A DNA stretch of 64,000 nt from Chloroflexota bacterium (lineage in GTDB: Bacteria; Chloroflexota; Anaerolineae; Anaerolineales; Anaerolineaceae), in assembly GCA_012517865.1 (NCBI GenBank), contig JAAYUC010000008.1:85767-149766 (forward strand). The letters are read 5' to 3'. Position numbers and translations under genes: made by a program. The stretch's first letter is position 1. Every line of letters begins with the position of its first letter. Below the pieces are notes generated by a model, which was given only the letters and a program-made list of their open reading frames with translations, was not told the origin of the DNA and did not search any database. This document shows positions 1 to 64,000 of this stretch, piece by piece.

Positions 1-245
1 GCGCGGGCCCAGCGCGCAATTCCATGGTGTGAATAATTGGGCAGCAGCCGCTGGCTGCCAAGCAGGTAGCCGCTGCTGTACTCGTGGAAGGACGAGAAAA
101 GGCTGCCGTAATTCGTCTGCACTTCCCGACCCGAAACGACCTGTTCAATCGGTCTGCGAGGCTTGCGCGCGGCGGAGGTGTCTGGCTGAAGGCCGAGACT
201 GACGCCCATTTTCTTTAGCCTCTCGCTGAGGGAGCCAAAATCCAT
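1..245 (-). CDS. MrfB/YprB-like ribonuclease H-like exonuclease, N-terminal part (runs off window edge)
   Basis: Minus-strand reading from ATG at 245: MDFGSLSERLKKMGVSLGLQPDTSAARKPRRPIEQVVSGREVQTNYGSLFSSFHEYSSGYLLGSQRLLPNYSHHGIARWARA; directly downstream of an MrfA/YprA-type helicase, as in mrfAB. Confidence 0.65.
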   Translation of the reverse strand, partial: MDFGSLSERLKKMGVSLGLQPDTSAARKPRRPIEQVVSGREVQTNYGSLFSSFHEYSSGYLLGSQRLLPNYSHHGIARWAR

Positions 246-246
246 T

Positions 247-2754
247 TCACACCAACCCGGTCAACAAGGCCAGCGCTTCCTGTTTTCCGCCGTGACCTTC
301 TTCACCAATTGGACCGACGCAAGCGGGACAGCCTTCTTTACACTGACACTCCGATATCATTTCCACAGCCTTGGAAATCCAAAAATCGCGCCGCTCGAAT
401 AAACGCTCTGAAAGCCCGATGCCTCCGGGAACATTGTCATATACCATGAGAGCGGGTCCGCCGTTCGCCAGGACTGAGCGGGCTTCCGCCAGCATACCCA
501 AATCTTCACGGTCGCACATCACCAAAAGCGGCGCCAGATTTCCTAGCGCGTACGCCGCCCCGGCCAGTCCGCTGCGCAGTCTGACGTTCCGCTCCGCCTG
601 CTGATGGCAGGACGGGCAGAGTGTGATGAGATTGGCAGGCGCGTTTGCCAATTCCGGGTCCTCGAAAGTTTTAAATGGTTTGATGTGATGTACGTGCAGC
701 TGGCTCTCGTCCCCTTCAGTGCCGCATACGCGGCAGCGCCGGCCGTCCCGCGCCAGAATGCGGCTCTTAAGCGCGTTCCAAATCGGGCCGTATTGGTTGG
801 GGTCCGCGTTCCAGAGTCTTTCATCGCGCAGCTGGTCAATAAAATCGGATGCGAAGGTAAGCCAGCAGCCGGATGTCTCCATGAAAGTCGGGGGAAGCTC
901 AACCAGGCCTGTGCCGATAGTCTCAGCGCTCAACCAGCGTATCTTGCGGTAACTGCTGACTTCCAGACGCAGGCTCAGCTCTCCAAAGTGGCTGGCGTAG
1001 GTAGAGAAGGTTTTTTCCTGGCGGGAAGTGAAAGCTTCTATCGTGGTCGAGACGTTCGGTATGGTGTAGTACTCCGACTGCACTGGCTTCAGCAGGCAGC
1101 TTCCGTGCTCAAGGTCCAAAGATAGCACTTCGTAAGTCTCGGCTTCCTGAAGGTAAATTGCTTCCGGATGGACCAGCCACCTGGCGCTGGCAGCGTCAAT
1201 CTCCCCGATTACCTGTGAGGATTCTCCCGTCCCGACCCGCAGCGTGATGACATTGGGTGTGCTGCTGCGTAAAGAAACGCTGCCCGCGGCAAATTGGTCC
1301 GCGATCCAAAAGTATTTTCCGTTTTGCAGGTGCAGAACGCCGGACTGCACCAGGATTTGGAGAAAAGCCTGCAGCAGTTCCGCGGGAAGGCTGCCAAAAT
1401 GGTCATTTTCCAGAAAAGGCAGTTCAAACGCGGCGCACTGAAGGTGCTGCATCAGGATTGCGTAGTTGTTTGGGTCTAATAAGGCGTCTTCCGGAGACTT
1501 ATCGGTAATGTATTCGGGATGGTTCGCCAGGTATTGGTCCATTGCTTCCGGGGAGGCGATGAACATTGCCAGTGAGGGCTGCTGCCTTCGTCCGGCACGT
1601 CCGGCGCGCTGGCGCGTGGTAGCAATAGAGCCTGGGTAACCTACCAAAAGCACGGATTCCAGGCTGCCGATATCAATTCCCAGCTCAAGCGCGGACGTCG
1701 CCACTACGGCTTTAATGGAACCCTCTTTAAAGCCTGCTTCAATCTCACGCCGGTCGGCTTTGAGGTAACCGGAGCGGTAGCCGCGGATGCGAGAGCGCAT
1801 TTCCCTGGGCACGCTGTCGTACAGATATGCCAGAATCATTTCCACGCTGCGTCGGGAGCGGGTAAATACCAAGGTCTGCAAATCGTTCGCGAGTAGTTTT
1901 CTGGTGAAGTGGATGCCGGTTTGCAGACTGCTGGCGCGCAGTCCCAATTGCTCGTTAACAAGAGGGGGATTGTAAACCAGGAAATGCCTGCGGCCGTGGG
2001 GGGAGCCGTCCTCGTCAATCAGCGCTGCAGGGCTCTCAATCAGCTTCGCGGCAAGCTCTTCTGGATTGCCGATGGTGGCGGAGGTGAGAATGAACTGCGG
2101 GTAGGAATGGTAAAAGGCCGCTACCCGCTTGAGCCGGCGGACGACATTGGCCACGTGCGAACCGAAGACCCCGCGGTACGTGTGGATTTCATCAATAACG
2201 ACGTATTTGAGCCCGGTAAAGAAATGCCGCCAGATGGTATGGTGCGGAAGGATGCCCTGGTGCAGCATATCCGGATTGGTAATGATGATGTCGGCGTTTT
2301 TACGAATTTCAGAACGATGTTGAGCCGGGGTATCGCCGTCGTAGATGGCTGGAGTGGGTCGGGGGCTGCCATCTGGCCCCGCGCACAGGTCTTTCAGCAG
2401 CCGCAGCTGGTCTTGTGCCAGGGCTTTGGTGGGGAAGAGGTACAGAGCGCGGGCGGAACTATCCTGGAGAAGCGCTTGAATTACCGGGATGTCGTAGCAA
2501 AGCGTTTTTCCGCTGGCGGTGCCGGTGCTGACCACCACGTGTTCTCCCGCGCTAATTTTCCGCAGTGCCTGCGCTTGATGGCTGTACAGTCGGGTGATGC
2601 CGCGCTGTTTCAGGTTATGAAGCAGGCGCTCCGGCAAATTGTCGGGGAAAGGTTCGTAATGGGCTTCTACAGGCTGGCTTATTTGCCAGCAGGTGGTATT
2701 ACGGATAAATTCCGGGTCTTTTTGCCAGATGCTGAGGAGTTCATCAATATCCAT
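247..2754 (-). CDS. DEAD/DEAH-box helicase, MrfA/YprA type, with DUF1998-like C-terminus and inserted HNH domain
   Basis: Walker A STGTASGKT, DEIH, helicase C motif QRAGRAGRR, C-terminal CQCKEGCPACVGP; HNH-like CRVCG...HVHHIKPF...NLITLCPSCH. Confidence 0.9.
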   Translation of the reverse strand: MDIDELLSIWQKDPEFIRNTTCWQISQPVEAHYEPFPDNLPERLLHNLKQRGITRLYSHQAQALRKISAGEHVVVSTGTASGKTLCYDIPVIQALLQDSSARALYLFPTKALAQDQLRLLKDLCAGPDGSPRPTPAIYDGDTPAQHRSEIRKNADIIITNPDMLHQGILPHHTIWRHFFTGLKYVVIDEIHTYRGVFGSHVANVVRRLKRVAAFYHSYPQFILTSATIGNPEELAAKLIESPAALIDEDGSPHGRRHFLVYNPPLVNEQLGLRASSLQTGIHFTRKLLANDLQTLVFTRSRRSVEMILAYLYDSVPREMRSRIRGYRSGYLKADRREIEAGFKEGSIKAVVATSALELGIDIGSLESVLLVGYPGSIATTRQRAGRAGRRQQPSLAMFIASPEAMDQYLANHPEYITDKSPEDALLDPNNYAILMQHLQCAAFELPFLENDHFGSLPAELLQAFLQILVQSGVLHLQNGKYFWIADQFAAGSVSLRSSTPNVITLRVGTGESSQVIGEIDAASARWLVHPEAIYLQEAETYEVLSLDLEHGSCLLKPVQSEYYTIPNVSTTIEAFTSRQEKTFSTYASHFGELSLRLEVSSYRKIRWLSAETIGTGLVELPPTFMETSGCWLTFASDFIDQLRDERLWNADPNQYGPIWNALKSRILARDGRRCRVCGTEGDESQLHVHHIKPFKTFEDPELANAPANLITLCPSCHQQAERNVRLRSGLAGAAYALGNLAPLLVMCDREDLGMLAEARSVLANGGPALMVYDNVPGGIGLSERLFERRDFWISKAVEMISECQCKEGCPACVGPIGEEGHGGKQEALALLTGLV

Positions 2755-2763
2755 GAGGAATTT

Positions 2764-3624
2764 TCAGGAACCGTGCCGCCCGGTTTTGTCAGATTCCAAA
2801 GCTGCTTTTTTCTTTTTGGCGTCCCTGACCAGCATGTCCATCACCGGATAGACCGCCCCGCCCAGATGCGTTGCCAGGAAGAACAGCACTTTCGCTTCAA
2901 ACCCGGGAACAATTGTGTTTTTATCCTTCTTGATGCCTTGCACAATGGCTTTGGCGACCTCTTTGACGGGCAGAGGTTTGTCAGAGCCGGCAATCAAGGC
3001 TGTTTCGAACGGTTTGTACTGACTTTCCCAGGCAAATTGCGGCGTATCCGTATCCGGCGGATAGATTGACGTGACTGTGATGCCGCGCGGTTTCATTTCG
3101 GAGCGAAGGGCGTCGGAGTATCCCTTAACCGCAAATTTCGCGCCGCTGTAGGCGGTGTATCCAAACATCCCGATGACGCCCGCCAAAGAAGAAATGTTGA
3201 CTATATGGCCGCTGCCGCGGGCGATAAAATCAGGCAAAAGCGTCTGCACGACATTGACTGTGCCGTGGTAATCGATGTCCATCATCCAGCGGAAATCTTC
3301 CAGAGGCAAAAGTTCGGCATAGCCGGGTTTAACGACCCCGGCGCAGTTGATGAGTAAATCCGGTAGGCCAAAACTTTCTTTTAAATCAGCCAGGACTTGC
3401 TGAATTTCCGCCGCGTTAGCGACATCAGCGGCAACAGCGGCGATTTTCTGGGCTTGATGGACGCGGGATTTTTCAATAAGTCCGACAGCTTCTTCCAGAC
3501 GCTGCTGTCCGCGGGCAAGAATTGCCACGGACATGCCTTCAGAAAAAAGTTCGCATGCCAGCGAAAGACCAATTCCGCTGGAGCCGCCGGTAATCAGTGC
3601 GAGTTTTCCGTTGAAGTTTTTCAT
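2764..3624 (-). CDS. SDR family oxidoreductase (3-ketodihydrosphingosine reductase-like)
   Basis: TGGSSGIG, NCAG, YSGAK motifs; start placed at MKNFNGK because the longer ORF overlaps the upstream zinc-ribbon gene. Confidence 0.85.
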   Translation of the reverse strand: MKNFNGKLALITGGSSGIGLSLACELFSEGMSVAILARGQQRLEEAVGLIEKSRVHQAQKIAAVAADVANAAEIQQVLADLKESFGLPDLLINCAGVVKPGYAELLPLEDFRWMMDIDYHGTVNVVQTLLPDFIARGSGHIVNISSLAGVIGMFGYTAYSGAKFAVKGYSDALRSEMKPRGITVTSIYPPDTDTPQFAWESQYKPFETALIAGSDKPLPVKEVAKAIVQGIKKDKNTIVPGFEAKVLFFLATHLGGAVYPVMDMLVRDAKKKKAALESDKTGRHGS

Positions 3625-3626
3625 GT

Positions 3627-3851
3627 TCAGCTTCCGCAGGTACTGCAGCTGCCGCCGGAGCAGCTTCCGCAAGACGGCCCAGAGTCAGTCAGGCTTTTAC
3701 CGTTGCTGAAGGCGTTTACCTTTGAAAGCTTACGCTTTGTTTCGATACTGGTACAGCGCGGGCACTGTGCGGGAGAATCAGCCTGGCTGTATGCGCGGAT
3801 GAGTTCAAAATGCGTGCCGCACTGCTGGCATTGGTATTCGTAAATTGGCAT
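3627..3851 (-). CDS. FmdB-type zinc ribbon protein
   Basis: MPIYEYQCQQCGTHFE...CPRC, Ser/Gly/Cys-rich tail. Confidence 0.85.
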   Translation of the reverse strand: MPIYEYQCQQCGTHFELIRAYSQADSPAQCPRCTSIETKRKLSKVNAFSNGKSLTDSGPSCGSCSGGSCSTCGS

Positions 3852-3905
3852 AACTCTTCCTTACCTCGGCGATATGTAAATCAGACTGTCGGAATATTAA
3901 TCCTG

Positions 3906-4940
3906 TTATGATGGGTTGGCAAGCCCGATGTACTGCTGTCGGATTGCGGGTATCAAATACTCCTCAAAAGCGCGTTTTTGATCATAATCCGGCTGCCAGT
4001 CCCAATCGCGGCGGGCCGCGCTGTCATCCACATCCTCAGGCCAGGAATCGACAATCTTCTGCCTGCGCGGGTCAACTTCGAAGCTGATGCGTGCGCCTGG
4101 GAAAGCCTTGGTGGTGATATCGTAGATTTCCTGGGCGGTCGGGTTGAAACTGGTGACGTTATAGACAAATTGTGTCAGCCTGGCGCCATCCGCTGCCTCC
4201 AGGGTTATCAGCGATTTAATCGCGTCTGGCATGACCATGAAAGGTAAGCGCGTATCCGGACGGACAAAGCAGTTGTACGGGGTGCCTTTGGCAGCCGCGT
4301 GCAGCATCTCCGGGCCGTAATCGCTGGTGCCGCCGGTCGGGATTGTTTCCGCGCTAATCAGCCCCGGGAAGCGCAGACAGCGGAAATCGACAGTCGGCCC
4401 TGAGGCGAAATCCGCGGCAAGCTGGCGGTAATGCCGGCTGTAATAGCGGCCAAGATGTTCGCAATAAAGCTTGTTGCAGCCGTACATGGTGGTCGGGAAG
4501 GTGTATTGTGATTCTTTGACCTTGCCAACCTGAGTTTTACAGGCCAGTGAGTCCATGCCGTACGCGGCGATTGAGCTGGGGTAGATAAACTTCACCGAAT
4601 TCCCCTGCCACTGCGATTGTTCCACAGCCAGGCGTAGCAGGTTCAAAGTGCCTTCCACATTGATTCGATGGGCAGTCTCCGGGTTGTATTCAGCTTTGGT
4701 AGATAGAATTGAGGCAAGATGGTAGATTGTCCTGATTTGATGTTCCACAACCAGCCGGCCGAGTAGTATTTGATCGAGAATATCTCCCACTATCCATTTA
4801 GCCACCAGGCTGCGCAAAGGCTTATCCAATGGGTTGACATCAATCGCGACAATCGGGCAATTCATCGCGGAAATGTGGCGTATTAAGCCGTGACCAATTT
4901 CGCCATTTGCTCCAGTAATGAGAATAACTTCCTCTCGCAT
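3906..4940 (-). CDS. NAD-dependent epimerase/dehydratase, L-threonine 3-dehydrogenase-like
   Basis: TGANGEIG, YGCNK, RFPGLISAETIPTGGTSDYGPEMLHAA, YNVTSFNPTAQEI, DSWPEDVDDSAARRDWDW typical of the SDR-type threonine dehydrogenase group. Confidence 0.75.
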   Translation of the reverse strand: MREEVILITGANGEIGHGLIRHISAMNCPIVAIDVNPLDKPLRSLVAKWIVGDILDQILLGRLVVEHQIRTIYHLASILSTKAEYNPETAHRINVEGTLNLLRLAVEQSQWQGNSVKFIYPSSIAAYGMDSLACKTQVGKVKESQYTFPTTMYGCNKLYCEHLGRYYSRHYRQLAADFASGPTVDFRCLRFPGLISAETIPTGGTSDYGPEMLHAAAKGTPYNCFVRPDTRLPFMVMPDAIKSLITLEAADGARLTQFVYNVTSFNPTAQEIYDITTKAFPGARISFEVDPRRQKIVDSWPEDVDDSAARRDWDWQPDYDQKRAFEEYLIPAIRQQYIGLANPS

Positions 4941-4955
4941 GTTTCTCTCCTTGAT

Positions 4956-5651
4956 TTATAACGGCAGTGTGAGTGACATTCGCCGTATGGGTTTTCCGGT
5001 ACTCCTGCCTACCTGCATGACAACCACTGCCATGTCGTCGTGCGGCTGCCCCAAATCCTGCGCGATTGCCTGGTTCAGCACCTGATCGGCTAACTCCTGG
5101 ACAGTCAGCTCTTGTTCGTCCAGGACCGTTTCCATCAAGGAATTCCACTCGATCGGCTGGCTGAGCTCCCAACCGGCGGTCGCGACGCCGTCCGAGAACA
5201 TGATGATGATGAAATCATTTTCAATCGGGAACTGGTAAACATTAGGCTGCAGGGGATTGACTTCGTCGCGGCCTTCATAACTGGTGTAGCTGCCTTCGTT
5301 TTTGCGGATCATGATCACAGGCAGGTCATTGTTTTTTGTGAGGACAAGCGTTTCGGTCTCGAGATCGCAGGAAAGCACGTTCAGGCTTAACTCGGCTTGA
5401 TTGTGATATTCAGTTTTTAGCGCTGAAAGGACGGCCCGCGACGCGGCGCCGTCGTGGATGCCTTCAAGGATGAGGGATAAAACCTTGTGGACGGCTTTCC
5501 GCGCGACAAACTTGGACCGGTTTCCATTCAGTTTGCCTTCACCCAGGATGACAGAAACACCGCCATTCGGTCTTTCCACCATTTCCACCTGGTCGCCCTG
5601 TTCCGGTGAAGAATATCGGTCCACTTTCGCGATAGCAATTTGAATTTCCAT
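4956..5651 (-). CDS. PP2C/SpoIIE-like serine phosphatase family protein
   Basis: GGVSVILGEGKLNG, IMFSDGV, PHDDMAVVVMQV motifs. Confidence 0.75.
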   Translation of the reverse strand: MEIQIAIAKVDRYSSPEQGDQVEMVERPNGGVSVILGEGKLNGNRSKFVARKAVHKVLSLILEGIHDGAASRAVLSALKTEYHNQAELSLNVLSCDLETETLVLTKNNDLPVIMIRKNEGSYTSYEGRDEVNPLQPNVYQFPIENDFIIIMFSDGVATAGWELSQPIEWNSLMETVLDEQELTVQELADQVLNQAIAQDLGQPHDDMAVVVMQVGRSTGKPIRRMSLTLPL

Positions 5652-5731
5652 GCAATTATTCTAACCCAAACTGCCCCCGCGTTAGGAGGTTCAGTCTGGC
5701 AGAAAGGGTACAATAGCAGCTAAGGTGCTCC

Positions 5732-7597
5732 ATGACACAACGAAGTAGGAAATTACTGCCTTTTAGCCTGCTGGTATGTTTGTTGGTTTCCGCCTGCAGA
5801 ACACCAACCAGCACGCCGCAGCCGTTGCCAGCCCCAACTGAGGCTGGAGCAACGCCCACGGCCAATACTCTGCGTATCAGCGAAATCCAGGGCGCGCAGC
5901 ACCGCTCGCCTTATGATGGAAGGCGGATCTCCGGGGTGGAAGGGATTGTGACCGCGCTTACCGGTGGTGGATTCTACCTGCAGGACCCTATCCCTGATGA
6001 GGATGAGCGCACCTCCGAAGCCATTTTTGTGTCCGCCAACGCCTTTGGACAGGTTAAGGTTGGAGATTTGGTCCGCGTGGAGGAAGGAATCGTGCGAGAA
6101 TTTAACCCTGCCGGTCCGGGAGCAAATTCGCTGACCCGGACCGAGCTTAACCAGGTGTCGTTCACTGTACTCACCAATGGCAGGCCTCTGCCGGAAGCAG
6201 TGGTTTTGGGTGAGGGCGGCCGGAGAATTCCAAATATGGTCATCGAAAACGACGTGAATGGATATGCCGGCAGGTCCGGTGAGTTTGATCCCGACCGGGA
6301 CGGCCTGGATTTTTATGAAAGCCTGGAAGGAATGCGCGTGCAGGTGAATGAGGCCCTGGCGGTATCGTCCGCCACCTCTTACAAAGAGGTCGCTGTTGTG
6401 GCGGATAAGGGGAAAAATGCGGGCGTTTTATCTCCTCGCGGCGTGTTGGTGCTGAGGCAGGAAGATGCCAATCCCGAGCGCATCATACTGGACGACACGT
6501 TTATCAATATGCCCGCTATCCGGGTCGGGGCGCGATTTACGGAGCCAATCATCGGGATTATGGATTACAGTTACGGTAATTTCAAATTGCAGCCCACCCA
6601 AAAGCTGCGGTTTGAGCAGGGGACTAACCCTCCAGAAGCCGTTGCTTACCTGCCTGCGGAGAATGAACTGGCTTTCGCGACCTATAACGCGGCTAACTTC
6701 AGCCCGATGGTCTCGCCTGAGAGGCTGGACGCGCTGGCTAAACAAATTGTAGATACCTTGCGAAGCCCTGATATTTTAGCCCTGCAAGAAATCCAGGATG
6801 ATGACGGCGAGCTTGATTCCGTGCAGACTTCCGCCGCCGGGAATATCAGCAAGCTGATTCAGAAAGTGAAGCAGGCCGGAGGACCGGAATATCAGGCGCT
6901 CACCATTGACCCGCTGCGAAACGCGGACGGCGGCGCGGCAGGTGGGAATATCCGGGTTGTGCTGCTATACCGGGAGGATAGAGGCCTCAGCCTGGCTGCC
7001 GCCCCGGTCGGGGACGCGACCACCGCCAACCAGGTGCTGAAAAAGGACGGAAAACCCGTCCTGTCGCACAATCCTGGCAGGGTGAGCCCGCAAGCATACG
7101 CTTTCAGGGACAGCCGCAAACCGTTGGCAGCGCAGTTTTCGTTCCGCGGCAGCGATGTTTTTGTCATCGCCTGCCACCTCAACTCTAAAGGGGAGGACGG
7201 CCCATTGTTTGGCGACCAGCAGCCGCCGCCGCTTCTTTCTGAAAGGCAGCGCATTGAGCAGGCGCGCGAAATCAATGCCTTCGTCAGGCAAATTTTGACA
7301 GTGGATCCATTTGCTTTCGTAGTCGTCTTAGGCGACATGAACGATTTCCAGTGGAGTGCGCCTATGAAGAAACTTGCAGAAAATGCGTTGGGGAACCCTA
7401 TCACGCTGCTGCCGGAGTACGATCGTTACACATATAATCACGAAGGCAACGGTCAGGCGCTGGACCACATCCTGGTCAGCCTGGCTTTGTTGAAGCAGCT
7501 CAGCCACTTTGATATTGTCCACATCAATTCTGAAGCGCTGCCAGACGCGCGCGTGAGCGACCACGACCCTGTTTACGCAGCCTTCAAATTCGAGTAA
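5732..7597 (+). CDS. Lipoprotein endonuclease/exonuclease/phosphatase family (ExeM/NucH-like extracellular nuclease)
   Basis: Lipobox LVSAC; ATYNAANF, LALQEIQDDDG, VVLGDMNDF, DHDPVYAAF. Confidence 0.85.
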   Translation: MTQRSRKLLPFSLLVCLLVSACRTPTSTPQPLPAPTEAGATPTANTLRISEIQGAQHRSPYDGRRISGVEGIVTALTGGGFYLQDPIPDEDERTSEAIFVSANAFGQVKVGDLVRVEEGIVREFNPAGPGANSLTRTELNQVSFTVLTNGRPLPEAVVLGEGGRRIPNMVIENDVNGYAGRSGEFDPDRDGLDFYESLEGMRVQVNEALAVSSATSYKEVAVVADKGKNAGVLSPRGVLVLRQEDANPERIILDDTFINMPAIRVGARFTEPIIGIMDYSYGNFKLQPTQKLRFEQGTNPPEAVAYLPAENELAFATYNAANFSPMVSPERLDALAKQIVDTLRSPDILALQEIQDDDGELDSVQTSAAGNISKLIQKVKQAGGPEYQALTIDPLRNADGGAAGGNIRVVLLYREDRGLSLAAAPVGDATTANQVLKKDGKPVLSHNPGRVSPQAYAFRDSRKPLAAQFSFRGSDVFVIACHLNSKGEDGPLFGDQQPPPLLSERQRIEQAREINAFVRQILTVDPFAFVVVLGDMNDFQWSAPMKKLAENALGNPITLLPEYDRYTYNHEGNGQALDHILVSLALLKQLSHFDIVHINSEALPDARVSDHDPVYAAFKFE

Positions 7598-8700
7598 TGA
7601 AAAAAATCTATCAAAATATCACGGTATTAATCCTTATATTACTTCTGTCTGCGTGTAGCAATACAACGGCGCGGGTCCAAAGAACAATTCCAGCCGCAGC
7701 CGATTCCACGCCTTCTTTTATTGTAGAACCTTTGAAAATTCAAACAACGGCTTTTCCCGAGCTGGCAGAAGTAGAGATACAGGAGATCATCCTGCCCGTG
7801 CCGTATGATTCGGCCGAAATGGAGTATTCCGGTATGGCATGGCTGGGAGATACTCTCGTCCTGCTTCCGCAGTATCCAAAGCGATTACGGGCGGACGGCT
7901 CTGGCAGGCTCATCACGATTTCGAAGGCTGATGTTTTGGATTACATTTCCGCGGGCAAAAAAGATCCAATCGCGGTAGGCACGCTAACTTTTGATGACGG
8001 CGGGCTTTCGGAAACGCTTGCCGGATTTGAGGGATTCGAAGCAATCGCATTTTCTGGCAGGCAGGTCTTTGTTACCATTGAAACCAGGGGCGGCAGCCCA
8101 ATGATGGGCTACCTGGCTTGCGGAACTTTTGATTCCGACGCGCGGTCCATCAAGCTGGACCCGGAGAAGCTTGCCCCGCTTGTTCCCCAGACCAGTTTTA
8201 ATAACGCCAGCGATGAAGGCCTTTTCGTCTTTGGGGAATCAGTTTTTACCATTTTTGAAGATAATGGGCAGGCTGTCAATCCCAATGCTTTCGCCCGGAG
8301 CTTTGACCTGAGCTTGCTTCCGAAAGCTGAGCTGGATTTCCCGGCGATTGAATTTCGCGTGACGGACGCAAGCGACGCTTTATCGGACGGCACTTTTTGG
8401 GTGATGAATTATTTCTATCCTGGAGATACTCACCTGAAAGCTATGGTCGACGCGATATCCGAGAAATATGGTGAGGGAAGCTCTCACAAGCGCTCTGACC
8501 GCGTTGAGCGAATCATCAAACTGGCAGTGGATAAAGACCGGATAGTTTTGGTGGATGAACCGCCAGTCTATCTGCAACTGACCGACGACAGTAGCTCACG
8601 AAATTGGGAGGGTCTGGCGCGTCTGGACGACCTGGGTTTCCTGGCGGTCACCGATAGTTACCCGCGGACAATCTTTGGATTCATCCCGGATTTGAGATAG
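7597..8700 (+). CDS. Lipoprotein, esterase-like/phytase-like family
   Basis: Lipobox LLSAC; EGFEAIAFSG, NWEGLARLDD, VTDSYPRTIFGF; 1-nt overlap with upstream gene. Confidence 0.7.
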   Translation: MKKIYQNITVLILILLLSACSNTTARVQRTIPAAADSTPSFIVEPLKIQTTAFPELAEVEIQEIILPVPYDSAEMEYSGMAWLGDTLVLLPQYPKRLRADGSGRLITISKADVLDYISAGKKDPIAVGTLTFDDGGLSETLAGFEGFEAIAFSGRQVFVTIETRGGSPMMGYLACGTFDSDARSIKLDPEKLAPLVPQTSFNNASDEGLFVFGESVFTIFEDNGQAVNPNAFARSFDLSLLPKAELDFPAIEFRVTDASDALSDGTFWVMNYFYPGDTHLKAMVDAISEKYGEGSSHKRSDRVERIIKLAVDKDRIVLVDEPPVYLQLTDDSSSRNWEGLARLDDLGFLAVTDSYPRTIFGFIPDLR

Positions 8701-8829
8701 AATCTGATGCGGACAACCTGAATGTTGACAATGTTAACCTTTTCATAACCCACAGATTAAGAATATCCTGTAAAATGAAAAGGTGTTTGAGAATATGACT
8801 CATCTGCATGCTGGCTACTGGAGGTTTCA

Positions 8830-9990
8830 TTGGCTGAGAATTCCATAACGCACCAGTCCCACCGGAAAACCCTGAAACTCATCAAGCTGCAGGAACAGCT
8901 CACCGGTTATCTCTTTATCCTCCCCGCACTAATCATCATATTAATCTTCGGCATTTTCCCAATTGGATATTCCATTTACATGAGCCTGTTTAACTGGCAG
9001 GTTACCAAAGGCCCCTTCATCGGGGACAAGAACTACCTGCTGATTTTTGGTTCATGGTGGAATTTGCTGGTTCTTGTTGCCGGCATAGGCTTATTAATCT
9101 TGGGCTCCTTGGTGTGGGGAAAAGCCTTCCAGTCCATGAAAAGTGGTCAGCGGCTGGCACACATTGCCGGAGCGCTGGTGCTCATTCTGGGCGGCGTGAT
9201 TTTTGTCACCGGTTGGGGAATGATGTACGAATCCGGCAATAAGGATTTCCTCAACTCTTTGATTGTGACGGTGTATTACGCCCTCGGAACGGTGCCGGCT
9301 GAGATTATCATCGGGTTAGTGCTGGCATACATCCTCTATCAGGATATCATCGGCAAAGAAGCCTTCCGGATGATTTATTTCCTGCCTTACATTACCCCTT
9401 CCATCAGCTCCGCGGTCGTATTTCAAATTATTTTCTCGAGCAGGGAGACCTCGCTGGCCAACCGGATACTCGCCCTTTTTGGCGCGGACCCGCTAAAGTG
9501 GCGCTTTGAACCCAGGCCTGTCCTGAAATTGCTGGGCATAAATGTTTCCGGGCTGGCCGGAGGACCGAGCCTGGCTTTGCTGACCATCATTATCTTCGGC
9601 ATCTGGTCTTTTGTGGGTTACAACACAGTGATTTTCTTATCCGGGCTGGGCAATATCCCCAAGGAAATTTACGAAGCCGCTGAAATTGACGGAGGCAGCA
9701 AGTGGGACCGCTTCTGGCACATCACCATCCCAATGATTTCACCGGTGACGTTTTACCTGACATTAATCGGGTTTATCGGCACTTTTAAAGCTTTCAACCA
9801 CATTTATGTGATGCGCACTCCCAGCGCGCAGAATTCAGTGGTCACAACCAGCTTATTGGTGTTTGACCGCTTTTACAAAGCCAATCAATACGGCGTTGCC
9901 ACAGCGCAGGCCATTGTCCTGTTCGTCATCATTCTGGGTCTGACGCTGGCACAAAACAAGATTATGGGAGAGCGGGTCTTCTATGGATAA
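8830..9990 (+). CDS. Carbohydrate ABC transporter permease (MalF/UgpA type)
   Basis: TTG start with GGAGG SD; EAAEIDGGSKWDRFWHITIPMISP EAA loop; multi-TM. Confidence 0.92.
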   Translation: MAENSITHQSHRKTLKLIKLQEQLTGYLFILPALIIILIFGIFPIGYSIYMSLFNWQVTKGPFIGDKNYLLIFGSWWNLLVLVAGIGLLILGSLVWGKAFQSMKSGQRLAHIAGALVLILGGVIFVTGWGMMYESGNKDFLNSLIVTVYYALGTVPAEIIIGLVLAYILYQDIIGKEAFRMIYFLPYITPSISSAVVFQIIFSSRETSLANRILALFGADPLKWRFEPRPVLKLLGINVSGLAGGPSLALLTIIIFGIWSFVGYNTVIFLSGLGNIPKEIYEAAEIDGGSKWDRFWHITIPMISPVTFYLTLIGFIGTFKAFNHIYVMRTPSAQNSVVTTSLLVFDRFYKANQYGVATAQAIVLFVIILGLTLAQNKIMGERVFYG

Positions 9991-10873
9991 TTCAGCGGCA
10001 CTGCCTACCCAAAGAAAAGAAAAGAACGAAAACCAAGCCGGCAGGATTGTGGGGAAGGTCTTTCTTTACCTTATCCTGTTAATTGGGGCGGTTATTTTCA
10101 TTTTCCCGTTTTTCTGGATGATTTCCAACTCTCTCATGACCCTTGGCGAGACCATTACCCGCCAATTGGTGCCAAAGGTCCCGCAGTGGGTTAACTACAA
10201 GGAAGCGTGGGACCAGGCGAACTTTTCAAAGTACTTTGTAAACAGCGTGCTGGTGACGCTCGGCACCCTCACCGGGCTGCTTTTTACTTCCATCCTGGCC
10301 GGTTATGCCTTTGGAAGAATTGATTTCAAAGGGAAAAACATCCTGTTTGGGATTTTTCTGGCAACGATGATGATCCCGGAATCTGTCACGCTGATCCCAA
10401 ACTATCTGCTCATCCGAGGCAATATCATTCCACTGCCGGGAGGCACGTGGATTAATACCTATTGGGCGCTTACGATTCCCTTTATGGCGAACGCGTTCAG
10501 CATCTTCCTGCTGCGCCAGTTCTTTGCCCAGATTCCCGATGAGTTATGGGATGCCGCGCGCATAGACGGCTGTGACCATCTCAGATTTCTGGTGCAAGTG
10601 GTCATGCCTATCAGCAAGGCGCCGATTATGACCGTGCTTTTGTTCGGGTTCACAGCCTCCTGGAACGCGTTCCAATGGCCGCTGCTGGTCACAACGCGGG
10701 ATACCTGGCGGCCGCTGATGGTAGGCCTGTACGGATTTGTGCAGGAAGCCGGGCCATATACCCACTGGCTGATGGCTGGAGCTGTCATAACTATCATCCC
10801 AATCCTGATCGTTTACTTCCTCACGCAGAAGCAATTCACGCAAGGAATTGCCACAACAGGTTTGAAAGGTTAG
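9983..10873 (+). CDS. Carbohydrate ABC transporter permease (MalG/UgpE type)
   Basis: DAARIDGCDHLRFLVQVVMPISKAP EAA loop; 8-nt overlap with upstream permease. Confidence 0.93.
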   Translation: MDNSAALPTQRKEKNENQAGRIVGKVFLYLILLIGAVIFIFPFFWMISNSLMTLGETITRQLVPKVPQWVNYKEAWDQANFSKYFVNSVLVTLGTLTGLLFTSILAGYAFGRIDFKGKNILFGIFLATMMIPESVTLIPNYLLIRGNIIPLPGGTWINTYWALTIPFMANAFSIFLLRQFFAQIPDELWDAARIDGCDHLRFLVQVVMPISKAPIMTVLLFGFTASWNAFQWPLLVTTRDTWRPLMVGLYGFVQEAGPYTHWLMAGAVITIIPILIVYFLTQKQFTQGIATTGLKG

Positions 10874-10890
10874 GATATAATACGATGTTG

Positions 10891-10925
10891 GATATTACGA
10901 AGGCATATTCTCATCCTTCGATATC
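10891..10925 (+). other. Intercistronic inverted repeat/hairpin between permease and binding-protein genes
   Basis: GATAT-TA-CGAAGG [CATATTCTCAT] CCTTCG-ATATC. Confidence 0.6.
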
Positions 10926-10967
10926 ACGTTACTCACTAAATCAGATTCAAAATGGAGGTTTTGAAAA

Positions 10968-12413
10968 ATGAGAAGAACGAGTGTATTGTTTGTGGCAGTC
11001 ATCCTGATTGCCTCTCTGGTGCTCGGCGCGTGCGCCAAAGCAACAGAAGCCCCCGCCCCAACCGAAGCCCCGGTCAAAACCGAAGCCCCGACCGAAGCTC
11101 CAGTTGTGACTGAAGCCCCGACCGAAGCTCCGACCGAGGTTGACCCCTGGGCTGATGTGGTTCCCGCTAAGGAAATTGTTTGGTGGCATCAGCACACCGG
11201 TTCCAAGCGCGAAGCCGCGATCGCGAAAATTGTTGAGGACTTCAACAAGACCAACCCTTACGGCATCACTGTAAAAGCGGAATATGCCGGAGATTACGGC
11301 GATATCTTCAACAAAATGCTTCCTATCCTGAACACCCCCGATGTTCCTGATGTTGTCGTCGGTTACCAGAATCAGGTCGCGACCTATCAACTGGCCAATG
11401 CCATGTTTGATATGAACGAACTGATCAACCATCCCAAGTATGGTCTGACCAAAGAAGAACAGGAAGATTTCTTCCCCGGCTTCTTCGCCCAGGATGTGCT
11501 CTCCCTGTTCAACAATCAGCGCCTTGGCCTGGCCCCCAACCGCTCCATGGAAGTGATGTATTACAACATGGACTGGCTGAAGGAACTCGGCTATGATGCC
11601 CCTCCCACCACCCCCGAGCAGTTCAAAGAAATGGCTTGCAAAGCAGCCAAAACCCCCTTCAGCGGTGCCACAGAGGGCGAAGCTTCCCCCATTGGTTATG
11701 AGCTGAGCATCGATACTTCCCGCTTCGCCAGCTGGACCTTCGCCTTTGGCGGCGACATGTTCGATTACACCGCCAATCAGTTCACCCTGAACAGCGATGC
11801 CGCTGTGCAAGCCTGGACTTTCATCCAGAGCCTCTTCGCTGAAGGCTGCGCTCGCCTTGTCACTGAAAACTACGGCGATCAGACTGATTTTGGCAATGGC
11901 ACCTTGCTCTTCTCCGTTGGCTCTTCCTCCGGTCTGCCTTACTACGGCGACGCTGTCGCAGCTGACGGCACTCCCTTCGAGTGGTCTGTCGCCGCGATCC
12001 CGCACACCACCCCGGATCCTGTCCAGAATGTTTACGGCGCTTCCGTCTCCATCCCCAAGTCCACTCCTGAACGCGAACTGGCTGCCTGGCTGTTTGTCAA
12101 GTACTACACCAGCGCTGATGTGAACGCCGAGTGGGCCAAGGCTTCCGGTTACTTCCCGGTGAAGCAGTCTGTTGCCGCGAAGTTCCAGGACGTCTTTGAC
12201 GCGAATCCCGCCTACAAGACCGCCTTCGACCTGCTGAAATTTGGCAAGTTCGAGCCGCCTGTGCCTGGATACGACTTTGTGCGCGACAACGTGATTGAAC
12301 CCGTCATGACCAATATTGTTGACGACCCAACCGCGGATGTCAAAGCCCTGCTCGATCAGGCCAACATTGACGCGAACGCCATCCTTGCTGAGCAGATGGC
12401 TCAGGTCAAGTAA
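10968..12413 (+). CDS. ABC transporter extracellular solute-binding lipoprotein (sugar type)
   Basis: Lipobox LVLGAC, TEAP-repeat linker, IVWWHQHTGSKREAAIAKIVEDFNKTNPYGITVKAEY; SD GGAGG upstream. Confidence 0.93.
   Translation: MRRTSVLFVAVILIASLVLGACAKATEAPAPTEAPVKTEAPTEAPVVTEAPTEAPTEVDPWADVVPAKEIVWWHQHTGSKREAAIAKIVEDFNKTNPYGITVKAEYAGDYGDIFNKMLPILNTPDVPDVVVGYQNQVATYQLANAMFDMNELINHPKYGLTKEEQEDFFPGFFAQDVLSLFNNQRLGLAPNRSMEVMYYNMDWLKELGYDAPPTTPEQFKEMACKAAKTPFSGATEGEASPIGYELSIDTSRFASWTFAFGGDMFDYTANQFTLNSDAAVQAWTFIQSLFAEGCARLVTENYGDQTDFGNGTLLFSVGSSSGLPYYGDAVAADGTPFEWSVAAIPHTTPDPVQNVYGASVSIPKSTPERELAAWLFVKYYTSADVNAEWAKASGYFPVKQSVAAKFQDVFDANPAYKTAFDLLKFGKFEPPVPGYDFVRDNVIEPVMTNIVDDPTADVKALLDQANIDANAILAEQMAQVK
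11042..11142 (+). repeat. Degenerate tandem repeat encoding a TEAP-rich lipoprotein linker
   Basis: EAPAPTEAPVKTEAPTEAPVVTEAPTEAPTE. Confidence 0.8.
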
Positions 12414-12435
12414 GCTTTCGTAAAAGCTCGTACAG

Positions 12436-12469
12436 AAACCCCCTCGGGGATACCTGAGGGGGTTTTTTT
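12436..12469 (+). terminator. Rho-independent terminator after the solute-binding protein gene
   Basis: AAACCCCCTC-ggggatacct-GAGGGGGTTTTTTT. Confidence 0.9.
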
Positions 12470-12488
12470 GTGCTATACTTTGCTTGAC

Positions 12489-12886
12489 GGGGATGCCAGG
12501 TCTCGACGGGAGAGGCTGGTCCCGGATTGCGAGCCGAGAGGTACCGACCTCGTAAAATCAGTACAACCAACAAGTGCCAAAAGCACAAACTACGCTACCC
12601 TCCCTCTCGCTGCATAAGCGGGAGCGAAGTAGCTGACCTCCAGAAGTGAGGTCGCGTCTCCTGAGGCCGTCTTTCTGGCCGGACTCAGTCAAGGCGTCAT
12701 AAAAGCCGGAACGCTGCCAGGTGCGCCGTGAACCTGGCCTAAGAGGGCTTTCGGGTCCAAGCGGATAGTCTGCGTGAAGTTTGGTCAGTTGACCTTCACG
12801 CGGATGAAATTGAATAACTGACTACGCTCGTAGAAATCCGAGGGTCTAATCTTTCGGACGCGGGTTCGACTCCCGCCATCTCCACC
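12489..12886 (+). ncRNA. ssrA: tmRNA (ssrA)
   Basis: 5' GGGGATGCCAGGTCTCGACGGG and 3' GGGTTCGACTCCCGCCATCTCCACC pair as tRNA-like ends; internal tag GCC AAA AGC ACA AAC TAC GCT ACC CTC CCT CTC GCT GCA TAA = AKSTNYATLPLAA*. Confidence 0.96.
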
Positions 12887-12921
12887 TAAAAAGAAACCGG
12901 TTCAGGCCGGTATCTTTTCTT
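12887..12921 (+). terminator. Probable terminator downstream of tmRNA
   Basis: ACCGG-ttcagg-CCGGT followed by ATCTTTTCTT. Confidence 0.6.
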
Positions 12922-12971
12922 AAGCAAGGCTTCGCGGGTTTTGTTCGCCCGACAATCTGAGTTCCCTGGAG

Positions 12972-15026
12972 CTATTTGTCTATCAGGGTTTTCAGGCCGT
13001 TTTCATCGAGCATTGGAATGCCTAATTCAAGCGCTTTGGCGTATTTGGAACCCGGATTCTCGCCCAGCAGCAAGTAACTGGTCTTTTTGCTGACCGAAGA
13101 AGACACATTCCCGCCGTGCTGCAGTATCAGCGCTTCCGCCTGTTCGCGGCTGAGGTTCGGCAGAGTGCCTGTGATGACGAACGTCAGCCCCTGAAGGGGC
13201 TGCGCGGCCGTTTGCTCTGGAGATTCCGATTTTTCCCGCGGCCATACCCCAAACTCACGCAGTTTACGAAGCAGTTCCTGATTGTGCGGCTGCGCGAACC
13301 AAGTGGTTATCGACTCGGCGATGTTTGGGCCAATCCCTTCCAGGTTTGTCAGTTCTTCCAACGAGGCCCGGCTCAGCGCGTCGAGGTCTTGGAATGTTCG
13401 CGCTAACTTTCGGGCAGCCACTTCGCCAACGCCGTGAATGCCAAGACCGATAATCAGCCGCTCCAAAGGCTGGTTTTTGGAAGCCTCGATTGCCTGCAGC
13501 AGGTTTTCGGCTTTCTTTTCTCCAAACTTTTCGAGGCGCAGGAGTTCTTCGCGCTTGAGGGCGTACAAATCCGCGGCGGAACGTACAAGGCCGTTCTCCA
13601 CCAGCTGCGCGACAATCTGTGAGCCGAGCCCGGAGATGTCCATCGCGCCTCTGGATACAAAGTTTTCGATAACCCGCACCAACTGGGCCGGGCAGCTGCT
13701 GTTCAAGCAGTAATATGCCACTTCATCCGGGTCCTTATGGATTGGACTGCCGCAGGAAGGACATTCGGAGGGAACAGGGAAAGGTTTTTCGCTGCCGCTG
13801 CGTTTTTCCGGAAGAGGACCAAGAATGTAAGGGATGACTTCGCCGGCGCGTTTCAACAGTACCTGGTCGCCGATGCGGATATCTTTATCCCGAATGAAGT
13901 CAAAGTTGTGCAGGGTCGCCTGGCGCACAATTACACCGCCAATGCTGACCGGCTTGAGCACTGCAAGGGGAGTAAGCACGCCGGTTCTGCCGACATTCAC
14001 CTGAATATCCAGCAGGGTGGTTTCAACTTCCTGCCCCGGATACTTGAAAGCCAGAGCGCCGCGCGGGTCTTTTCCGGAAAAACCCAGCCGGCGCGCCAGC
14101 TGCTGGTCATTGAGCTTGATGACGATGCCGTCGGCTTCGTAGGGCCAGGTGTGCCGTGCAGCAGCCTGCTCTTCGCAAATTCTGATTGCCTCTTCAATGT
14201 TTGCCGCCTTCCAGGACAATGGATTAACCGGAAAACCTAGCTCTTGGAGGTAAGCCAGGATTCCGCTTTGGGTATCAGGAGTTTCATCGGAGGAAACCAG
14301 GATTTGGTAGACAAAAATCTTGAGCGGCCGCTTTGCCGTGATGCTGGGGTCCAGCTGGCGCAGCGAGCCTGCAGCGGTGTTGCGGGGATTTAGATAGGGT
14401 TTTTCGCCGCGCTGTTCCAGTTCCGCGTTCAAGCGCTCAAAGTCCTCTTTGAAAATGATTGCTTCTCCGCGCACAACCAGGTGGTCAGGCGCTTTCATAT
14501 CACCCGAAACCGGGACGCGCAGCGGGAGCATGGGTACCGTTCTGAGGTTTTCGGTGATATCTTCGCCAACCAGCCCATCACCGCGCGTGGCTCCGAGCGT
14601 GAACAGCCCCTGCTCGTATGTCAGTACGACGGTCAGTCCGTCAAGTTTTGGCTCAAGGATGTAATCCGCATGCGCGACTGCCGGGTCAAGGCGCAGGATG
14701 CGCTCATACCAATCCAAAGTATCCTGGCGTCCAAAACCATTGGCAAGGCTGAGCACCGGCGTCGGGTGTTCGACTTTTCGGAATTTGTCCAGCGGCGCGC
14801 CGCCGCTGCGCTGGGTGGGTGAATCAGGCGTGATGAGTTCCGGATGAAGCGTCTCGAGGTCTTTCAGCCGCTTGTAGAGCTGGTCATATTCGTAATCACT
14901 AATGACCGGCGCGTCTAATGTGTGGTACAGATAGTTGTGATAGTGCAATTGCTTGCGAAGATTCTCAATTTCCTGGCGGATGTCCTCTTCACCCATAATC
15001 ACCTCTGCCATACAGAATGCGGGCAA
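12972..15026 (-). CDS. ligA: NAD-dependent DNA ligase LigA
   Basis: EPKLDGLTVVLTYEQG, zinc-finger CPSCGSPI...YYCLNSSCPAQ, HhH and BRCT regions; true start may be the internal MGEEDIRQE. Confidence 0.96.
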   Translation of the reverse strand: MPAFCMAEVIMGEEDIRQEIENLRKQLHYHNYLYHTLDAPVISDYEYDQLYKRLKDLETLHPELITPDSPTQRSGGAPLDKFRKVEHPTPVLSLANGFGRQDTLDWYERILRLDPAVAHADYILEPKLDGLTVVLTYEQGLFTLGATRGDGLVGEDITENLRTVPMLPLRVPVSGDMKAPDHLVVRGEAIIFKEDFERLNAELEQRGEKPYLNPRNTAAGSLRQLDPSITAKRPLKIFVYQILVSSDETPDTQSGILAYLQELGFPVNPLSWKAANIEEAIRICEEQAAARHTWPYEADGIVIKLNDQQLARRLGFSGKDPRGALAFKYPGQEVETTLLDIQVNVGRTGVLTPLAVLKPVSIGGVIVRQATLHNFDFIRDKDIRIGDQVLLKRAGEVIPYILGPLPEKRSGSEKPFPVPSECPSCGSPIHKDPDEVAYYCLNSSCPAQLVRVIENFVSRGAMDISGLGSQIVAQLVENGLVRSAADLYALKREELLRLEKFGEKKAENLLQAIEASKNQPLERLIIGLGIHGVGEVAARKLARTFQDLDALSRASLEELTNLEGIGPNIAESITTWFAQPHNQELLRKLREFGVWPREKSESPEQTAAQPLQGLTFVITGTLPNLSREQAEALILQHGGNVSSSVSKKTSYLLLGENPGSKYAKALELGIPMLDENGLKTLIDK

Positions 15027-15067
15027 TATTGGCAGGCTTTCCCCATCCTTCGCCTGAGGTTAACAAA

Positions 15068-15139
15068 TGTTCCCGGTGAGACTCGAACTCACATGACCGG
15101 CTCCGGGGGCCGATGCCTTGTCCATTAGGCCACGGGAAC
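15068..15139 (-). tRNA. tRNA-Arg (anticodon CCG)
   Basis: GTTCCCG/CGGGAAC acceptor, anticodon arm TCGGC-CCCCGGA-GCCGG, T arm GTGAG-TTCGAGT-CTCAC; CCA not encoded. Confidence 0.9.
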
Positions 15140-15190
15140 AGCCTGCATATTATACCTAAAAACGGTTTTTTTGCGGCAGGTCAGGCCAGG

Positions 15191-15592
15191 TTACAACCCC
15201 AGCGCGCGCAGCATCTCGGGGTATTCGCGAACCATTTCCGGTTGTTTTTGGAAACCAGCCAGCGGCCTGCCGGGGCCGACCGGAACGATATGAAAATGCA
15301 GATGAAATACCGTCTGGCGGGCGAATTTTCCGGAGTTATTGAACAAATGCATATTCTCAATGCCAAGCTTATCCTGATATAAGCGAACCACCTGTTTAAT
15401 GGCTGAGCCGGTCTGACAGAGCACATCCTCCGGAACGCTGAATAAATCCGCGTAATGCGCTTTTGGAATTACCAGCGTGTGGTACTCCATCACCGGTTCC
15501 AAATCCAGAAATGCCAGGGCGTGTTCGGTCTCCAGCACCTTCCAACAGGGAATTTCCCCACTGACTATTCGGCAAAAAACGCAATCATCCAT
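15191..15592 (-). CDS. HIT family (histidine triad) protein
   Basis: CVFCRIVSGEIP, VFHLHFHIVPV. Confidence 0.93.
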   Translation of the reverse strand: MDDCVFCRIVSGEIPCWKVLETEHALAFLDLEPVMEYHTLVIPKAHYADLFSVPEDVLCQTGSAIKQVVRLYQDKLGIENMHLFNNSGKFARQTVFHLHFHIVPVGPGRPLAGFQKQPEMVREYPEMLRALGL

Positions 15593-16256
15593 GTTTAGTC
15601 ATTTCATCCGCATTAAATATCAGCGCTGTGCGGCGGACCTGATAGCTTCCGGCGGTCAGGCCCAGCAAACTCAACAGCTCGTCGGGGCGCCCATTGGCTT
15701 CCGGCGTGGATTTCATTCTCAGACTCAATTCCAGCCCTTCCGCGGTTCGCTGCCAATTGGCGGCAAGGAGCAAATCTTTCAGGTCCACGGTTTTCGCGCG
15801 TCTGCTGAAAGGAATGCTCTCCCGGGCAAGCAAGGCCGAGAGTTTCGCCGCCACTTCCTGGGTGTCAATCTCCGGGAGAAAACTGACGTGGTATTCCGAC
15901 GCCAGCAGGCTGGACTGCAGGCTCGGAGCCTGGTTTGGCACCGCTTCTATGTGCCTGATGGTAATATCCCGCGGCAGAGCGGCGCTCAGCCTCTGCTGCA
16001 CTTCCTGCAGGTCGATTTCTGTATCCAGCCAAAAATCCAGGAATTCCGCTTCAGAGGAGAAACCCAGCGGCAGCGCGCTGGCAATGCTCAGCCGCGCTTT
16101 GGGATTAAAGCCCTGGCTGTACCGCAGCGGCAGGCCGGAGCGACGCAGGGCACGTTCAAACAGCCTTTGCAGGTCCAAATGACCGGTAAAGCGCAGGTCG
16201 CCGTCTTTGGAGAATTGCACCCGGATGCGAACAGGCGGTGTATTGTTCATGGGCAC
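15585..16256 (-). CDS. TIGR03936-like/DUF2344 radical-SAM-associated protein
   Basis: VRIRVQFSKDGDLRFTGHLDLQRLFERALRRSGLPLRYSQGFNPKARLSIASALPLG; next to its usual radical SAM partner. Confidence 0.88.
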   Translation of the reverse strand: MPMNNTPPVRIRVQFSKDGDLRFTGHLDLQRLFERALRRSGLPLRYSQGFNPKARLSIASALPLGFSSEAEFLDFWLDTEIDLQEVQQRLSAALPRDITIRHIEAVPNQAPSLQSSLLASEYHVSFLPEIDTQEVAAKLSALLARESIPFSRRAKTVDLKDLLLAANWQRTAEGLELSLRMKSTPEANGRPDELLSLLGLTAGSYQVRRTALIFNADEMTKHG

Positions 16257-18121
16257 CCCCAGTAGATTTCTTGCTCGGAGGGTTTAAGGCTGCCGTACGC
16301 ATCCAGAATGCCGCAGTTGAAACAAGTATTACGACAGTCCTCGCGGGTTTTTCCTGCCTGGCTCAATCTCAGGTCGGTTAGCAAAAAGCGCTTGCTTACA
16401 CCTGTCGAGATATGGTCCCAGGGAAGGATTTCATCCAATCCGCGTTGCCTTCTGGTATAGAAATCAGGGTCAATGCCGCAAGCTGCAAAAGCGTCCAGCC
16501 AGGCAGTTACATTGAACCTTTCCGTCCAGGCATCCAACCTGGCGCCGTTTTTCCAGGCCTGCAGGATTACAGCGCCCAAACGGCGGTCCCCGCGCGAAAG
16601 CCAGCTTTCCAGGAGGGTGGAATCAGGAGGGTTGTAGGTCATCTTAATATCAGCTCTGCGCGTACCCTCCTTAAGCAAATCAATTTTAGATTGGAGCGAC
16701 TGCGCGTCTTCGATGGAGTACCACTGGAATGGGGTGTGGGGTTTGGGGATGAACGTGGCGATGCCCAGATGAACTCTGACCCGATTGCCCTTGATGGATT
16801 TCCCGATGCTCTTAATCCTGCGGGCAAGGTCCAGAATTGCCTGAACGTCTTCCATAGTTTCCTGGGGAAGGCCAATCATGAAGTAGAGCTTGAGACTCAG
16901 CCAGCCGTGTTCGAAAATTGTGCGCGCGGTTTCAAGAATCACCGCTTCATCCAGCGGTTTGTTGATAATGGCGCGCATCCGTTCCGTGGCAGCTTCGGGC
17001 GCGAGCGTGAAACCTCCGCCGGGACGCAGTTCCTTCAGTTCATCCATCAGGTCCACTGAGAATGACGCGATGCGCAGAGAGGGCAGGTTTACCTGCACGC
17101 GTGAATCCTTAAACCTGGCATAGACCTCGCGGATAATATCCAAAATGCGCGTGTGGTCGGAGGAAGAAAGCGAGAGCAAGCCCACCTGTTCGTAGCCGGT
17201 CGCGTCCAGACCCGCCTGGACCGCCGTGAGGATTTCTTCCGGCGAGCGTTCGCGCACAGGTCGGTTGACCATGCCGGCATGGCAAAAGCGGCAGCCGCGG
17301 GTGCACCCGCGCATAATTTCAACGGAAATCCGGTCGTGGACGGTTTCAACATTCGGGACGAGAAAGCGGGTGGTCGGGGCGGGGAGCCTGGCAAGGATGC
17401 GTTTTTTAACCGGCATGGCAACACCTTGCATCCATGGGAAAACGCTGTGGATTGTGCCATCTTCCGCGTACGATACTTCATAAAAACTGGGAACGTAAAC
17501 CCCGGGGATGCGGGCGAGGGCTTGAAACAATTCCAGCCGGGGGGAGGGATAGCGTTTCCACTCCTGGTATGCCCTGCTTATCTCAAGGATTAGCTCTTCG
17601 CCTTCGCCAATGGCAAAGGCATCGATAAAATCCGCCATTGGTTCAGGGTTATAGCAGGCCTGCCCGCCGGCAATGATAAGGGGATGCTCTGCGGTGCGCT
17701 CGCTTGCCAGCAGCGGAACCCCGGAAAGGTCAAGAATGTTGAGGACATTTGTATAGATTTGCTCGTACGGAAGCGTGAACCCGATGATATCGAATTTATT
17801 CAGAGGGGTTTTGGATTCCAACGAAAACAGCGGGATTTTGTTTTCCCGCAGCTGCGCCTCCATATCCACCCAGGGAGAGTAAGCGCGTTCTGCCAGCATA
17901 TCCGGCTGCTGATTGACGATATCGTAAAGAATCGCCAGGCCGAGATTGGGCTGACCCAGGTCGTAGATATCCGGGAACACCAGGGCGATGTGTGTTTTTA
18001 CGCTGTTCCAGTCTTTGCGCACCTGGTTGTGTTCGCCGCCGACGTAGCGGCCGGGTTTTTCCACGCTGAAAAGAATCTTTTCCAGTTTTTTATTGATATT
18101 CGTTGGTTGATTGTTGGTCAT
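16247..18121 (-). CDS. TIGR03960-like B12-binding/radical SAM protein
   Basis: MRGCTRGCRFCHAGMVNRPVRERSPEEI (CxxxCxxC), YWGCP C-terminus. Confidence 0.92.
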   Translation of the reverse strand: MTNNQPTNINKKLEKILFSVEKPGRYVGGEHNQVRKDWNSVKTHIALVFPDIYDLGQPNLGLAILYDIVNQQPDMLAERAYSPWVDMEAQLRENKIPLFSLESKTPLNKFDIIGFTLPYEQIYTNVLNILDLSGVPLLASERTAEHPLIIAGGQACYNPEPMADFIDAFAIGEGEELILEISRAYQEWKRYPSPRLELFQALARIPGVYVPSFYEVSYAEDGTIHSVFPWMQGVAMPVKKRILARLPAPTTRFLVPNVETVHDRISVEIMRGCTRGCRFCHAGMVNRPVRERSPEEILTAVQAGLDATGYEQVGLLSLSSSDHTRILDIIREVYARFKDSRVQVNLPSLRIASFSVDLMDELKELRPGGGFTLAPEAATERMRAIINKPLDEAVILETARTIFEHGWLSLKLYFMIGLPQETMEDVQAILDLARRIKSIGKSIKGNRVRVHLGIATFIPKPHTPFQWYSIEDAQSLQSKIDLLKEGTRRADIKMTYNPPDSTLLESWLSRGDRRLGAVILQAWKNGARLDAWTERFNVTAWLDAFAACGIDPDFYTRRQRGLDEILPWDHISTGVSKRFLLTDLRLSQAGKTREDCRNTCFNCGILDAYGSLKPSEQEIYWGCP

Positions 18122-18906
18122 CAGGCTTCCTCAACCGCGTAAGGCTTGCCCGCAATGACCGGATTGACCAGGCTGCCGATTCCGTCAATAAAGATTGATA
18201 CGACGTCGCCAGGGTTCAGTTTTCCAACGCCGGCTGGCGTGCCAGTGAGGATGACATCACCGGGCAGCAGCGTCATGATAGAGGAGGCGTAAAGTATCAG
18301 CTGTTCGATATTAAAGAGCATGTCCCTTGTAGAGGTCATCTGCCTTAAAACCTCATTTACGCGGCAGGTGATGAGGGCGTCGGATGGATCAAATTCTGTC
18401 TCAATCCAGGGTCCCAAGGGACAAAAGGTATCGAAGCCTTTGGCGCGAGTCCACTGACCGTCTCGCTGCTGCAGGTCGCGGGCTGTGACGTCGTTGGCAA
18501 TGGTGTAACCGAAAATCGCGTCCCGCACGGATTCCGGGCGCAGCCAGCGCGATTTTTTCTTTATCACCACCGCCAGCTCGGCCTCGTGTTCAACGCGTTC
18601 CGACTGCGGCGGCAGTACGATGGGGTCTCCGCTGCGTAGCAAGGTGGAAGGTGGTTTGAGGAACAGCAGCGGGATTTCCGGCGGAGTTTGGTTCATCTCG
18701 CGGATGTGTTCCTCGTAATTTCGCCCGACAGCAATGATTTTGGAGGGCTGGCAGGGTACCAGAAGTTTGAGCTCGGAAAGTGAAAATTCAGGGTCATAGC
18801 GTCGGAATTCCCCAAACGGGTCTCCCCGAATAACGCCGACCCGGTCCTGGTCTATCCATCCGTAAGAAGGCGGGGTGTATGCTGTTTCAAAACGCACAAT
18901 TTTCAT
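18121..18906 (-). CDS. Fumarylacetoacetate hydrolase family protein
   Basis: IAVGRNYEEHIREM, EHEAELAVVI, GYTIANDVTARDLQ, GDVILTGTPAGVG. Confidence 0.93.
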   Translation of the reverse strand: MKIVRFETAYTPPSYGWIDQDRVGVIRGDPFGEFRRYDPEFSLSELKLLVPCQPSKIIAVGRNYEEHIREMNQTPPEIPLLFLKPPSTLLRSGDPIVLPPQSERVEHEAELAVVIKKKSRWLRPESVRDAIFGYTIANDVTARDLQQRDGQWTRAKGFDTFCPLGPWIETEFDPSDALITCRVNEVLRQMTSTRDMLFNIEQLILYASSIMTLLPGDVILTGTPAGVGKLNPGDVVSIFIDGIGSLVNPVIAGKPYAVEEA

Positions 18907-18931
18907 TTTTTTGTGTATAATTTCTTTCTCC

Positions 18932-19005
18932 GGGCGGATAGCTCAGTTGGTCAGAGCGCATCTTTTACACAGATGAGGTCGCAGGTTCGAGCCCTGTTCT
19001 GCCCA
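18932..19005 (+). tRNA. tRNA-Val (anticodon TAC)
   Basis: GGGCGGA/TCTGCCC acceptor, anticodon arm CATCT-TTTACAC-AGATG, T arm GCAGG-TTCGAGC-CCTGT. Confidence 0.95.
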
Positions 19006-19066
19006 TATTTTTATTTAACCCCCATATTATACCAATTCTGTATCCGGGAAGTCTTGGGAGGGCCTT

Positions 19067-19897
19067 CTAGTCGCTGGTCAGAATTTCCGCCTCGTCTTCG
19101 AGCACGAGGTAAGTCTCGGACAGGTAATCATCCAGGCCTGCCGGCTCAGGCGGGCGGTTGCAGTAGGTCCGATAGACACAATACCGGCAGCGGCGGATAT
19201 CGTCCGTTTTCGAGAAATCAGCTGGAGCGGCGCTGTTGAGCTGCCTTATCAAAGAGGTGACCAATTTCCGGGATTCTTCAATTTTTTCGGGTCCGCACTC
19301 CAATACAATCTGGTCCCAGGGTTCTGTCACTTCCCAATACAGCATGCGAATAACAAACTGATCGGCGCCAGCTCGCGAGCTGAGCTCCTGATTGAGAACC
19401 AAGGGGAATATCTTACTTTGAAGTTGGGCTTCCAACCAGTCCTTTGATGGCTTTTTTCTGGATGTTTTCCAATCATAAATCGTAAAAATCCGCTCCTCCT
19501 GCCGGATAAGGTCGTACTTGGCACCCAGGATAAAGCCGTCCAGCCGCGCGGTGAGCATGTGCTCAGGCCAAAGATTGCCTGAGAGTTCTCTCCCGACTGT
19601 CCGCAGGAATAATTCGAACCACCGCAAAACTCTATCATCCGGCTTGTCGGCGGCATTGTTCGTCACGATTTCCGCGGGTATACCGAGCAGGTATTGATGT
19701 GCAAGCTGGTGAAAGCGCGAACCCGCGAGGCGGTCACGCTCAAAAGCCAGCATGTCATCGGCGGCGGGGGCGGGCCACAAAAAATGCTCAATGTACCGCA
19801 GATAGAACTGCGCCTTGCAGTTTACGTACGACTGAAGATTGGATTGTGTGAACACAAATGTTTCAGGAAGCAGGCTGGTCACTCTTTTTCCTTTCAA
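19067..19897 (-). CDS. Standalone RecB/AddB/Cas4-type PD-(D/E)XK nuclease with predicted Fe-S cysteines
   Basis: GSRFHQLAH, AKYDLI...YDWKT...QLQSKIFPLVL; Cys in SYVNCKAQFYLRYI plus C-terminal CRYCVYRTYC. Confidence 0.85.
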   Translation of the reverse strand: MKGKRVTSLLPETFVFTQSNLQSYVNCKAQFYLRYIEHFLWPAPAADDMLAFERDRLAGSRFHQLAHQYLLGIPAEIVTNNAADKPDDRVLRWFELFLRTVGRELSGNLWPEHMLTARLDGFILGAKYDLIRQEERIFTIYDWKTSRKKPSKDWLEAQLQSKIFPLVLNQELSSRAGADQFVIRMLYWEVTEPWDQIVLECGPEKIEESRKLVTSLIRQLNSAAPADFSKTDDIRRCRYCVYRTYCNRPPEPAGLDDYLSETYLVLEDEAEILTSD

Positions 19898-22109
19898 GAT
19901 AGGCGCGCAGCGCGCTTACTGCCAGCGCTTCCGACTGTTTGCCGTCTCTGCCTGTGTTAAACGAAATCGTCAGCGAGCGCTTGGCGCGGGTAATCCCGAC
20001 GTACAACAACCGCAGGCGTTCCCGAGCGACATCCGCGCGCGCGATGGATTTTGTCTGGACATCCTGGCTGGTTCCTTCTGCCAGGGACCGAAGGAGAGCC
20101 ACCATTTCGGCCTGCATGTTCATTTTCCCGCGCAGGAAGTATTTCTCACCGCGCAGAGCCTCTTCATCTTTACCGGTCGGGAAATCAAAAGAGTTGGCAG
20201 AACTGATAAAGACCTTATCCCACTCCAGGCCTTTGGCTTTGTGTAGTGTAGCCACGACCACTTTTCCCCGGTATGCTTCCGGGTCAAAGCCTTCGCCGTA
20301 GGTTGCGAGCTGAGAAAACCTTCGTTCGCTCTTCGCGATTTTGAGCAGTTCGTCATTCAGGTCGGTCAGGGTCCATTCCGGATGCAAGTCCTGAAACTCC
20401 CGCAGCAAAAGTGCCGATTTATGGATGGAGGCCAGTTCCAGATTATCCAGCTCCAAATCCATGGCAGCCGCCAGGATGAATTGGTCGGGAGGAAGATGGG
20501 CGGCCATATGCCATTTACGCACCAACTCGCGAAACCGCAGGAGCTCATGCAAGACTTCTGCCGGTGTCCCCTCTTTTTCCAGCTGGCGCAGCCAGTCCGC
20601 CCCATCCCTCGGGTAAAGATAATCTTCCACCTGCTCACATTTTTTGATTATGGACGAACAAGCCTTGATAAAATCCCACCGTTCCTTATCCTCGCGCAGT
20701 TCGCGCCTGGACACCTGAAAGGCTTTCGCCAGAGCTTCGGCGTTATCAGGTTTGAGCAGGCAGGAAAGCAAAAGGTTGATAAGACCAACCGATACCCGCG
20801 AGTTTTCTGGCATCGCGGTGAGAGCATCGCTCACCTCAATCTTCCGCCGCCGGAATTCCGCGACAATGTCATTCACGCGTTTATTGATGAGAGCCAGCAC
20901 CACGACCGTGGTATCTGGATACTTTTTCAACCAATCTGTCACGGATTCAGCCAGGATGCGCAGTTCTAACTCCGGAGAAACTTGGCGGTTGTCCAGCGTA
21001 ATGGCAGGAACCAAAGCGTCTGGGTTTGGCTGGGGGTCGTCTGGCTGCGTGGTCTCTATCAGCGGCAGGGTCAGGGCTTCCCGGACTTCCTCGACCGGAT
21101 GCGCCGTTCGGGTCCAAACGCTCAGGTAATTCGCCAGATCAATAATCTCAGGGCAGGAGCGTCCGGATTCGGGCAGCGGTTCGCTGCGGACACCCTCTTC
21201 TTTCAGAAAAGATTTCAGCAGATTCGGATTTGCAGTCGTAAAGCTCTGGTAAATTGCCTGATTGGGGTCGCCCACGCGCACCCAGTTCCCGTAGGGGCCA
21301 ACCAGCTCCCGCAGGATTTTTTCCTGCAGCAGGCTGGAATCCTGGGCTTCGTCCTCAAGAATATAAGGCCAGCGGTACTGCAGCAGTGATGTAAGGCTGG
21401 GGTCTTCTCTCAGGCATTGATAAGCCAGCCGGATGAGGTCCGCGAAATCTACCGCCGCCCGGTACTGCAGCGCGTTCTGGTAATCGCGGTAGATTTCCAA
21501 CCCCATTTTCATCAAAGGGTTGGAGCGTAAAAACGAGCTTTCCAGCTTCTTTTCCAAAAGCTCAGGCGTCAGAAGATAGTCTTTGGCCGTCTTGATGAAG
21601 GCCAGACTTGATTCTTTTATCAGGTCGGGGAGGTCTTGCTGGGTGACTTTCTCTTTCTGTTTCGGGTTTAAGCCGTCTGCCAGCATGTCTTCAAACAGCG
21701 CGTGGTTGTTTCGGTACCAGGCCGAAACGCAGGTGCTCAGAATCGCGTCGGTATCTGCTTCTCCCAGGATCTGAAACTCATTGGTCAGGCCGGCCAGTTC
21801 AGGCCGCTCGCGAATGATGTCGTTGGCCAGGCCGTGCAGCGTGCGCACGCGGTAACCCAATCCGGAAAGGACTCCGCGTTCCCGCAGTAAGCCGGCAATG
21901 CGGTTGGCAAAAACATCCACAGCGGAATTGGAAAAAGTGACAATCAGGATTTCCTGGTCCGGCTGGAGCTCCACCTCCGTAACCAGTTTCACGGCAAGGC
22001 GCGAGAGCGTCCAGGTCTTTCCACTGCCTGGCACCGCGGAGATACCCATTTTGCCGCTGGTATAGGTCAGGATTCGTTCCTGGGAAGCCCTCAGACGCTC
22101 TTCAGGCAT
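19863..22109 (-). CDS. UvrD/Rep-type SF1 helicase (AddA-like, no C-terminal nuclease)
   Basis: AVPGSGKTWTL, LEDEAQDSS, VATLHKAKGLEWDKVF, LLYVGITRAKRSL. Confidence 0.92.
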   Translation of the reverse strand: MPEERLRASQERILTYTSGKMGISAVPGSGKTWTLSRLAVKLVTEVELQPDQEILIVTFSNSAVDVFANRIAGLLRERGVLSGLGYRVRTLHGLANDIIRERPELAGLTNEFQILGEADTDAILSTCVSAWYRNNHALFEDMLADGLNPKQKEKVTQQDLPDLIKESSLAFIKTAKDYLLTPELLEKKLESSFLRSNPLMKMGLEIYRDYQNALQYRAAVDFADLIRLAYQCLREDPSLTSLLQYRWPYILEDEAQDSSLLQEKILRELVGPYGNWVRVGDPNQAIYQSFTTANPNLLKSFLKEEGVRSEPLPESGRSCPEIIDLANYLSVWTRTAHPVEEVREALTLPLIETTQPDDPQPNPDALVPAITLDNRQVSPELELRILAESVTDWLKKYPDTTVVVLALINKRVNDIVAEFRRRKIEVSDALTAMPENSRVSVGLINLLLSCLLKPDNAEALAKAFQVSRRELREDKERWDFIKACSSIIKKCEQVEDYLYPRDGADWLRQLEKEGTPAEVLHELLRFRELVRKWHMAAHLPPDQFILAAAMDLELDNLELASIHKSALLLREFQDLHPEWTLTDLNDELLKIAKSERRFSQLATYGEGFDPEAYRGKVVVATLHKAKGLEWDKVFISSANSFDFPTGKDEEALRGEKYFLRGKMNMQAEMVALLRSLAEGTSQDVQTKSIARADVARERLRLLYVGITRAKRSLTISFNTGRDGKQSEALAVSALRAYLERKKSDQPAS

Positions 22110-24198
22110 CCGCGCCCCCCTTCGCCGCCTGGCGAAGCAGATTTTGGATTTTTATCAGCAGAAGGCCCTTTTCTTCCTGACCGCCCTGGCCGTACTCGCT
22201 CAGCCCCAGGATTATTCCCTGTCTGCAGCGGTTGAGCATGCCATTCAGGATGCTGTCCAGAATTTCGAGGCTCACGCGTTTTTCTTCTTCGGTTGTCCAT
22301 TTATTTCCGTCCGGCCATTGGCGGCTGAGCACATAGGGCTGGGTAAGCGGTTGTTCCAGGCGTTCGTACCACCCCGTGCTACCGGCGCTCAACCAAACCT
22401 GGTAGTCTACCGTTTTCCCGGCGCTGAGAAATGTCAGGGCGGGCGTAATCAATACCTTTGTTTTATCCTCCAACTCCCAATCCCGCAGGTATTGGGCTGC
22501 TATTACGCCGTCCAAAATAGTCCTGATGAAATCCTGGTTCACCTGGTCCGTATTGGCGAGCTCCGAGGGATTCAAGGACAGTCGAAATTTCCGGAAGGAT
22601 TCCATTAGAATCGCGGTGGACTGCGCAGCCGCGGTGTTTTGATAAAACCCAAAGCCAGCGTGCGAAAGCACTTCGCCGAAAAGACGGCTGACCAGGAGGT
22701 CCAAAGGCTCGTCCGGAGGGGTATTTTCCAGCCAGAGGCGCAGAACCTCATAACGAACTGCCATTTCGCGGGGAATTCGGGCTTTCAGCTGGTCAGTGGC
22801 CGCGGCAAAAGGCAGTAAAGCGAAGCCTCCGCCGTTTTTGATGAATACCTCTGAGCACAGCAGCTGCGCCCTTACCAGGTCCAGGCCGTCTATACTGGCG
22901 GAAAGCACGCTGGTAATTCTGACAGGGTCCGGTAAAGGCAGCCAGGATGGATGCGCGAGCTGAGCCAGCGTGGTCAACTGCTGAACAACGGGGTTATCGA
23001 TGAGGGGAACCGAGGGACGCAGAACCCGGGATTGAAGGCCGACAGCGGAAAGCGACTGTTGGACAGCGAATCCCAACGCGCCAGGGAGATACGGAGCGAG
23101 AATCGCGATTTCACCGGGCGGAGTTCCTTTCATCACCAACTGCCGCACCATTTCGGACGTTTGTTGAAGCATTTCCGGGAAAAACCTGGCTGGTTTTTCT
23201 GGCAGCTGCAGGGCTTTAAGAAAATCCTCCCGATTAATCCCTGGAAGCGCGCGTCCCCGCTTCGGTTTGAGGGCAATCTTCAGAGCCTGGATGTGCGCTT
23301 CCTGATGCTGATGCGTGAAGCGCATGGTTTTCGCGGCAGCAGCCTTCAACCGCAGCGCGGAGCTTGGATCTGCTCCAAGAATTCGCCGATACCCGGCGTT
23401 ATCATCAAAAATCATAAGGGCGCTGGAAAAAGCCGGGAGCCATTCCATAATGATATCGTGGACAAAAGGCGGGTCTTCTTCGCAGTTATCGTAAACGAGG
23501 TGCTGATAGCTGCTGCGGAGAAATCGCTGGCAAAGCGGCTCATTCCAGACAAAATGCCGGAATAGTTCCACCTGGAGCGAATAATCCAACAGATTATTTT
23601 CCAGGCAGAACGCTCTGAATGCGTCCGCGGCCGCTTGCACATCACGATAAACGTTCAGCTGCGCCGGGCTGCCAGTCCAGGCGCGGGACAATCGCTCGCA
23701 AATTTCTCCAATTGGAAAACCAACCAGCGCGGATTTGTTGATGCTATCCAGAATCTGGCTGTAGAGGCGGCTGCGGGGAATGGAGACAGAACTGAACCTG
23801 CCGGCATCCAGCATGGGGTTTACCAGTTTCCCCATGTAAAATTGAGAGGTTTCCAGTGTCAGGAACTGGGGAGGCGCATAAGGCCTTAAAAACCCCGCGC
23901 GTTCGCTAATTAACGGCCAGAATAAGTCTACCATGCGGCGCGCGATGGTGTTCATCGTTGTCAGCGCGACGCGGCTTGGATTGTAACCTTCTGACTTTTC
24001 GAGCTCGCGGCGCAAAGCGGTGCCCATCACGCGCTGCGGAAGCAAAATCAGGATAGTTTCGTCCGGGCGTTCCGTGAATATCTTTCTGAGGCGGTGAATC
24101 GCGGCGGTTGTTTTGCCGGTACCGGCAGAGCTGTGTAAGAAGATACTTTTCTCCAGTGGAAAGGCGGTCAAAGCTTCTTGTTCAGCGGTCAAACGCAT
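22102..24198 (-). CDS. UvrD-like helicase-related protein with divergent motif II/VI (AddB-like role inferred)
   Basis: Walker A HSSAGTGKTTAAIHRL; motif II position reads LVYDNCEED, motif VI position reads GMLNRCRQGIILGLSEYG. Confidence 0.8.
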   Translation of the reverse strand: MRLTAEQEALTAFPLEKSIFLHSSAGTGKTTAAIHRLRKIFTERPDETILILLPQRVMGTALRRELEKSEGYNPSRVALTTMNTIARRMVDLFWPLISERAGFLRPYAPPQFLTLETSQFYMGKLVNPMLDAGRFSSVSIPRSRLYSQILDSINKSALVGFPIGEICERLSRAWTGSPAQLNVYRDVQAAADAFRAFCLENNLLDYSLQVELFRHFVWNEPLCQRFLRSSYQHLVYDNCEEDPPFVHDIIMEWLPAFSSALMIFDDNAGYRRILGADPSSALRLKAAAAKTMRFTHQHQEAHIQALKIALKPKRGRALPGINREDFLKALQLPEKPARFFPEMLQQTSEMVRQLVMKGTPPGEIAILAPYLPGALGFAVQQSLSAVGLQSRVLRPSVPLIDNPVVQQLTTLAQLAHPSWLPLPDPVRITSVLSASIDGLDLVRAQLLCSEVFIKNGGGFALLPFAAATDQLKARIPREMAVRYEVLRLWLENTPPDEPLDLLVSRLFGEVLSHAGFGFYQNTAAAQSTAILMESFRKFRLSLNPSELANTDQVNQDFIRTILDGVIAAQYLRDWELEDKTKVLITPALTFLSAGKTVDYQVWLSAGSTGWYERLEQPLTQPYVLSRQWPDGNKWTTEEEKRVSLEILDSILNGMLNRCRQGIILGLSEYGQGGQEEKGLLLIKIQNLLRQAAKGGADA

Positions 24199-24387
24199 GC
24201 CTGAACCCCCACCGAAGCGTTATCAATACCCAAATTTCCCGCGGTTTCATGCATCCTGGCCACAGTCCCAATTATAAGGCAGGTCAATTCTTATCGGATG
24301 ATGAATAGTAATATCGATATAGTGACAAATGGACGGCTTGGTATAATTCTGACAGGCTAAGCTAACACTCGAAAGGAATTCCCACAG

Positions 24388-26490
24388 ATGAATCCATCCC
24401 TCACTCCCTTTTTTAAACCCAAAGGAGTTGCAATTTTGGGGGCCTCTAGCAAACCAAACAAGCTCAGCTATGGAATTCTTGAGAACCTGCTCAAATACAA
24501 CTATTCCGGCGGGGTCTACCCGGTCAATCCGAACGCGTCTGAAATCCTGGGGGTGAAAGTTTATCCTGACCTGGCGCAGGTTCCTGACCCGGTCGACCTG
24601 GCGGTGATTGTGCTGCCGGTCGGGATGATTCTGGAGAGCATGCGGGACTGCGCGGAACGCGGGATTAAAGCGGTCATTATTATCACCGGCGGTTTTCGGG
24701 AGGTTGGCGGGGAAGGCGCGGAACTCGAGAGAAAGACGCTGGAATTTGCGCGTGAACACGGCATGCGGGTGATTGGACCTAACTGCGTTGGCACGATGGA
24801 CATGAGCAGCGGCTTGAACACCACTTTTATCAAGGGCATGCCGCGCCGCGGTCCCATTGCTTTCATTTCGCAGTCCGGGGCCGTGTGCGGCGGCGTTGTT
24901 GACCTTGTGCTGGAATCTGAAATTGGTTTTTCCCACTTTGCCAGCTTAGGAAACGAAATGGACGTCTCGGAAGCGGACATGATTGCCTATTTTGGTGATG
25001 ACCCGGATGTTCGGGTCATCGCGGTGTACCTGGAGGGCGTTCAGGACGGTTCGCGCTTTATTGAAGAGGCGCGCCGCGTCTCACGCAGCAAACCCATCGT
25101 CATGCTCAAGGCTGGCAGGAATAACGCCGGCGCGCGGGCGGTCAGTTCCCATACGGGCTCTTTGGCCGGTTCTTACACCGCTTACCAGGCAGTCTTTGAC
25201 CAGACCGGCGTGATTGAAGTTGAAACGCTGGCCGAATTGTTTAATGTGGCCTGGGCGCTTGGGACGCAAAAGCTCCCGGGCGGTATGCGCGTGGCAATTG
25301 CCACCAATGCCGGCGGCGCGGCCGCATTATTGGCTGATAATTTGGCTTTAAACGGCGCGGAACTCGCGGAGCTTTCCCCAGAGACGCAGGCAGGCCTGCG
25401 GACCAAATTGAACCCAAGCGCGCAGGTCGCCAATCCGGTGGATATGCTTGGAGGCGCGGAACCCGCGGACTATCTCTGGAGCCTGGAACAAATGATGCGT
25501 GATGAAAACGTGGATGTTCTCGCTCCGGTGCTGGTTCCGCAGGCCTTGGTAGACCCATTGGGTGTGGCGCAAGCTTGGGCGCAGGCTGCCAGTCAGACGC
25601 AAAAAACCATGCTTACCTGCCTGATGGGCGAGCGCAGCGTGCGCGAAGCCAGGGCTTTCCTCAATAAGGCAGGTGTGCCGGTGTATCAATACCCCGACCA
25701 GGTCGGTCCTGTGCTGCGCGCGATGCGAAAATACAGCGCGCATTTGCGCAAGCCTGTTTACATGCCCGTAGAGGCAAAAAAGGCGGACAAATCCACGGTT
25801 CATTCCATTCTTGAGGCAAATTCCCACAGGCAGAGTCTGGGCGAGTTTGAAACCCGGAAAATTTTGGAAGCATACGGCATCGCGAATGTGCCCGGCGGGT
25901 TGGCCGCGGACGCGCGGCAAGCCCTTGCAATTGCCGACCAGGTGGGGTACCCGGTGGCGCTAAAAATCGTCTCGGAGAGTCTGCTGCATAAATCGGACGC
26001 CGGCGGCATTGTGCTAAATCTGGACGATGCCGGCAGTCTGACCTCAGCGTTTGAAGCGCTGCTCGCGCGGATACGAGCGCGATTTCCGGAAGCAAGCATC
26101 ACAGGCGCCATGGTCGAGAAAATGGCTCGCAAGGGCGTTGAAGTCATTGTGGGAATGCGCCGCGACCCAAGTTTTGGTCCCATGATAATGTTTGGCATGG
26201 GCGGCACGCTGGTGGAACAGTTTAAGGATATTGCTTTTCGGATCGCGCCGCTCTCCGGGGAGGACATCGCAGAGATGATTGACGCGACCATCGCGGGCAA
26301 ACTGCTGAAAGGCGTGCGGGGGAGCGGCAGGGCGGATATCCCAGCGGTTCAGAATGCGATTGCCGCTCTGAGCCAGATTGCGCTGGACTTTCCGGAGATT
26401 GAAGAAATAGAGATTAATCCGCTGGTGGTGTATCCGGATGGAGAGGGCGCGCTCGCCCTGGACAGCCGCGCGGTGCTTCGGCAGGGATAG
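24388..26490 (+). CDS. Acetate-CoA ligase/acyl-CoA synthetase (NDP-forming), fused alpha-beta
   Basis: GASSKPNKLSYGILENL, GPNCVGTMDM, SQSGAV, VSSHTGSLAGS, ATP-grasp EINPLVVYPDGEGALALDSRAVL. Confidence 0.93.
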   Translation: MNPSLTPFFKPKGVAILGASSKPNKLSYGILENLLKYNYSGGVYPVNPNASEILGVKVYPDLAQVPDPVDLAVIVLPVGMILESMRDCAERGIKAVIIITGGFREVGGEGAELERKTLEFAREHGMRVIGPNCVGTMDMSSGLNTTFIKGMPRRGPIAFISQSGAVCGGVVDLVLESEIGFSHFASLGNEMDVSEADMIAYFGDDPDVRVIAVYLEGVQDGSRFIEEARRVSRSKPIVMLKAGRNNAGARAVSSHTGSLAGSYTAYQAVFDQTGVIEVETLAELFNVAWALGTQKLPGGMRVAIATNAGGAAALLADNLALNGAELAELSPETQAGLRTKLNPSAQVANPVDMLGGAEPADYLWSLEQMMRDENVDVLAPVLVPQALVDPLGVAQAWAQAASQTQKTMLTCLMGERSVREARAFLNKAGVPVYQYPDQVGPVLRAMRKYSAHLRKPVYMPVEAKKADKSTVHSILEANSHRQSLGEFETRKILEAYGIANVPGGLAADARQALAIADQVGYPVALKIVSESLLHKSDAGGIVLNLDDAGSLTSAFEALLARIRARFPEASITGAMVEKMARKGVEVIVGMRRDPSFGPMIMFGMGGTLVEQFKDIAFRIAPLSGEDIAEMIDATIAGKLLKGVRGSGRADIPAVQNAIAALSQIALDFPEIEEIEINPLVVYPDGEGALALDSRAVLRQG

Positions 26491-26502
26491 TTAAACACAA
26501 CA

Positions 26503-26575
26503 AGCCAACGGTGGGAATCGAACCCACGACCGGGCGCTTACGAAGCGTCTGCTCTGCCGGCTGAGCTACGTTGGC
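26503..26575 (-). tRNA. tRNA-Thr (anticodon CGT)
   Basis: GCCAACG/CGTTGGC acceptor, anticodon loop TTCGTAA, T arm GTGGG-TTCGATT-CCCAC. Confidence 0.92.
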
Positions 26576-26608
26576 GTGCGTCGGATTATACCAAAGCTCC
26601 GGAATTTT

Positions 26609-27823
26609 TCAATCTTTTTCTGCGCCAGTTTTGGGATTCTTTTTTACCTGACTGCCGCGCGTAATGATGTTCTTTCCATATTTTTCTTTGAGCGCGTCAA
26701 TTGCCAGCGCGAGCTGCTCTTTTTGCGCGCGGGTATCCTCCCACAGCGCGAGCTGTTGATAAGGTTCCGAGAGTTGGCTGACGCCCACGCCAATCAAGCG
26801 CACCTCACGGCCTGGCGCCAGGGTATCCCGCAGCAGTTCTTCCGCTGCGGAGAAAATCTCATCGTCAAGATCGGTAGGATTAGAAAGTCGTCTCTGCCTG
26901 GTAAGCGTGGTGAAATCCTCGTAACGCAGTTTAATTTGCACAACGCTGCCCATCAAGCGCGCCTGGCGCATCCGATACCCGACTTTATCCGAGAGTCGGC
27001 GCAGAGTATCAAGCAGCTGCTCCATATCGCTGGTATCCCTGGAAAATGTCACCTCATTGCTGACTGATTTGACTTCCCGCTCGCTGTGAACCGCCGAATG
27101 GTCTATCCCCCGCGCTTTCTCCTGCACGTCCAGGGCGTTTTTCCCAAAGAAATACTGCAGCTCAGCCAAAGGAAGTTCTGCAAGCTGACCGATGGTATGG
27201 ATTGCCCTCGCGTGCAGGCGCTGGGCGGTTTTGGGGCCAATCCCCCACAGCGCTTGCACGTCCAGCGGCGCTAAGAACGAGGCTTCTTCTCCAGGTGGAA
27301 CCACGGTAATCTGCCGCGGAGCTTTGCCGGTGCGAACCTGACTTTTGCCGAAATCATTCGCTACTTTAGCGACCAGCTTGTTGGACGCGGCTCCGATGGA
27401 ACAGGGCAGGTGCAATTCCCGGTCGATGCGCTGCTGCAGTTCCCGCGCGATGGCGCCGATGGGCTGCGGCAGGTCGCTCACATCTAAAAAAGCTTCGTCG
27501 ATGGAAATCTGCTGAAAGAGGGGAGTGTAATTCCTCAGAATGGCCATGACCTGGTCGGAAGCTTCTTCGTAGACGCCAAAGCGGTGACGCACGACTATCA
27601 AATGCGGGCACAATGCCAGCGCGCGTCCCATCGGCATCGCGGAGCGGACACCAAATTGTCTGGCGGGATACGAACAGGAAGAAACAACCCCGCGGGAATT
27701 GGGGCTTCCGCCCACCGCGAACGCCTTGCCCTTCAGGTCTGGATTAAGCAGCTCTTCGACCGCGCAGAAAAAAGCGTCCAGGTCCAGATGCAGAATTTTG
27801 CGTTCCATAGGCTGCCGCCACAA
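26609..27823 (-). CDS. dinB: DNA polymerase IV (Y-family)
   Basis: ILHLDLDAFFCAVEELLNPDLKGKAFAVGG, SIDEAFLDVSD, WGIGPKTAQRL; likely start at MERKILH. Confidence 0.95.
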   Translation of the reverse strand: MWRQPMERKILHLDLDAFFCAVEELLNPDLKGKAFAVGGSPNSRGVVSSCSYPARQFGVRSAMPMGRALALCPHLIVVRHRFGVYEEASDQVMAILRNYTPLFQQISIDEAFLDVSDLPQPIGAIARELQQRIDRELHLPCSIGAASNKLVAKVANDFGKSQVRTGKAPRQITVVPPGEEASFLAPLDVQALWGIGPKTAQRLHARAIHTIGQLAELPLAELQYFFGKNALDVQEKARGIDHSAVHSEREVKSVSNEVTFSRDTSDMEQLLDTLRRLSDKVGYRMRQARLMGSVVQIKLRYEDFTTLTRQRRLSNPTDLDDEIFSAAEELLRDTLAPGREVRLIGVGVSQLSEPYQQLALWEDTRAQKEQLALAIDALKEKYGKNIITRGSQVKKNPKTGAEKD

Positions 27824-27844
27824 GGCGCGGAATGCGCACAGCGG

Positions 27845-29773
<1,929 letters not shown>

Positions 29774-30760
29774 TCACAGAGATGATTCCTGCGTCTGCTT
29801 CGATAATTCATTTTCCTGGGTGAGCTGCAGAACGCGCAAAAAGTAATGAAAGCTGGCAATGATTAGCGCGCTGCTGACCAACGCGTGCCCAAAAATGCCG
29901 ACATACACCATCGGCGAGTCTGTTCCGGGAGATTGCCATAAAAGATTGGTCAGATAAGATATCAGGACCGCCAGAATCACGAACAGCGAAGTCGCTGAAT
30001 AATACGGCCGCAGCAACCGAATGCTGGTGCGAATGCCCTGCCAAAGGTTTTGATTGAGGATAAGGACTGCGTGCGGGGCAAACAGAGCGGGCAGAAACAT
30101 CGAAATAAGCACCATTGCCGCGAAAAAATAAGCCAGCAACCCAAGGAAGGGGTGCAGCAGGCTGAGCAGGCTCACCGCCAGACTTACCGGTACAGCAATC
30201 ATGAGCAGCACGGCCCAAAAGAGAACCGGCAGCAGAGCCAGATTGAGGAGAGCCCGCAGCGTTGGCTTCAGACCTTGTTTTTGGACTTCAAGGTAGGTTG
30301 GAAGGCCGCAGAGGTAAAAATAGAGCGCGCCAAGCAGAGCGCCGACAGTTCCAAACAAGAGCAAAAAGACCAGCGCTTTTCCTTCCGCGGTCACGGGTAC
30401 TTCGCCAAGCTTGCCGAAGGGGTTCTCCATGAAAACCCTGCTGGAGAGCAAGCTGGGTATCCCTAAGGGGTAAGAGCGCAGGGCGGAGGAAAGGCTGTAA
30501 GATTGGAAAAAAGTGTCTAAAGACGCGCTCAGGTCCGTCCAGAGCTGCTTAAGCTCAGCGGAAGCCTCAGTCAGCGGGTCGAACAGCGCCAGGTAACGAG
30601 CGGCAAGCGTTGAAATCGTATAGCGCGGGGCGAAGAGCAGGAGAAGGTCCAGCCCGAGTGGGAAAAGCAGCAGGTAAAGGTGCGAGCCGAGAGACTTAAA
30701 ACCAGACGCGATAGCGCTAAAGACATTAGGCTGTTTTCGTAGAACAAATCTGCTATCCAT
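29774..30760 (-). CDS. Multi-pass membrane protein of unknown function
   Basis: Several hydrophobic segments; abuts gyrB start. Confidence 0.75.
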   Translation of the reverse strand: MDSRFVLRKQPNVFSAIASGFKSLGSHLYLLLFPLGLDLLLLFAPRYTISTLAARYLALFDPLTEASAELKQLWTDLSASLDTFFQSYSLSSALRSYPLGIPSLLSSRVFMENPFGKLGEVPVTAEGKALVFLLLFGTVGALLGALYFYLCGLPTYLEVQKQGLKPTLRALLNLALLPVLFWAVLLMIAVPVSLAVSLLSLLHPFLGLLAYFFAAMVLISMFLPALFAPHAVLILNQNLWQGIRTSIRLLRPYYSATSLFVILAVLISYLTNLLWQSPGTDSPMVYVGIFGHALVSSALIIASFHYFLRVLQLTQENELSKQTQESSL

Positions 30761-30833
30761 AACCTATTAATTATACCACCTTTAAGAATTCTTCCTCTTC
30801 AGCATTCCGCGTACATGATGATAAAATTCTGGC

Positions 30834-31667
30834 ATGGCAGTAAAAAAGTACTTGCCGGATCTCAACCGCTTCAGCCTTGTGACAGCCTTATCTACGCTGA
30901 TGTTAGGGCTGACGTACGCCCTGCCGCCTTCATCAAGCGGGAACACGGCCAATATTTTGGGGATTAACTTCAGTTTTGAGGTAAACCTGTTTTCTCTCTT
31001 CCCACTGCTGATTGCCATCATTGCCCTGATAGGCGCGCTGTGGGTACTGCGCAGCCATCCCCATCTGCAGGAAGAACGTCGCAGTACCTGGCAGCTCTTG
31101 CCAAATGGAGTTTTGCCGGCTCTCAGCCTCTTCATTCTTGCTTTCACACTGAGGGAAATGGCCCGCAGCAATGTCTGGTGGGTGGTTTACGTGCTAGGCT
31201 CAGCATTTTTCGGCCTGGTTCTGGCAGCCGAATACAATGTGCTGGATTTTCGCTACGAGCTGCATCCTATCGCCTCGCTGGGGTTGATTGGCCTGTCCCA
31301 CAGCCTGTTCCTAATCCTTGCTGTGGTGCTGCGAACGGGCAGAATGCGCCTGTATGTCATTCTTCCCTTGATTCTTTTAGCCGCCGCGTTTATCAGCGTG
31401 CGCACGATTAACCTCCGCACGCAAGGAGCGTGGAAACCAGATTACGCGCTCCTGATTGCCATTCTGGGGGCGCAACTGGCAGTTGGTCTGCAGTATTTCT
31501 TCCTGAATCCGATGCAATATGGGCTGGTTTTGACTGCCGCCTTGTATTTATTGATAAGCACGGCCTGCGCGATAATTCAGAAATTAAAACTGCGCGAGTT
31601 CGTTGTAGAGCCCGTGTTGATGTGCCTGCTTTGCGTCAGTTTGTTACTTCTGATTGGAAGGCTGTAA
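30834..31667 (+). CDS. Multi-pass membrane protein of unknown function
   Basis: Multiple hydrophobic helices. Confidence 0.75.
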   Translation: MAVKKYLPDLNRFSLVTALSTLMLGLTYALPPSSSGNTANILGINFSFEVNLFSLFPLLIAIIALIGALWVLRSHPHLQEERRSTWQLLPNGVLPALSLFILAFTLREMARSNVWWVVYVLGSAFFGLVLAAEYNVLDFRYELHPIASLGLIGLSHSLFLILAVVLRTGRMRLYVILPLILLAAAFISVRTINLRTQGAWKPDYALLIAILGAQLAVGLQYFFLNPMQYGLVLTAALYLLISTACAIIQKLKLREFVVEPVLMCLLCVSLLLLIGRL

Positions 31668-31672
31668 AACCG

Positions 31673-32512
31673 CTATCCCGCGCCGCGTTCTTTAAGTACC
31701 TCTTTCAGCAGCGCCCGCAGGTTGTTCTGATGGAGTTCTTCCGCCACGCCGCCAAGGCTGACCCTGCTTTTGCCGCTCATTTCAATATCCTGCGCCTGAA
31801 GGAATTGAAGCGGATCTTTTCGGCGGGCGGCGGCCCTGGCAATCTTCTGAATGCTGCGCAGATAAGCCAGATTGGAGGCAGTGGCGTCCTCAATTTCTCC
31901 CCGCAAAATGATGTCTCCGTGCCCCTGGACGATGTTTTCCAGGCTCATTTTGCCAATCTCGCTGATGGTCTTTACAGCGTCTTCCAGATTTCCGCCGACG
32001 ATGAACGGCACAGCCATAAAAGCGTCCCCCGCAAAGAGAATCCGGTCTTCTTCTACCAGGACGGAGATACTGTCCGCCGTATGCCCGGGCGTGGCAAAAA
32101 TTTGGAGCTGCTTTTTACCCACGCGCAGACTGATGCTGCCTTCCGCGAATGTAATGTGGGGAGCGATGATACTGATTTCCCGGAAGTAGGGATTATCCTG
32201 CCCGGCTTCTTCCAGGGCGCTTCGGCTTTTGGTCAGCATAAGTTCACGGCAAAGGGAGTGGCCAATCACAACAGCCTCTGGGAAATAGGAATTGCCCCAG
32301 CTGTGGTCGGCGTGGTGGTGGGTGTTAATGATGTACCGGACAGGCACCAGCAGGTCGTTTTCCAGAAATTCTTTAATTTGAGTAGTTTCCTGAGGAATGA
32401 GGGTGTCAATCAAAACAGCCCACTGCGGGCCAATGACTGCCCCTGCTGTTACTTGCGCGTAGAATTCACTTTGAAACCAATAAACATTTTCTGAAACTCG
32501 TTCCCGTTGCAT
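31673..32512 (-). CDS. MBL-fold metallo-hydrolase
   Basis: NTHHHADHSWGN, PGHTADSISVLVEEDRILFAGDAF, QGHGDIILRGE. Confidence 0.92.
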   Translation of the reverse strand: MQRERVSENVYWFQSEFYAQVTAGAVIGPQWAVLIDTLIPQETTQIKEFLENDLLVPVRYIINTHHHADHSWGNSYFPEAVVIGHSLCRELMLTKSRSALEEAGQDNPYFREISIIAPHITFAEGSISLRVGKKQLQIFATPGHTADSISVLVEEDRILFAGDAFMAVPFIVGGNLEDAVKTISEIGKMSLENIVQGHGDIILRGEIEDATASNLAYLRSIQKIARAAARRKDPLQFLQAQDIEMSGKSRVSLGGVAEELHQNNLRALLKEVLKERGAG

Positions 32513-32589
32513 AGAAATATCCTGTTGGTTCCGCTAATTTGAACCATAGAATAGCATATTCGATATTAAAAGTCAAAAAACGGAAAAAA

Positions 32590-35268
32590 TCAGGATTTTC
32601 GGCGTGTCAGCAAAATGAACAACCCGCCAGCCGCAGCGGTGAGCACAACAATCAAGGGCACGAGCCATATGACCCGATTCTGGTAGCGGTCTGTTTTCTC
32701 CAGTTCCTGCCCACCTGATGGAACAATCGCGGTAGGTGAGTTTGTTGGAGTCTGCGCTGTGTTGTCAGGAGGGATGGTCACAACAATCATCGTGGGGTTT
32801 TCATCCGGACCCGGAGAAGCTTCGGTGATGATAGGCGCGTAGGTTACCACCGGATAAGGTTCTGATTGACCGGTCTGGCTGGGCATGGGGCTGGGAAAGC
32901 CGGTTTGTGTGCCTGTAACAAGCCGCGTGGGCGTCGGGAAGCGTGACGTCGCGGTTCTTACAACGACCGGTGTATTGGTGAGATAACGACTGGTTGGCGA
33001 GCGATACACGTACGGCGTGCGCGTTGGGGTGGATGTGCGGGTATTGGTTCTGGTGAATGTTAGGGTGACCGAGCCGGTTCTTGTGGGCGTCAGGGTGTGG
33101 GTGGGTGTCAGCGTCAGGGTGGTGGTCGGGGTTTTGGTCGCGCTGAGGATTGTTACCGGCCCAAACAGCTGAAGCGTCAGTCCTTCGCTGTTCACAACTT
33201 CCAGTTTGTAATAGTAGGTTTTGCCGAACTGTACGGTGGTATCGGTGTACGTATAGATGCCGCCCAGGAAGGGATTTCCCACAGCGGGAATTAACCCGGA
33301 AATGCGGAAAAACGGCCCTGCGCTGTTCTCGCTGCGCAGGATGTGGAAGCCGCCCACGTTATTTTCGCTGACAGTGGACCAGGTCAGGTCCGTCTGGTTT
33401 ACCTTGTAAGTGCCTGTAAAGCCCTCCTCGGTTAACTGGACGCCCAAAGGCAGCGGCAGACCGACAATAAAGGGCGTCCTGTTCAGGTCCTGAGCAAGAT
33501 TTGGCCGGCCGGAAACATCAAGTGTCATGGTGATGGTCTTTTGGGTTAAATCGCACTGCACCATCTGTCCGCTCGCGCCGCCGGCTCCGCTTCCCTGAGG
33601 GGCTTCACCAACTTTGTCCCACTTATCTGTCACAGAATTTTTCGGGTCGAACCACCAAAGAGGGTAGTTCTGAGGGTTATCCGGCTGCCCGCAGTACGTC
33701 TGGGATTCAATTGCAGCCTGGCAGGAGCTGTTCAGATTGTACTTAAACGCTGCCACCAAATCGGACTCCCCCGATGGTGTGGAGCCAAGAAAGATATCGT
33801 AAAAACTGCTGCACGGGGTGATAGGCTCAGTGCCGTAACCAATAAATGGCACATTGGTCTCGGAGCCCTGGCCGTGGTCGACGACATAAAGCCAATAATC
33901 TTCGCCTGCTGTTCGGCGGATGTTTAGCGCTGAACCAAATAAGCTCATCCCGCTGGTCGTGACCTGCACGAGCTGTCCGGAAACGCCTGCTTGCTGCGCA
34001 AGAATAGCCGCGCCAAGCTGACTGCCCGGCGAGAAAGCACAATTGGCAGAAGCGGTTGCTGGTGAAAGTCCGGGCCCCCAAAAGTTGTGGTCCACCAGCC
34101 CTTTGGCGGGGGCGCCGCAATCTACCTGAGTGGACCCGGCGTTATTCAGGATGTTGTTCGCTACAGCGGTGAGCGTGCCGGAGCCCGTCAGGCCGGTCCT
34201 GCGTATCGCGAAGCCGATATTATTGGTGATGTGGTTGAACTGAACAAGCAGATTTCCGCTGTTATCCTCGTATAAAATCGCGTGCGCGCCTTGCTGCAAC
34301 GTGTTGTTTTGAATCGTGACCGGCTGGCTGCTGTTCACGCGCAACAGGTTTCTCGAAACCGTAGCGCATTCGCCGTCGTTGATGCTCAATTTCTGGACTG
34401 TAACCTGGCTGGTAATTCCCAGCATCGGCGCGGAACAGGTGCTGCCGGCCGCGGTCAGAACGCTGGTCCCGGTCCCTTGCAGGACAAAAAACGGCCGGTT
34501 GATAAGCACCTCATTGGATTTAATTGGATAGGTGCCGAGGATATTGATGGTAACCGGTGACGAAAGGCTGCCATTCGGGAGCGCGTCCAACGCGTCCTTG
34601 AGCCCGGTGCCCAAACCTCCCGGAAGGTCGTCCCCGCTGTTAATAAAACAGGGTGAATTCAGGCTGCAGGCTCCGCTGTCTGCCGCGACATAAGCATTCA
34701 GTACCTGCGAGGGAACCAGATTAATCGCCAGGGAGGCACTGCTTTTTTCACTCCATACGCCGGCGGAATCTTTCTCAAGAACATGAAACCGAATGGAGCC
34801 ATTTTGCACCGCGAGTTTGTTCAGGCGCAATGCCAGATTAAGCTGGTCGGCAACGCTGGCGGTATGCAGCGCCTGGACGCTGACAACGAGATTCTCATTA
34901 GTAAAAGTGTTGCCCCCACAATTCTCGACAGGGGAATAGATGACGTTGCTTACCAGGCCTTTGGGAGAAATTGAGCCAGTAGCGTAATCCGTGAACGGTA
35001 TCAGGGACGGATTATCAGAGCCTCCGCTGGATGTCACGCAAATCATGACATTTTCTGAGCTGGTGAAAACAGGTTCGACAGGGAAAGACAGGCGCATGTT
35101 CAGGCGCTGGCCCGCGGCGCAGCCGTCCAGAGGGCAGCCAGCGGGAGACAGCAGCTCCAGCGCGGTAACCTGCTTGGCTTTTGACAGAACTAAACCTGTG
35201 CCTGAGAAAAAAAGCAGGACAATTACCAACAGCGGGAAGAATCTGCGGAAATCAACAGTAGGTTTCAC
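32590..35268 (-). CDS. Secreted/cell-surface protein: beta-helix-like region, Thr/Pro-rich linker, C-terminal TM anchor
   Basis: N-terminal hydrophobic signal, NSSQPVTIQNNTLQQGAHAILYEDNSGNLLVQFNHITNN, TPTRTxx repeats, C-terminal TM plus RRKS. Confidence 0.85.
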   Translation of the reverse strand: MKPTVDFRRFFPLLVIVLLFFSGTGLVLSKAKQVTALELLSPAGCPLDGCAAGQRLNMRLSFPVEPVFTSSENVMICVTSSGGSDNPSLIPFTDYATGSISPKGLVSNVIYSPVENCGGNTFTNENLVVSVQALHTASVADQLNLALRLNKLAVQNGSIRFHVLEKDSAGVWSEKSSASLAINLVPSQVLNAYVAADSGACSLNSPCFINSGDDLPGGLGTGLKDALDALPNGSLSSPVTINILGTYPIKSNEVLINRPFFVLQGTGTSVLTAAGSTCSAPMLGITSQVTVQKLSINDGECATVSRNLLRVNSSQPVTIQNNTLQQGAHAILYEDNSGNLLVQFNHITNNIGFAIRRTGLTGSGTLTAVANNILNNAGSTQVDCGAPAKGLVDHNFWGPGLSPATASANCAFSPGSQLGAAILAQQAGVSGQLVQVTTSGMSLFGSALNIRRTAGEDYWLYVVDHGQGSETNVPFIGYGTEPITPCSSFYDIFLGSTPSGESDLVAAFKYNLNSSCQAAIESQTYCGQPDNPQNYPLWWFDPKNSVTDKWDKVGEAPQGSGAGGASGQMVQCDLTQKTITMTLDVSGRPNLAQDLNRTPFIVGLPLPLGVQLTEEGFTGTYKVNQTDLTWSTVSENNVGGFHILRSENSAGPFFRISGLIPAVGNPFLGGIYTYTDTTVQFGKTYYYKLEVVNSEGLTLQLFGPVTILSATKTPTTTLTLTPTHTLTPTRTGSVTLTFTRTNTRTSTPTRTPYVYRSPTSRYLTNTPVVVRTATSRFPTPTRLVTGTQTGFPSPMPSQTGQSEPYPVVTYAPIITEASPGPDENPTMIVVTIPPDNTAQTPTNSPTAIVPSGGQELEKTDRYQNRVIWLVPLIVVLTAAAGGLFILLTRRKS

Positions 35269-35346
35269 AATCGCCTGACCTGCCTACATTATAACATCAG
35301 GATGAGCGCTGCAAGAACAGACCTATGATTATGCTAAAATTTGCGC

Positions 35347-36219
35347 ATGAATGGTGTCAAAAAAATACTCAGAACAGTGGATTTATTTTTTGTTTTCAGC
35401 GGCGTGTTTACATACCTGTTAGGCGCGGTTCTGGCCCGGCGCTCGGGCGGCGCGCTGAATGCCGCAGTGCTGGTCCTGGGATTAATCTTTTTCCTGCTGC
35501 TTTACTTGCTGGAACGTAGTTTCAATTATCTGACCAGCTCACGTATCAGCCTTTTTTCTAAGTACATTCGCAATAACAAACTGAGCTCCGCGGATGTAGT
35601 TGCTTTTCTTTTATTCCTGTCCTTCAGCCTGGTCTTTTGCCTGTATTATCTGCTGAGAGAAGGGGGGCTTTCGCCAAAATCCTGGCTGTGGCTGGCGCTG
35701 TTGGCTTTTGGACTGTTAATAAACATCACCGCGATTCGATTATGGGGTCTTCCATACCGTTGGCTTACAGACGCGCTGGTTGCGGCGCCGCTGGCTTTAT
35801 TCAGCGGGGCTGTCCTGCAAAAGATCGCGTCTGAACGCATGCTCTTTTTTCTCAGCCTGCCGTTGTTCTTTTTATTTCTTGCTTCATCATCAGCGCTTTT
35901 ATACGAAAAGTACGAGGCCGATTCGGCAAACAGCCGGCCTTCGCTCCTGACTGTCATCGGCTGGGAACGGGCCATGACTTTGCATCATGTACTGCTCCTT
36001 TGCGCGTATTTATGCTTTGGTATTTATTTTTACATCAGCGGTTCGTGGTCAATCGCGTGGCCGGTGGTTTTTATGGCGTCCATCAGCCTTCTGGAGGTAT
36101 TCCAGCTCGAACGGATTGCGCGCGGTCTTAAACCATTATGGGGGGTGCTTCGGGTGACGGCCGTGTTCCAATATTTAGGGGCTTTGTATATCCTTTTGTT
36201 TGCGTTTCTGACCCGTTGA
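35347..36219 (+). CDS. Multi-pass membrane protein of unknown function
   Basis: Hydrophobic helices throughout; ATG start at 35347 preferred over TTG at 35341. Confidence 0.7.
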   Translation: MNGVKKILRTVDLFFVFSGVFTYLLGAVLARRSGGALNAAVLVLGLIFFLLLYLLERSFNYLTSSRISLFSKYIRNNKLSSADVVAFLLFLSFSLVFCLYYLLREGGLSPKSWLWLALLAFGLLINITAIRLWGLPYRWLTDALVAAPLALFSGAVLQKIASERMLFFLSLPLFFLFLASSSALLYEKYEADSANSRPSLLTVIGWERAMTLHHVLLLCAYLCFGIYFYISGSWSIAWPVVFMASISLLEVFQLERIARGLKPLWGVLRVTAVFQYLGALYILLFAFLTR

Positions 36220-36260
36220 CCGTTAAATTTAAGTAATCTTTACTATTCAAAAGGAGAAAT

Positions 36261-36725
36261 ATGACCCCACAAATTGGCGACCTTGCGCCCGAATTCGAAC
36301 TTCCCGATCAGTATGGCGATGTGCATAAACTGAGCGATTACCGCGGTAAGAAAGTTATTCTTTATTTTTACCCAAAAGACAACACCCCTGGCTGCACAAC
36401 AGAGGCCTGCAATTTCCGGGATAATTACGCTTTGTTCCGGGCAAATGGTCTCCAGATTTTGGGTGTGAGCGCGGATAGCGTCAAGTCTCATAAAGCTTTT
36501 CAGGAAAAGTACTCGCTGCCTTTTTTGCTCCTGGCTGATTCCGACCACGCGGTTTCGGAAGCCTACGGTGTATGGGCGTTAAAGAAGATGATGGGACGCG
36601 AATATTTCGGCATCGTGCGCACCACTTTCGTCATTGACGAGGAAGGGAAAATTATCGGAGTGTACGAGAAAGTAAAGCCTGAGGAGCACGCTCAGGAAAT
36701 CATTCAGGACCTGAAACTCGGTTAA
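36261..36725 (+). CDS. bcp: Thioredoxin-dependent thiol peroxidase/peroxiredoxin (Bcp type)
   Basis: LYFYPKDNTPGCTTEACNFRDNY. Confidence 0.95.
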   Translation: MTPQIGDLAPEFELPDQYGDVHKLSDYRGKKVILYFYPKDNTPGCTTEACNFRDNYALFRANGLQILGVSADSVKSHKAFQEKYSLPFLLLADSDHAVSEAYGVWALKKMMGREYFGIVRTTFVIDEEGKIIGVYEKVKPEEHAQEIIQDLKLG

Positions 36726-36730
36726 TAAAG

Positions 36731-36757
36731 AAAAGGCTCCTTTTGGAGCCTTTTTAT
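36731..36757 (+). terminator. Rho-independent terminator
   Basis: AAAAGGCTCC-tttt-GGAGCCTTTTT. Confidence 0.9.
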
Positions 36758-36763
36758 ATTCCC

Positions 36764-37108
36764 TTACTTAAGCCGCAGAAGGATTTTTCCAGTCTTCCAA
36801 AGCTCTTCAAGCTGATAATAAACCCGTTTTTCCGGGGAAAAGAGGTGGACGACGACGGAACCGTAGTCCATTACCATCCAACCAGAGAGAGGAAGACCTT
36901 CGATATAGGGGTCGGCCATTCCGTCGTTTTTGCCTTTTTCCTGGGCGTTTTCGACCAGGCTGTTCAGCATGCGGTCGCTTGTGCCGGTGGCCAGAACAAA
37001 AAAATCTGTAAAATCAGAAACGCCGCGTAAATCCAAAAGCAGGATGTCCTCGGCGAGTTTTTCTTCCAGATAAGAGACAATTTTCTTTGCTTGTGTGATT
37101 GGTTCCAG
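36764..37108 (-). CDS. rsfS: Ribosome silencing factor RsfS (probable CTG start)
   Basis: LEPITQAKKIVSYLEEKLAEDILLLDLRGVSDFTDFFVLATGTSDR; in-frame TAG four codons upstream of CTG 37108; no ATG/GTG/TTG upstream of the conserved N-terminal helix. Confidence 0.85.
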   Translation of the reverse strand: MEPITQAKKIVSYLEEKLAEDILLLDLRGVSDFTDFFVLATGTSDRMLNSLVENAQEKGKNDGMADPYIEGLPLSGWMVMDYGSVVVHLFSPEKRVYYQLEELWKTGKILLRLK

Positions 37109-37128
37109 TTTGCACCTCTATGGAAAGT

Positions 37129-37710
37129 TTAACATATTTTCAAGGGAAAGCGGGATAATGCGGTATACACCGGCCTGCTTGGGGTGAGCACACTCTGGTA
37201 AAGGATGAGTTCCCTGAAATATTCGGGTTCTGCGTGGAATTCTTTTATCGCCGTGACCTGCTGCGCGACGCGCGCTTTCTGTTCATCGGATGCGTTTCTA
37301 TCCAGGCGGCCAAGCGTAAGGTGCGGTTTAAATCTGGTCTCATCCTCGAAACCCAGCGGCAGAAGCGCGCCGCGCAAGTCTTCTGCCAGCTGCCTGAGCT
37401 TTGGGTTATTATCCAATCCCAGCCAGATGGTTTGCGCGTTCCGCAGGGAAGGGAAACAGCCTGCTCCAGAAAGCCGGACAGGTATCCTTGGGAAATTCTC
37501 CGCTACGGCCGCGAGGCGCGGCGCGATGTGACGGATCTTGACATCCGGAACTTCCCCGAGGAACTGTAAGGTGAGATGGTACAAATCTGGCGAGACCCAA
37601 CGGATTGGTACTCCGCGCAGTTTTTCCTGGAGTTCCTTTGAAATAGCCCCCACCTTCGTAAGCGTGTCCTGAGAAAAATCGCAAGCAACAAATAAGCGCA
37701 CCAATTTCAC
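37129..37710 (-). CDS. thpR: RNA 2',3'-cyclic phosphodiesterase (ThpR/LigT family)
   Basis: Two HxTx motifs: YHLTLQFLGEV and PHLTLGRL. Confidence 0.92.
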   Translation of the reverse strand: MKLVRLFVACDFSQDTLTKVGAISKELQEKLRGVPIRWVSPDLYHLTLQFLGEVPDVKIRHIAPRLAAVAENFPRIPVRLSGAGCFPSLRNAQTIWLGLDNNPKLRQLAEDLRGALLPLGFEDETRFKPHLTLGRLDRNASDEQKARVAQQVTAIKEFHAEPEYFRELILYQSVLTPSRPVYTALSRFPLKIC

Positions 37711-37815
37711 AGCACTATTATATCAAGCGGGCCTGACAGGGCGCGCAAAATTCCGGTTTTTTTCAAAAACAATCCGGCAAGAAAAACCTTGCGCGCTCTT
37801 TTCAGATAAGTTGAA

Positions 37816-38031
37816 TTATGGTATAAGAAAAGTACCCTGCTGTGTTTGTGATGCGGCCATTAAGTTTTGTACCAACACCTTTAAAATTGGTTCAAGCTCA
37901 TGCCAGGTGATGTGATAGACTTCGGTCAAGACTGATCCTGCAGGGAGAACCAGTCCTGCCTTTCGCAGGTTCAAAACATCTCCGCACACGGCATAGCGGG
38001 GAGGCCTTATTCTTAACGGGGGCTGCAACAA
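37816..38031 (-). CDS. Small hypothetical ORF (71 aa), uncertain
   Basis: Open frame only; lies just upstream of the glmS-like RNA on the other strand. Confidence 0.3.
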   Translation of the reverse strand: MLQPPLRIRPPRYAVCGDVLNLRKAGLVLPAGSVLTEVYHITWHELEPILKVLVQNLMAASQTQQGTFLIP

Positions 38032-38048
38032 CCAAATAACAAAGATTT

Positions 38049-38233
38049 AGCGGCTGAGTCTCATTTTGAGATGACGAGGTGGAGGTTCCTTCTCGCGAGA
38101 GGAGTGTTAACCCGGTTTCCGGGGAAAATCGATAGATCAGCGGATGCCTCCGAAACCTATCACGGGTTTCAATCTTCCTGTATTAAGCAGTAACTAAAAC
38201 CGAAGGGCGACCTGCGGCACAAAAAATGCTTAG
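38049..38233 (+). ncRNA. glmS-ribozyme-class RNA in the glnA leader
   Basis: A|GCGGC start; P1 GTCTCA-TTT-TGAGAT (38058-38072); GACGAGG-TGGAGGTT core; P2 GGAGG (38081-85)/CCTCC (38147-51); ATC-GATA-GAT; GCGGATGCCTCC; P3 GAAACC/GGGTTTC (38152-38170); AAAACC-GAAGG-GCGA-CCTGC-GGC P4.1-like (38200-38217); P4 TTAAGCA (38183-89)/TGCTTAG (38227-33). Strings closely resemble remembered B. subtilis and T. tengcongensis glmS ribozymes. Confidence 0.82.
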
Positions 38234-38297
38234 TGAGCAGACCGGCTTCAGGTCTGAAATCGCTGAAGCATTTAATCTGTTTAATGAGGAGACTGCC

Positions 38298-39635
38298 GTG
38301 GATACTAAAGATTTGCTTAAGCGCGTCAAGGAAGACAAAATAAAATTTATTTCTTACCAGTTTACGGATATTAATGGGGTGGTCAAATCTCTGGATGGTC
38401 CGGTGGACCGCCTGGAGGAAAGCATTGAGAACGGCATTTGGTTTGACGGTTCATCCATTGAGGGGTTCGCTCGAATCCAGGAAAGCGACATGCATTTGCG
38501 GGTGGACCCGGATACCTACGCGATTTTACCTTGGTCGCCGGATGAACTTAAACGGGCTAGAATCCTCTGCGATATTCTGCGCCCAAATGGAGAACCTTTT
38601 GAAGGGGACCCGCGCGGCAGGCTGAAAACAAATCTTAAAAAGCTGAAGGAAGAGCAAGGCTGGACTTTGAATATCGGTCCGGAGCCGGAGTTTTTTCTGT
38701 TTCTGCGGAACGGGTCCGAGTCTATCCATCCGGTTCCCTATGATATTGGCAGCTATTTTGACTTTTCGGCTAACGACCAGGCAGTGATTGTCCGCACCGA
38801 ACTTATGTCCGCCCTCAAACAAATGGGGTTGAATGTGGAGGTCGGTCACCACGAGGTTGCCTTGGGCCAGCACGAAATCGACTTTCGCTTCGACGACGCG
38901 TTAAAAACCGCTGACAACGTGCTCACTTTTAAATCCGCCATTAAGGCGATTGCGGCCAAGCACGGCCTGATTGCCTCTTTCATGCCGAAACCCGTTTTTG
39001 GTATTAATGGCTCGGGGATGCACTGCCATCAATCCATCAGCGCTAACGGCGAGAATTTATTCTATGCCGAGGATGACCCCAATCACCTTTCAAAAATTGC
39101 TTACGGCTACATCGCGGGGCAATTGGCACACGCGCGGGCTTTATCGGCCGTGGTGGCTCCGAGTGTGAATTCATACAAACGCCTGGTTCCTGGATACGAA
39201 GCCCCGGTTTATATCGGCTGGGCGCAGGTGAACCGTTCCGCGTTAATCCGCATTCCCATGGTATCTCCTGGAAACAAGGGTGGTGTGCGCATAGAATTAC
39301 GCTTCCCAGACCCCTCTGCCAATCCTTACCTGGCTTTCACGGCGATGCTTGCGGCCGGATTGGATGGGATTGAGCGCGGATTGGAATGCCCGCCTCCGCT
39401 GAATAATGTGAATGTGTATGAATTGTGCGAAAGCGAGCGGCGTGAGATGGGCGTGGATGTGCTTCCGGGTTCTCTCAAAGAAGCCGTGGATGTCTACCTG
39501 ACCGATCCGCTGCTCCATTCCGCCCTGGGAGAAGACCTTTCAAAAAAATTCGTGGAAACCCGCCTGGCGGAATGGGAAGAATACCGCATACATGTATCAG
39601 ACTGGGAAGTAAGGCGCTACCTGGAAGCGATTTAG
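38298..39635 (+). CDS. glnA: Glutamine synthetase type I (GTG start preferred; ORF track start is 38226)
   Basis: FTDINGVVKS, WFDGSSIEGFARIQESDM, GPEPEFFLF, INGSGMHCHQS, NRSALIRIP; GAGGAG SD at 38286-38291 before GTG. Confidence 0.95.
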   Translation: MDTKDLLKRVKEDKIKFISYQFTDINGVVKSLDGPVDRLEESIENGIWFDGSSIEGFARIQESDMHLRVDPDTYAILPWSPDELKRARILCDILRPNGEPFEGDPRGRLKTNLKKLKEEQGWTLNIGPEPEFFLFLRNGSESIHPVPYDIGSYFDFSANDQAVIVRTELMSALKQMGLNVEVGHHEVALGQHEIDFRFDDALKTADNVLTFKSAIKAIAAKHGLIASFMPKPVFGINGSGMHCHQSISANGENLFYAEDDPNHLSKIAYGYIAGQLAHARALSAVVAPSVNSYKRLVPGYEAPVYIGWAQVNRSALIRIPMVSPGNKGGVRIELRFPDPSANPYLAFTAMLAAGLDGIERGLECPPPLNNVNVYELCESERREMGVDVLPGSLKEAVDVYLTDPLLHSALGEDLSKKFVETRLAEWEEYRIHVSDWEVRRYLEAI

Positions 39636-39682
39636 CCGCTGCAGCGATTGCCCCGAAACAGCATATTTGGTATGATGAAAAC

Positions 39683-40345
39683 ATGAAAAGAAAGACCCTC
39701 TTTCTCAGCGTTGTGTTCCTGCTGTCCGCCCTAAGTCTGAGTGCCTGCCTGCCCGCCTGGGTCAGTATGGACCAGCTTCCGTGGCTGAAAGAGGGTCAGG
39801 TTCTTTTTAAGGACGATTTTTCCGACCTCACAACCGGTTGGGGAAATGTGAACAACATTTATGAGCTTAAAGGATATTCCGAAAACGCTTACGTCATCTC
39901 CGTGAAAAATGCCGATTCGCGTTCGTGGTCTGTTCCGGGCCTTCGGTTTAAGGATGTGCAGGTGTCGGTAGATGCCAAACGCATCAGCGGCGAACAGGAC
40001 ACAAACTTCGGTTTGATTTGCCGGTATCAGGACCCGAATAATTACTACAGCTATTTGATTAGCAGCGATGGGTACTACGCTCTTATCAGAATCAGTGAAG
40101 GGGAAGAGGTCCTGCTTGGAATGGAGCAATTCGTCTATTCGGATGTAATTGCCCAGGGGGACGGCTTGAACAAAATTAGCATCAGCTGCATTGGCGACCA
40201 ACTGTCGCTCACTGTCAATGGAAAAACGCTTCACTCCGTCCGCGATGACAGCTTTTGCGCCGGCGATGTCGGCTTGATTGTGGAAACGCGGGAAGCCGGA
40301 GCGGCCTCGGTGCTCTTCAGCAACTTTTCTGTCACGAAACAATAG
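39683..40345 (+). CDS. Lipoprotein with LamG/3-keto-disaccharide-hydrolase-like domain
   Basis: MKRKTLFLSVVFLLSALSLSAC lipobox; LFKDDFSDLTTGWG; ISCIGDQLSLTVNGKTLHSVRD. Confidence 0.75.
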   Translation: MKRKTLFLSVVFLLSALSLSACLPAWVSMDQLPWLKEGQVLFKDDFSDLTTGWGNVNNIYELKGYSENAYVISVKNADSRSWSVPGLRFKDVQVSVDAKRISGEQDTNFGLICRYQDPNNYYSYLISSDGYYALIRISEGEEVLLGMEQFVYSDVIAQGDGLNKISISCIGDQLSLTVNGKTLHSVRDDSFCAGDVGLIVETREAGAASVLFSNFSVTKQ

Positions 40346-41623
40346 ATGAAGATTTACCTGGACATGGTCGGGTGCCGCCTCAATCAGAGCGAGATTGAGA
40401 AACTGGCGCTGGATTTGCTTGCAAGGGGGCAGGAGATTGTGACTGACCCTGCCGCGGCGGACTACGTGATTGTAAATACTTGCTGCGTGACGGCAAAAGC
40501 ATGCGCGGATTCCCGAAAAGTGATACGCCGTTACCAGCGCGAAACAGGCGCGCAAGTGCTCGCGACCGGATGTTACGTTTCCGCTTTCACGCGGCAGGCC
40601 GCCGAACTGGTGGGGGAAGACCTTTCCTTTCCGAACGCGGACAAAGATGCGATACCTCAGCGGTTTCCCCGAGGGAACGCGGCCGAACCGCTGGATTTTA
40701 ACTTCCTAAAACCCGCCTTGGGAGCGCGCTCGCGCACCCGCAGTTTTATCAAAGTTCAGGAAGGCTGCGACAACTACTGCACCTACTGCCTGACGAGAAT
40801 CGCCCGGGGAAAATCGCACAGCGTCCCGATGGAAGAGGTAATCAGACAGGCAAAACAGGCTGAGGAAGCTGGAATTAAGGAAATTGTCCTGACAGGTGTG
40901 CAAATTGGCTCTTGGGGAAAAGACCTGCCTGAAAACGGCCTGCGCATCGCTGCTTTGGTCAGCGCGCTGCTGGAAGAAACCAGCCTTCCGCGAATTCGAA
41001 TATCGTCTATTGAGCCCTGGGATGTGGATGAGGCACTTTTATATTGTTTTCGTAATCCGCGCCTTTGTCCCCATTTACATATTCCGTTGCAGAGCGGCAG
41101 TGAAAGTATTTTGCGCCGCATGGCGCGGCCTTTTTCCGCAGCTAATTTCCGCGCACTAATGCAAAAAATTCATCTGAAGAGGCCTAAAATTGCGGTCACG
41201 ACGGACATTCTGTGCGGTTTTCCGGGAGAGACGGATGACCTATTTCTCGAGTCCCTGGCTTTTATTCGCGAAATGGATTTTGCGGGCGGGCATGTTTTCA
41301 AGTTCTCTCCCATGCCGGGAACTGCCGCGGCGCGCATGGACGGGAAGGTGCAGGAAAGTATCAGTCAGACGCGCAGTGAAATCGTACGCGGTGTGTTGCG
41401 TCAAAAACTGGCTGGCAAGCAGCAATCAAAAGTGGGTACTCATGTGGAAGTCCTATGGGAGCACAGCCGAAACCATGTATTTCACGGTTTCACCCCGGAT
41501 TATTTCCGCGTTCGGACAAAATGGAGCCAAAACCTTGCCAATACCATCACCATGGCTGTAATTACCGAAATCTCTCAGGACGGCGTCCTGATTGCTGAGA
41601 TTGCACCGGCAGAATTTGCCTGA
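40346..41623 (+). CDS. mtaB: tRNA t6A37 methylthiotransferase MtaB
   Basis: TCCVTAKACADSRKVIRRY, KVQEGCDNYCTYCLTRIARGKSHS, CGFPGETDD. Confidence 0.93.
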   Translation: MKIYLDMVGCRLNQSEIEKLALDLLARGQEIVTDPAAADYVIVNTCCVTAKACADSRKVIRRYQRETGAQVLATGCYVSAFTRQAAELVGEDLSFPNADKDAIPQRFPRGNAAEPLDFNFLKPALGARSRTRSFIKVQEGCDNYCTYCLTRIARGKSHSVPMEEVIRQAKQAEEAGIKEIVLTGVQIGSWGKDLPENGLRIAALVSALLEETSLPRIRISSIEPWDVDEALLYCFRNPRLCPHLHIPLQSGSESILRRMARPFSAANFRALMQKIHLKRPKIAVTTDILCGFPGETDDLFLESLAFIREMDFAGGHVFKFSPMPGTAAARMDGKVQESISQTRSEIVRGVLRQKLAGKQQSKVGTHVEVLWEHSRNHVFHGFTPDYFRVRTKWSQNLANTITMAVITEISQDGVLIAEIAPAEFA

Positions 41624-41676
41624 GCTGACTATCAGTCGGGGATATCCAGCGGTCTTTGCGCCAACCCTTCGGAAGC

Positions 41677-41706
41677 TTGACGTAATAATTAATGTTCGAG
41701 TAAAAT
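41677..41706 (+). promoter_or_regulatory. Putative sigma70-type promoter for rpmH operon
   Basis: TTGACG - 18 nt - TAAAAT. Confidence 0.5.
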
Positions 41707-41775
41707 TTAAAGGTTAATTCGGAAAAATACCCTCCGGTCTGGCAAGCATCAGCCCGGGGTCTTGAGAGGATAAAG

Positions 41776-41946
41776 ATGACCAAACGAACTTATCAACCAA
41801 AAATTCGCCGACGTGTGCGCGTGCACGGTTTTCGCAGCCGCATGTCCACAAAAGACGGACGCGAGGTGTTAAAGCGCCGCCGTCTGCGCGGCCGCTATCA
41901 ATTAGCCCCAAAAGCGAATAATCACACGAAGCGCGTCCACTGGTAA
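41776..41946 (+). CDS. rpmH: 50S ribosomal protein L34 (missing from the ORF track)
   Basis: [56 protein letters not shown]. Confidence 0.97.
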
Positions 41947-41982
41947 GCCGCAGTTTTTGTCATTAGAAGCATCCGGGTATCT

Positions 41983-42336
41983 TTGAGGAAACCGCTAATT
42001 TCGCTGAAGAGTTCACAGGATATCCAGTCGGTAAGGCAAAACGGGAATTCATATTCAAATGCATGGCTGGTGTTGATTGTCGCACGTAACGAATTGGAAG
42101 CAACGCGAGCGGCTTTCATCGCGAGCAAAACGGTGGGAGGCGCAGTGCAGCGTAATCGCTGCAGACGCCTCCTTCGCGCGCGGCTGAGCCGCTGCTCAGA
42201 CGAACTGCGGAAAGGTTTTGACATCCTGTTAATCGCGCGAAAGCGCCTTTTGGATGCAAAACCGGTTGAGATTGATCAGGCAGTTCACGGTTTACTGGTG
42301 AAAGCCGGGTTAATCAACAGAGTAGAAGATGGTTGA
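41983..42336 (+). CDS. rnpA: Ribonuclease P protein component
   Basis: [24 protein letters not shown]; follows rpmH. Confidence 0.94.
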
Positions 42337-42625
42337 TCAACCTGTAAAGCCAAATGAGCATGAGCATGCAGATCCCAGAATCAGGGACCTGCCGTTTCGG
42401 CTGCAGAATATTCCCCGTTTTGTCGTGCTGCTGCTCATCCGGGCGTATCAGCATATCGTCTCACCGGCGCTTCCGCCCGGTACCTGCTGCTTCTATCCCA
42501 CTTGTTCTCACTACGGCTACCAGGCTGTTTACAAATACGGGGCCCTTAAGGGCTCCTGGATGGCAATTAAGCGGATCGTCAGATGCAATCCCTTTAATGA
42601 AGGCGGATACGATCCTGTTCCCTGA
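42329..42625 (+). CDS. yidD: Membrane protein insertion efficiency factor YidD
   Basis: [62 protein letters not shown]. Confidence 0.96.
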
Positions 42626-42637
42626 TTTTGGAGAGGC

Positions 42638-43711
42638 ATGAAAAAACCATTGTATAAAATTATCTTGCTCTTTTTGTTCTCAGCTGTTTTGCTGGCTGGC
42701 TGCGCGATGGGTCCGCGCGCGGAAAGCGCGCCAGGCTTGAGCGCTGATGAAAGTGCCGTCTATGTTTCTTACATGCAGCACGTCTACAAAGTGGACGCGA
42801 AAATTGGTACCGAATTGTGGCGCTTCCCGGCTGCCGGAACTGTTCAGGTCGTGTTTTACGCGCCGCCTCTGCTGAATGAAGGCAGTGTTTTTGTGGGAGA
42901 CCTTGCGAATAAATTCCACAAGCTCGATTCCGCCAATGGCTCTGAAATCTGGAACTTTTCTGAAGGAAAAGGTTGGTTTCAGGCCAGGGCCGCGATGGAC
43001 GGAGTGCTGGTTATCGCACCAAGTAGCGACCGCAGCGTTTACGCCCTCAACGCGGATGGTTCCCTCAAGTGGAAATACAGCAGCGAGTTTGGATTTTTGG
43101 CCGAACCTCTGTTGCTGGAAGACGCTGTGATTATGGCCGGCCTTGACCATTACCTCGTCGCGCTGAATAAGGAAACCGGAGAGCTGCTCTGGAAAACAGA
43201 ACTGAAGGGCGCCTTGATAGCCGCGCCGGCTTTTGACCCTGCAACAGGTAACCTTTTTGTCGGCTCGCTTGGAAACGAATTGGTGAGCATCAACAGCAAA
43301 GACGGAAGCCTGAACTGGACTTTTGGTCAGAACGGCGAAATCACCGCGATTTATGCCACGCCGTTGATCGTGGGGGACAGCCTTATGTTTGCGGATGAAA
43401 GCGGGAAAATTTTCTCGCTTAACCGCGCGACTGGCTCCGTGGAGTGGACTCTGGACGCGGGCAGCGAAATAATCGCCGGCATCCTTCCATTGGAAGATTC
43501 TTTTGTGATTGCCCTGGAAAAAGGCGAACTGCGGGCTTACAAGCTTGCCGACCGCTCGCCGCTGTGGACGAGAACAATCAATGGAAAACTTTACACCACG
43601 CCGGTGGTAAGCTCCGATAAAATTGTAGTGGCAGTAACCAGGGGTGACGCGCTGCTGCAGGCCTACGACCTGGCCGGCAATCCGGTCTGGTCATTCACCC
43701 CCGCGAGATAA
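42638..43711 (+). CDS. PQQ-like beta-propeller lipoprotein (BamB-like fold)
   Basis: Lipobox LLAGC; repeated ALNxxTGELLWKTEL / SINSKDGSLNWTF / SLNRATGSVEWTL blades. Confidence 0.88.
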   Translation: MKKPLYKIILLFLFSAVLLAGCAMGPRAESAPGLSADESAVYVSYMQHVYKVDAKIGTELWRFPAAGTVQVVFYAPPLLNEGSVFVGDLANKFHKLDSANGSEIWNFSEGKGWFQARAAMDGVLVIAPSSDRSVYALNADGSLKWKYSSEFGFLAEPLLLEDAVIMAGLDHYLVALNKETGELLWKTELKGALIAAPAFDPATGNLFVGSLGNELVSINSKDGSLNWTFGQNGEITAIYATPLIVGDSLMFADESGKIFSLNRATGSVEWTLDAGSEIIAGILPLEDSFVIALEKGELRAYKLADRSPLWTRTINGKLYTTPVVSSDKIVVAVTRGDALLQAYDLAGNPVWSFTPAR

Positions 43712-43725
43712 GGAGAACGATTCCC

Positions 43726-44634
43726 ATGTGGGACACGCTGATTATTCAACCTTTTACCAATGTTCTGCTGGCTATCACGATGGTGGTGAAAAACTTTGGT
43801 GTTGCCATCATCTTGTTTACGCTGTTGATTAAACTGATAACCTATCCTCTCACTGCCAAACAGCTGAAGCAAACCGCTGCGATGCAAAAGCTTCAGAGCG
43901 ACCCGCGGTACAAGAAAATGATGGAAAAATACCGCGACAACAAGGAAAAACTCGCTGAAGAACAGATGAAGCTCTACAAGGAGACTGGCGTCAGTCCGTT
44001 TGGCTCCTGTCTTCCCACACTCATACAATTGCCAATCATTATCGGTCTGTACCAAAGCATCATCAAAGCTATGGCAGCGACGCCGCTGGAGATTTTCCGC
44101 CTGGAACGTTTAATTTATCCTTTCCTTGACGCGACAAAAATACTCCCAATTCAGAGCCGATTCCTTTGGATGGATCTGGGTCAGCCGGAACGATTGCCTA
44201 TTCTGGGTATTCAAATTCCCGTTCTGGCAATTATCGTTGTGGCAACCACCTGGCTGCAAAGCAAGGCGATGGAACCGCCCACCACCGGCGCGGGCGATCA
44301 GGCTGCCGCGATGACCAAGAGTTTGAATATCTACATGCCCATTTTGATGGGCTGGATGGCCTATTCGCTGGCATCAGGCCTGGCTCTGTATTTCCTGGTC
44401 AGTAATGTTGCGACTGTCGTTCAATACTCAGCCCAAGGTCGTGCCAACTGGTCAAGGTTGTTTCCGTGGATAAAGACCAAAGCGCCTGAACCTGTTCCCG
44501 CGCCAGCGCCTGCCTTACCAGAAGAAGATGAGGATGATGAGGACGAGGAACCCGAGCCCCCAAAACCGGTTTCCAAGCCATCAGCGCGCGCGGCAGTGAA
44601 ACAGCAGCGGCCTCAATACAAACGAAAAAAATAG
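43726..44634 (+). CDS. yidC: Membrane protein insertase YidC/Oxa1
   Basis: FGVAIILFTLLIKLITYPLTAKQLKQTAAMQKLQ, LPTLIQLPIIIGLYQSI, basic C-terminus. Confidence 0.95.
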   Translation: MWDTLIIQPFTNVLLAITMVVKNFGVAIILFTLLIKLITYPLTAKQLKQTAAMQKLQSDPRYKKMMEKYRDNKEKLAEEQMKLYKETGVSPFGSCLPTLIQLPIIIGLYQSIIKAMAATPLEIFRLERLIYPFLDATKILPIQSRFLWMDLGQPERLPILGIQIPVLAIIVVATTWLQSKAMEPPTTGAGDQAAAMTKSLNIYMPILMGWMAYSLASGLALYFLVSNVATVVQYSAQGRANWSRLFPWIKTKAPEPVPAPAPALPEEDEDDEDEEPEPPKPVSKPSARAAVKQQRPQYKRKK

Positions 44635-44670
44635 CCCCGGGAGGTTCCCGGAGAACTGAAGGGTGTGACA

Positions 44671-45423
44671 ATGGCTGAAGAAAAAACCACATTGGAGGTA
44701 ATTGCGCCGACTGTCGAAGAAGCGGTGGAAAAAGGGCTGTCCGAGCTGGGATTGACCAGAGACGCGGTCGATGTGGAAGTTCTGGATGAAGGAAAACGAA
44801 ACCTGTTTAGGTTCGCGACGCGCCAGGCGCGCGTGCGCTTGATTGTGAAAGCAAACTTCGGGCATGCCGAAGCACCGAATGCCGAAAGCATGACAGCTGC
44901 AGCGGATGAAAAAGAAGCCTCGTCCGGGCAGGCTGCCCCTCAACCGGCGGAATTGAACGCGGATCAGATAATCGTCCGCGACACGCTGGTGGAACTTCTG
45001 GCTAAAATGGGCATCAAAGCCAGGGTCAGCGTGAGTTACGCGGAAACGGAACCGGAAGAAAAACCGGTTGTTCAAGCAAACATCGAAGGTGACGACTTAA
45101 GTTATCTCATTGGCAGAAAAGCGGAGACGCTGAACGCTCTTCAGTACATTCTCAGCCTGATGGTCAGTCACAAAACTTCGTACTGGATTCCTATTCAGGT
45201 GGATGTGCAGCATTACCGTGCCCGCAGACAAACTGAGCTGCAAAAGCTCGCCCGCAAGGCAGCCGACCAGGTTATAGCGACCGGCCGAAAGCAGTGCCTC
45301 GAACCGATGCCGGCCAACGAGCGGCGGATCATTCATATGGAACTGCGCAATAACGAAAATGTCAGCACAGAATCCACCGGGGAAGAACCAAATCGCAAAG
45401 TGTGCGTGTTCCCAAACCGATAA
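44671..45423 (+). CDS. Jag/KhpB-type KH-R3H RNA-binding protein
   Basis: Jag-N VEEAVEKGLSELGL; LIGRKAETLNALQYILSLMV; R3H ERRIIHMELRNNENVSTES. Confidence 0.92.
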   Translation: MAEEKTTLEVIAPTVEEAVEKGLSELGLTRDAVDVEVLDEGKRNLFRFATRQARVRLIVKANFGHAEAPNAESMTAAADEKEASSGQAAPQPAELNADQIIVRDTLVELLAKMGIKARVSVSYAETEPEEKPVVQANIEGDDLSYLIGRKAETLNALQYILSLMVSHKTSYWIPIQVDVQHYRARRQTELQKLARKAADQVIATGRKQCLEPMPANERRIIHMELRNNENVSTESTGEEPNRKVCVFPNR

Positions 45424-45446
45424 TTCTGGAAACGAAAGCTGGCAAT

Positions 45447-46754
45447 ATGCGCGCGGTAGACATCATTATCAAAAAACGGGACAAGGAAGTTCTCAGTAAG
45501 GCTGAAATCGATTTCCTGATTGAAAACTATACCCGCGGAACCATACCGGATTATCAAATGTCCGCCTGGGCGATGGCGGTGCTTCTGAATGGCATGACTG
45601 ACCAGGAAATCACGGACCTGACCATGGCCATGGCGCGTTCCGGCGATATGTTGGATCTCAGTCAGGCGGTGGATATCGCCGTGGACAAGCACTCTACTGG
45701 CGGCGTGGGCGATAAAACCACGCTGACAGTTGCGCCTTTGGTGGCTGCTTGCGGCCTTCCGGTCGGCAAAATGTCTGGCCGAGGGCTCGGTTTTAGCGGC
45801 GGAACAATTGATAAACTGGAAGCAATACCGGGTTTTCAGGTAGACCTTTCCACGCAACAATTCATCAACCAGCTGAAGGAACATGGCATCGTTCTTACTG
45901 GTCAGAGCGCAGACCTTGCTCCGGCTGACGGAAAGCTTTACGCGCTCAGGGATGTGACCGGTACCGTGCAGTCTATCCCCCTGATTGCTTCTTCTGTGAT
46001 GAGCAAAAAGATCGCGGCTGGCGCGCATGCCATCGTGCTGGATGTTAAAGTGGGACAGGGCGCTTTCATGCGCACTCTGGAAGAAGCCAGACAATTAGCG
46101 GAAGTGATGGTCTCGATTGGCAGGCTGAGCGGCAGGCGCGTCATCGCGGTGCTTTCCCCTATGGACCAACCGCTCGGCAACGCTGTCGGGAATGCGCTTG
46201 AGCTGAAAGAAGCTGTTGAAATGCTGCACGGCGTCGGACCGGAAGACTATCGCTACCACTGTCTGCATCTGGCTGCCTATATGCTTATCCTGGGAGGGCT
46301 TGCCAAAGATATCCCTGAGGGTATTGGCATGGCAGAGCGGGCAATTAACGATGGAAGCGGTTTTGCGAAGTTCCGCGAATTAGTGCTGGCGCAGGGCGGT
46401 GATGTCCGCGTTATCGACGACCTTAAAAGGCTTCCCAAGGCTGCTTTTGTCGAATCCGTTTACGCGGAGAACGGCGGCTGGGCCTCAGTCGTGGACGCGA
46501 AAGAGGTCGGGGAGACTTCGGTGGCGCTTGGCGCGGGAAGAGAACAAAAAGGGGACCTGATAGACCAGGCTGTAGGCATAATTGTGAAAGTTAAAGTCGG
46601 GGACGCGGTAGATAAAGGGCAGGTCTTATTTGAGGTTCATGCCAACGACCCCCGCAAACTGCAGCAGGCAAAGGAACGGTTAAAAAATGCGGTCAAAATA
46701 GTAAACAGACCGGTAGAAAAACCGCCGTATTTTCACGGCGTGATAGGAATTTAG
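45447..46754 (+). CDS. Pyrimidine-nucleoside/thymidine phosphorylase
   Basis: DKHSTGGVGDKTTLTVAPLVAACGLPVGKMSGRGLGFSGGTIDKLEAIPGF. Confidence 0.95.
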   Translation: MRAVDIIIKKRDKEVLSKAEIDFLIENYTRGTIPDYQMSAWAMAVLLNGMTDQEITDLTMAMARSGDMLDLSQAVDIAVDKHSTGGVGDKTTLTVAPLVAACGLPVGKMSGRGLGFSGGTIDKLEAIPGFQVDLSTQQFINQLKEHGIVLTGQSADLAPADGKLYALRDVTGTVQSIPLIASSVMSKKIAAGAHAIVLDVKVGQGAFMRTLEEARQLAEVMVSIGRLSGRRVIAVLSPMDQPLGNAVGNALELKEAVEMLHGVGPEDYRYHCLHLAAYMLILGGLAKDIPEGIGMAERAINDGSGFAKFRELVLAQGGDVRVIDDLKRLPKAAFVESVYAENGGWASVVDAKEVGETSVALGAGREQKGDLIDQAVGIIVKVKVGDAVDKGQVLFEVHANDPRKLQQAKERLKNAVKIVNRPVEKPPYFHGVIGI

Positions 46755-46762
46755 ACTCAAAG

Positions 46763-46788
46763 AACCCGGTGCGCCGGGTTTTTTTTTT
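46763..46788 (+). terminator. Rho-independent terminator
   Basis: AACCCGG-tgcg-CCGGGTTTTTTTTTT. Confidence 0.92.
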
Positions 46789-46804
46789 ACGATAAAAGGA
46801 AATT

Positions 46805-48658
46805 ATGCTGACTGAAAGAAAAGATATTCGCAATGTCGCCATTATCGCACATGTGGACCACGGCAAGACGACGCTGATTGATTCAATGCTAAAACAGGCC
46901 AAGATTTTTCGCGCCAATCAAAAAGTCCAGGAACGCGTCATGGATTCGAACGATTTGGAGCGCGAACGCGGTATTACCATTCTGGCCAAAAACACAGCCA
47001 TAACCATCCCGAACACCAAAACCGGCGAGCTGGTGAAAATAAATATCGTTGACACTCCCGGGCATGCCGATTTTGGCGGTGAAGTGGAACGTATTATGAA
47101 CATGGTTGACGGCGTTTTGCTTCTGGTGGATGCGGCTGAAGGGCCAAAGCCGCAGACCCGTTTCGTCCTCAAACAGGCCATCGCAAAGAACCTGCGGACC
47201 ATCGTGGTCATCAACAAGCTTGACCGGAAAGACGCTGATGTCGATCGGGCTTTAAATGCCACGTTTGATTTGTTTATCGAGCTGGGAGCAAGCGACGAAC
47301 TGGCTGATTTCCCGGTGATTTACGCGAACGGGCTGGACGGCAAAGCCGGACTGACTCCAAGTCTGGATGATGATTTGCATACACTCTTTGAGTGTATCCT
47401 GGATAACATTTCCGGGCCAAAAGTCGACGCGGAAGCACCTTTCCAGATGCTCGTGACAAATCTGGGCTACGATGAGTACAGCGGTGTAACCGCCTCGGGC
47501 AGGATTCACGCGGGGACGCTAAACAGCGGACAGAATCTTGTTCGAATCATGCACGACGGCACGATGGAAAAGATTCAAGCGCGTTACGTGTTCGAATTCC
47601 AGGGACTGGATAAAGTGCCGGTTCAAACTGTGGAAGCCGGCGAAATCATCACCATTGGCGGGCTGAAAGACATCCAAATTGGAGAAACCCTGGCGGATCC
47701 GGATAACCCCATCCCGCTTCCGGTCATCAAGGTGCAGCAGCCGACGGTGCAGATGACTTTTGGCGTGAATACCTCACCATTTTCTGGCCAGGAAGGCAAA
47801 TGGAGCACCTCTCGAAAACTATGGGAACGCCTTCAGGATGAGCTTAAGACCAATATCGCCTTGCGCGTGGAGCAAACCGACACCAAAGATGTGTTCCTCG
47901 TTTCGGGACGCGGCGAGCTGCACCTGGGGATTTTGATTGAAACCATGCGGCGGGAAGGTTATGAATTCCAGGTTTCCAGACCGGAAGCGATTGTTGTCGC
48001 AGGCGAGGACGGCATCAAATATGAGCCGTTTGAAGAAGTGCATGTGGACGTGGACGCGGAATATGTCGGCGCGGTGGTGGAAATGCTGGGTGAAAGACGC
48101 GGCAGGATGACAAACATGACCAACAACCCGGATAACACCGTGCACCTGATTTACAACATGCCTACCAGAGGTTTGTTAGGTTTCCGCTACAAGTTTCTCA
48201 CGGTCACACGGGGCAAGGGCGTTCTCAACAGCTTCTATTCCGGATTGCAGCCGCTGGAAGGGGTTATCGAAACCAAGCAGTCCAGTTCAATTGTAGCCAG
48301 GGAAACAGGAGTCACCACCACTTTTGGCCTGCGGAACGCCGAAGAACGCGGTCAGCTGTTTGTGGGGCCGGGTGTGCCGGTTTACGAGGGGATGCTGGTC
48401 GGTGAAACTCCCCGGCCGCAGGATTTGTCCATTAATGTCTGCAAGAAAAAGCATCTGACCAATATGCGCCAGTCTATCAGGGACCTGGAAGACCGGCTGA
48501 ATCCTCCCAGAGTGCTCAGCCTGGACGAAATGATTGAGTACATCGGACCGGATGAACTACTGGAAGTCACGCCGCAGAGCCTGCGCATGCGCAAACGCAT
48601 CCTGCAAACTCACGAACGCCTGCGTTTTGAGAAAACCGGCGAAACAGAGGAAGATTGA
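46805..48658 (+). CDS. typA: Translational GTPase TypA/BipA
   Basis: IAHVDHGKTTLIDSML, ERERGITI, DTPGHADFGGEVERI, INKLDR. Confidence 0.97.
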   Translation: MLTERKDIRNVAIIAHVDHGKTTLIDSMLKQAKIFRANQKVQERVMDSNDLERERGITILAKNTAITIPNTKTGELVKINIVDTPGHADFGGEVERIMNMVDGVLLLVDAAEGPKPQTRFVLKQAIAKNLRTIVVINKLDRKDADVDRALNATFDLFIELGASDELADFPVIYANGLDGKAGLTPSLDDDLHTLFECILDNISGPKVDAEAPFQMLVTNLGYDEYSGVTASGRIHAGTLNSGQNLVRIMHDGTMEKIQARYVFEFQGLDKVPVQTVEAGEIITIGGLKDIQIGETLADPDNPIPLPVIKVQQPTVQMTFGVNTSPFSGQEGKWSTSRKLWERLQDELKTNIALRVEQTDTKDVFLVSGRGELHLGILIETMRREGYEFQVSRPEAIVVAGEDGIKYEPFEEVHVDVDAEYVGAVVEMLGERRGRMTNMTNNPDNTVHLIYNMPTRGLLGFRYKFLTVTRGKGVLNSFYSGLQPLEGVIETKQSSSIVARETGVTTTFGLRNAEERGQLFVGPGVPVYEGMLVGETPRPQDLSINVCKKKHLTNMRQSIRDLEDRLNPPRVLSLDEMIEYIGPDELLEVTPQSLRMRKRILQTHERLRFEKTGETEED

Positions 48659-48673
48659 GGCAGGGGTCAGGCT

Positions 48674-49549
48674 TTATCCCGCGAAAAAATGCGGGGGTCT
48701 GCCTGGGATTTCAACGCGGCAGCGGAAGAGGTCTCCAGCCCGCGGTTGGTTGCTTAATTGCTCGGGCGTGAGGTCTACCGACGCAGATGTGATGTAGAGG
48801 TCTCTTAAGTCGGCCCCGCCAAAGGCGATAGAGGTCGGCCGGCTGACGGGAAGGTAAATTTCCTGAAGGATTTCGGCTTGCGGGGAAAGCTGGATAACTT
48901 TTGAACCATCCCAAATGGCTGACCAGATGTTGCCGGCAGCATCCACGCATAGCCCATCTGGAGTGCCCGGATGGCGGCGCAGCGATGTGGAGAAAAACAG
49001 TTCTTTTTCGTGTAGGTTATCGTCTTGGACGGCATAGCGGTAAATAGCCTGCTCGCCTGAATCGGTAAAGTAACAGAACCGGCCGTCGGGGCTCCAGTCT
49101 ATGCCATTTGAAATCGTGAGATTATTCAAAACTGGAGCGTAAGAGCCATCAGGGCGCAGTTGGAAGAGGGAAGACGCGCCAGCCGGTCCTTTACTGCCTG
49201 CCCAAAAGCGTCCTTGCGAATCAACCCTGCCGTCATTCATCATGATGGGTCCGTCTTTGGGGTAGAGCCAGACAATATCGGCAGAAGCGCCTGCTTGTTC
49301 CGACCAGAAAGCAAAGCCGGTTTCCGTGGCCAGGACAAGCCCGCCATTTTTCCGAAAACCGAAACTCCCGGCGCGCAGGCCGAGGTCGAATACTTCCATT
49401 TTTTCCAGGTAAGGGGTAAAACGATGCAGTAATCCCGCGTCAATATCCAGCCAGTAGAGAGCGTTTTCCGTGGGATGCCAAAGCGGACACTCGCCCAAAA
49501 TATTGCCGACCTGAATCAAAGAATTGGAAATAAATCGTACGCGCGCCAT
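48674..49549 (-). CDS. SMP-30/gluconolactonase family protein
   Basis: LGECPLWHPTENALYWLDI, NDGRVDSQGRFWAG, ISNGIDWSPDGR, PDGLCVDAAGNIW. Confidence 0.92.
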   Translation of the reverse strand: MARVRFISNSLIQVGNILGECPLWHPTENALYWLDIDAGLLHRFTPYLEKMEVFDLGLRAGSFGFRKNGGLVLATETGFAFWSEQAGASADIVWLYPKDGPIMMNDGRVDSQGRFWAGSKGPAGASSLFQLRPDGSYAPVLNNLTISNGIDWSPDGRFCYFTDSGEQAIYRYAVQDDNLHEKELFFSTSLRRHPGTPDGLCVDAAGNIWSAIWDGSKVIQLSPQAEILQEIYLPVSRPTSIAFGGADLRDLYITSASVDLTPEQLSNQPRAGDLFRCRVEIPGRPPHFFAG

Positions 49550-49706
49550 ATGTCCTCCCGAGTAATTGTAACAAAAGCCTTCTTTGATGCCCAAAGAAAA
49601 GCCTGCCGGAATGCAAATAAGGGCACGATTTCAAAAAATTTGGGGAGAAACTGAAGCTGCCTTATAATTAGGGAATTCCGGCAGGGTTCCGTTAAAGGAC
49701 AAAAGG

Positions 49707-52211
49707 ATGGCGTTCTCAAAGGAAAAACCTCACTTTTATACCGCGCTGCTGCTTTTCCTCACAGGGCTGGAAGGTTTGCTTTGGTTGGGTTTATTTCTTC
49801 CACAGGTGAAAGAAGTTTCCAGAGGCGGCGGCGTGGTTGGGCTGCTGGCAGGCTGGGCATTGGCAGCCTTCGCCTTTGCCTTGCTGGGGGGGGCAGCGCT
49901 GCTGGGTCAGAAACTAGCGAAAACAATCCTTGAGCGAATCAATTTTTTTCTTTCACCTTCAAGGCCTTACGCGCGGTGGGTTGTGCCCGGTATCCTGGCT
50001 GGATACCTGGCTATTTCAACCCTGGTGGTTATTGCCTGGGGAGCCAACAATGCCTTTCTGAATCAGGCGGCGGAACCGCTTGGCAGGTGGTTTTTTCTGG
50101 CTGCTCTGCAAGCGCTTTTGGTCGCGCTGTTCGTCAGGGAACAACCTGCGTCCTGGAACTTCAAAAAAGCGGCGGCCGTCTCTCTTGCTATCATTGCCGT
50201 TGTTTGGATAGGAGTGGTAAGCACCCGCATCGGCCTGGAACCGGACAACCGCTATTGGAACGTCGCCGGCGTGCCCGTTCTAATCAATCAACTGGCAATG
50301 GTTTTTGGCCTGGCGCTTTTGGCGGTATTTTTGTACGGCCTGCTGACTAAAAAAGTTTCCGCCAACACGCGCAGACGCGAGATTCTCTTGGATTTACTGG
50401 CCTGCCTTATTCTTTGGGCGGGCGCGGCCTGGTTCTGGCACCAGGCACCTTTCTCCAACAGTTTTTTTGCCGAAGGTGTGTTCCCACCCAATCAGGATTT
50501 TTATCCCTACAGTGACGCAGCCCTGACAGACCTGGGCGGGCAGTATATGCTTATCGGGAAAGGATTGGAATATCCTTTCTTTACCGAAAAACCGTTATAC
50601 GCGCTTTTCCTGGGATTGCTGCATAAGTTTGTCGGTCAAAGGTATCTTACCGTGAGTGGCTGGCAGCTCATCTGCTTTGCTGTCTTGCCCGTTCTGCTGT
50701 ATCTGCTTGGGAAACAGCTTCACAACCGCTTGTTTGGAGTTTCAATCGCGCTGTTTTCTATCGCAAAAGAATACAACGCGATTTTCTCCACCTTCAAGAT
50801 ATCCGTCTCAAATTCCCGGCTGTACCTTTCAGAATTTCCCACCTTGATATTGATGGTGCTTCTGGCAATCGCGCTGGTTTCCTGGTTTAAATCCGCCGGA
50901 AAAGAAGGTCCGCTGCCTCTTTTGGCAGGCGGTGCATTGGGATTGGCGGCAATGGTGCGAACAAATCCGCTCTTATTGGCGCCGATAATTCTGTTATTCG
51001 CGCTTTGGTTTTATCGTCGCAGCCTGAAACGATTCTGGACTTCAGCCCTGTTGTTCATTGGCGGTTTCGCTCTGGTTTTAGGCCCCTGGCTGGCGTTTAC
51101 CTGGATAAAGTACGGCACGGACCCTTTCACGTACAAAATCAGCGCGGTCATTCAGACCAGATTCCTTCAACAAGAACAAAGACCCGCGCCGACAGGCCTG
51201 GAACAGCATCCTGTCAGCCTTTTAGGCGAAAAACCGGTCATTCCCGCTGATATTAAGCCTTCCGCGGCCGCGCCATTAAGCCAACGGCTTGGCGTTTTCG
51301 GTTTTACGCTGGGGCACTTTTTTAATAACCAGATTAAGGCACTCTTCACGCTGCCCTTTGCAGTTTATCCGCTTGAACTTACACCTGTGCTGGACTTGCC
51401 TTATTGGAGGGAACCGGTAAGCTGGACCGGGGAGCTTCCGCTATCCAGCGGTTTTGCCTTCGCGCTCAATCTGACGCTGATAAGCCTGGGCATTACCGCG
51501 GGCTGGAAACGTAACGGTGCGGCAGGCCTGGTTCCTTTGCTATTAAACATAGGTTACTATCTCTCCAACGCGCTCGGCCGGACTTCTGGCAGCCGCTATT
51601 TACTGCCGGTAGATTGGACCATTTACTTTTATTATCTTTTCGGACTGGTATTGCTCTATGAGACCGGCGCACACCTTCGCAGCGTATTGCCGGAAGAACA
51701 ACTGGCGGCAGCTGCGCTCGTGAGAACAGAGGACAAACGAAAACCGCGCGTCCTGGGCGTCGCGGTGCTGCTGCTTCTCGTCGGGAGCGCTGTGCCGTTG
51801 ATTAACATCAGCTTCCCCGATTTGTATACTGACCAGCAAAAAGACACGAACATTACTGCGCTGTACGCGAGCCCAATCTTCACCAGCCATCCGGAATTGG
51901 TGGATGAGTCTGACGCGCTGCTGCGGAAAACCTCCGCCAGGATTTTTAGAGGGCGTATGCTCTACCCGCGCTACCGGGATTTCGCGCTGAGCGGGAAAGA
52001 GGGTCTCATCCTCACCGTGCTGCAGCCAGACCTTACGGAGGTCTTTTTCTCGTTCGACACGGATGACCTGACCTACCTGAAGCCTGGCAAAGATATTCTT
52101 GTGCTGGGGTGCCAACGCGAGGGATTCGTTGAAGGTTTTGTGGCATTTCTTCCGGAGCAGGGCGTTACCTTGCGAACCAACGACCAGGAATTCGTTGGCA
52201 GTTGCCCTTAG
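49707..52211 (+). CDS. Large multi-pass membrane protein, GT39/ArnT-like glycosyltransferase-type
   Basis: Many TM helices; DFYPYSDAALTDLGGQYMLIG, EYPFFTEKPLYALFLG. Confidence 0.65.
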   Translation: MAFSKEKPHFYTALLLFLTGLEGLLWLGLFLPQVKEVSRGGGVVGLLAGWALAAFAFALLGGAALLGQKLAKTILERINFFLSPSRPYARWVVPGILAGYLAISTLVVIAWGANNAFLNQAAEPLGRWFFLAALQALLVALFVREQPASWNFKKAAAVSLAIIAVVWIGVVSTRIGLEPDNRYWNVAGVPVLINQLAMVFGLALLAVFLYGLLTKKVSANTRRREILLDLLACLILWAGAAWFWHQAPFSNSFFAEGVFPPNQDFYPYSDAALTDLGGQYMLIGKGLEYPFFTEKPLYALFLGLLHKFVGQRYLTVSGWQLICFAVLPVLLYLLGKQLHNRLFGVSIALFSIAKEYNAIFSTFKISVSNSRLYLSEFPTLILMVLLAIALVSWFKSAGKEGPLPLLAGGALGLAAMVRTNPLLLAPIILLFALWFYRRSLKRFWTSALLFIGGFALVLGPWLAFTWIKYGTDPFTYKISAVIQTRFLQQEQRPAPTGLEQHPVSLLGEKPVIPADIKPSAAAPLSQRLGVFGFTLGHFFNNQIKALFTLPFAVYPLELTPVLDLPYWREPVSWTGELPLSSGFAFALNLTLISLGITAGWKRNGAAGLVPLLLNIGYYLSNALGRTSGSRYLLPVDWTIYFYYLFGLVLLYETGAHLRSVLPEEQLAAAALVRTEDKRKPRVLGVAVLLLLVGSAVPLINISFPDLYTDQQKDTNITALYASPIFTSHPELVDESDALLRKTSARIFRGRMLYPRYRDFALSGKEGLILTVLQPDLTEVFFSFDTDDLTYLKPGKDILVLGCQREGFVEGFVAFLPEQGVTLRTNDQEFVGSCP

Positions 52212-52317
52212 CGCCAACCGCATGGCGGGCCGGATGGGGTTCGATGCAAGGTCGGTCTACCAGCTGTGTTAAAATTATTCCTCTGGAAATTTGATTAGCG
52301 AGATAAATGGATACCTG

Positions 52318-53127
52318 ATGGATCAAGAAAAACTGAACGGAAATCATCCTGACGATCATGTTCTTCGGCTGCTAAACCGCAAAAGCGGTTCAGTCTGGGT
52401 CATTGTTTTTGTTTTTATGATTGCCGGGGCCCTGCTTGGCGGGCTCGTAAGCCTGGCTCTGCCGCCGGTTTACGAGGCCAGAGCGCTTGTGAGCACCAAC
52501 CTGGAACTGGTTCAGGATGCCAATATCACCGAAATCATGCTGGACGCCGAGATAAACCACATTGGAGAATTGGTGTTTCATCCGGATGTCATTCAGGAAT
52601 TGATTGCCAGGGAAGACAAACTTGGAAATCACCTGACGCTTGAAAAACTGAAGAAAATTGGCGCGGTCGAGCGTCAGTTAATGAACACGGTCATTAAGGT
52701 TCGGGACGAAGAGCCTGAGGTTGCCGCGCGGATTGCCTCCGCGTGGGCGGAGATTTTATACAACAGATTAACCGCGGCCTACGAACACGCCGTTAAGTTA
52801 TCCAGTGCGAAGCAGCAATACAATGCCATCCGCGACTGCATGACCGCTGCGCCCAAGGCTCCGAAGAACTTCTGCAGCTCGCTGAACGCGGAGTTTGTCC
52901 GTGAGGAGACTGATCGTCTGGTAGAGATTATCCTCTCGGAAAGCCCGCAAACGCTCGGCCTGACGGTCGCGCTGAACGTCAGCCAATACCAGCCAGCCGC
53001 CCAGCCGGAAAAACCCTTGCATTATTCCAGAGGCGCGCTGATATTGGGCGGCGCGTTGGCAGGGCTTGCGCTGGGTATAGCTTTTGTGGAATTGAATCCA
53101 AAGCTGAAGCGGAATCATGAAGCCTAA
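52318..53127 (+). CDS. Wzz/chain-length determinant-like protein
   Basis: N-terminal TM plus PPVYEARALVSTN, C-terminal TM; precedes O-antigen ligase-like gene. Confidence 0.7.
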   Translation: MDQEKLNGNHPDDHVLRLLNRKSGSVWVIVFVFMIAGALLGGLVSLALPPVYEARALVSTNLELVQDANITEIMLDAEINHIGELVFHPDVIQELIAREDKLGNHLTLEKLKKIGAVERQLMNTVIKVRDEEPEVAARIASAWAEILYNRLTAAYEHAVKLSSAKQQYNAIRDCMTAAPKAPKNFCSSLNAEFVREETDRLVEIILSESPQTLGLTVALNVSQYQPAAQPEKPLHYSRGALILGGALAGLALGIAFVELNPKLKRNHEA

Positions 53128-54607
53128 TTTTCTTGACAGACTGAAAAGCGGAACCTGGAAGCTTTTTTTAATCGCGCTGCCATTTACGAGCTTTCCGCTC
53201 TTAGCACGGCTGGCAGGCGGGACGTCTGTCGCCCCGCTTTCGGCGGTGTTTCTTTTGGTATTGTTTTTCGTTTCTTATTTACCGGAATTATTCCGCAGCC
53301 GCTCCGTTCCCCGCCAGGCACTGCCGCTGTTGCTTTTCATGCTCAGCGCCTTGCTTTCTTCGGCACTGGCAGTGTTTATCCCTTTTGATTCTTTTCGCGG
53401 CGTGCCTGTCTGGACCAACGCGCTGGAGGGGTTTGTTACCATCCTCCTGGGCATCGCTTTTTATCTGGTCTCCATTCATATGGTCGTGGATGAAGTCTGG
53501 TTCCGGAAAACTCTGCGTTGGGTTTATGTGGGCGGAATCATCACTATCGCAGCTTCGCTGGTCCAATCCGCGTTCTGGTTCGCGCTGGGGAAATACCCCG
53601 AGGTACTAAAGCAGCTGCAGGCTTTAATTTCCTCCAGCGGACTGCTTTACAAAGCGCGCGTGACTGGCGTGGCGTTCGAGCCTTCCTGGTTGGCAAACCA
53701 GTTGAACACCCTGTACTTGCCGCTTTGGATAGGCTTCTCCGTCAAAGGTTTTTCAGCTTTCCGACGTAAGCTTTTTGGAGTTCTCAGCGTCGAAAACATC
53801 CTGATGTGTTTGGGCTTTTTGGTTTTGTTTCTCAGCTTCAGCAGAATCGGCTGGCTGACCACGTTGGCCATGATTGCTTTCCTGGTTTTCAGGACGGCAA
53901 ACAAATTGATGAACAGATGGCTCGAGCGGCGCGCGCAGCACAGGGGAACAATAACCAGCCCATGGAAACATTTCTTTGCCAAGCTGGGCCTTTGGCTGAG
54001 CCTGGTGCTCGCGTTTTCGCTGATTATCCTGCTGCTTGGGGTGTTCTTATCCCGCGTGGACCCCCGCATGGAGGATTTGTTTGATGTTGAAAGGTACAGA
54101 GAATTTGGCATTCTGGGATGGGCCAGCCAGCTCAGCTTCGCGGAACGTTTAATATATTGGATTACCGCCTTCAGAGTGTTTCTTTCGCGCCCTATTTTGG
54201 GGGTCGGTTTGGGAGGCAGCGGGTTCTTTTTCACGCGGATGACACCCGAATTTGGTTACGGCCTGCCAGAGGTCATTGAATACCTGTTCCGGGATAACGT
54301 CATCCCGAACGCGAAAAACCTATGGGTGCGTTTGCTGGCGGAAACCGGAATAGTCGGCTTTTCGCTGTTCTGTGTATGGCTCAGCACGCACTTTTTTGCT
54401 GCCAGGAACCTTGAAAAGTCTGCTAATTTCCTTGAGTCCACATTCGGATTAGTTGGCAAACTATTTGTGATCGCGATACTGATGGAAGGTTTCAGCATGG
54501 ACAGCTTTGGGCTGCCTTACCTGTGGTTCGCCTTGGCGCTGATTGTGAGCGTCTCGCGCATCAGGGCAAAAACCACCGAGCGCGAATCCGAACCAAGCTG
54601 TATTTAA
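53117..54607 (+). CDS. O-antigen ligase/polymerase (Wzy/WaaL) family membrane protein
   Basis: Multi-TM; LILLLGVFLSRVDPRMEDLF, RPILGVGLGGSGFFFTRM, NLWVRLLAETGIVGF. Confidence 0.85.
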   Translation: MKPNFLDRLKSGTWKLFLIALPFTSFPLLARLAGGTSVAPLSAVFLLVLFFVSYLPELFRSRSVPRQALPLLLFMLSALLSSALAVFIPFDSFRGVPVWTNALEGFVTILLGIAFYLVSIHMVVDEVWFRKTLRWVYVGGIITIAASLVQSAFWFALGKYPEVLKQLQALISSSGLLYKARVTGVAFEPSWLANQLNTLYLPLWIGFSVKGFSAFRRKLFGVLSVENILMCLGFLVLFLSFSRIGWLTTLAMIAFLVFRTANKLMNRWLERRAQHRGTITSPWKHFFAKLGLWLSLVLAFSLIILLLGVFLSRVDPRMEDLFDVERYREFGILGWASQLSFAERLIYWITAFRVFLSRPILGVGLGGSGFFFTRMTPEFGYGLPEVIEYLFRDNVIPNAKNLWVRLLAETGIVGFSLFCVWLSTHFFAARNLEKSANFLESTFGLVGKLFVIAILMEGFSMDSFGLPYLWFALALIVSVSRIRAKTTERESEPSCI

Positions 54608-54626
54608 GACTAATATTGAGGAGTCA

Positions 54627-54661
54627 AATCCGCCCCTGGAGTTCCCAGGGGCGGATTTTTC
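54627..54661. terminator. Probable bidirectional terminator between convergent genes
   Basis: AATCCGCCCCTGG-agtt-CCCAGGGGCGGATTTTT. Confidence 0.85.
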
Positions 54662-54666
54662 TTTTC

Positions 54667-55695
54667 TTATACTTCTAAAGGCAGCAAAACTGAACGGTCA
54701 AAACTTTTGAGGTCGGATTTTCCGCAGGCAAACAGGCAAATGCGGATTTCGGAGATGGTTAATAATACCAGGTCGCGCAAACGGGTGTAGCCCGCGTCTG
54801 CCGCGCGAATAAACGGGCCCGCCATGCCGCCCAATGCGGCGCCGAGAGCCAGGGTTTTGGCGATGTCCAAACCATTTTTTAGGCCGCCGGAAGCAAAAAC
54901 CAAAGCCTCAGGCAGTTCGGTCTTAATCTCCCGCAGGCACTGCGCGGTTGGAATGCCCCATCCTCTGAAACTTGCAGCCAGCTGCGCCCGGTTGGGGTCG
55001 GTCTGTCGGTGCATTTCCACCTGGGACCAGGAGGTGCCGCCGGCCCCGGCGACATCAATTGCGGAGACGCCCGCGTCCAGCAGCTGCCGCGCGAGCCTGG
55101 CGCTAATGCCCCAGCCGACTTCCTTTACGATGACAGGTACAGGAAGGTCTTTGCAGACCCGCGCGATTTTATCCAGAAGACCGGCGAAGTTAGTGTCCCC
55201 TTCCAGCTGCAGCGCTTCTTGTAAAGGGTTCAGGTGGAGGATAAGCGCGTCGGCATGAATCATATCAACCGCGCGCTGGCATTCCTGAATTCCATAGCCT
55301 TTATTCAGCTGTATCGCACCGAGATTCGCGAACAGCAGTGCGTCCGGGGCGTACCTGCGCACATCATATGTGCTTGCCAATTCAGGATTCTCGATTGCCG
55401 CCCGCTGGGATCCGACACCCATCGCCAATCCGAATTCCTGCGCGGCTGCTGCCAGCAGCTGGTTATAACGGGCTGCTTTTGGACTGCCGCCGGTCATTGA
55501 TGAAATCAGCAGCGGGGCGCGCAGCTGTTTGCCAAAAAGGTTCAGGCTCAGGTTAACGTCCTCAAGGTTAATTTCGGGCAGCGCCTGGTGCAAAAAATGG
55601 TATTCTTCGAGGCCTGTGGTTATCCCCGAGCTGATGTCTTCCCTCAGGTTAATATCGAGATGTTCGTCTTTTCGGTGAGAGGTGTTTGCATCCAT
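54667..55695 (-). CDS. fni: Type 2 isopentenyl-diphosphate delta-isomerase
   Basis: RKDEHLDI, ISSMTGG, MGVGSQRAAIENP, VKEVGWGIS, DVAGAGGTSW, ASGGLKNGLDIAKTLALGA. Confidence 0.95.
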   Translation of the reverse strand: MDANTSHRKDEHLDINLREDISSGITTGLEEYHFLHQALPEINLEDVNLSLNLFGKQLRAPLLISSMTGGSPKAARYNQLLAAAAQEFGLAMGVGSQRAAIENPELASTYDVRRYAPDALLFANLGAIQLNKGYGIQECQRAVDMIHADALILHLNPLQEALQLEGDTNFAGLLDKIARVCKDLPVPVIVKEVGWGISARLARQLLDAGVSAIDVAGAGGTSWSQVEMHRQTDPNRAQLAASFRGWGIPTAQCLREIKTELPEALVFASGGLKNGLDIAKTLALGAALGGMAGPFIRAADAGYTRLRDLVLLTISEIRICLFACGKSDLKSFDRSVLLPLEV

Positions 55696-55774
55696 AGTGT
55701 GATTTAGGTGTTATATTTATGACATTATAATATGGCAATCAATTAAGCATAAATCCATTGAGGAAGAGGAACAC

Positions 55775-56011
55775 ATGGAAGAAACATTCAATGCTGTAAA
55801 AGAAGTAATCGTGGAAGTCTTGAAAATTGACGGTGATAGCATCACGCCCGAAACCCGTTTTATCGAGGACCTCAAAGCAGATTCGATGGACCAATTCTTC
55901 CTGATTGACGGTTTTTGTGAAAAGTTTGACATCAACATTTCCGACGAAACAGCCCGCGAAATCCGCTCAGTTAAGGATGCTGTCGCGGCCATTGAAGCGT
56001 TAAAAAAATAA
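55775..56011 (+). CDS. Acyl carrier protein
   Basis: FIEDLKADSMDQFFLIDGFCEKFDINISDETAREIRSVKDAVAAIEAL (DSM phosphopantetheine site). Confidence 0.9.
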   Translation: MEETFNAVKEVIVEVLKIDGDSITPETRFIEDLKADSMDQFFLIDGFCEKFDINISDETAREIRSVKDAVAAIEALKK

Positions 56012-56023
56012 GCACGGTTGAAA

Positions 56024-56052
56024 TAAAAAGAGGAGCATTAGCTCCTCTTTTT
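56024..56052 (+). terminator. Rho-independent terminator after ACP gene
   Basis: AAAAAGAGGAGC-atta-GCTCCTCTTTTT. Confidence 0.88.
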
Positions 56053-56917
56053 AAATACGGATAATCTCGGCAATTTCTTCCGGATAAGAAAACAATTGAA
56101 CGCCGGCACGCAGCAGGGATTCTATCTTGCTTCTCGCGGAGCCGGTTTTGCCCTCGATAATCGCGCCGGCATGCCCCATGCGGCGGTTCTCGGGGGCGGT
56201 TCTTCCGGCAATGTAGGCGTATACAGGCTTGGTTACGTGATTTAAGATAAAGTCCGCTGCCAGTTCTTCTTCATTACCGCCAATTTCTCCAATCAGGACA
56301 ATCTGGTCAGTATGCGGGTCAGATTCAAACAGGTCCAGGCATTCCACGAAACTGGTGCCAACAATCGGGTCGCCCCCAATCCCGACGCATGTGGATACCC
56401 CCACACCGGCTTTTTTAAGCGCCTGAACCACCTCATAAGTCAACGTTCCGGACCGGGATACCACCCCGACTTTGCCAGGCAGCGCGATCGAACCCGGGAT
56501 GATGCCTGCTTTCGCTTTCCCAGGGGTGAGGATTCCCGGCGAGTTTGGCCCGATCAGACGGCTCTCCGAATGCTCCAAAAGCGCGCGTACTTTGAGCATG
56601 TCTTTAATCGGGATGCCCTCAGAGATGCACACAATCAACCCAATCTCAGCCTCAATGGACTCCATGATGGCGTCCGCGGCATGAAAGGCAGGCACGAAAA
56701 TCACACTGGTATCCGCCTGGGTGGATTCTTTGGCGTCCCGGACAGTATCGAAGACAGGCACTTTATAATCAAGCACCCATTCTCCGCCGTGGCCGGGGGA
56801 TGTGCCAGCGACGACATTTTTGGCATAGGCATACATGCGTTCACTATGGTACAGGCCTTCCCGTCCTGTGATCCCCTGGACTAAAATGCGCGCGTTTTCG
56901 TTGAGGAGTATTGTCAT
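56051..56917 (-). CDS. sucD: Succinate-CoA ligase subunit alpha
   Basis: VQGITGREGLYHSERMYAYAKNVVAGTSPGHGG, GPNSPGILTPGKAKAGIIPG, GHAGAI. Confidence 0.93.
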   Translation of the reverse strand: MTILLNENARILVQGITGREGLYHSERMYAYAKNVVAGTSPGHGGEWVLDYKVPVFDTVRDAKESTQADTSVIFVPAFHAADAIMESIEAEIGLIVCISEGIPIKDMLKVRALLEHSESRLIGPNSPGILTPGKAKAGIIPGSIALPGKVGVVSRSGTLTYEVVQALKKAGVGVSTCVGIGGDPIVGTSFVECLDLFESDPHTDQIVLIGEIGGNEEELAADFILNHVTKPVYAYIAGRTAPENRRMGHAGAIIEGKTGSARSKIESLLRAGVQLFSYPEEIAEIIRI

Positions 56918-58059
56918 GAAGCCACCTGCTTTGATGCTCGCACCGCGATTTCCGCTGCCGCCATTAGAGTATCGGCCTGCAGGAGTTGTGGGTAAGGTTC
57001 CAGAATTTTTTTGCCTTCTTCGGCATTGGTACCTTCCAGGCGCACAACGATAGGCAAAGCCCGGCGCATTTCCGGCAGGACCGCTGCCAATCCTCTCGCG
57101 ACCTCGTCGCAGCGCGTGATGCCGCCAAAAATGTTGATCAGGACGGCGGTAACCTTGGGGTCCTTGATGATTATCGAAAGGGCTGCGGTCACTTTGTCTG
57201 CGGTCGCCCCGCCTCCAATATCCAGGAAATTGGCGGGTTCGCTGCCGGCCTGCTGTATGCAGTCCATGGTCGCCATTGCCAGGCCCGCGCCGTTGACCAT
57301 GCAGCCGATGTTGCCGTTGAGCTGGATGTAGTTCAGGCTGAACTTCTTGGCTTCTTGTTCTGTCGGGGTCTCGGCGGTCTGGTCAGAAACTTCCAAAAAA
57401 TCCTTTTGGCGGAAGATGGCATTGTCGTCTATGGTCATTTTGCCGTCCAGAGCCATTAAAGTTTTCTCTGGCGTCACAACCAGCGGATTTATTTCAATTA
57501 AGGTAGCATCTAACTGGTCGAACAGCCTCCAAAGGGAAGCCGCGATTTGCTGCAGCGGTTTCCACAGGGAGTAATCAATTCCTAATTTTGAAGCCAGCGC
57601 CCGGACGGTATAGTTCTGAAGCCCTATCAAAGGGTTTATGGGCTTTTTTTCGATGTGTTCCGGCGCGGTCAGGGCGATTTCTTCAATTTCAATGCCGCCG
57701 GAGGAGGATAGGATGAGAATAGGTTTTGCCAGGGATCTGTCGTTCACAATTCCGAGGTAAAACTCCTGAGAGAACTCTATGGCCTTTTCCACCAAAAGGC
57801 GGTGCACTGGAATCCCGCGGATTTCGCTGTTGAAAATCAAGTTGGCGGTAGTCTCAATCTCAGCGTCGCCGCGGACAAGACGAATGCCGCCAGCTTTTCC
57901 GCGTCCGCCCGAAAGCACCTGCGCTTTTAAGACCACCGGGTATCCAATTTCTGCGGCAATCTGGCGGGCTTCGATGGGGGTGTTTGCCAATCCGGATTTA
58001 GGTACAGGGATTCCTTCACGAGAAAAAAACAATTTTGCCTGGTATTCGTGAAGTTTCAT
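56914..58059 (-). CDS. sucC: ADP-forming succinate-CoA ligase subunit beta
   Basis: [69 protein letters not shown]. Confidence 0.95.
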
Positions 58060-58100
58060 TGCGCTCCAGTAAATTTTTCTCTAATTTTACCTGAACTCAA

Positions 58101-58131
58101 CAAAAAGGCAGCCCGGCATTGACCGGGCTGC
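58101..58131 (-). terminator. Rho-independent terminator downstream of SPFH gene
   Basis: Minus strand GCAGCCCGG-tcaatg-CCGGGCTGCCTTTTTG. Confidence 0.88.
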
Positions 58132-58149
58132 GAAAATTCTTGGATATCT

Positions 58150-59199
58150 TTAGCCTTTCAGGAATTCCTGCAGAGCTTCCTTGCTAATTCTGAAGGCGCT
58201 GCCAATCTTGCGCGCTTTAAGGTCGCCCGCGTTAATCGCGGCCAGAACGTCCTCTTCAGATACTTTCAGGAACGCGGCGGCCTCGGATGGAGTCATTACG
58301 TCCGGCATGGCAGGGGCTGCCGAGGATGAGGCAGCAGCGGGCGCCTGGCCGGCCTGAGACATGCTAGCCAATGAGCTGCTGAGGACATTCCCAATTCCCA
58401 TTCCAGCGCCAATGCCGGCTGTAAGGCCAGCACCGCCGGCAGGGTTCTGTGCGGCATCCCGCATGGCATCCGCCGCCTGCAGTTGGGTGTAGGTTTGCAT
58501 ATCCAGCATACCCATCTGACGAAGCTCTTCCGCGGATTTATCCGACGGTTTGAGATTGCCAATGTAGAAGGATTTGAGCAGCAGACCAAGGGCGAGGAAA
58601 TCATCCTGCGCTTTGGCGCGCACGGCCGCGCCCAGCTCTTCGGTCAGGCCAATCAGCTCCAGCACGCTGCTCTTGGAGGTGGTTTCACCGAGGACATCCT
58701 GCAGTTTGGAAAGCAGCATGGTGCGCAGGCGGGTTTCAATATCGGATGTGCGGTAGGCGCCCTGCGCGCCGACCAGCTGGGTAACGAATTGCTGAGGGTC
58801 TTTGACCTGAAAACTATAGGTGCCGAAGCCCTGCAAAAGCGCGATTCCCAGTCCAACGCCGGGGTTTCGCACGATAATGGGTTGGGGGGTGCCCCATTTA
58901 CGGTCAGCAAATTCGCGCATCGAGACATAATAAACTTCCGCGGTGAAGGGCGTCCGTCCTCCAAAGGCCTGACCCAGCAGGTTGGTCAGAAGAGGAACGT
59001 TCGCGGTCGTGATTGTGTGTCTTCCAGGACCGAGAACGTCCAGCGCGCGGCCGTCGCGGAAGAAGACAACATTCTGAGATTCACGGACAATTACCTGCGA
59101 GCCAAAACGCAAATCTGCGACACCGCTTTCGGGAAAGCGATGTACGATTTCATCCGTCATCTCGCTTGGATATTCAACAACATCAAAAATTCTTGCCAT
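58150..59199 (-). CDS. SPFH-domain (YdjI-like) protein with C-terminal excisionase/MerR-type HTH
   Basis: SPFH core FGSQVIVRESQNVVFFRDGRALDVLGPGRHTITTANVPLL; C-terminus MTPSEAAAFLKVSEEDVLAAINAGDLKARKIGSAFRISKEALQEFLKG. Confidence 0.88.
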   Translation of the reverse strand: MARIFDVVEYPSEMTDEIVHRFPESGVADLRFGSQVIVRESQNVVFFRDGRALDVLGPGRHTITTANVPLLTNLLGQAFGGRTPFTAEVYYVSMREFADRKWGTPQPIIVRNPGVGLGIALLQGFGTYSFQVKDPQQFVTQLVGAQGAYRTSDIETRLRTMLLSKLQDVLGETTSKSSVLELIGLTEELGAAVRAKAQDDFLALGLLLKSFYIGNLKPSDKSAEELRQMGMLDMQTYTQLQAADAMRDAAQNPAGGAGLTAGIGAGMGIGNVLSSSLASMSQAGQAPAAASSSAAPAMPDVMTPSEAAAFLKVSEEDVLAAINAGDLKARKIGSAFRISKEALQEFLKG

Positions 59200-59234
59200 T
59201 TTTATGACTCCAAATCCTGTTGCTAATCAAATCT

Positions 59235-59759
59235 TCAGTTGGCCGCGATGCCTTTCAGCACGTCCGACCGCTTATTAAAGGTTTCCACGCAAGACTGCGC
59301 GACGCTTGTGAGATGCTTGATGGCAGCGGGCAGCCCGTCCGTGCCAATTGACGATTCCACATTGTCAATTGCGCGGGTAACAGTCTCGTTAAGGTCAAGC
59401 AGTTGGCTGTCGAACTGGTAGACCTGGGCCAGGTCGTCCTCTTTAATCTTAATAGCGTCAAAAATACCGGCATAACCGTAAGACGCGGTGCGAACCCGGT
59501 CTATGAATTGGCGCAGCTTAATTGCGGCAGCCTCAAGGTCGTCGATATATGCAAGGCCGCCCTGCGAAATCAAATCGCGCTGTAAACCGGAAACGCGCTG
59601 ATATTGGGATTCAAACGCGAGCGCAACCTGTTCCCGCAGCAGTTTATCCGACATTCTGCGGTCTCCGCGTTCCACATAGCCTTTAAACCCTGGAATCTTC
59701 GCGATGAGCTTCTTGAAGAAATCCTGTTCACCGACTACTTTATCGAAAATATCACTCAT
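59235..59759 (-). CDS. Helical protein of unknown function, co-directional with SPFH gene
   Basis: Charged helical sequence, 35-nt gap to the SPFH gene. Confidence 0.75.
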   Translation of the reverse strand: MSDIFDKVVGEQDFFKKLIAKIPGFKGYVERGDRRMSDKLLREQVALAFESQYQRVSGLQRDLISQGGLAYIDDLEAAAIKLRQFIDRVRTASYGYAGIFDAIKIKEDDLAQVYQFDSQLLDLNETVTRAIDNVESSIGTDGLPAAIKHLTSVAQSCVETFNKRSDVLKGIAAN

Positions 59760-59908
59760 TTTTGCTCCTTTTAAACCGAATAGTGACCATTCTTTTGTAT
59801 CATACAGTAATCCCGGGTAAAAAACAACAGATTATATAGCGGTTTAAGACTTCCCTACAATCCAATTATAATAGAAACAGTAATTACCTCTGCCGTTCGG
59901 AGAAGCCA

Positions 59909-60046
59909 ATGCGTTCACAATCGCCCAAAGGATGGGGACCAGTGGAGTACGTACTTCTGGTTATCCTCATTTTCTTGATCCTGTTTACCCTCTTTTCATT
60001 GTTCTGGCCGGCAATCCAACTTTTCTACAACGCCAATCTGAAGTGA
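59909..60046 (+). CDS. 45-aa membrane protein, Flp/TadE-type pilin-like (missing from the ORF track)
   Basis: MRSQSPKGWGPVEYVLLVILIFLILFTLFSLFWPAIQLFYNANLK; abuts the comF-like gene. Confidence 0.65.
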   Translation: MRSQSPKGWGPVEYVLLVILIFLILFTLFSLFWPAIQLFYNANLK

Positions 60047-60050
60047 GCCC

Positions 60051-60809
60051 ATGGCGGACAAATACGCACTGCTCGCGGCCGCTTATTCCGCGTTTTGGAA
60101 CGCTGTGGATTGGGTGTTTCCGCCAAAATGTGCGGGCTGCGGCGCCGAAGGCTGCCAGATTTGCCCGGAATGTCTCCAAAAAATCCGCTTGACCAGCAGG
60201 GAAAGCTGCGTCTACTGCGGACGCGCGCTTCCGGTGCGCGGCGTTTGTACTTCTTGTCGTTTACATCCTCCGGCTTATCAGGAAATTCGCAGCCTTGCCG
60301 GTTATGAGGGCGTGATTCGTGAAATTGTCGTGAACCTTAAATACCATTCCGATTTGGGCCTTTCACACGCGGTAGCACCGCTGCTTGCCGGGTTGGTGCA
60401 GTCCGAGAAGTGGCAGCTGGATATGGTGGTACCTGTGCCATTAAGCGAGAAACACTATCAGCAAAGAGGGTACAACCAGGCTGCTGTGCTGGCATTTCCG
60501 CTCGCGCTTCGCCTCGGGCTGCCAATGCGCGCCAGGGCGCTGGCTCGCATCCGCGAGACGCAGTCTCAGGTTCGCCTGAACCGCGCACAGAGAAAAGCCA
60601 ACGTCCAGGGCGCGTTTCTGGCTGACCCGCTGTTGGTAAGCGGAAAGCGGGTGCTGCTTGTCGATGATGTTTTTACCACCGGTGCCACGCTAAACGCCGC
60701 CGCGGAGGCTCTTCGCAGCGCGCGCTGCAGCGATGTGCGGGTGCTGACCCTCGCTCAGGCGCTGGACAAGTCAGATGCAGTTGAAAAAGAGATTTCAATC
60801 AAGGTATAA
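60051..60809 (+). CDS. ComF family phosphoribosyltransferase-like protein
   Basis: PPKCAGCGAEGCQICPEC, RGYNQAAVLA, VLLVDDVFTTGATLNAAAEAL. Confidence 0.93.
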   Translation: MADKYALLAAAYSAFWNAVDWVFPPKCAGCGAEGCQICPECLQKIRLTSRESCVYCGRALPVRGVCTSCRLHPPAYQEIRSLAGYEGVIREIVVNLKYHSDLGLSHAVAPLLAGLVQSEKWQLDMVVPVPLSEKHYQQRGYNQAAVLAFPLALRLGLPMRARALARIRETQSQVRLNRAQRKANVQGAFLADPLLVSGKRVLLVDDVFTTGATLNAAAEALRSARCSDVRVLTLAQALDKSDAVEKEISIKV

Positions 60810-60836
60810 TCTGGTTATAACCTAGAGGAGGTGCCT

Positions 60837-61394
60837 ATGACACTGAAAATCGATGTTTTCACGAAAGATTTAGACCTCACGGACAAAATCCACGATTACG
60901 TTACAAAGAAAGTTTCCCGATTGCAAAGGTTCCTGAACGAAATTGGCGACTGCAGGGTAGACCTGGCCTATGCCAAGACTGCCAGAAATGCCGCTGACCG
61001 ATTTATCGCTCAGATAACAATCCGGGGAAAGGGGTTTATCTTGCGCTCCGAAGAACGCGCGGATGGCATATTTGCTGCCATCGACGCGACTGTTGACAAA
61101 ATGACGCGGCAGATCGAACGCTTCAAAGGCAAACATTGGGACCACCGAACTGATTCCGATACGGCTATTGCGGCCGAACCTATAGAAGAAGCGGCGGAAG
61201 AAACTGCTCCATTGATCGTGCGCCGCAAGAGCTTTACGCTAACTCCCATGGACGAGGCCGAAGCGCTTGAGCAGCTTCAGCTGCTGGGGCATGAAGATTT
61301 CTTCGTGTTTTTCAATGCCAATACCAATAAGATTAATGTCCTCTACAAACGGCGCGACGGAACCTACGGGTTAATCGATCCGATTGTGGGGTAA
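60837..61394 (+). CDS. hpf: Long-form ribosome hibernation promoting factor (HPF/RaiA)
   Basis: KIHDYVTKKVSRLQRF, C-terminal RRKSFTLTPMDEAEALEQLQLLGHEDFFVFFNANTNKINVLYKRRDGTYGLIDP. Confidence 0.95.
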   Translation: MTLKIDVFTKDLDLTDKIHDYVTKKVSRLQRFLNEIGDCRVDLAYAKTARNAADRFIAQITIRGKGFILRSEERADGIFAAIDATVDKMTRQIERFKGKHWDHRTDSDTAIAAEPIEEAAEETAPLIVRRKSFTLTPMDEAEALEQLQLLGHEDFFVFFNANTNKINVLYKRRDGTYGLIDPIVG

Positions 61395-61410
61395 GCTTAT
61401 ACAAGCGTTG

Positions 61411-61438
61411 GGCAGCCCTTCCGCAGGGCTGCCTTTTT
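61411..61438 (+). terminator. Rho-independent terminator
   Basis: GGCAGCCCT-tccgc-AGGGCTGCCTTTTT. Confidence 0.9.
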
Positions 61439-61463
61439 GATTAATATACACCCAGGAGATACT

Positions 61464-62087
61464 ATGGACTGTGATAAACCATTATTCCGCGCAGCGGATT
61501 TATTTTGTGAAACCGAGATGGATTATGACAAGATTCAACGGGCCACCACCAAAATTTTGGAGGGAATCGGCGAAAATCCGGAACGCGAGGGTCTGCTAAA
61601 AACCCCTTCCCGGGTAGCAAAAGCTTACGGGGAAATCCTGGCCGGCTACCGCATGGATCCAGAAGCGCTGGTGAACAATGCCTTATTCACCGTGGATTAT
61701 GACGAAATGGTGATTGTGAGGGGCATCGAGTTTTACAGTATGTGCGAGCACCATATGCTTCCGTTTTACGGAATTGTTCATGTCGCGTATATCCCCTCTG
61801 GAAAAGTGATAGGCCTTTCCAAAATACCTCGCATTGTGGAAATGTTCTCCCGGCGGCTGCAAGTGCAGGAAAGAATGACCATCCAGATAGCGGATTTTCT
61901 TCAGGCAACACTCCAACCCAAAGGCGTGGCGGTGGTCGCGGAAGGGAAGCATTTGTGCATGATGATGCGCGGCGTAAAGAAACAGGATGCCAGCATGACA
62001 ACTTCCCACATGCTGGGCGCGTTCAGGGACCAGTTATCCACGCGTATGGAGTTTCTGAATCGTATCTCGGCGGATCTGAAGCTTTAG
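61464..62087 (+). CDS. folE: GTP cyclohydrolase I FolE
   Basis: [51 protein letters not shown]. Confidence 0.96.
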
Positions 62088-62443
62088 AGATTGGCTTTTC
62101 GGCGGAAGATTTCGACGCCAACTCGGGCTGTGTCGGAAACCTTTTTGGGCTTTTCCACCCGAACACGGACAGCATCCAGGGGAAAGTTGGCCAGAAGGTA
62201 ACTGGCTAAATGCTCTGCCAGCGCTTCGACGGTATGAAACTGGGTATTGGAAACTTGCTCGCTGACAGCGCGGGCGACAGTTGAATAGTTGGTTGTGTCG
62301 CTGATGCTGTCGCTTACGCCTGCCGGATGCAAATCGCGGTAGAGGATGAGATTGATGAACAGTATTTGCGGCTTATCGCGTTCAGGATGTTTAACGCCAA
62401 TGATGCCTGTAGTTTGTAGATCGGTGATAAGTATTTTGTCCAT
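62084..62443 (-). CDS. folB: Dihydroneopterin aldolase FolB
   Basis: [51 protein letters not shown]; convergent with folE. Confidence 0.9.
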
Positions 62444-62482
62444 GGCAGCCTCTGGTTTATTTTACTTCGAATAGGCGGTCCC

Positions 62483-63886
62483 GTGAAAATTGTCTGCTTT
62501 TCCATTAACCCGGTTTTTCCTGACCGCATTACTGGCGGAGCCTCCAAGCATCTGATGCGTCTGGTCCAGTACCTGGCCGGGCAGGGTCATCAGGTCGTTT
62601 TGCTCGCGGCGGAAGCTGTTGGAGGACAGGAAGTTTTCGCTCTGGGCGAGAGGATTTTGGTTAAGCCAGTCTTGCCCTTCCATCTGCCTTTTCCCCAGCC
62701 TTACCTCATTGCGCCAGGCGACCTGGCGCGTTTATGCGAGCTCATCGCTGAAGAACTCAGAAGCGCGGACAGGTTTTATATTCACGATGGCGAACTTCTC
62801 CTGCCTTTTCTCTACAGCGACGTGCCGACGGTCATCTCATTCCGGGATAATTTCTATCCGGAATCCATTCTTGGCTCTTTCATCAACCAGGCTGATGAGA
62901 TAATCGCCGTATCCAATTTTTCAGCAGCCGCGCTGCGGGCGTCCGCGGGGAGAGTACTGCCGGAAATAGCCAACCGCATCCATACAGTCCTGAACGGCAT
63001 TGACCCGGAAATCTTTTTTCCCACAGACCCAAGTCCCATTTTCCACCGCTTTGGCCTGGACCCTGAAAAACACAGGATTATTCTGCACCCCCACCGTCCG
63101 GAGCCGGGCAAAGGCCTCCTGGAGACAATCCAGGTGGTGGAGATTCTGGTTCGGGACTTTGGGATTGAAGGAATCCGTGTGTTAGTTCCGCAGTGGTTGG
63201 AACTGATGAACGGCGAAGCCGAAAGCGAATTCCATAGACTCATTACCGCTGAACTGAGCCGGCGCGGGCTAACGGAGAACTTCATTTTCCACGACTGGTT
63301 AAGCCAATCCGATATGGCAGCCTACTACTCCGCGGGAGAAGTAACCCTTTGCCTTGGGAATATGGTCGAAGCTTTTGGGAATGTCGCTTATGAATCGCTG
63401 GTATGCGGGACCCCATCCATCGCCGCGCGGGTAGGAGTGCACCGCAGCCAGCTTCCGGATGAATTGATTGACAAGGTGGATTATGGAGACGCGCGCGCAG
63501 CCGCGGCTGCCGCGGCGCAAATTCTGATGAAAAGAAGCCGGGTGGAAGGGGAACGTCTTGAAAGAATCCGCGAAGCATTTTCGCTCAGCAGGCAGCTGCA
63601 GTCATACGCCAGAATTATCAGCGAAGCCAAAAAACGAAAACCGCCAATCAGCGAGCCGCTCAGCATTGACGAAAACACGCGTTTTGCCTTAGCGCCGTGG
63701 TGTTACCTTAGCGAAAAAGGTTTCTTCCAGGATTATCACGCGCGTTATTACGATATTCCCAGTCTCAAGGAATTGTTAAGCCTATCAAGCGTGATTACAC
63801 CAGAGACCCGCGCGTATTGCGGAGTACAGCTGGAACTGGCAGTGGCCTGGTATCAGCTAGGAATCATCATCCCAATTCGGGATTAA
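62483..63886 (+). CDS. Glycosyltransferase family 4 (GT-B)
   Basis: NPVFPDRITGGASKHLMRLVQYLAGQGHQV; HPHRPEPGKGLLETIQVVEIL; EAFGNVAYESLVCGTPSIAARVGVHRSQL. Confidence 0.88.
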   Translation: MKIVCFSINPVFPDRITGGASKHLMRLVQYLAGQGHQVVLLAAEAVGGQEVFALGERILVKPVLPFHLPFPQPYLIAPGDLARLCELIAEELRSADRFYIHDGELLLPFLYSDVPTVISFRDNFYPESILGSFINQADEIIAVSNFSAAALRASAGRVLPEIANRIHTVLNGIDPEIFFPTDPSPIFHRFGLDPEKHRIILHPHRPEPGKGLLETIQVVEILVRDFGIEGIRVLVPQWLELMNGEAESEFHRLITAELSRRGLTENFIFHDWLSQSDMAAYYSAGEVTLCLGNMVEAFGNVAYESLVCGTPSIAARVGVHRSQLPDELIDKVDYGDARAAAAAAAQILMKRSRVEGERLERIREAFSLSRQLQSYARIISEAKKRKPPISEPLSIDENTRFALAPWCYLSEKGFFQDYHARYYDIPSLKELLSLSSVITPETRAYCGVQLELAVAWYQLGIIIPIRD

Positions 63887-64000
63887 ATTCCCTCACCGCC
63901 GTCAACCCGAATTATTGTGCCGGTCATAAAGTCCTGGTCCAGTATATGCAGGACATTTTGAGCAATGATTTCGGGGCTTCCCACGCGTTTAAGCGGAATG
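63883..64000 (-). CDS. SDR family oxidoreductase, C-terminal fragment (runs off window edge)
   Basis: Minus strand: IPLKRVGSPEIIAQNVLHILDQDFMTGTIIRVDGGEGI*. Confidence 0.8.
   Translation of the reverse strand, partial: IPLKRVGSPEIIAQNVLHILDQDFMTGTIIRVDGGEGI

Follow-up and report, generated by a model that had tools for sequence, protein, structure and literature searches.

A glmS-class ribozyme element in the leader of the glutamine synthetase gene glnA of Anaerolineales

The glmS ribozyme, a textbook example of a one-gene device, is an RNA switch that cuts itself when glucosamine-6-phosphate (GlcN6P) is plentiful and normally resides on the gene for the enzyme that produces this sugar. That enzyme, GlmS, consumes glutamine in the reaction, and degradation of the cleaved glmS mRNA of B. 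subtilis is aided by RNase J. At the enzyme level, glutamine synthetase (GS) of E. coli is cumulatively and allosterically feedback-inhibited by GlcN6P among other compounds. In their 2011 survey, McCown, Roth and Breaker reportedly found all but two of 463 glmS ribozymes in glmS mRNAs, and they are said to have described variants from Deinococcus-Thermus, likewise in glmS leaders, that carry extra stems in the catalytic core. Metabolite-controlled leader RNAs of glutamine metabolism genes also include the glutamine riboswitch (RF01739), which responds to glutamine, acts without cleavage and has an unrelated fold. Our search of the open-licence PMC set retrieved no account of a glmS ribozyme attached to glnA, although an earlier mention outside this set is possible; PMC3766115 lists the glmS motif and PMC2258182 treats it as a regulator of glmS.

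We analyzed a stretch of 64,000 nucleotides (hereafter the window) from a Chloroflexota genome assembly of 1.9 Mb, whose closest named glnA relatives belong to the Anaerolineaceae (Chloroflexota, class Anaerolineae). Its + strand carries, in this order, a 6S RNA gene (37831-38006; RF00013, 47.1 bits for a gathering score of 46.4), the element described here (38038-38241) and glnA, which codes for a type I glutamine synthetase (38298-39635; TIGR00653, 538.5 bits for a cut-off of 429) and had already been named as the host gene in a preliminary description of this DNA. A Shine-Dalgarno sequence, GAGGAG, and the GTG start codon of glnA at 38298 occupy positions 38286-38300. An ATG at 38226, inside helix P4, was rejected as the start of glnA because the ATG starts of two relatives, L190 and L191 (90-91% identical), align to the GTG.

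The glmS ribozyme model RF00234 aligned end to end (model positions 1-167) with 38038-38241 on the + strand at 34.9 bits, with E-values of 2.6e-6 in a 1-kb scan against 4227 families and 1.1e-6 genome-wide. The match is thus significant, yet about 2 bits under the gathering score of 37, so that a default Rfam scan remains silent on the element; for this reason the search threshold was lowered and a lineage model brought in. Orthologous glnA leaders score above gathering with the same model (37.3-53.1 bits), and the only other RF00234 match of the genome (42.3 bits) lies upstream of glmS. The assignment to the glmS class made in the preliminary description is borne out, and the strings and helices that it had listed are found where it had placed them. 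Location in a glmS mRNA is usual for RF00234 and stands outside the definition of the RNA; here the element is upstream of glnA and a separate copy serves glmS. No match to RF01739 was obtained in 37600-38600 at E-values up to 10. Plain minimum free energy folding of the window was unremarkable (z −1.5), as expected given that the RNA is pseudoknotted.

All the parts of the class could be placed in the window copy: the cleavage site, P1, P2, P2.1 (CGA/UCG), P2.2, P3, P3.1, P4 and P4.1. The predicted self-cleavage site, A|G at 38049-38050, is positioned by the RF00234 alignment and by the invariant GCG that follows. It is joined to the 5′ strand of P2.2 (38050-38055), read as G1 C2 G3, a bulged G4, C5 and U6, which faces A38139, G38140, C38141 and G38142. 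The P1 hairpin (38059-38071, UCUCA/UGAGA; double-sided changes in 5 of 6 pairs) leads to ACGAGG (38074-38079), which contains the active-site guanine and the 5′ strand of P2.1 (38075-38077 paired with 38129-38131). The 5′ strand of P2, GGAGGU (38081-38086), pairs with GCCUCC (38146-38151). The core loop contains two extra hairpins supported by covariation (38089-38104 and 38111-38123), which also occur in glmS copies of the class. Next come GAAAAUCG and UCAGCGGAUGCC, the invariant or nearly invariant columns (38124-38148) that hold the cofactor-pocket strand and the 3′ strands of P2.1 and P2.2. The 3′ part consists of the P3 hairpin (38152-38170, placed by covariation), the P3.1 pseudoknot in which UCAC of the P3 loop (38160-38163) pairs with GUGA (38233-38236; covariation), P4 (38184-38189 with 38227-38232) and P4.1 (38200-38217), the last two placed by covariation and by the RF00234 alignment. 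The extra core stems resemble those of the Deinococcus-Thermus variants, which reportedly occur in glmS leaders, in another phylum.

Two helices lie beyond RF00234. P0, recognized by covariation, pairs leader nucleotides 5′ of the cleavage site (38042-38047) with the strand 3′ of P3 (38171-38176); in an alignment of 33 leaders (A1), 86% of its cells are paired and 6 of its 7 pairs have changed on both sides, and it was recovered as well in a mixed set that includes glmS copies. P0 begins at 38042, which lies 5′ of the start first proposed for the element (38049). The other helix, P5, pairs CUUCC with GGAAG around P4 in the leaders of relatives and was not seen in the window copy.

Covariation across the same 33 leaders, one of which (L108) precedes a 46-aa ORF instead of glnA, strongly supports the proposed structure. 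In total 91.3% of cells are paired, a measure on which the control with slid partners somewhat favours the structure because the latter had been derived from sequences in the alignment itself. The covariation argument is carried by two-sided changes, which affect 51 of the 73 pairs, and the covariation score of 0.393 compares with 0.179 for shuffled alignments and a maximum of 0.124 when the partners are slid. Paired cells amount to 100%, 98% and 98% for P2, P2.1 and P2.2, which form the double-pseudoknot core, and covarying helices also support the P3-P3.1 pseudoknot and the P4/P4.1 domain. GCG, ACGAGG and GCGG are invariant in the 33 glnA-type leaders and, together with AAAAUCG, in 59 mixed glnA and glmS elements, while the A of A|GCG is conserved in more than 90% of the 33. 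The helix covariation that the preliminary description had looked to related glnA leaders for is very strong.

The ribozyme in the glnA leader is conserved throughout the order Anaerolineales. A search with the unmodified RF00234 model covered 299 genomes from the class, followed by 41 from the family and 41 from the order, and the genes flanking each match were classified by tblastn. Many genomes proved to contain a pair of elements, located ahead of glmS and of glnA respectively, and glnA-linked matches of up to 53.1 bits were found in many genomes besides that of the window. In 40 family genomes, a lineage model (R1) combined with a GlnA search placed the element close upstream of glnA in 25 of 31 orthologues, several of the remainder being cut by contig ends or distant paralogues. 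Because glnA and glmS copies both went into building R1, there is some circularity in its E-values, which does not affect the results of the Rfam model. In a named collection of 80 glnA loci, 69 have the element, among them those of the cultured Bellilinea caldifistulae (L206), Thermanaerothrix daxensis (L217), Longilinea arvoryzae (L235), Levilinea saccharolytica (L240) and Ornatilinea apprima (L259).

The glnA-linked copies have a single origin, distinct from that of the glmS-linked copies. In a tree of 59 elements, all glnA copies and one extra copy from Longilinea form one clade (support 0.977). The P4.1 hairpin is part of the periphery that stabilizes the ribozyme core; a strict pattern for this type of hairpin was matched by 23 of 29 glnA leaders, against 0 of 17 for glmS leaders in the same family. 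glmS-linked ribozymes of the Anaerolineaceae such as L001, L034, L048 and L051, and others, have no recognizable P4.1 hairpin. Since P4 is kept in the glnA copies and not in the glmS copies of the family, the two have diverged, and their sensitivity may differ.

A terminator-like hairpin before the gene likewise distinguishes the leaders, with 24 of 29 for glnA and 2 of 17 for glmS in this family. In most relatives it follows the ribozyme as a U-tailed hairpin with GGCAUGCC arms, and the strands of a candidate antiterminator pair, GGCAU in the terminator arm and AUGCC in the core, are both nearly invariant. The GGCAUGCC form is absent from the window, where the terminator has no equally clear counterpart. 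The window has instead a downstream hairpin (38224-38273; predicted fold −24.6 kcal/mol, z −3.4) that reuses the 3′ strand of P4 and a strand of P3.1 and, because these strands are shared, is mutually exclusive with P4 and P3.1. This modelled competition provides a lead towards a switch.

The glnA clade further departs from the described ribozymes in the geometry of P2.2. Canonical P2.2 comprises C2-G56, G3-C55, C4-G54 and C5-G53 with nucleotide 6 bulged (PMC7125110). In the glnA clade the helix reads C2-G56, G3-C55, C5-G54 and U6-A53 with nucleotide 4 bulged (T. tengcongensis numbering). A census of 123 elements, clean for its glnA part and with some glmS rows taken from imperfect pattern picks, identified the bulge-4 form in 77 of 80 glnA-linked and none of 40 glmS-linked elements. 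The 70 copies linked directly to glnA have GCU (62), ACU (5) or UAU (3) at nucleotides 4-6, always with A53; ten more copies in which glnA is a later gene have GCU, and neither GCU nor ACU occurs in any of the glmS copies of the census. Judging from sequence, the simplest pairing for the glnA copies leaves nucleotide 4 bulged and pairs U6 with A53, whereas the UAU copies can pair U4 with G54 and bulge nucleotide 5, like glmS copies with CAU. The pairing of GCU with AGC suggested in the preliminary description was thus right, and corresponds to P2.2 of this clade. A bulge at nucleotide 4 is precedented in vitro, where C4A combined with A6C yields the same rearrangement as a partial rescue in a mutant library (PMC7125110), and the glnA ribozymes offer a natural example of it.

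We consider it likely that the glnA mRNA carries in its 5′ leader a glmS-class ribozyme that self-cleaves with GlcN6P and thereby represses glnA. GlcN6P would bind the ribozyme and act as its cofactor, the RNA would cut at A38049|G38050, the downstream piece that carries glnA behind a 5′-OH would be degraded by RNase J, and GS synthesis would fall when the amino-sugar supply is ample. The proposal draws on the observed fold, intact catalytic core, conservation, covariation and single origin, and on an RNase J-family protein encoded in the genome (581 bits); from these we infer the remaining steps. Because GlmS consumes glutamine and GlcN6P inhibits GS, the ribozyme can be read as an RNA-level form of GS feedback, with the same signal and target as in E. 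coli but with the mRNA in place of the enzyme as the point of control. The link between amino-sugar status and amino-donor supply envisaged in the preliminary description accordingly holds, as a supported interpretation. In most relatives, the terminator-like hairpin that separates the ribozyme from glnA hints at a further, attenuation-like layer of control, absent from glmS leaders.

That hairpin, found in most glnA leaders of the family and few of its glmS leaders, together with the competing hairpin of the window, could also mean that the RNA has kept its fold but no longer cleaves, and instead works through the downstream terminator as a riboswitch or attenuator. We regard this as highly improbable, given that A|GCG and the ACGAGG strand are conserved as expected under selection for cleavage. 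A change of ligand within the glnA clade, to glutamine or another amine with the fold retained, would suit a target gene whose product is glutamine and a clade with its own P2.2 geometry, periphery and terminator; it is nevertheless very unlikely, because the active-site and cofactor-pocket segments are identical in glnA and glmS copies and the altered P2.2 differs only in the place of its bulge, and ribozymes changed in this way retain part of their function with GlcN6P in vitro (PMC7125110). The score of the window copy under gathering could be taken for a chance resemblance or for a decaying, functionless copy of a glmS leader, but order-wide retention at glnA and the strong covariation contradict this reading and leave it barely credible.

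The 6S RNA gene upstream raises a different question. 6S RNA is a global transcription regulator, and in the window 43 nt separate its 3′ end from the cleavage site. The gene is single-copy in the genome, as judged from one match (183.5 bits) to a 6S lineage model (R2) that includes the window's own sequence. Among 73 named loci, R2 detected a 6S RNA upstream and in the same orientation in 21, and the ribozyme comes directly after it in 20. Six loci (L218, L226, L233, L246, L247 and L251) have a gap of only 25-29 nt between the end of 6S RNA and the cleavage site, from which co-transcription is inferred as there is no room for a promoter. A simple promoter scan of the window region returned none, but neither did it pick up TATGGTATAAG, the likely promoter of 6S RNA. 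A co-transcript of 6S RNA, ribozyme and glnA is accordingly possible in the window and the six short-gap loci.

Such a transcript could even mean that the ribozyme chiefly forms the 3′ end of 6S RNA, through a releasing cleavage that is either constitutive or GlcN6P-dependent, with glnA merely downstream. The same-strand arrangement, the short gaps without a visible promoter and the single 6S gene would all suit this explanation, which we nonetheless find unlikely: 6S RNA was not found upstream of most glnA ribozymes, and several loci in which the two are further apart (L261, L266, L242 and L209) have a readable TTGACA-type promoter between them. A combined arrangement, in which GlcN6P would set the 3′ end of 6S RNA and shut off GS from one 6S-ribozyme-glnA transcript in a part of the order that includes the window's organism, is less doubtful but still tentative. 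The end of 6S RNA might then be one made by a ribozyme.

GlcN6P-responsive repression of glnA, our preferred reading, may extend to related genes. In L149 (G047) and L169 (G011), the ribozyme is followed by glmS and glnA in the same orientation, likely as an operon, and L189 (G034) has the gene row ribozyme-FAD oxidase-gltB-glnA. A gltB-like glutamate synthase gene follows the ribozyme in L153 (G192), L118 (G364) and L123 (G289). The copies at gltB, glmS-glnA and gltB-glnA suggest that GlcN6P governs a small regulon for the assimilation of amino nitrogen. With the order-wide glnA ribozyme, these relatives would turn a one-gene device into a regulon that connects envelope amino sugars to nitrogen assimilation, and the paralogous pair within one cell, differing in periphery and P2.2, constitutes a natural case for studying the tuning of ribozyme sensitivity. 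In a sister family (f2), genes for an AraC-type regulator and an EamA exporter stand between the ribozyme-terminator unit and glnA (L133, L136, L148, L152 and L171).

Further copies lie upstream of a CofD/YvcK-phosphohexomutase fusion gene (L018, G246) and of DegT/DnrJ aminotransferase genes (L030, G087; L150, G059). A third, glnA-type ribozyme of Longilinea (L108:2001-2215, G324) precedes an acidic ORF of 46-51 aa that matched no Pfam family and might encode a small protein regulating nitrogen metabolism. Elsewhere in the window, we located a tmRNA gene (12489-12887; RF00023, 174.7 bits) and three tRNA genes (15068-15139, 18932-19005 and 26503-26575).
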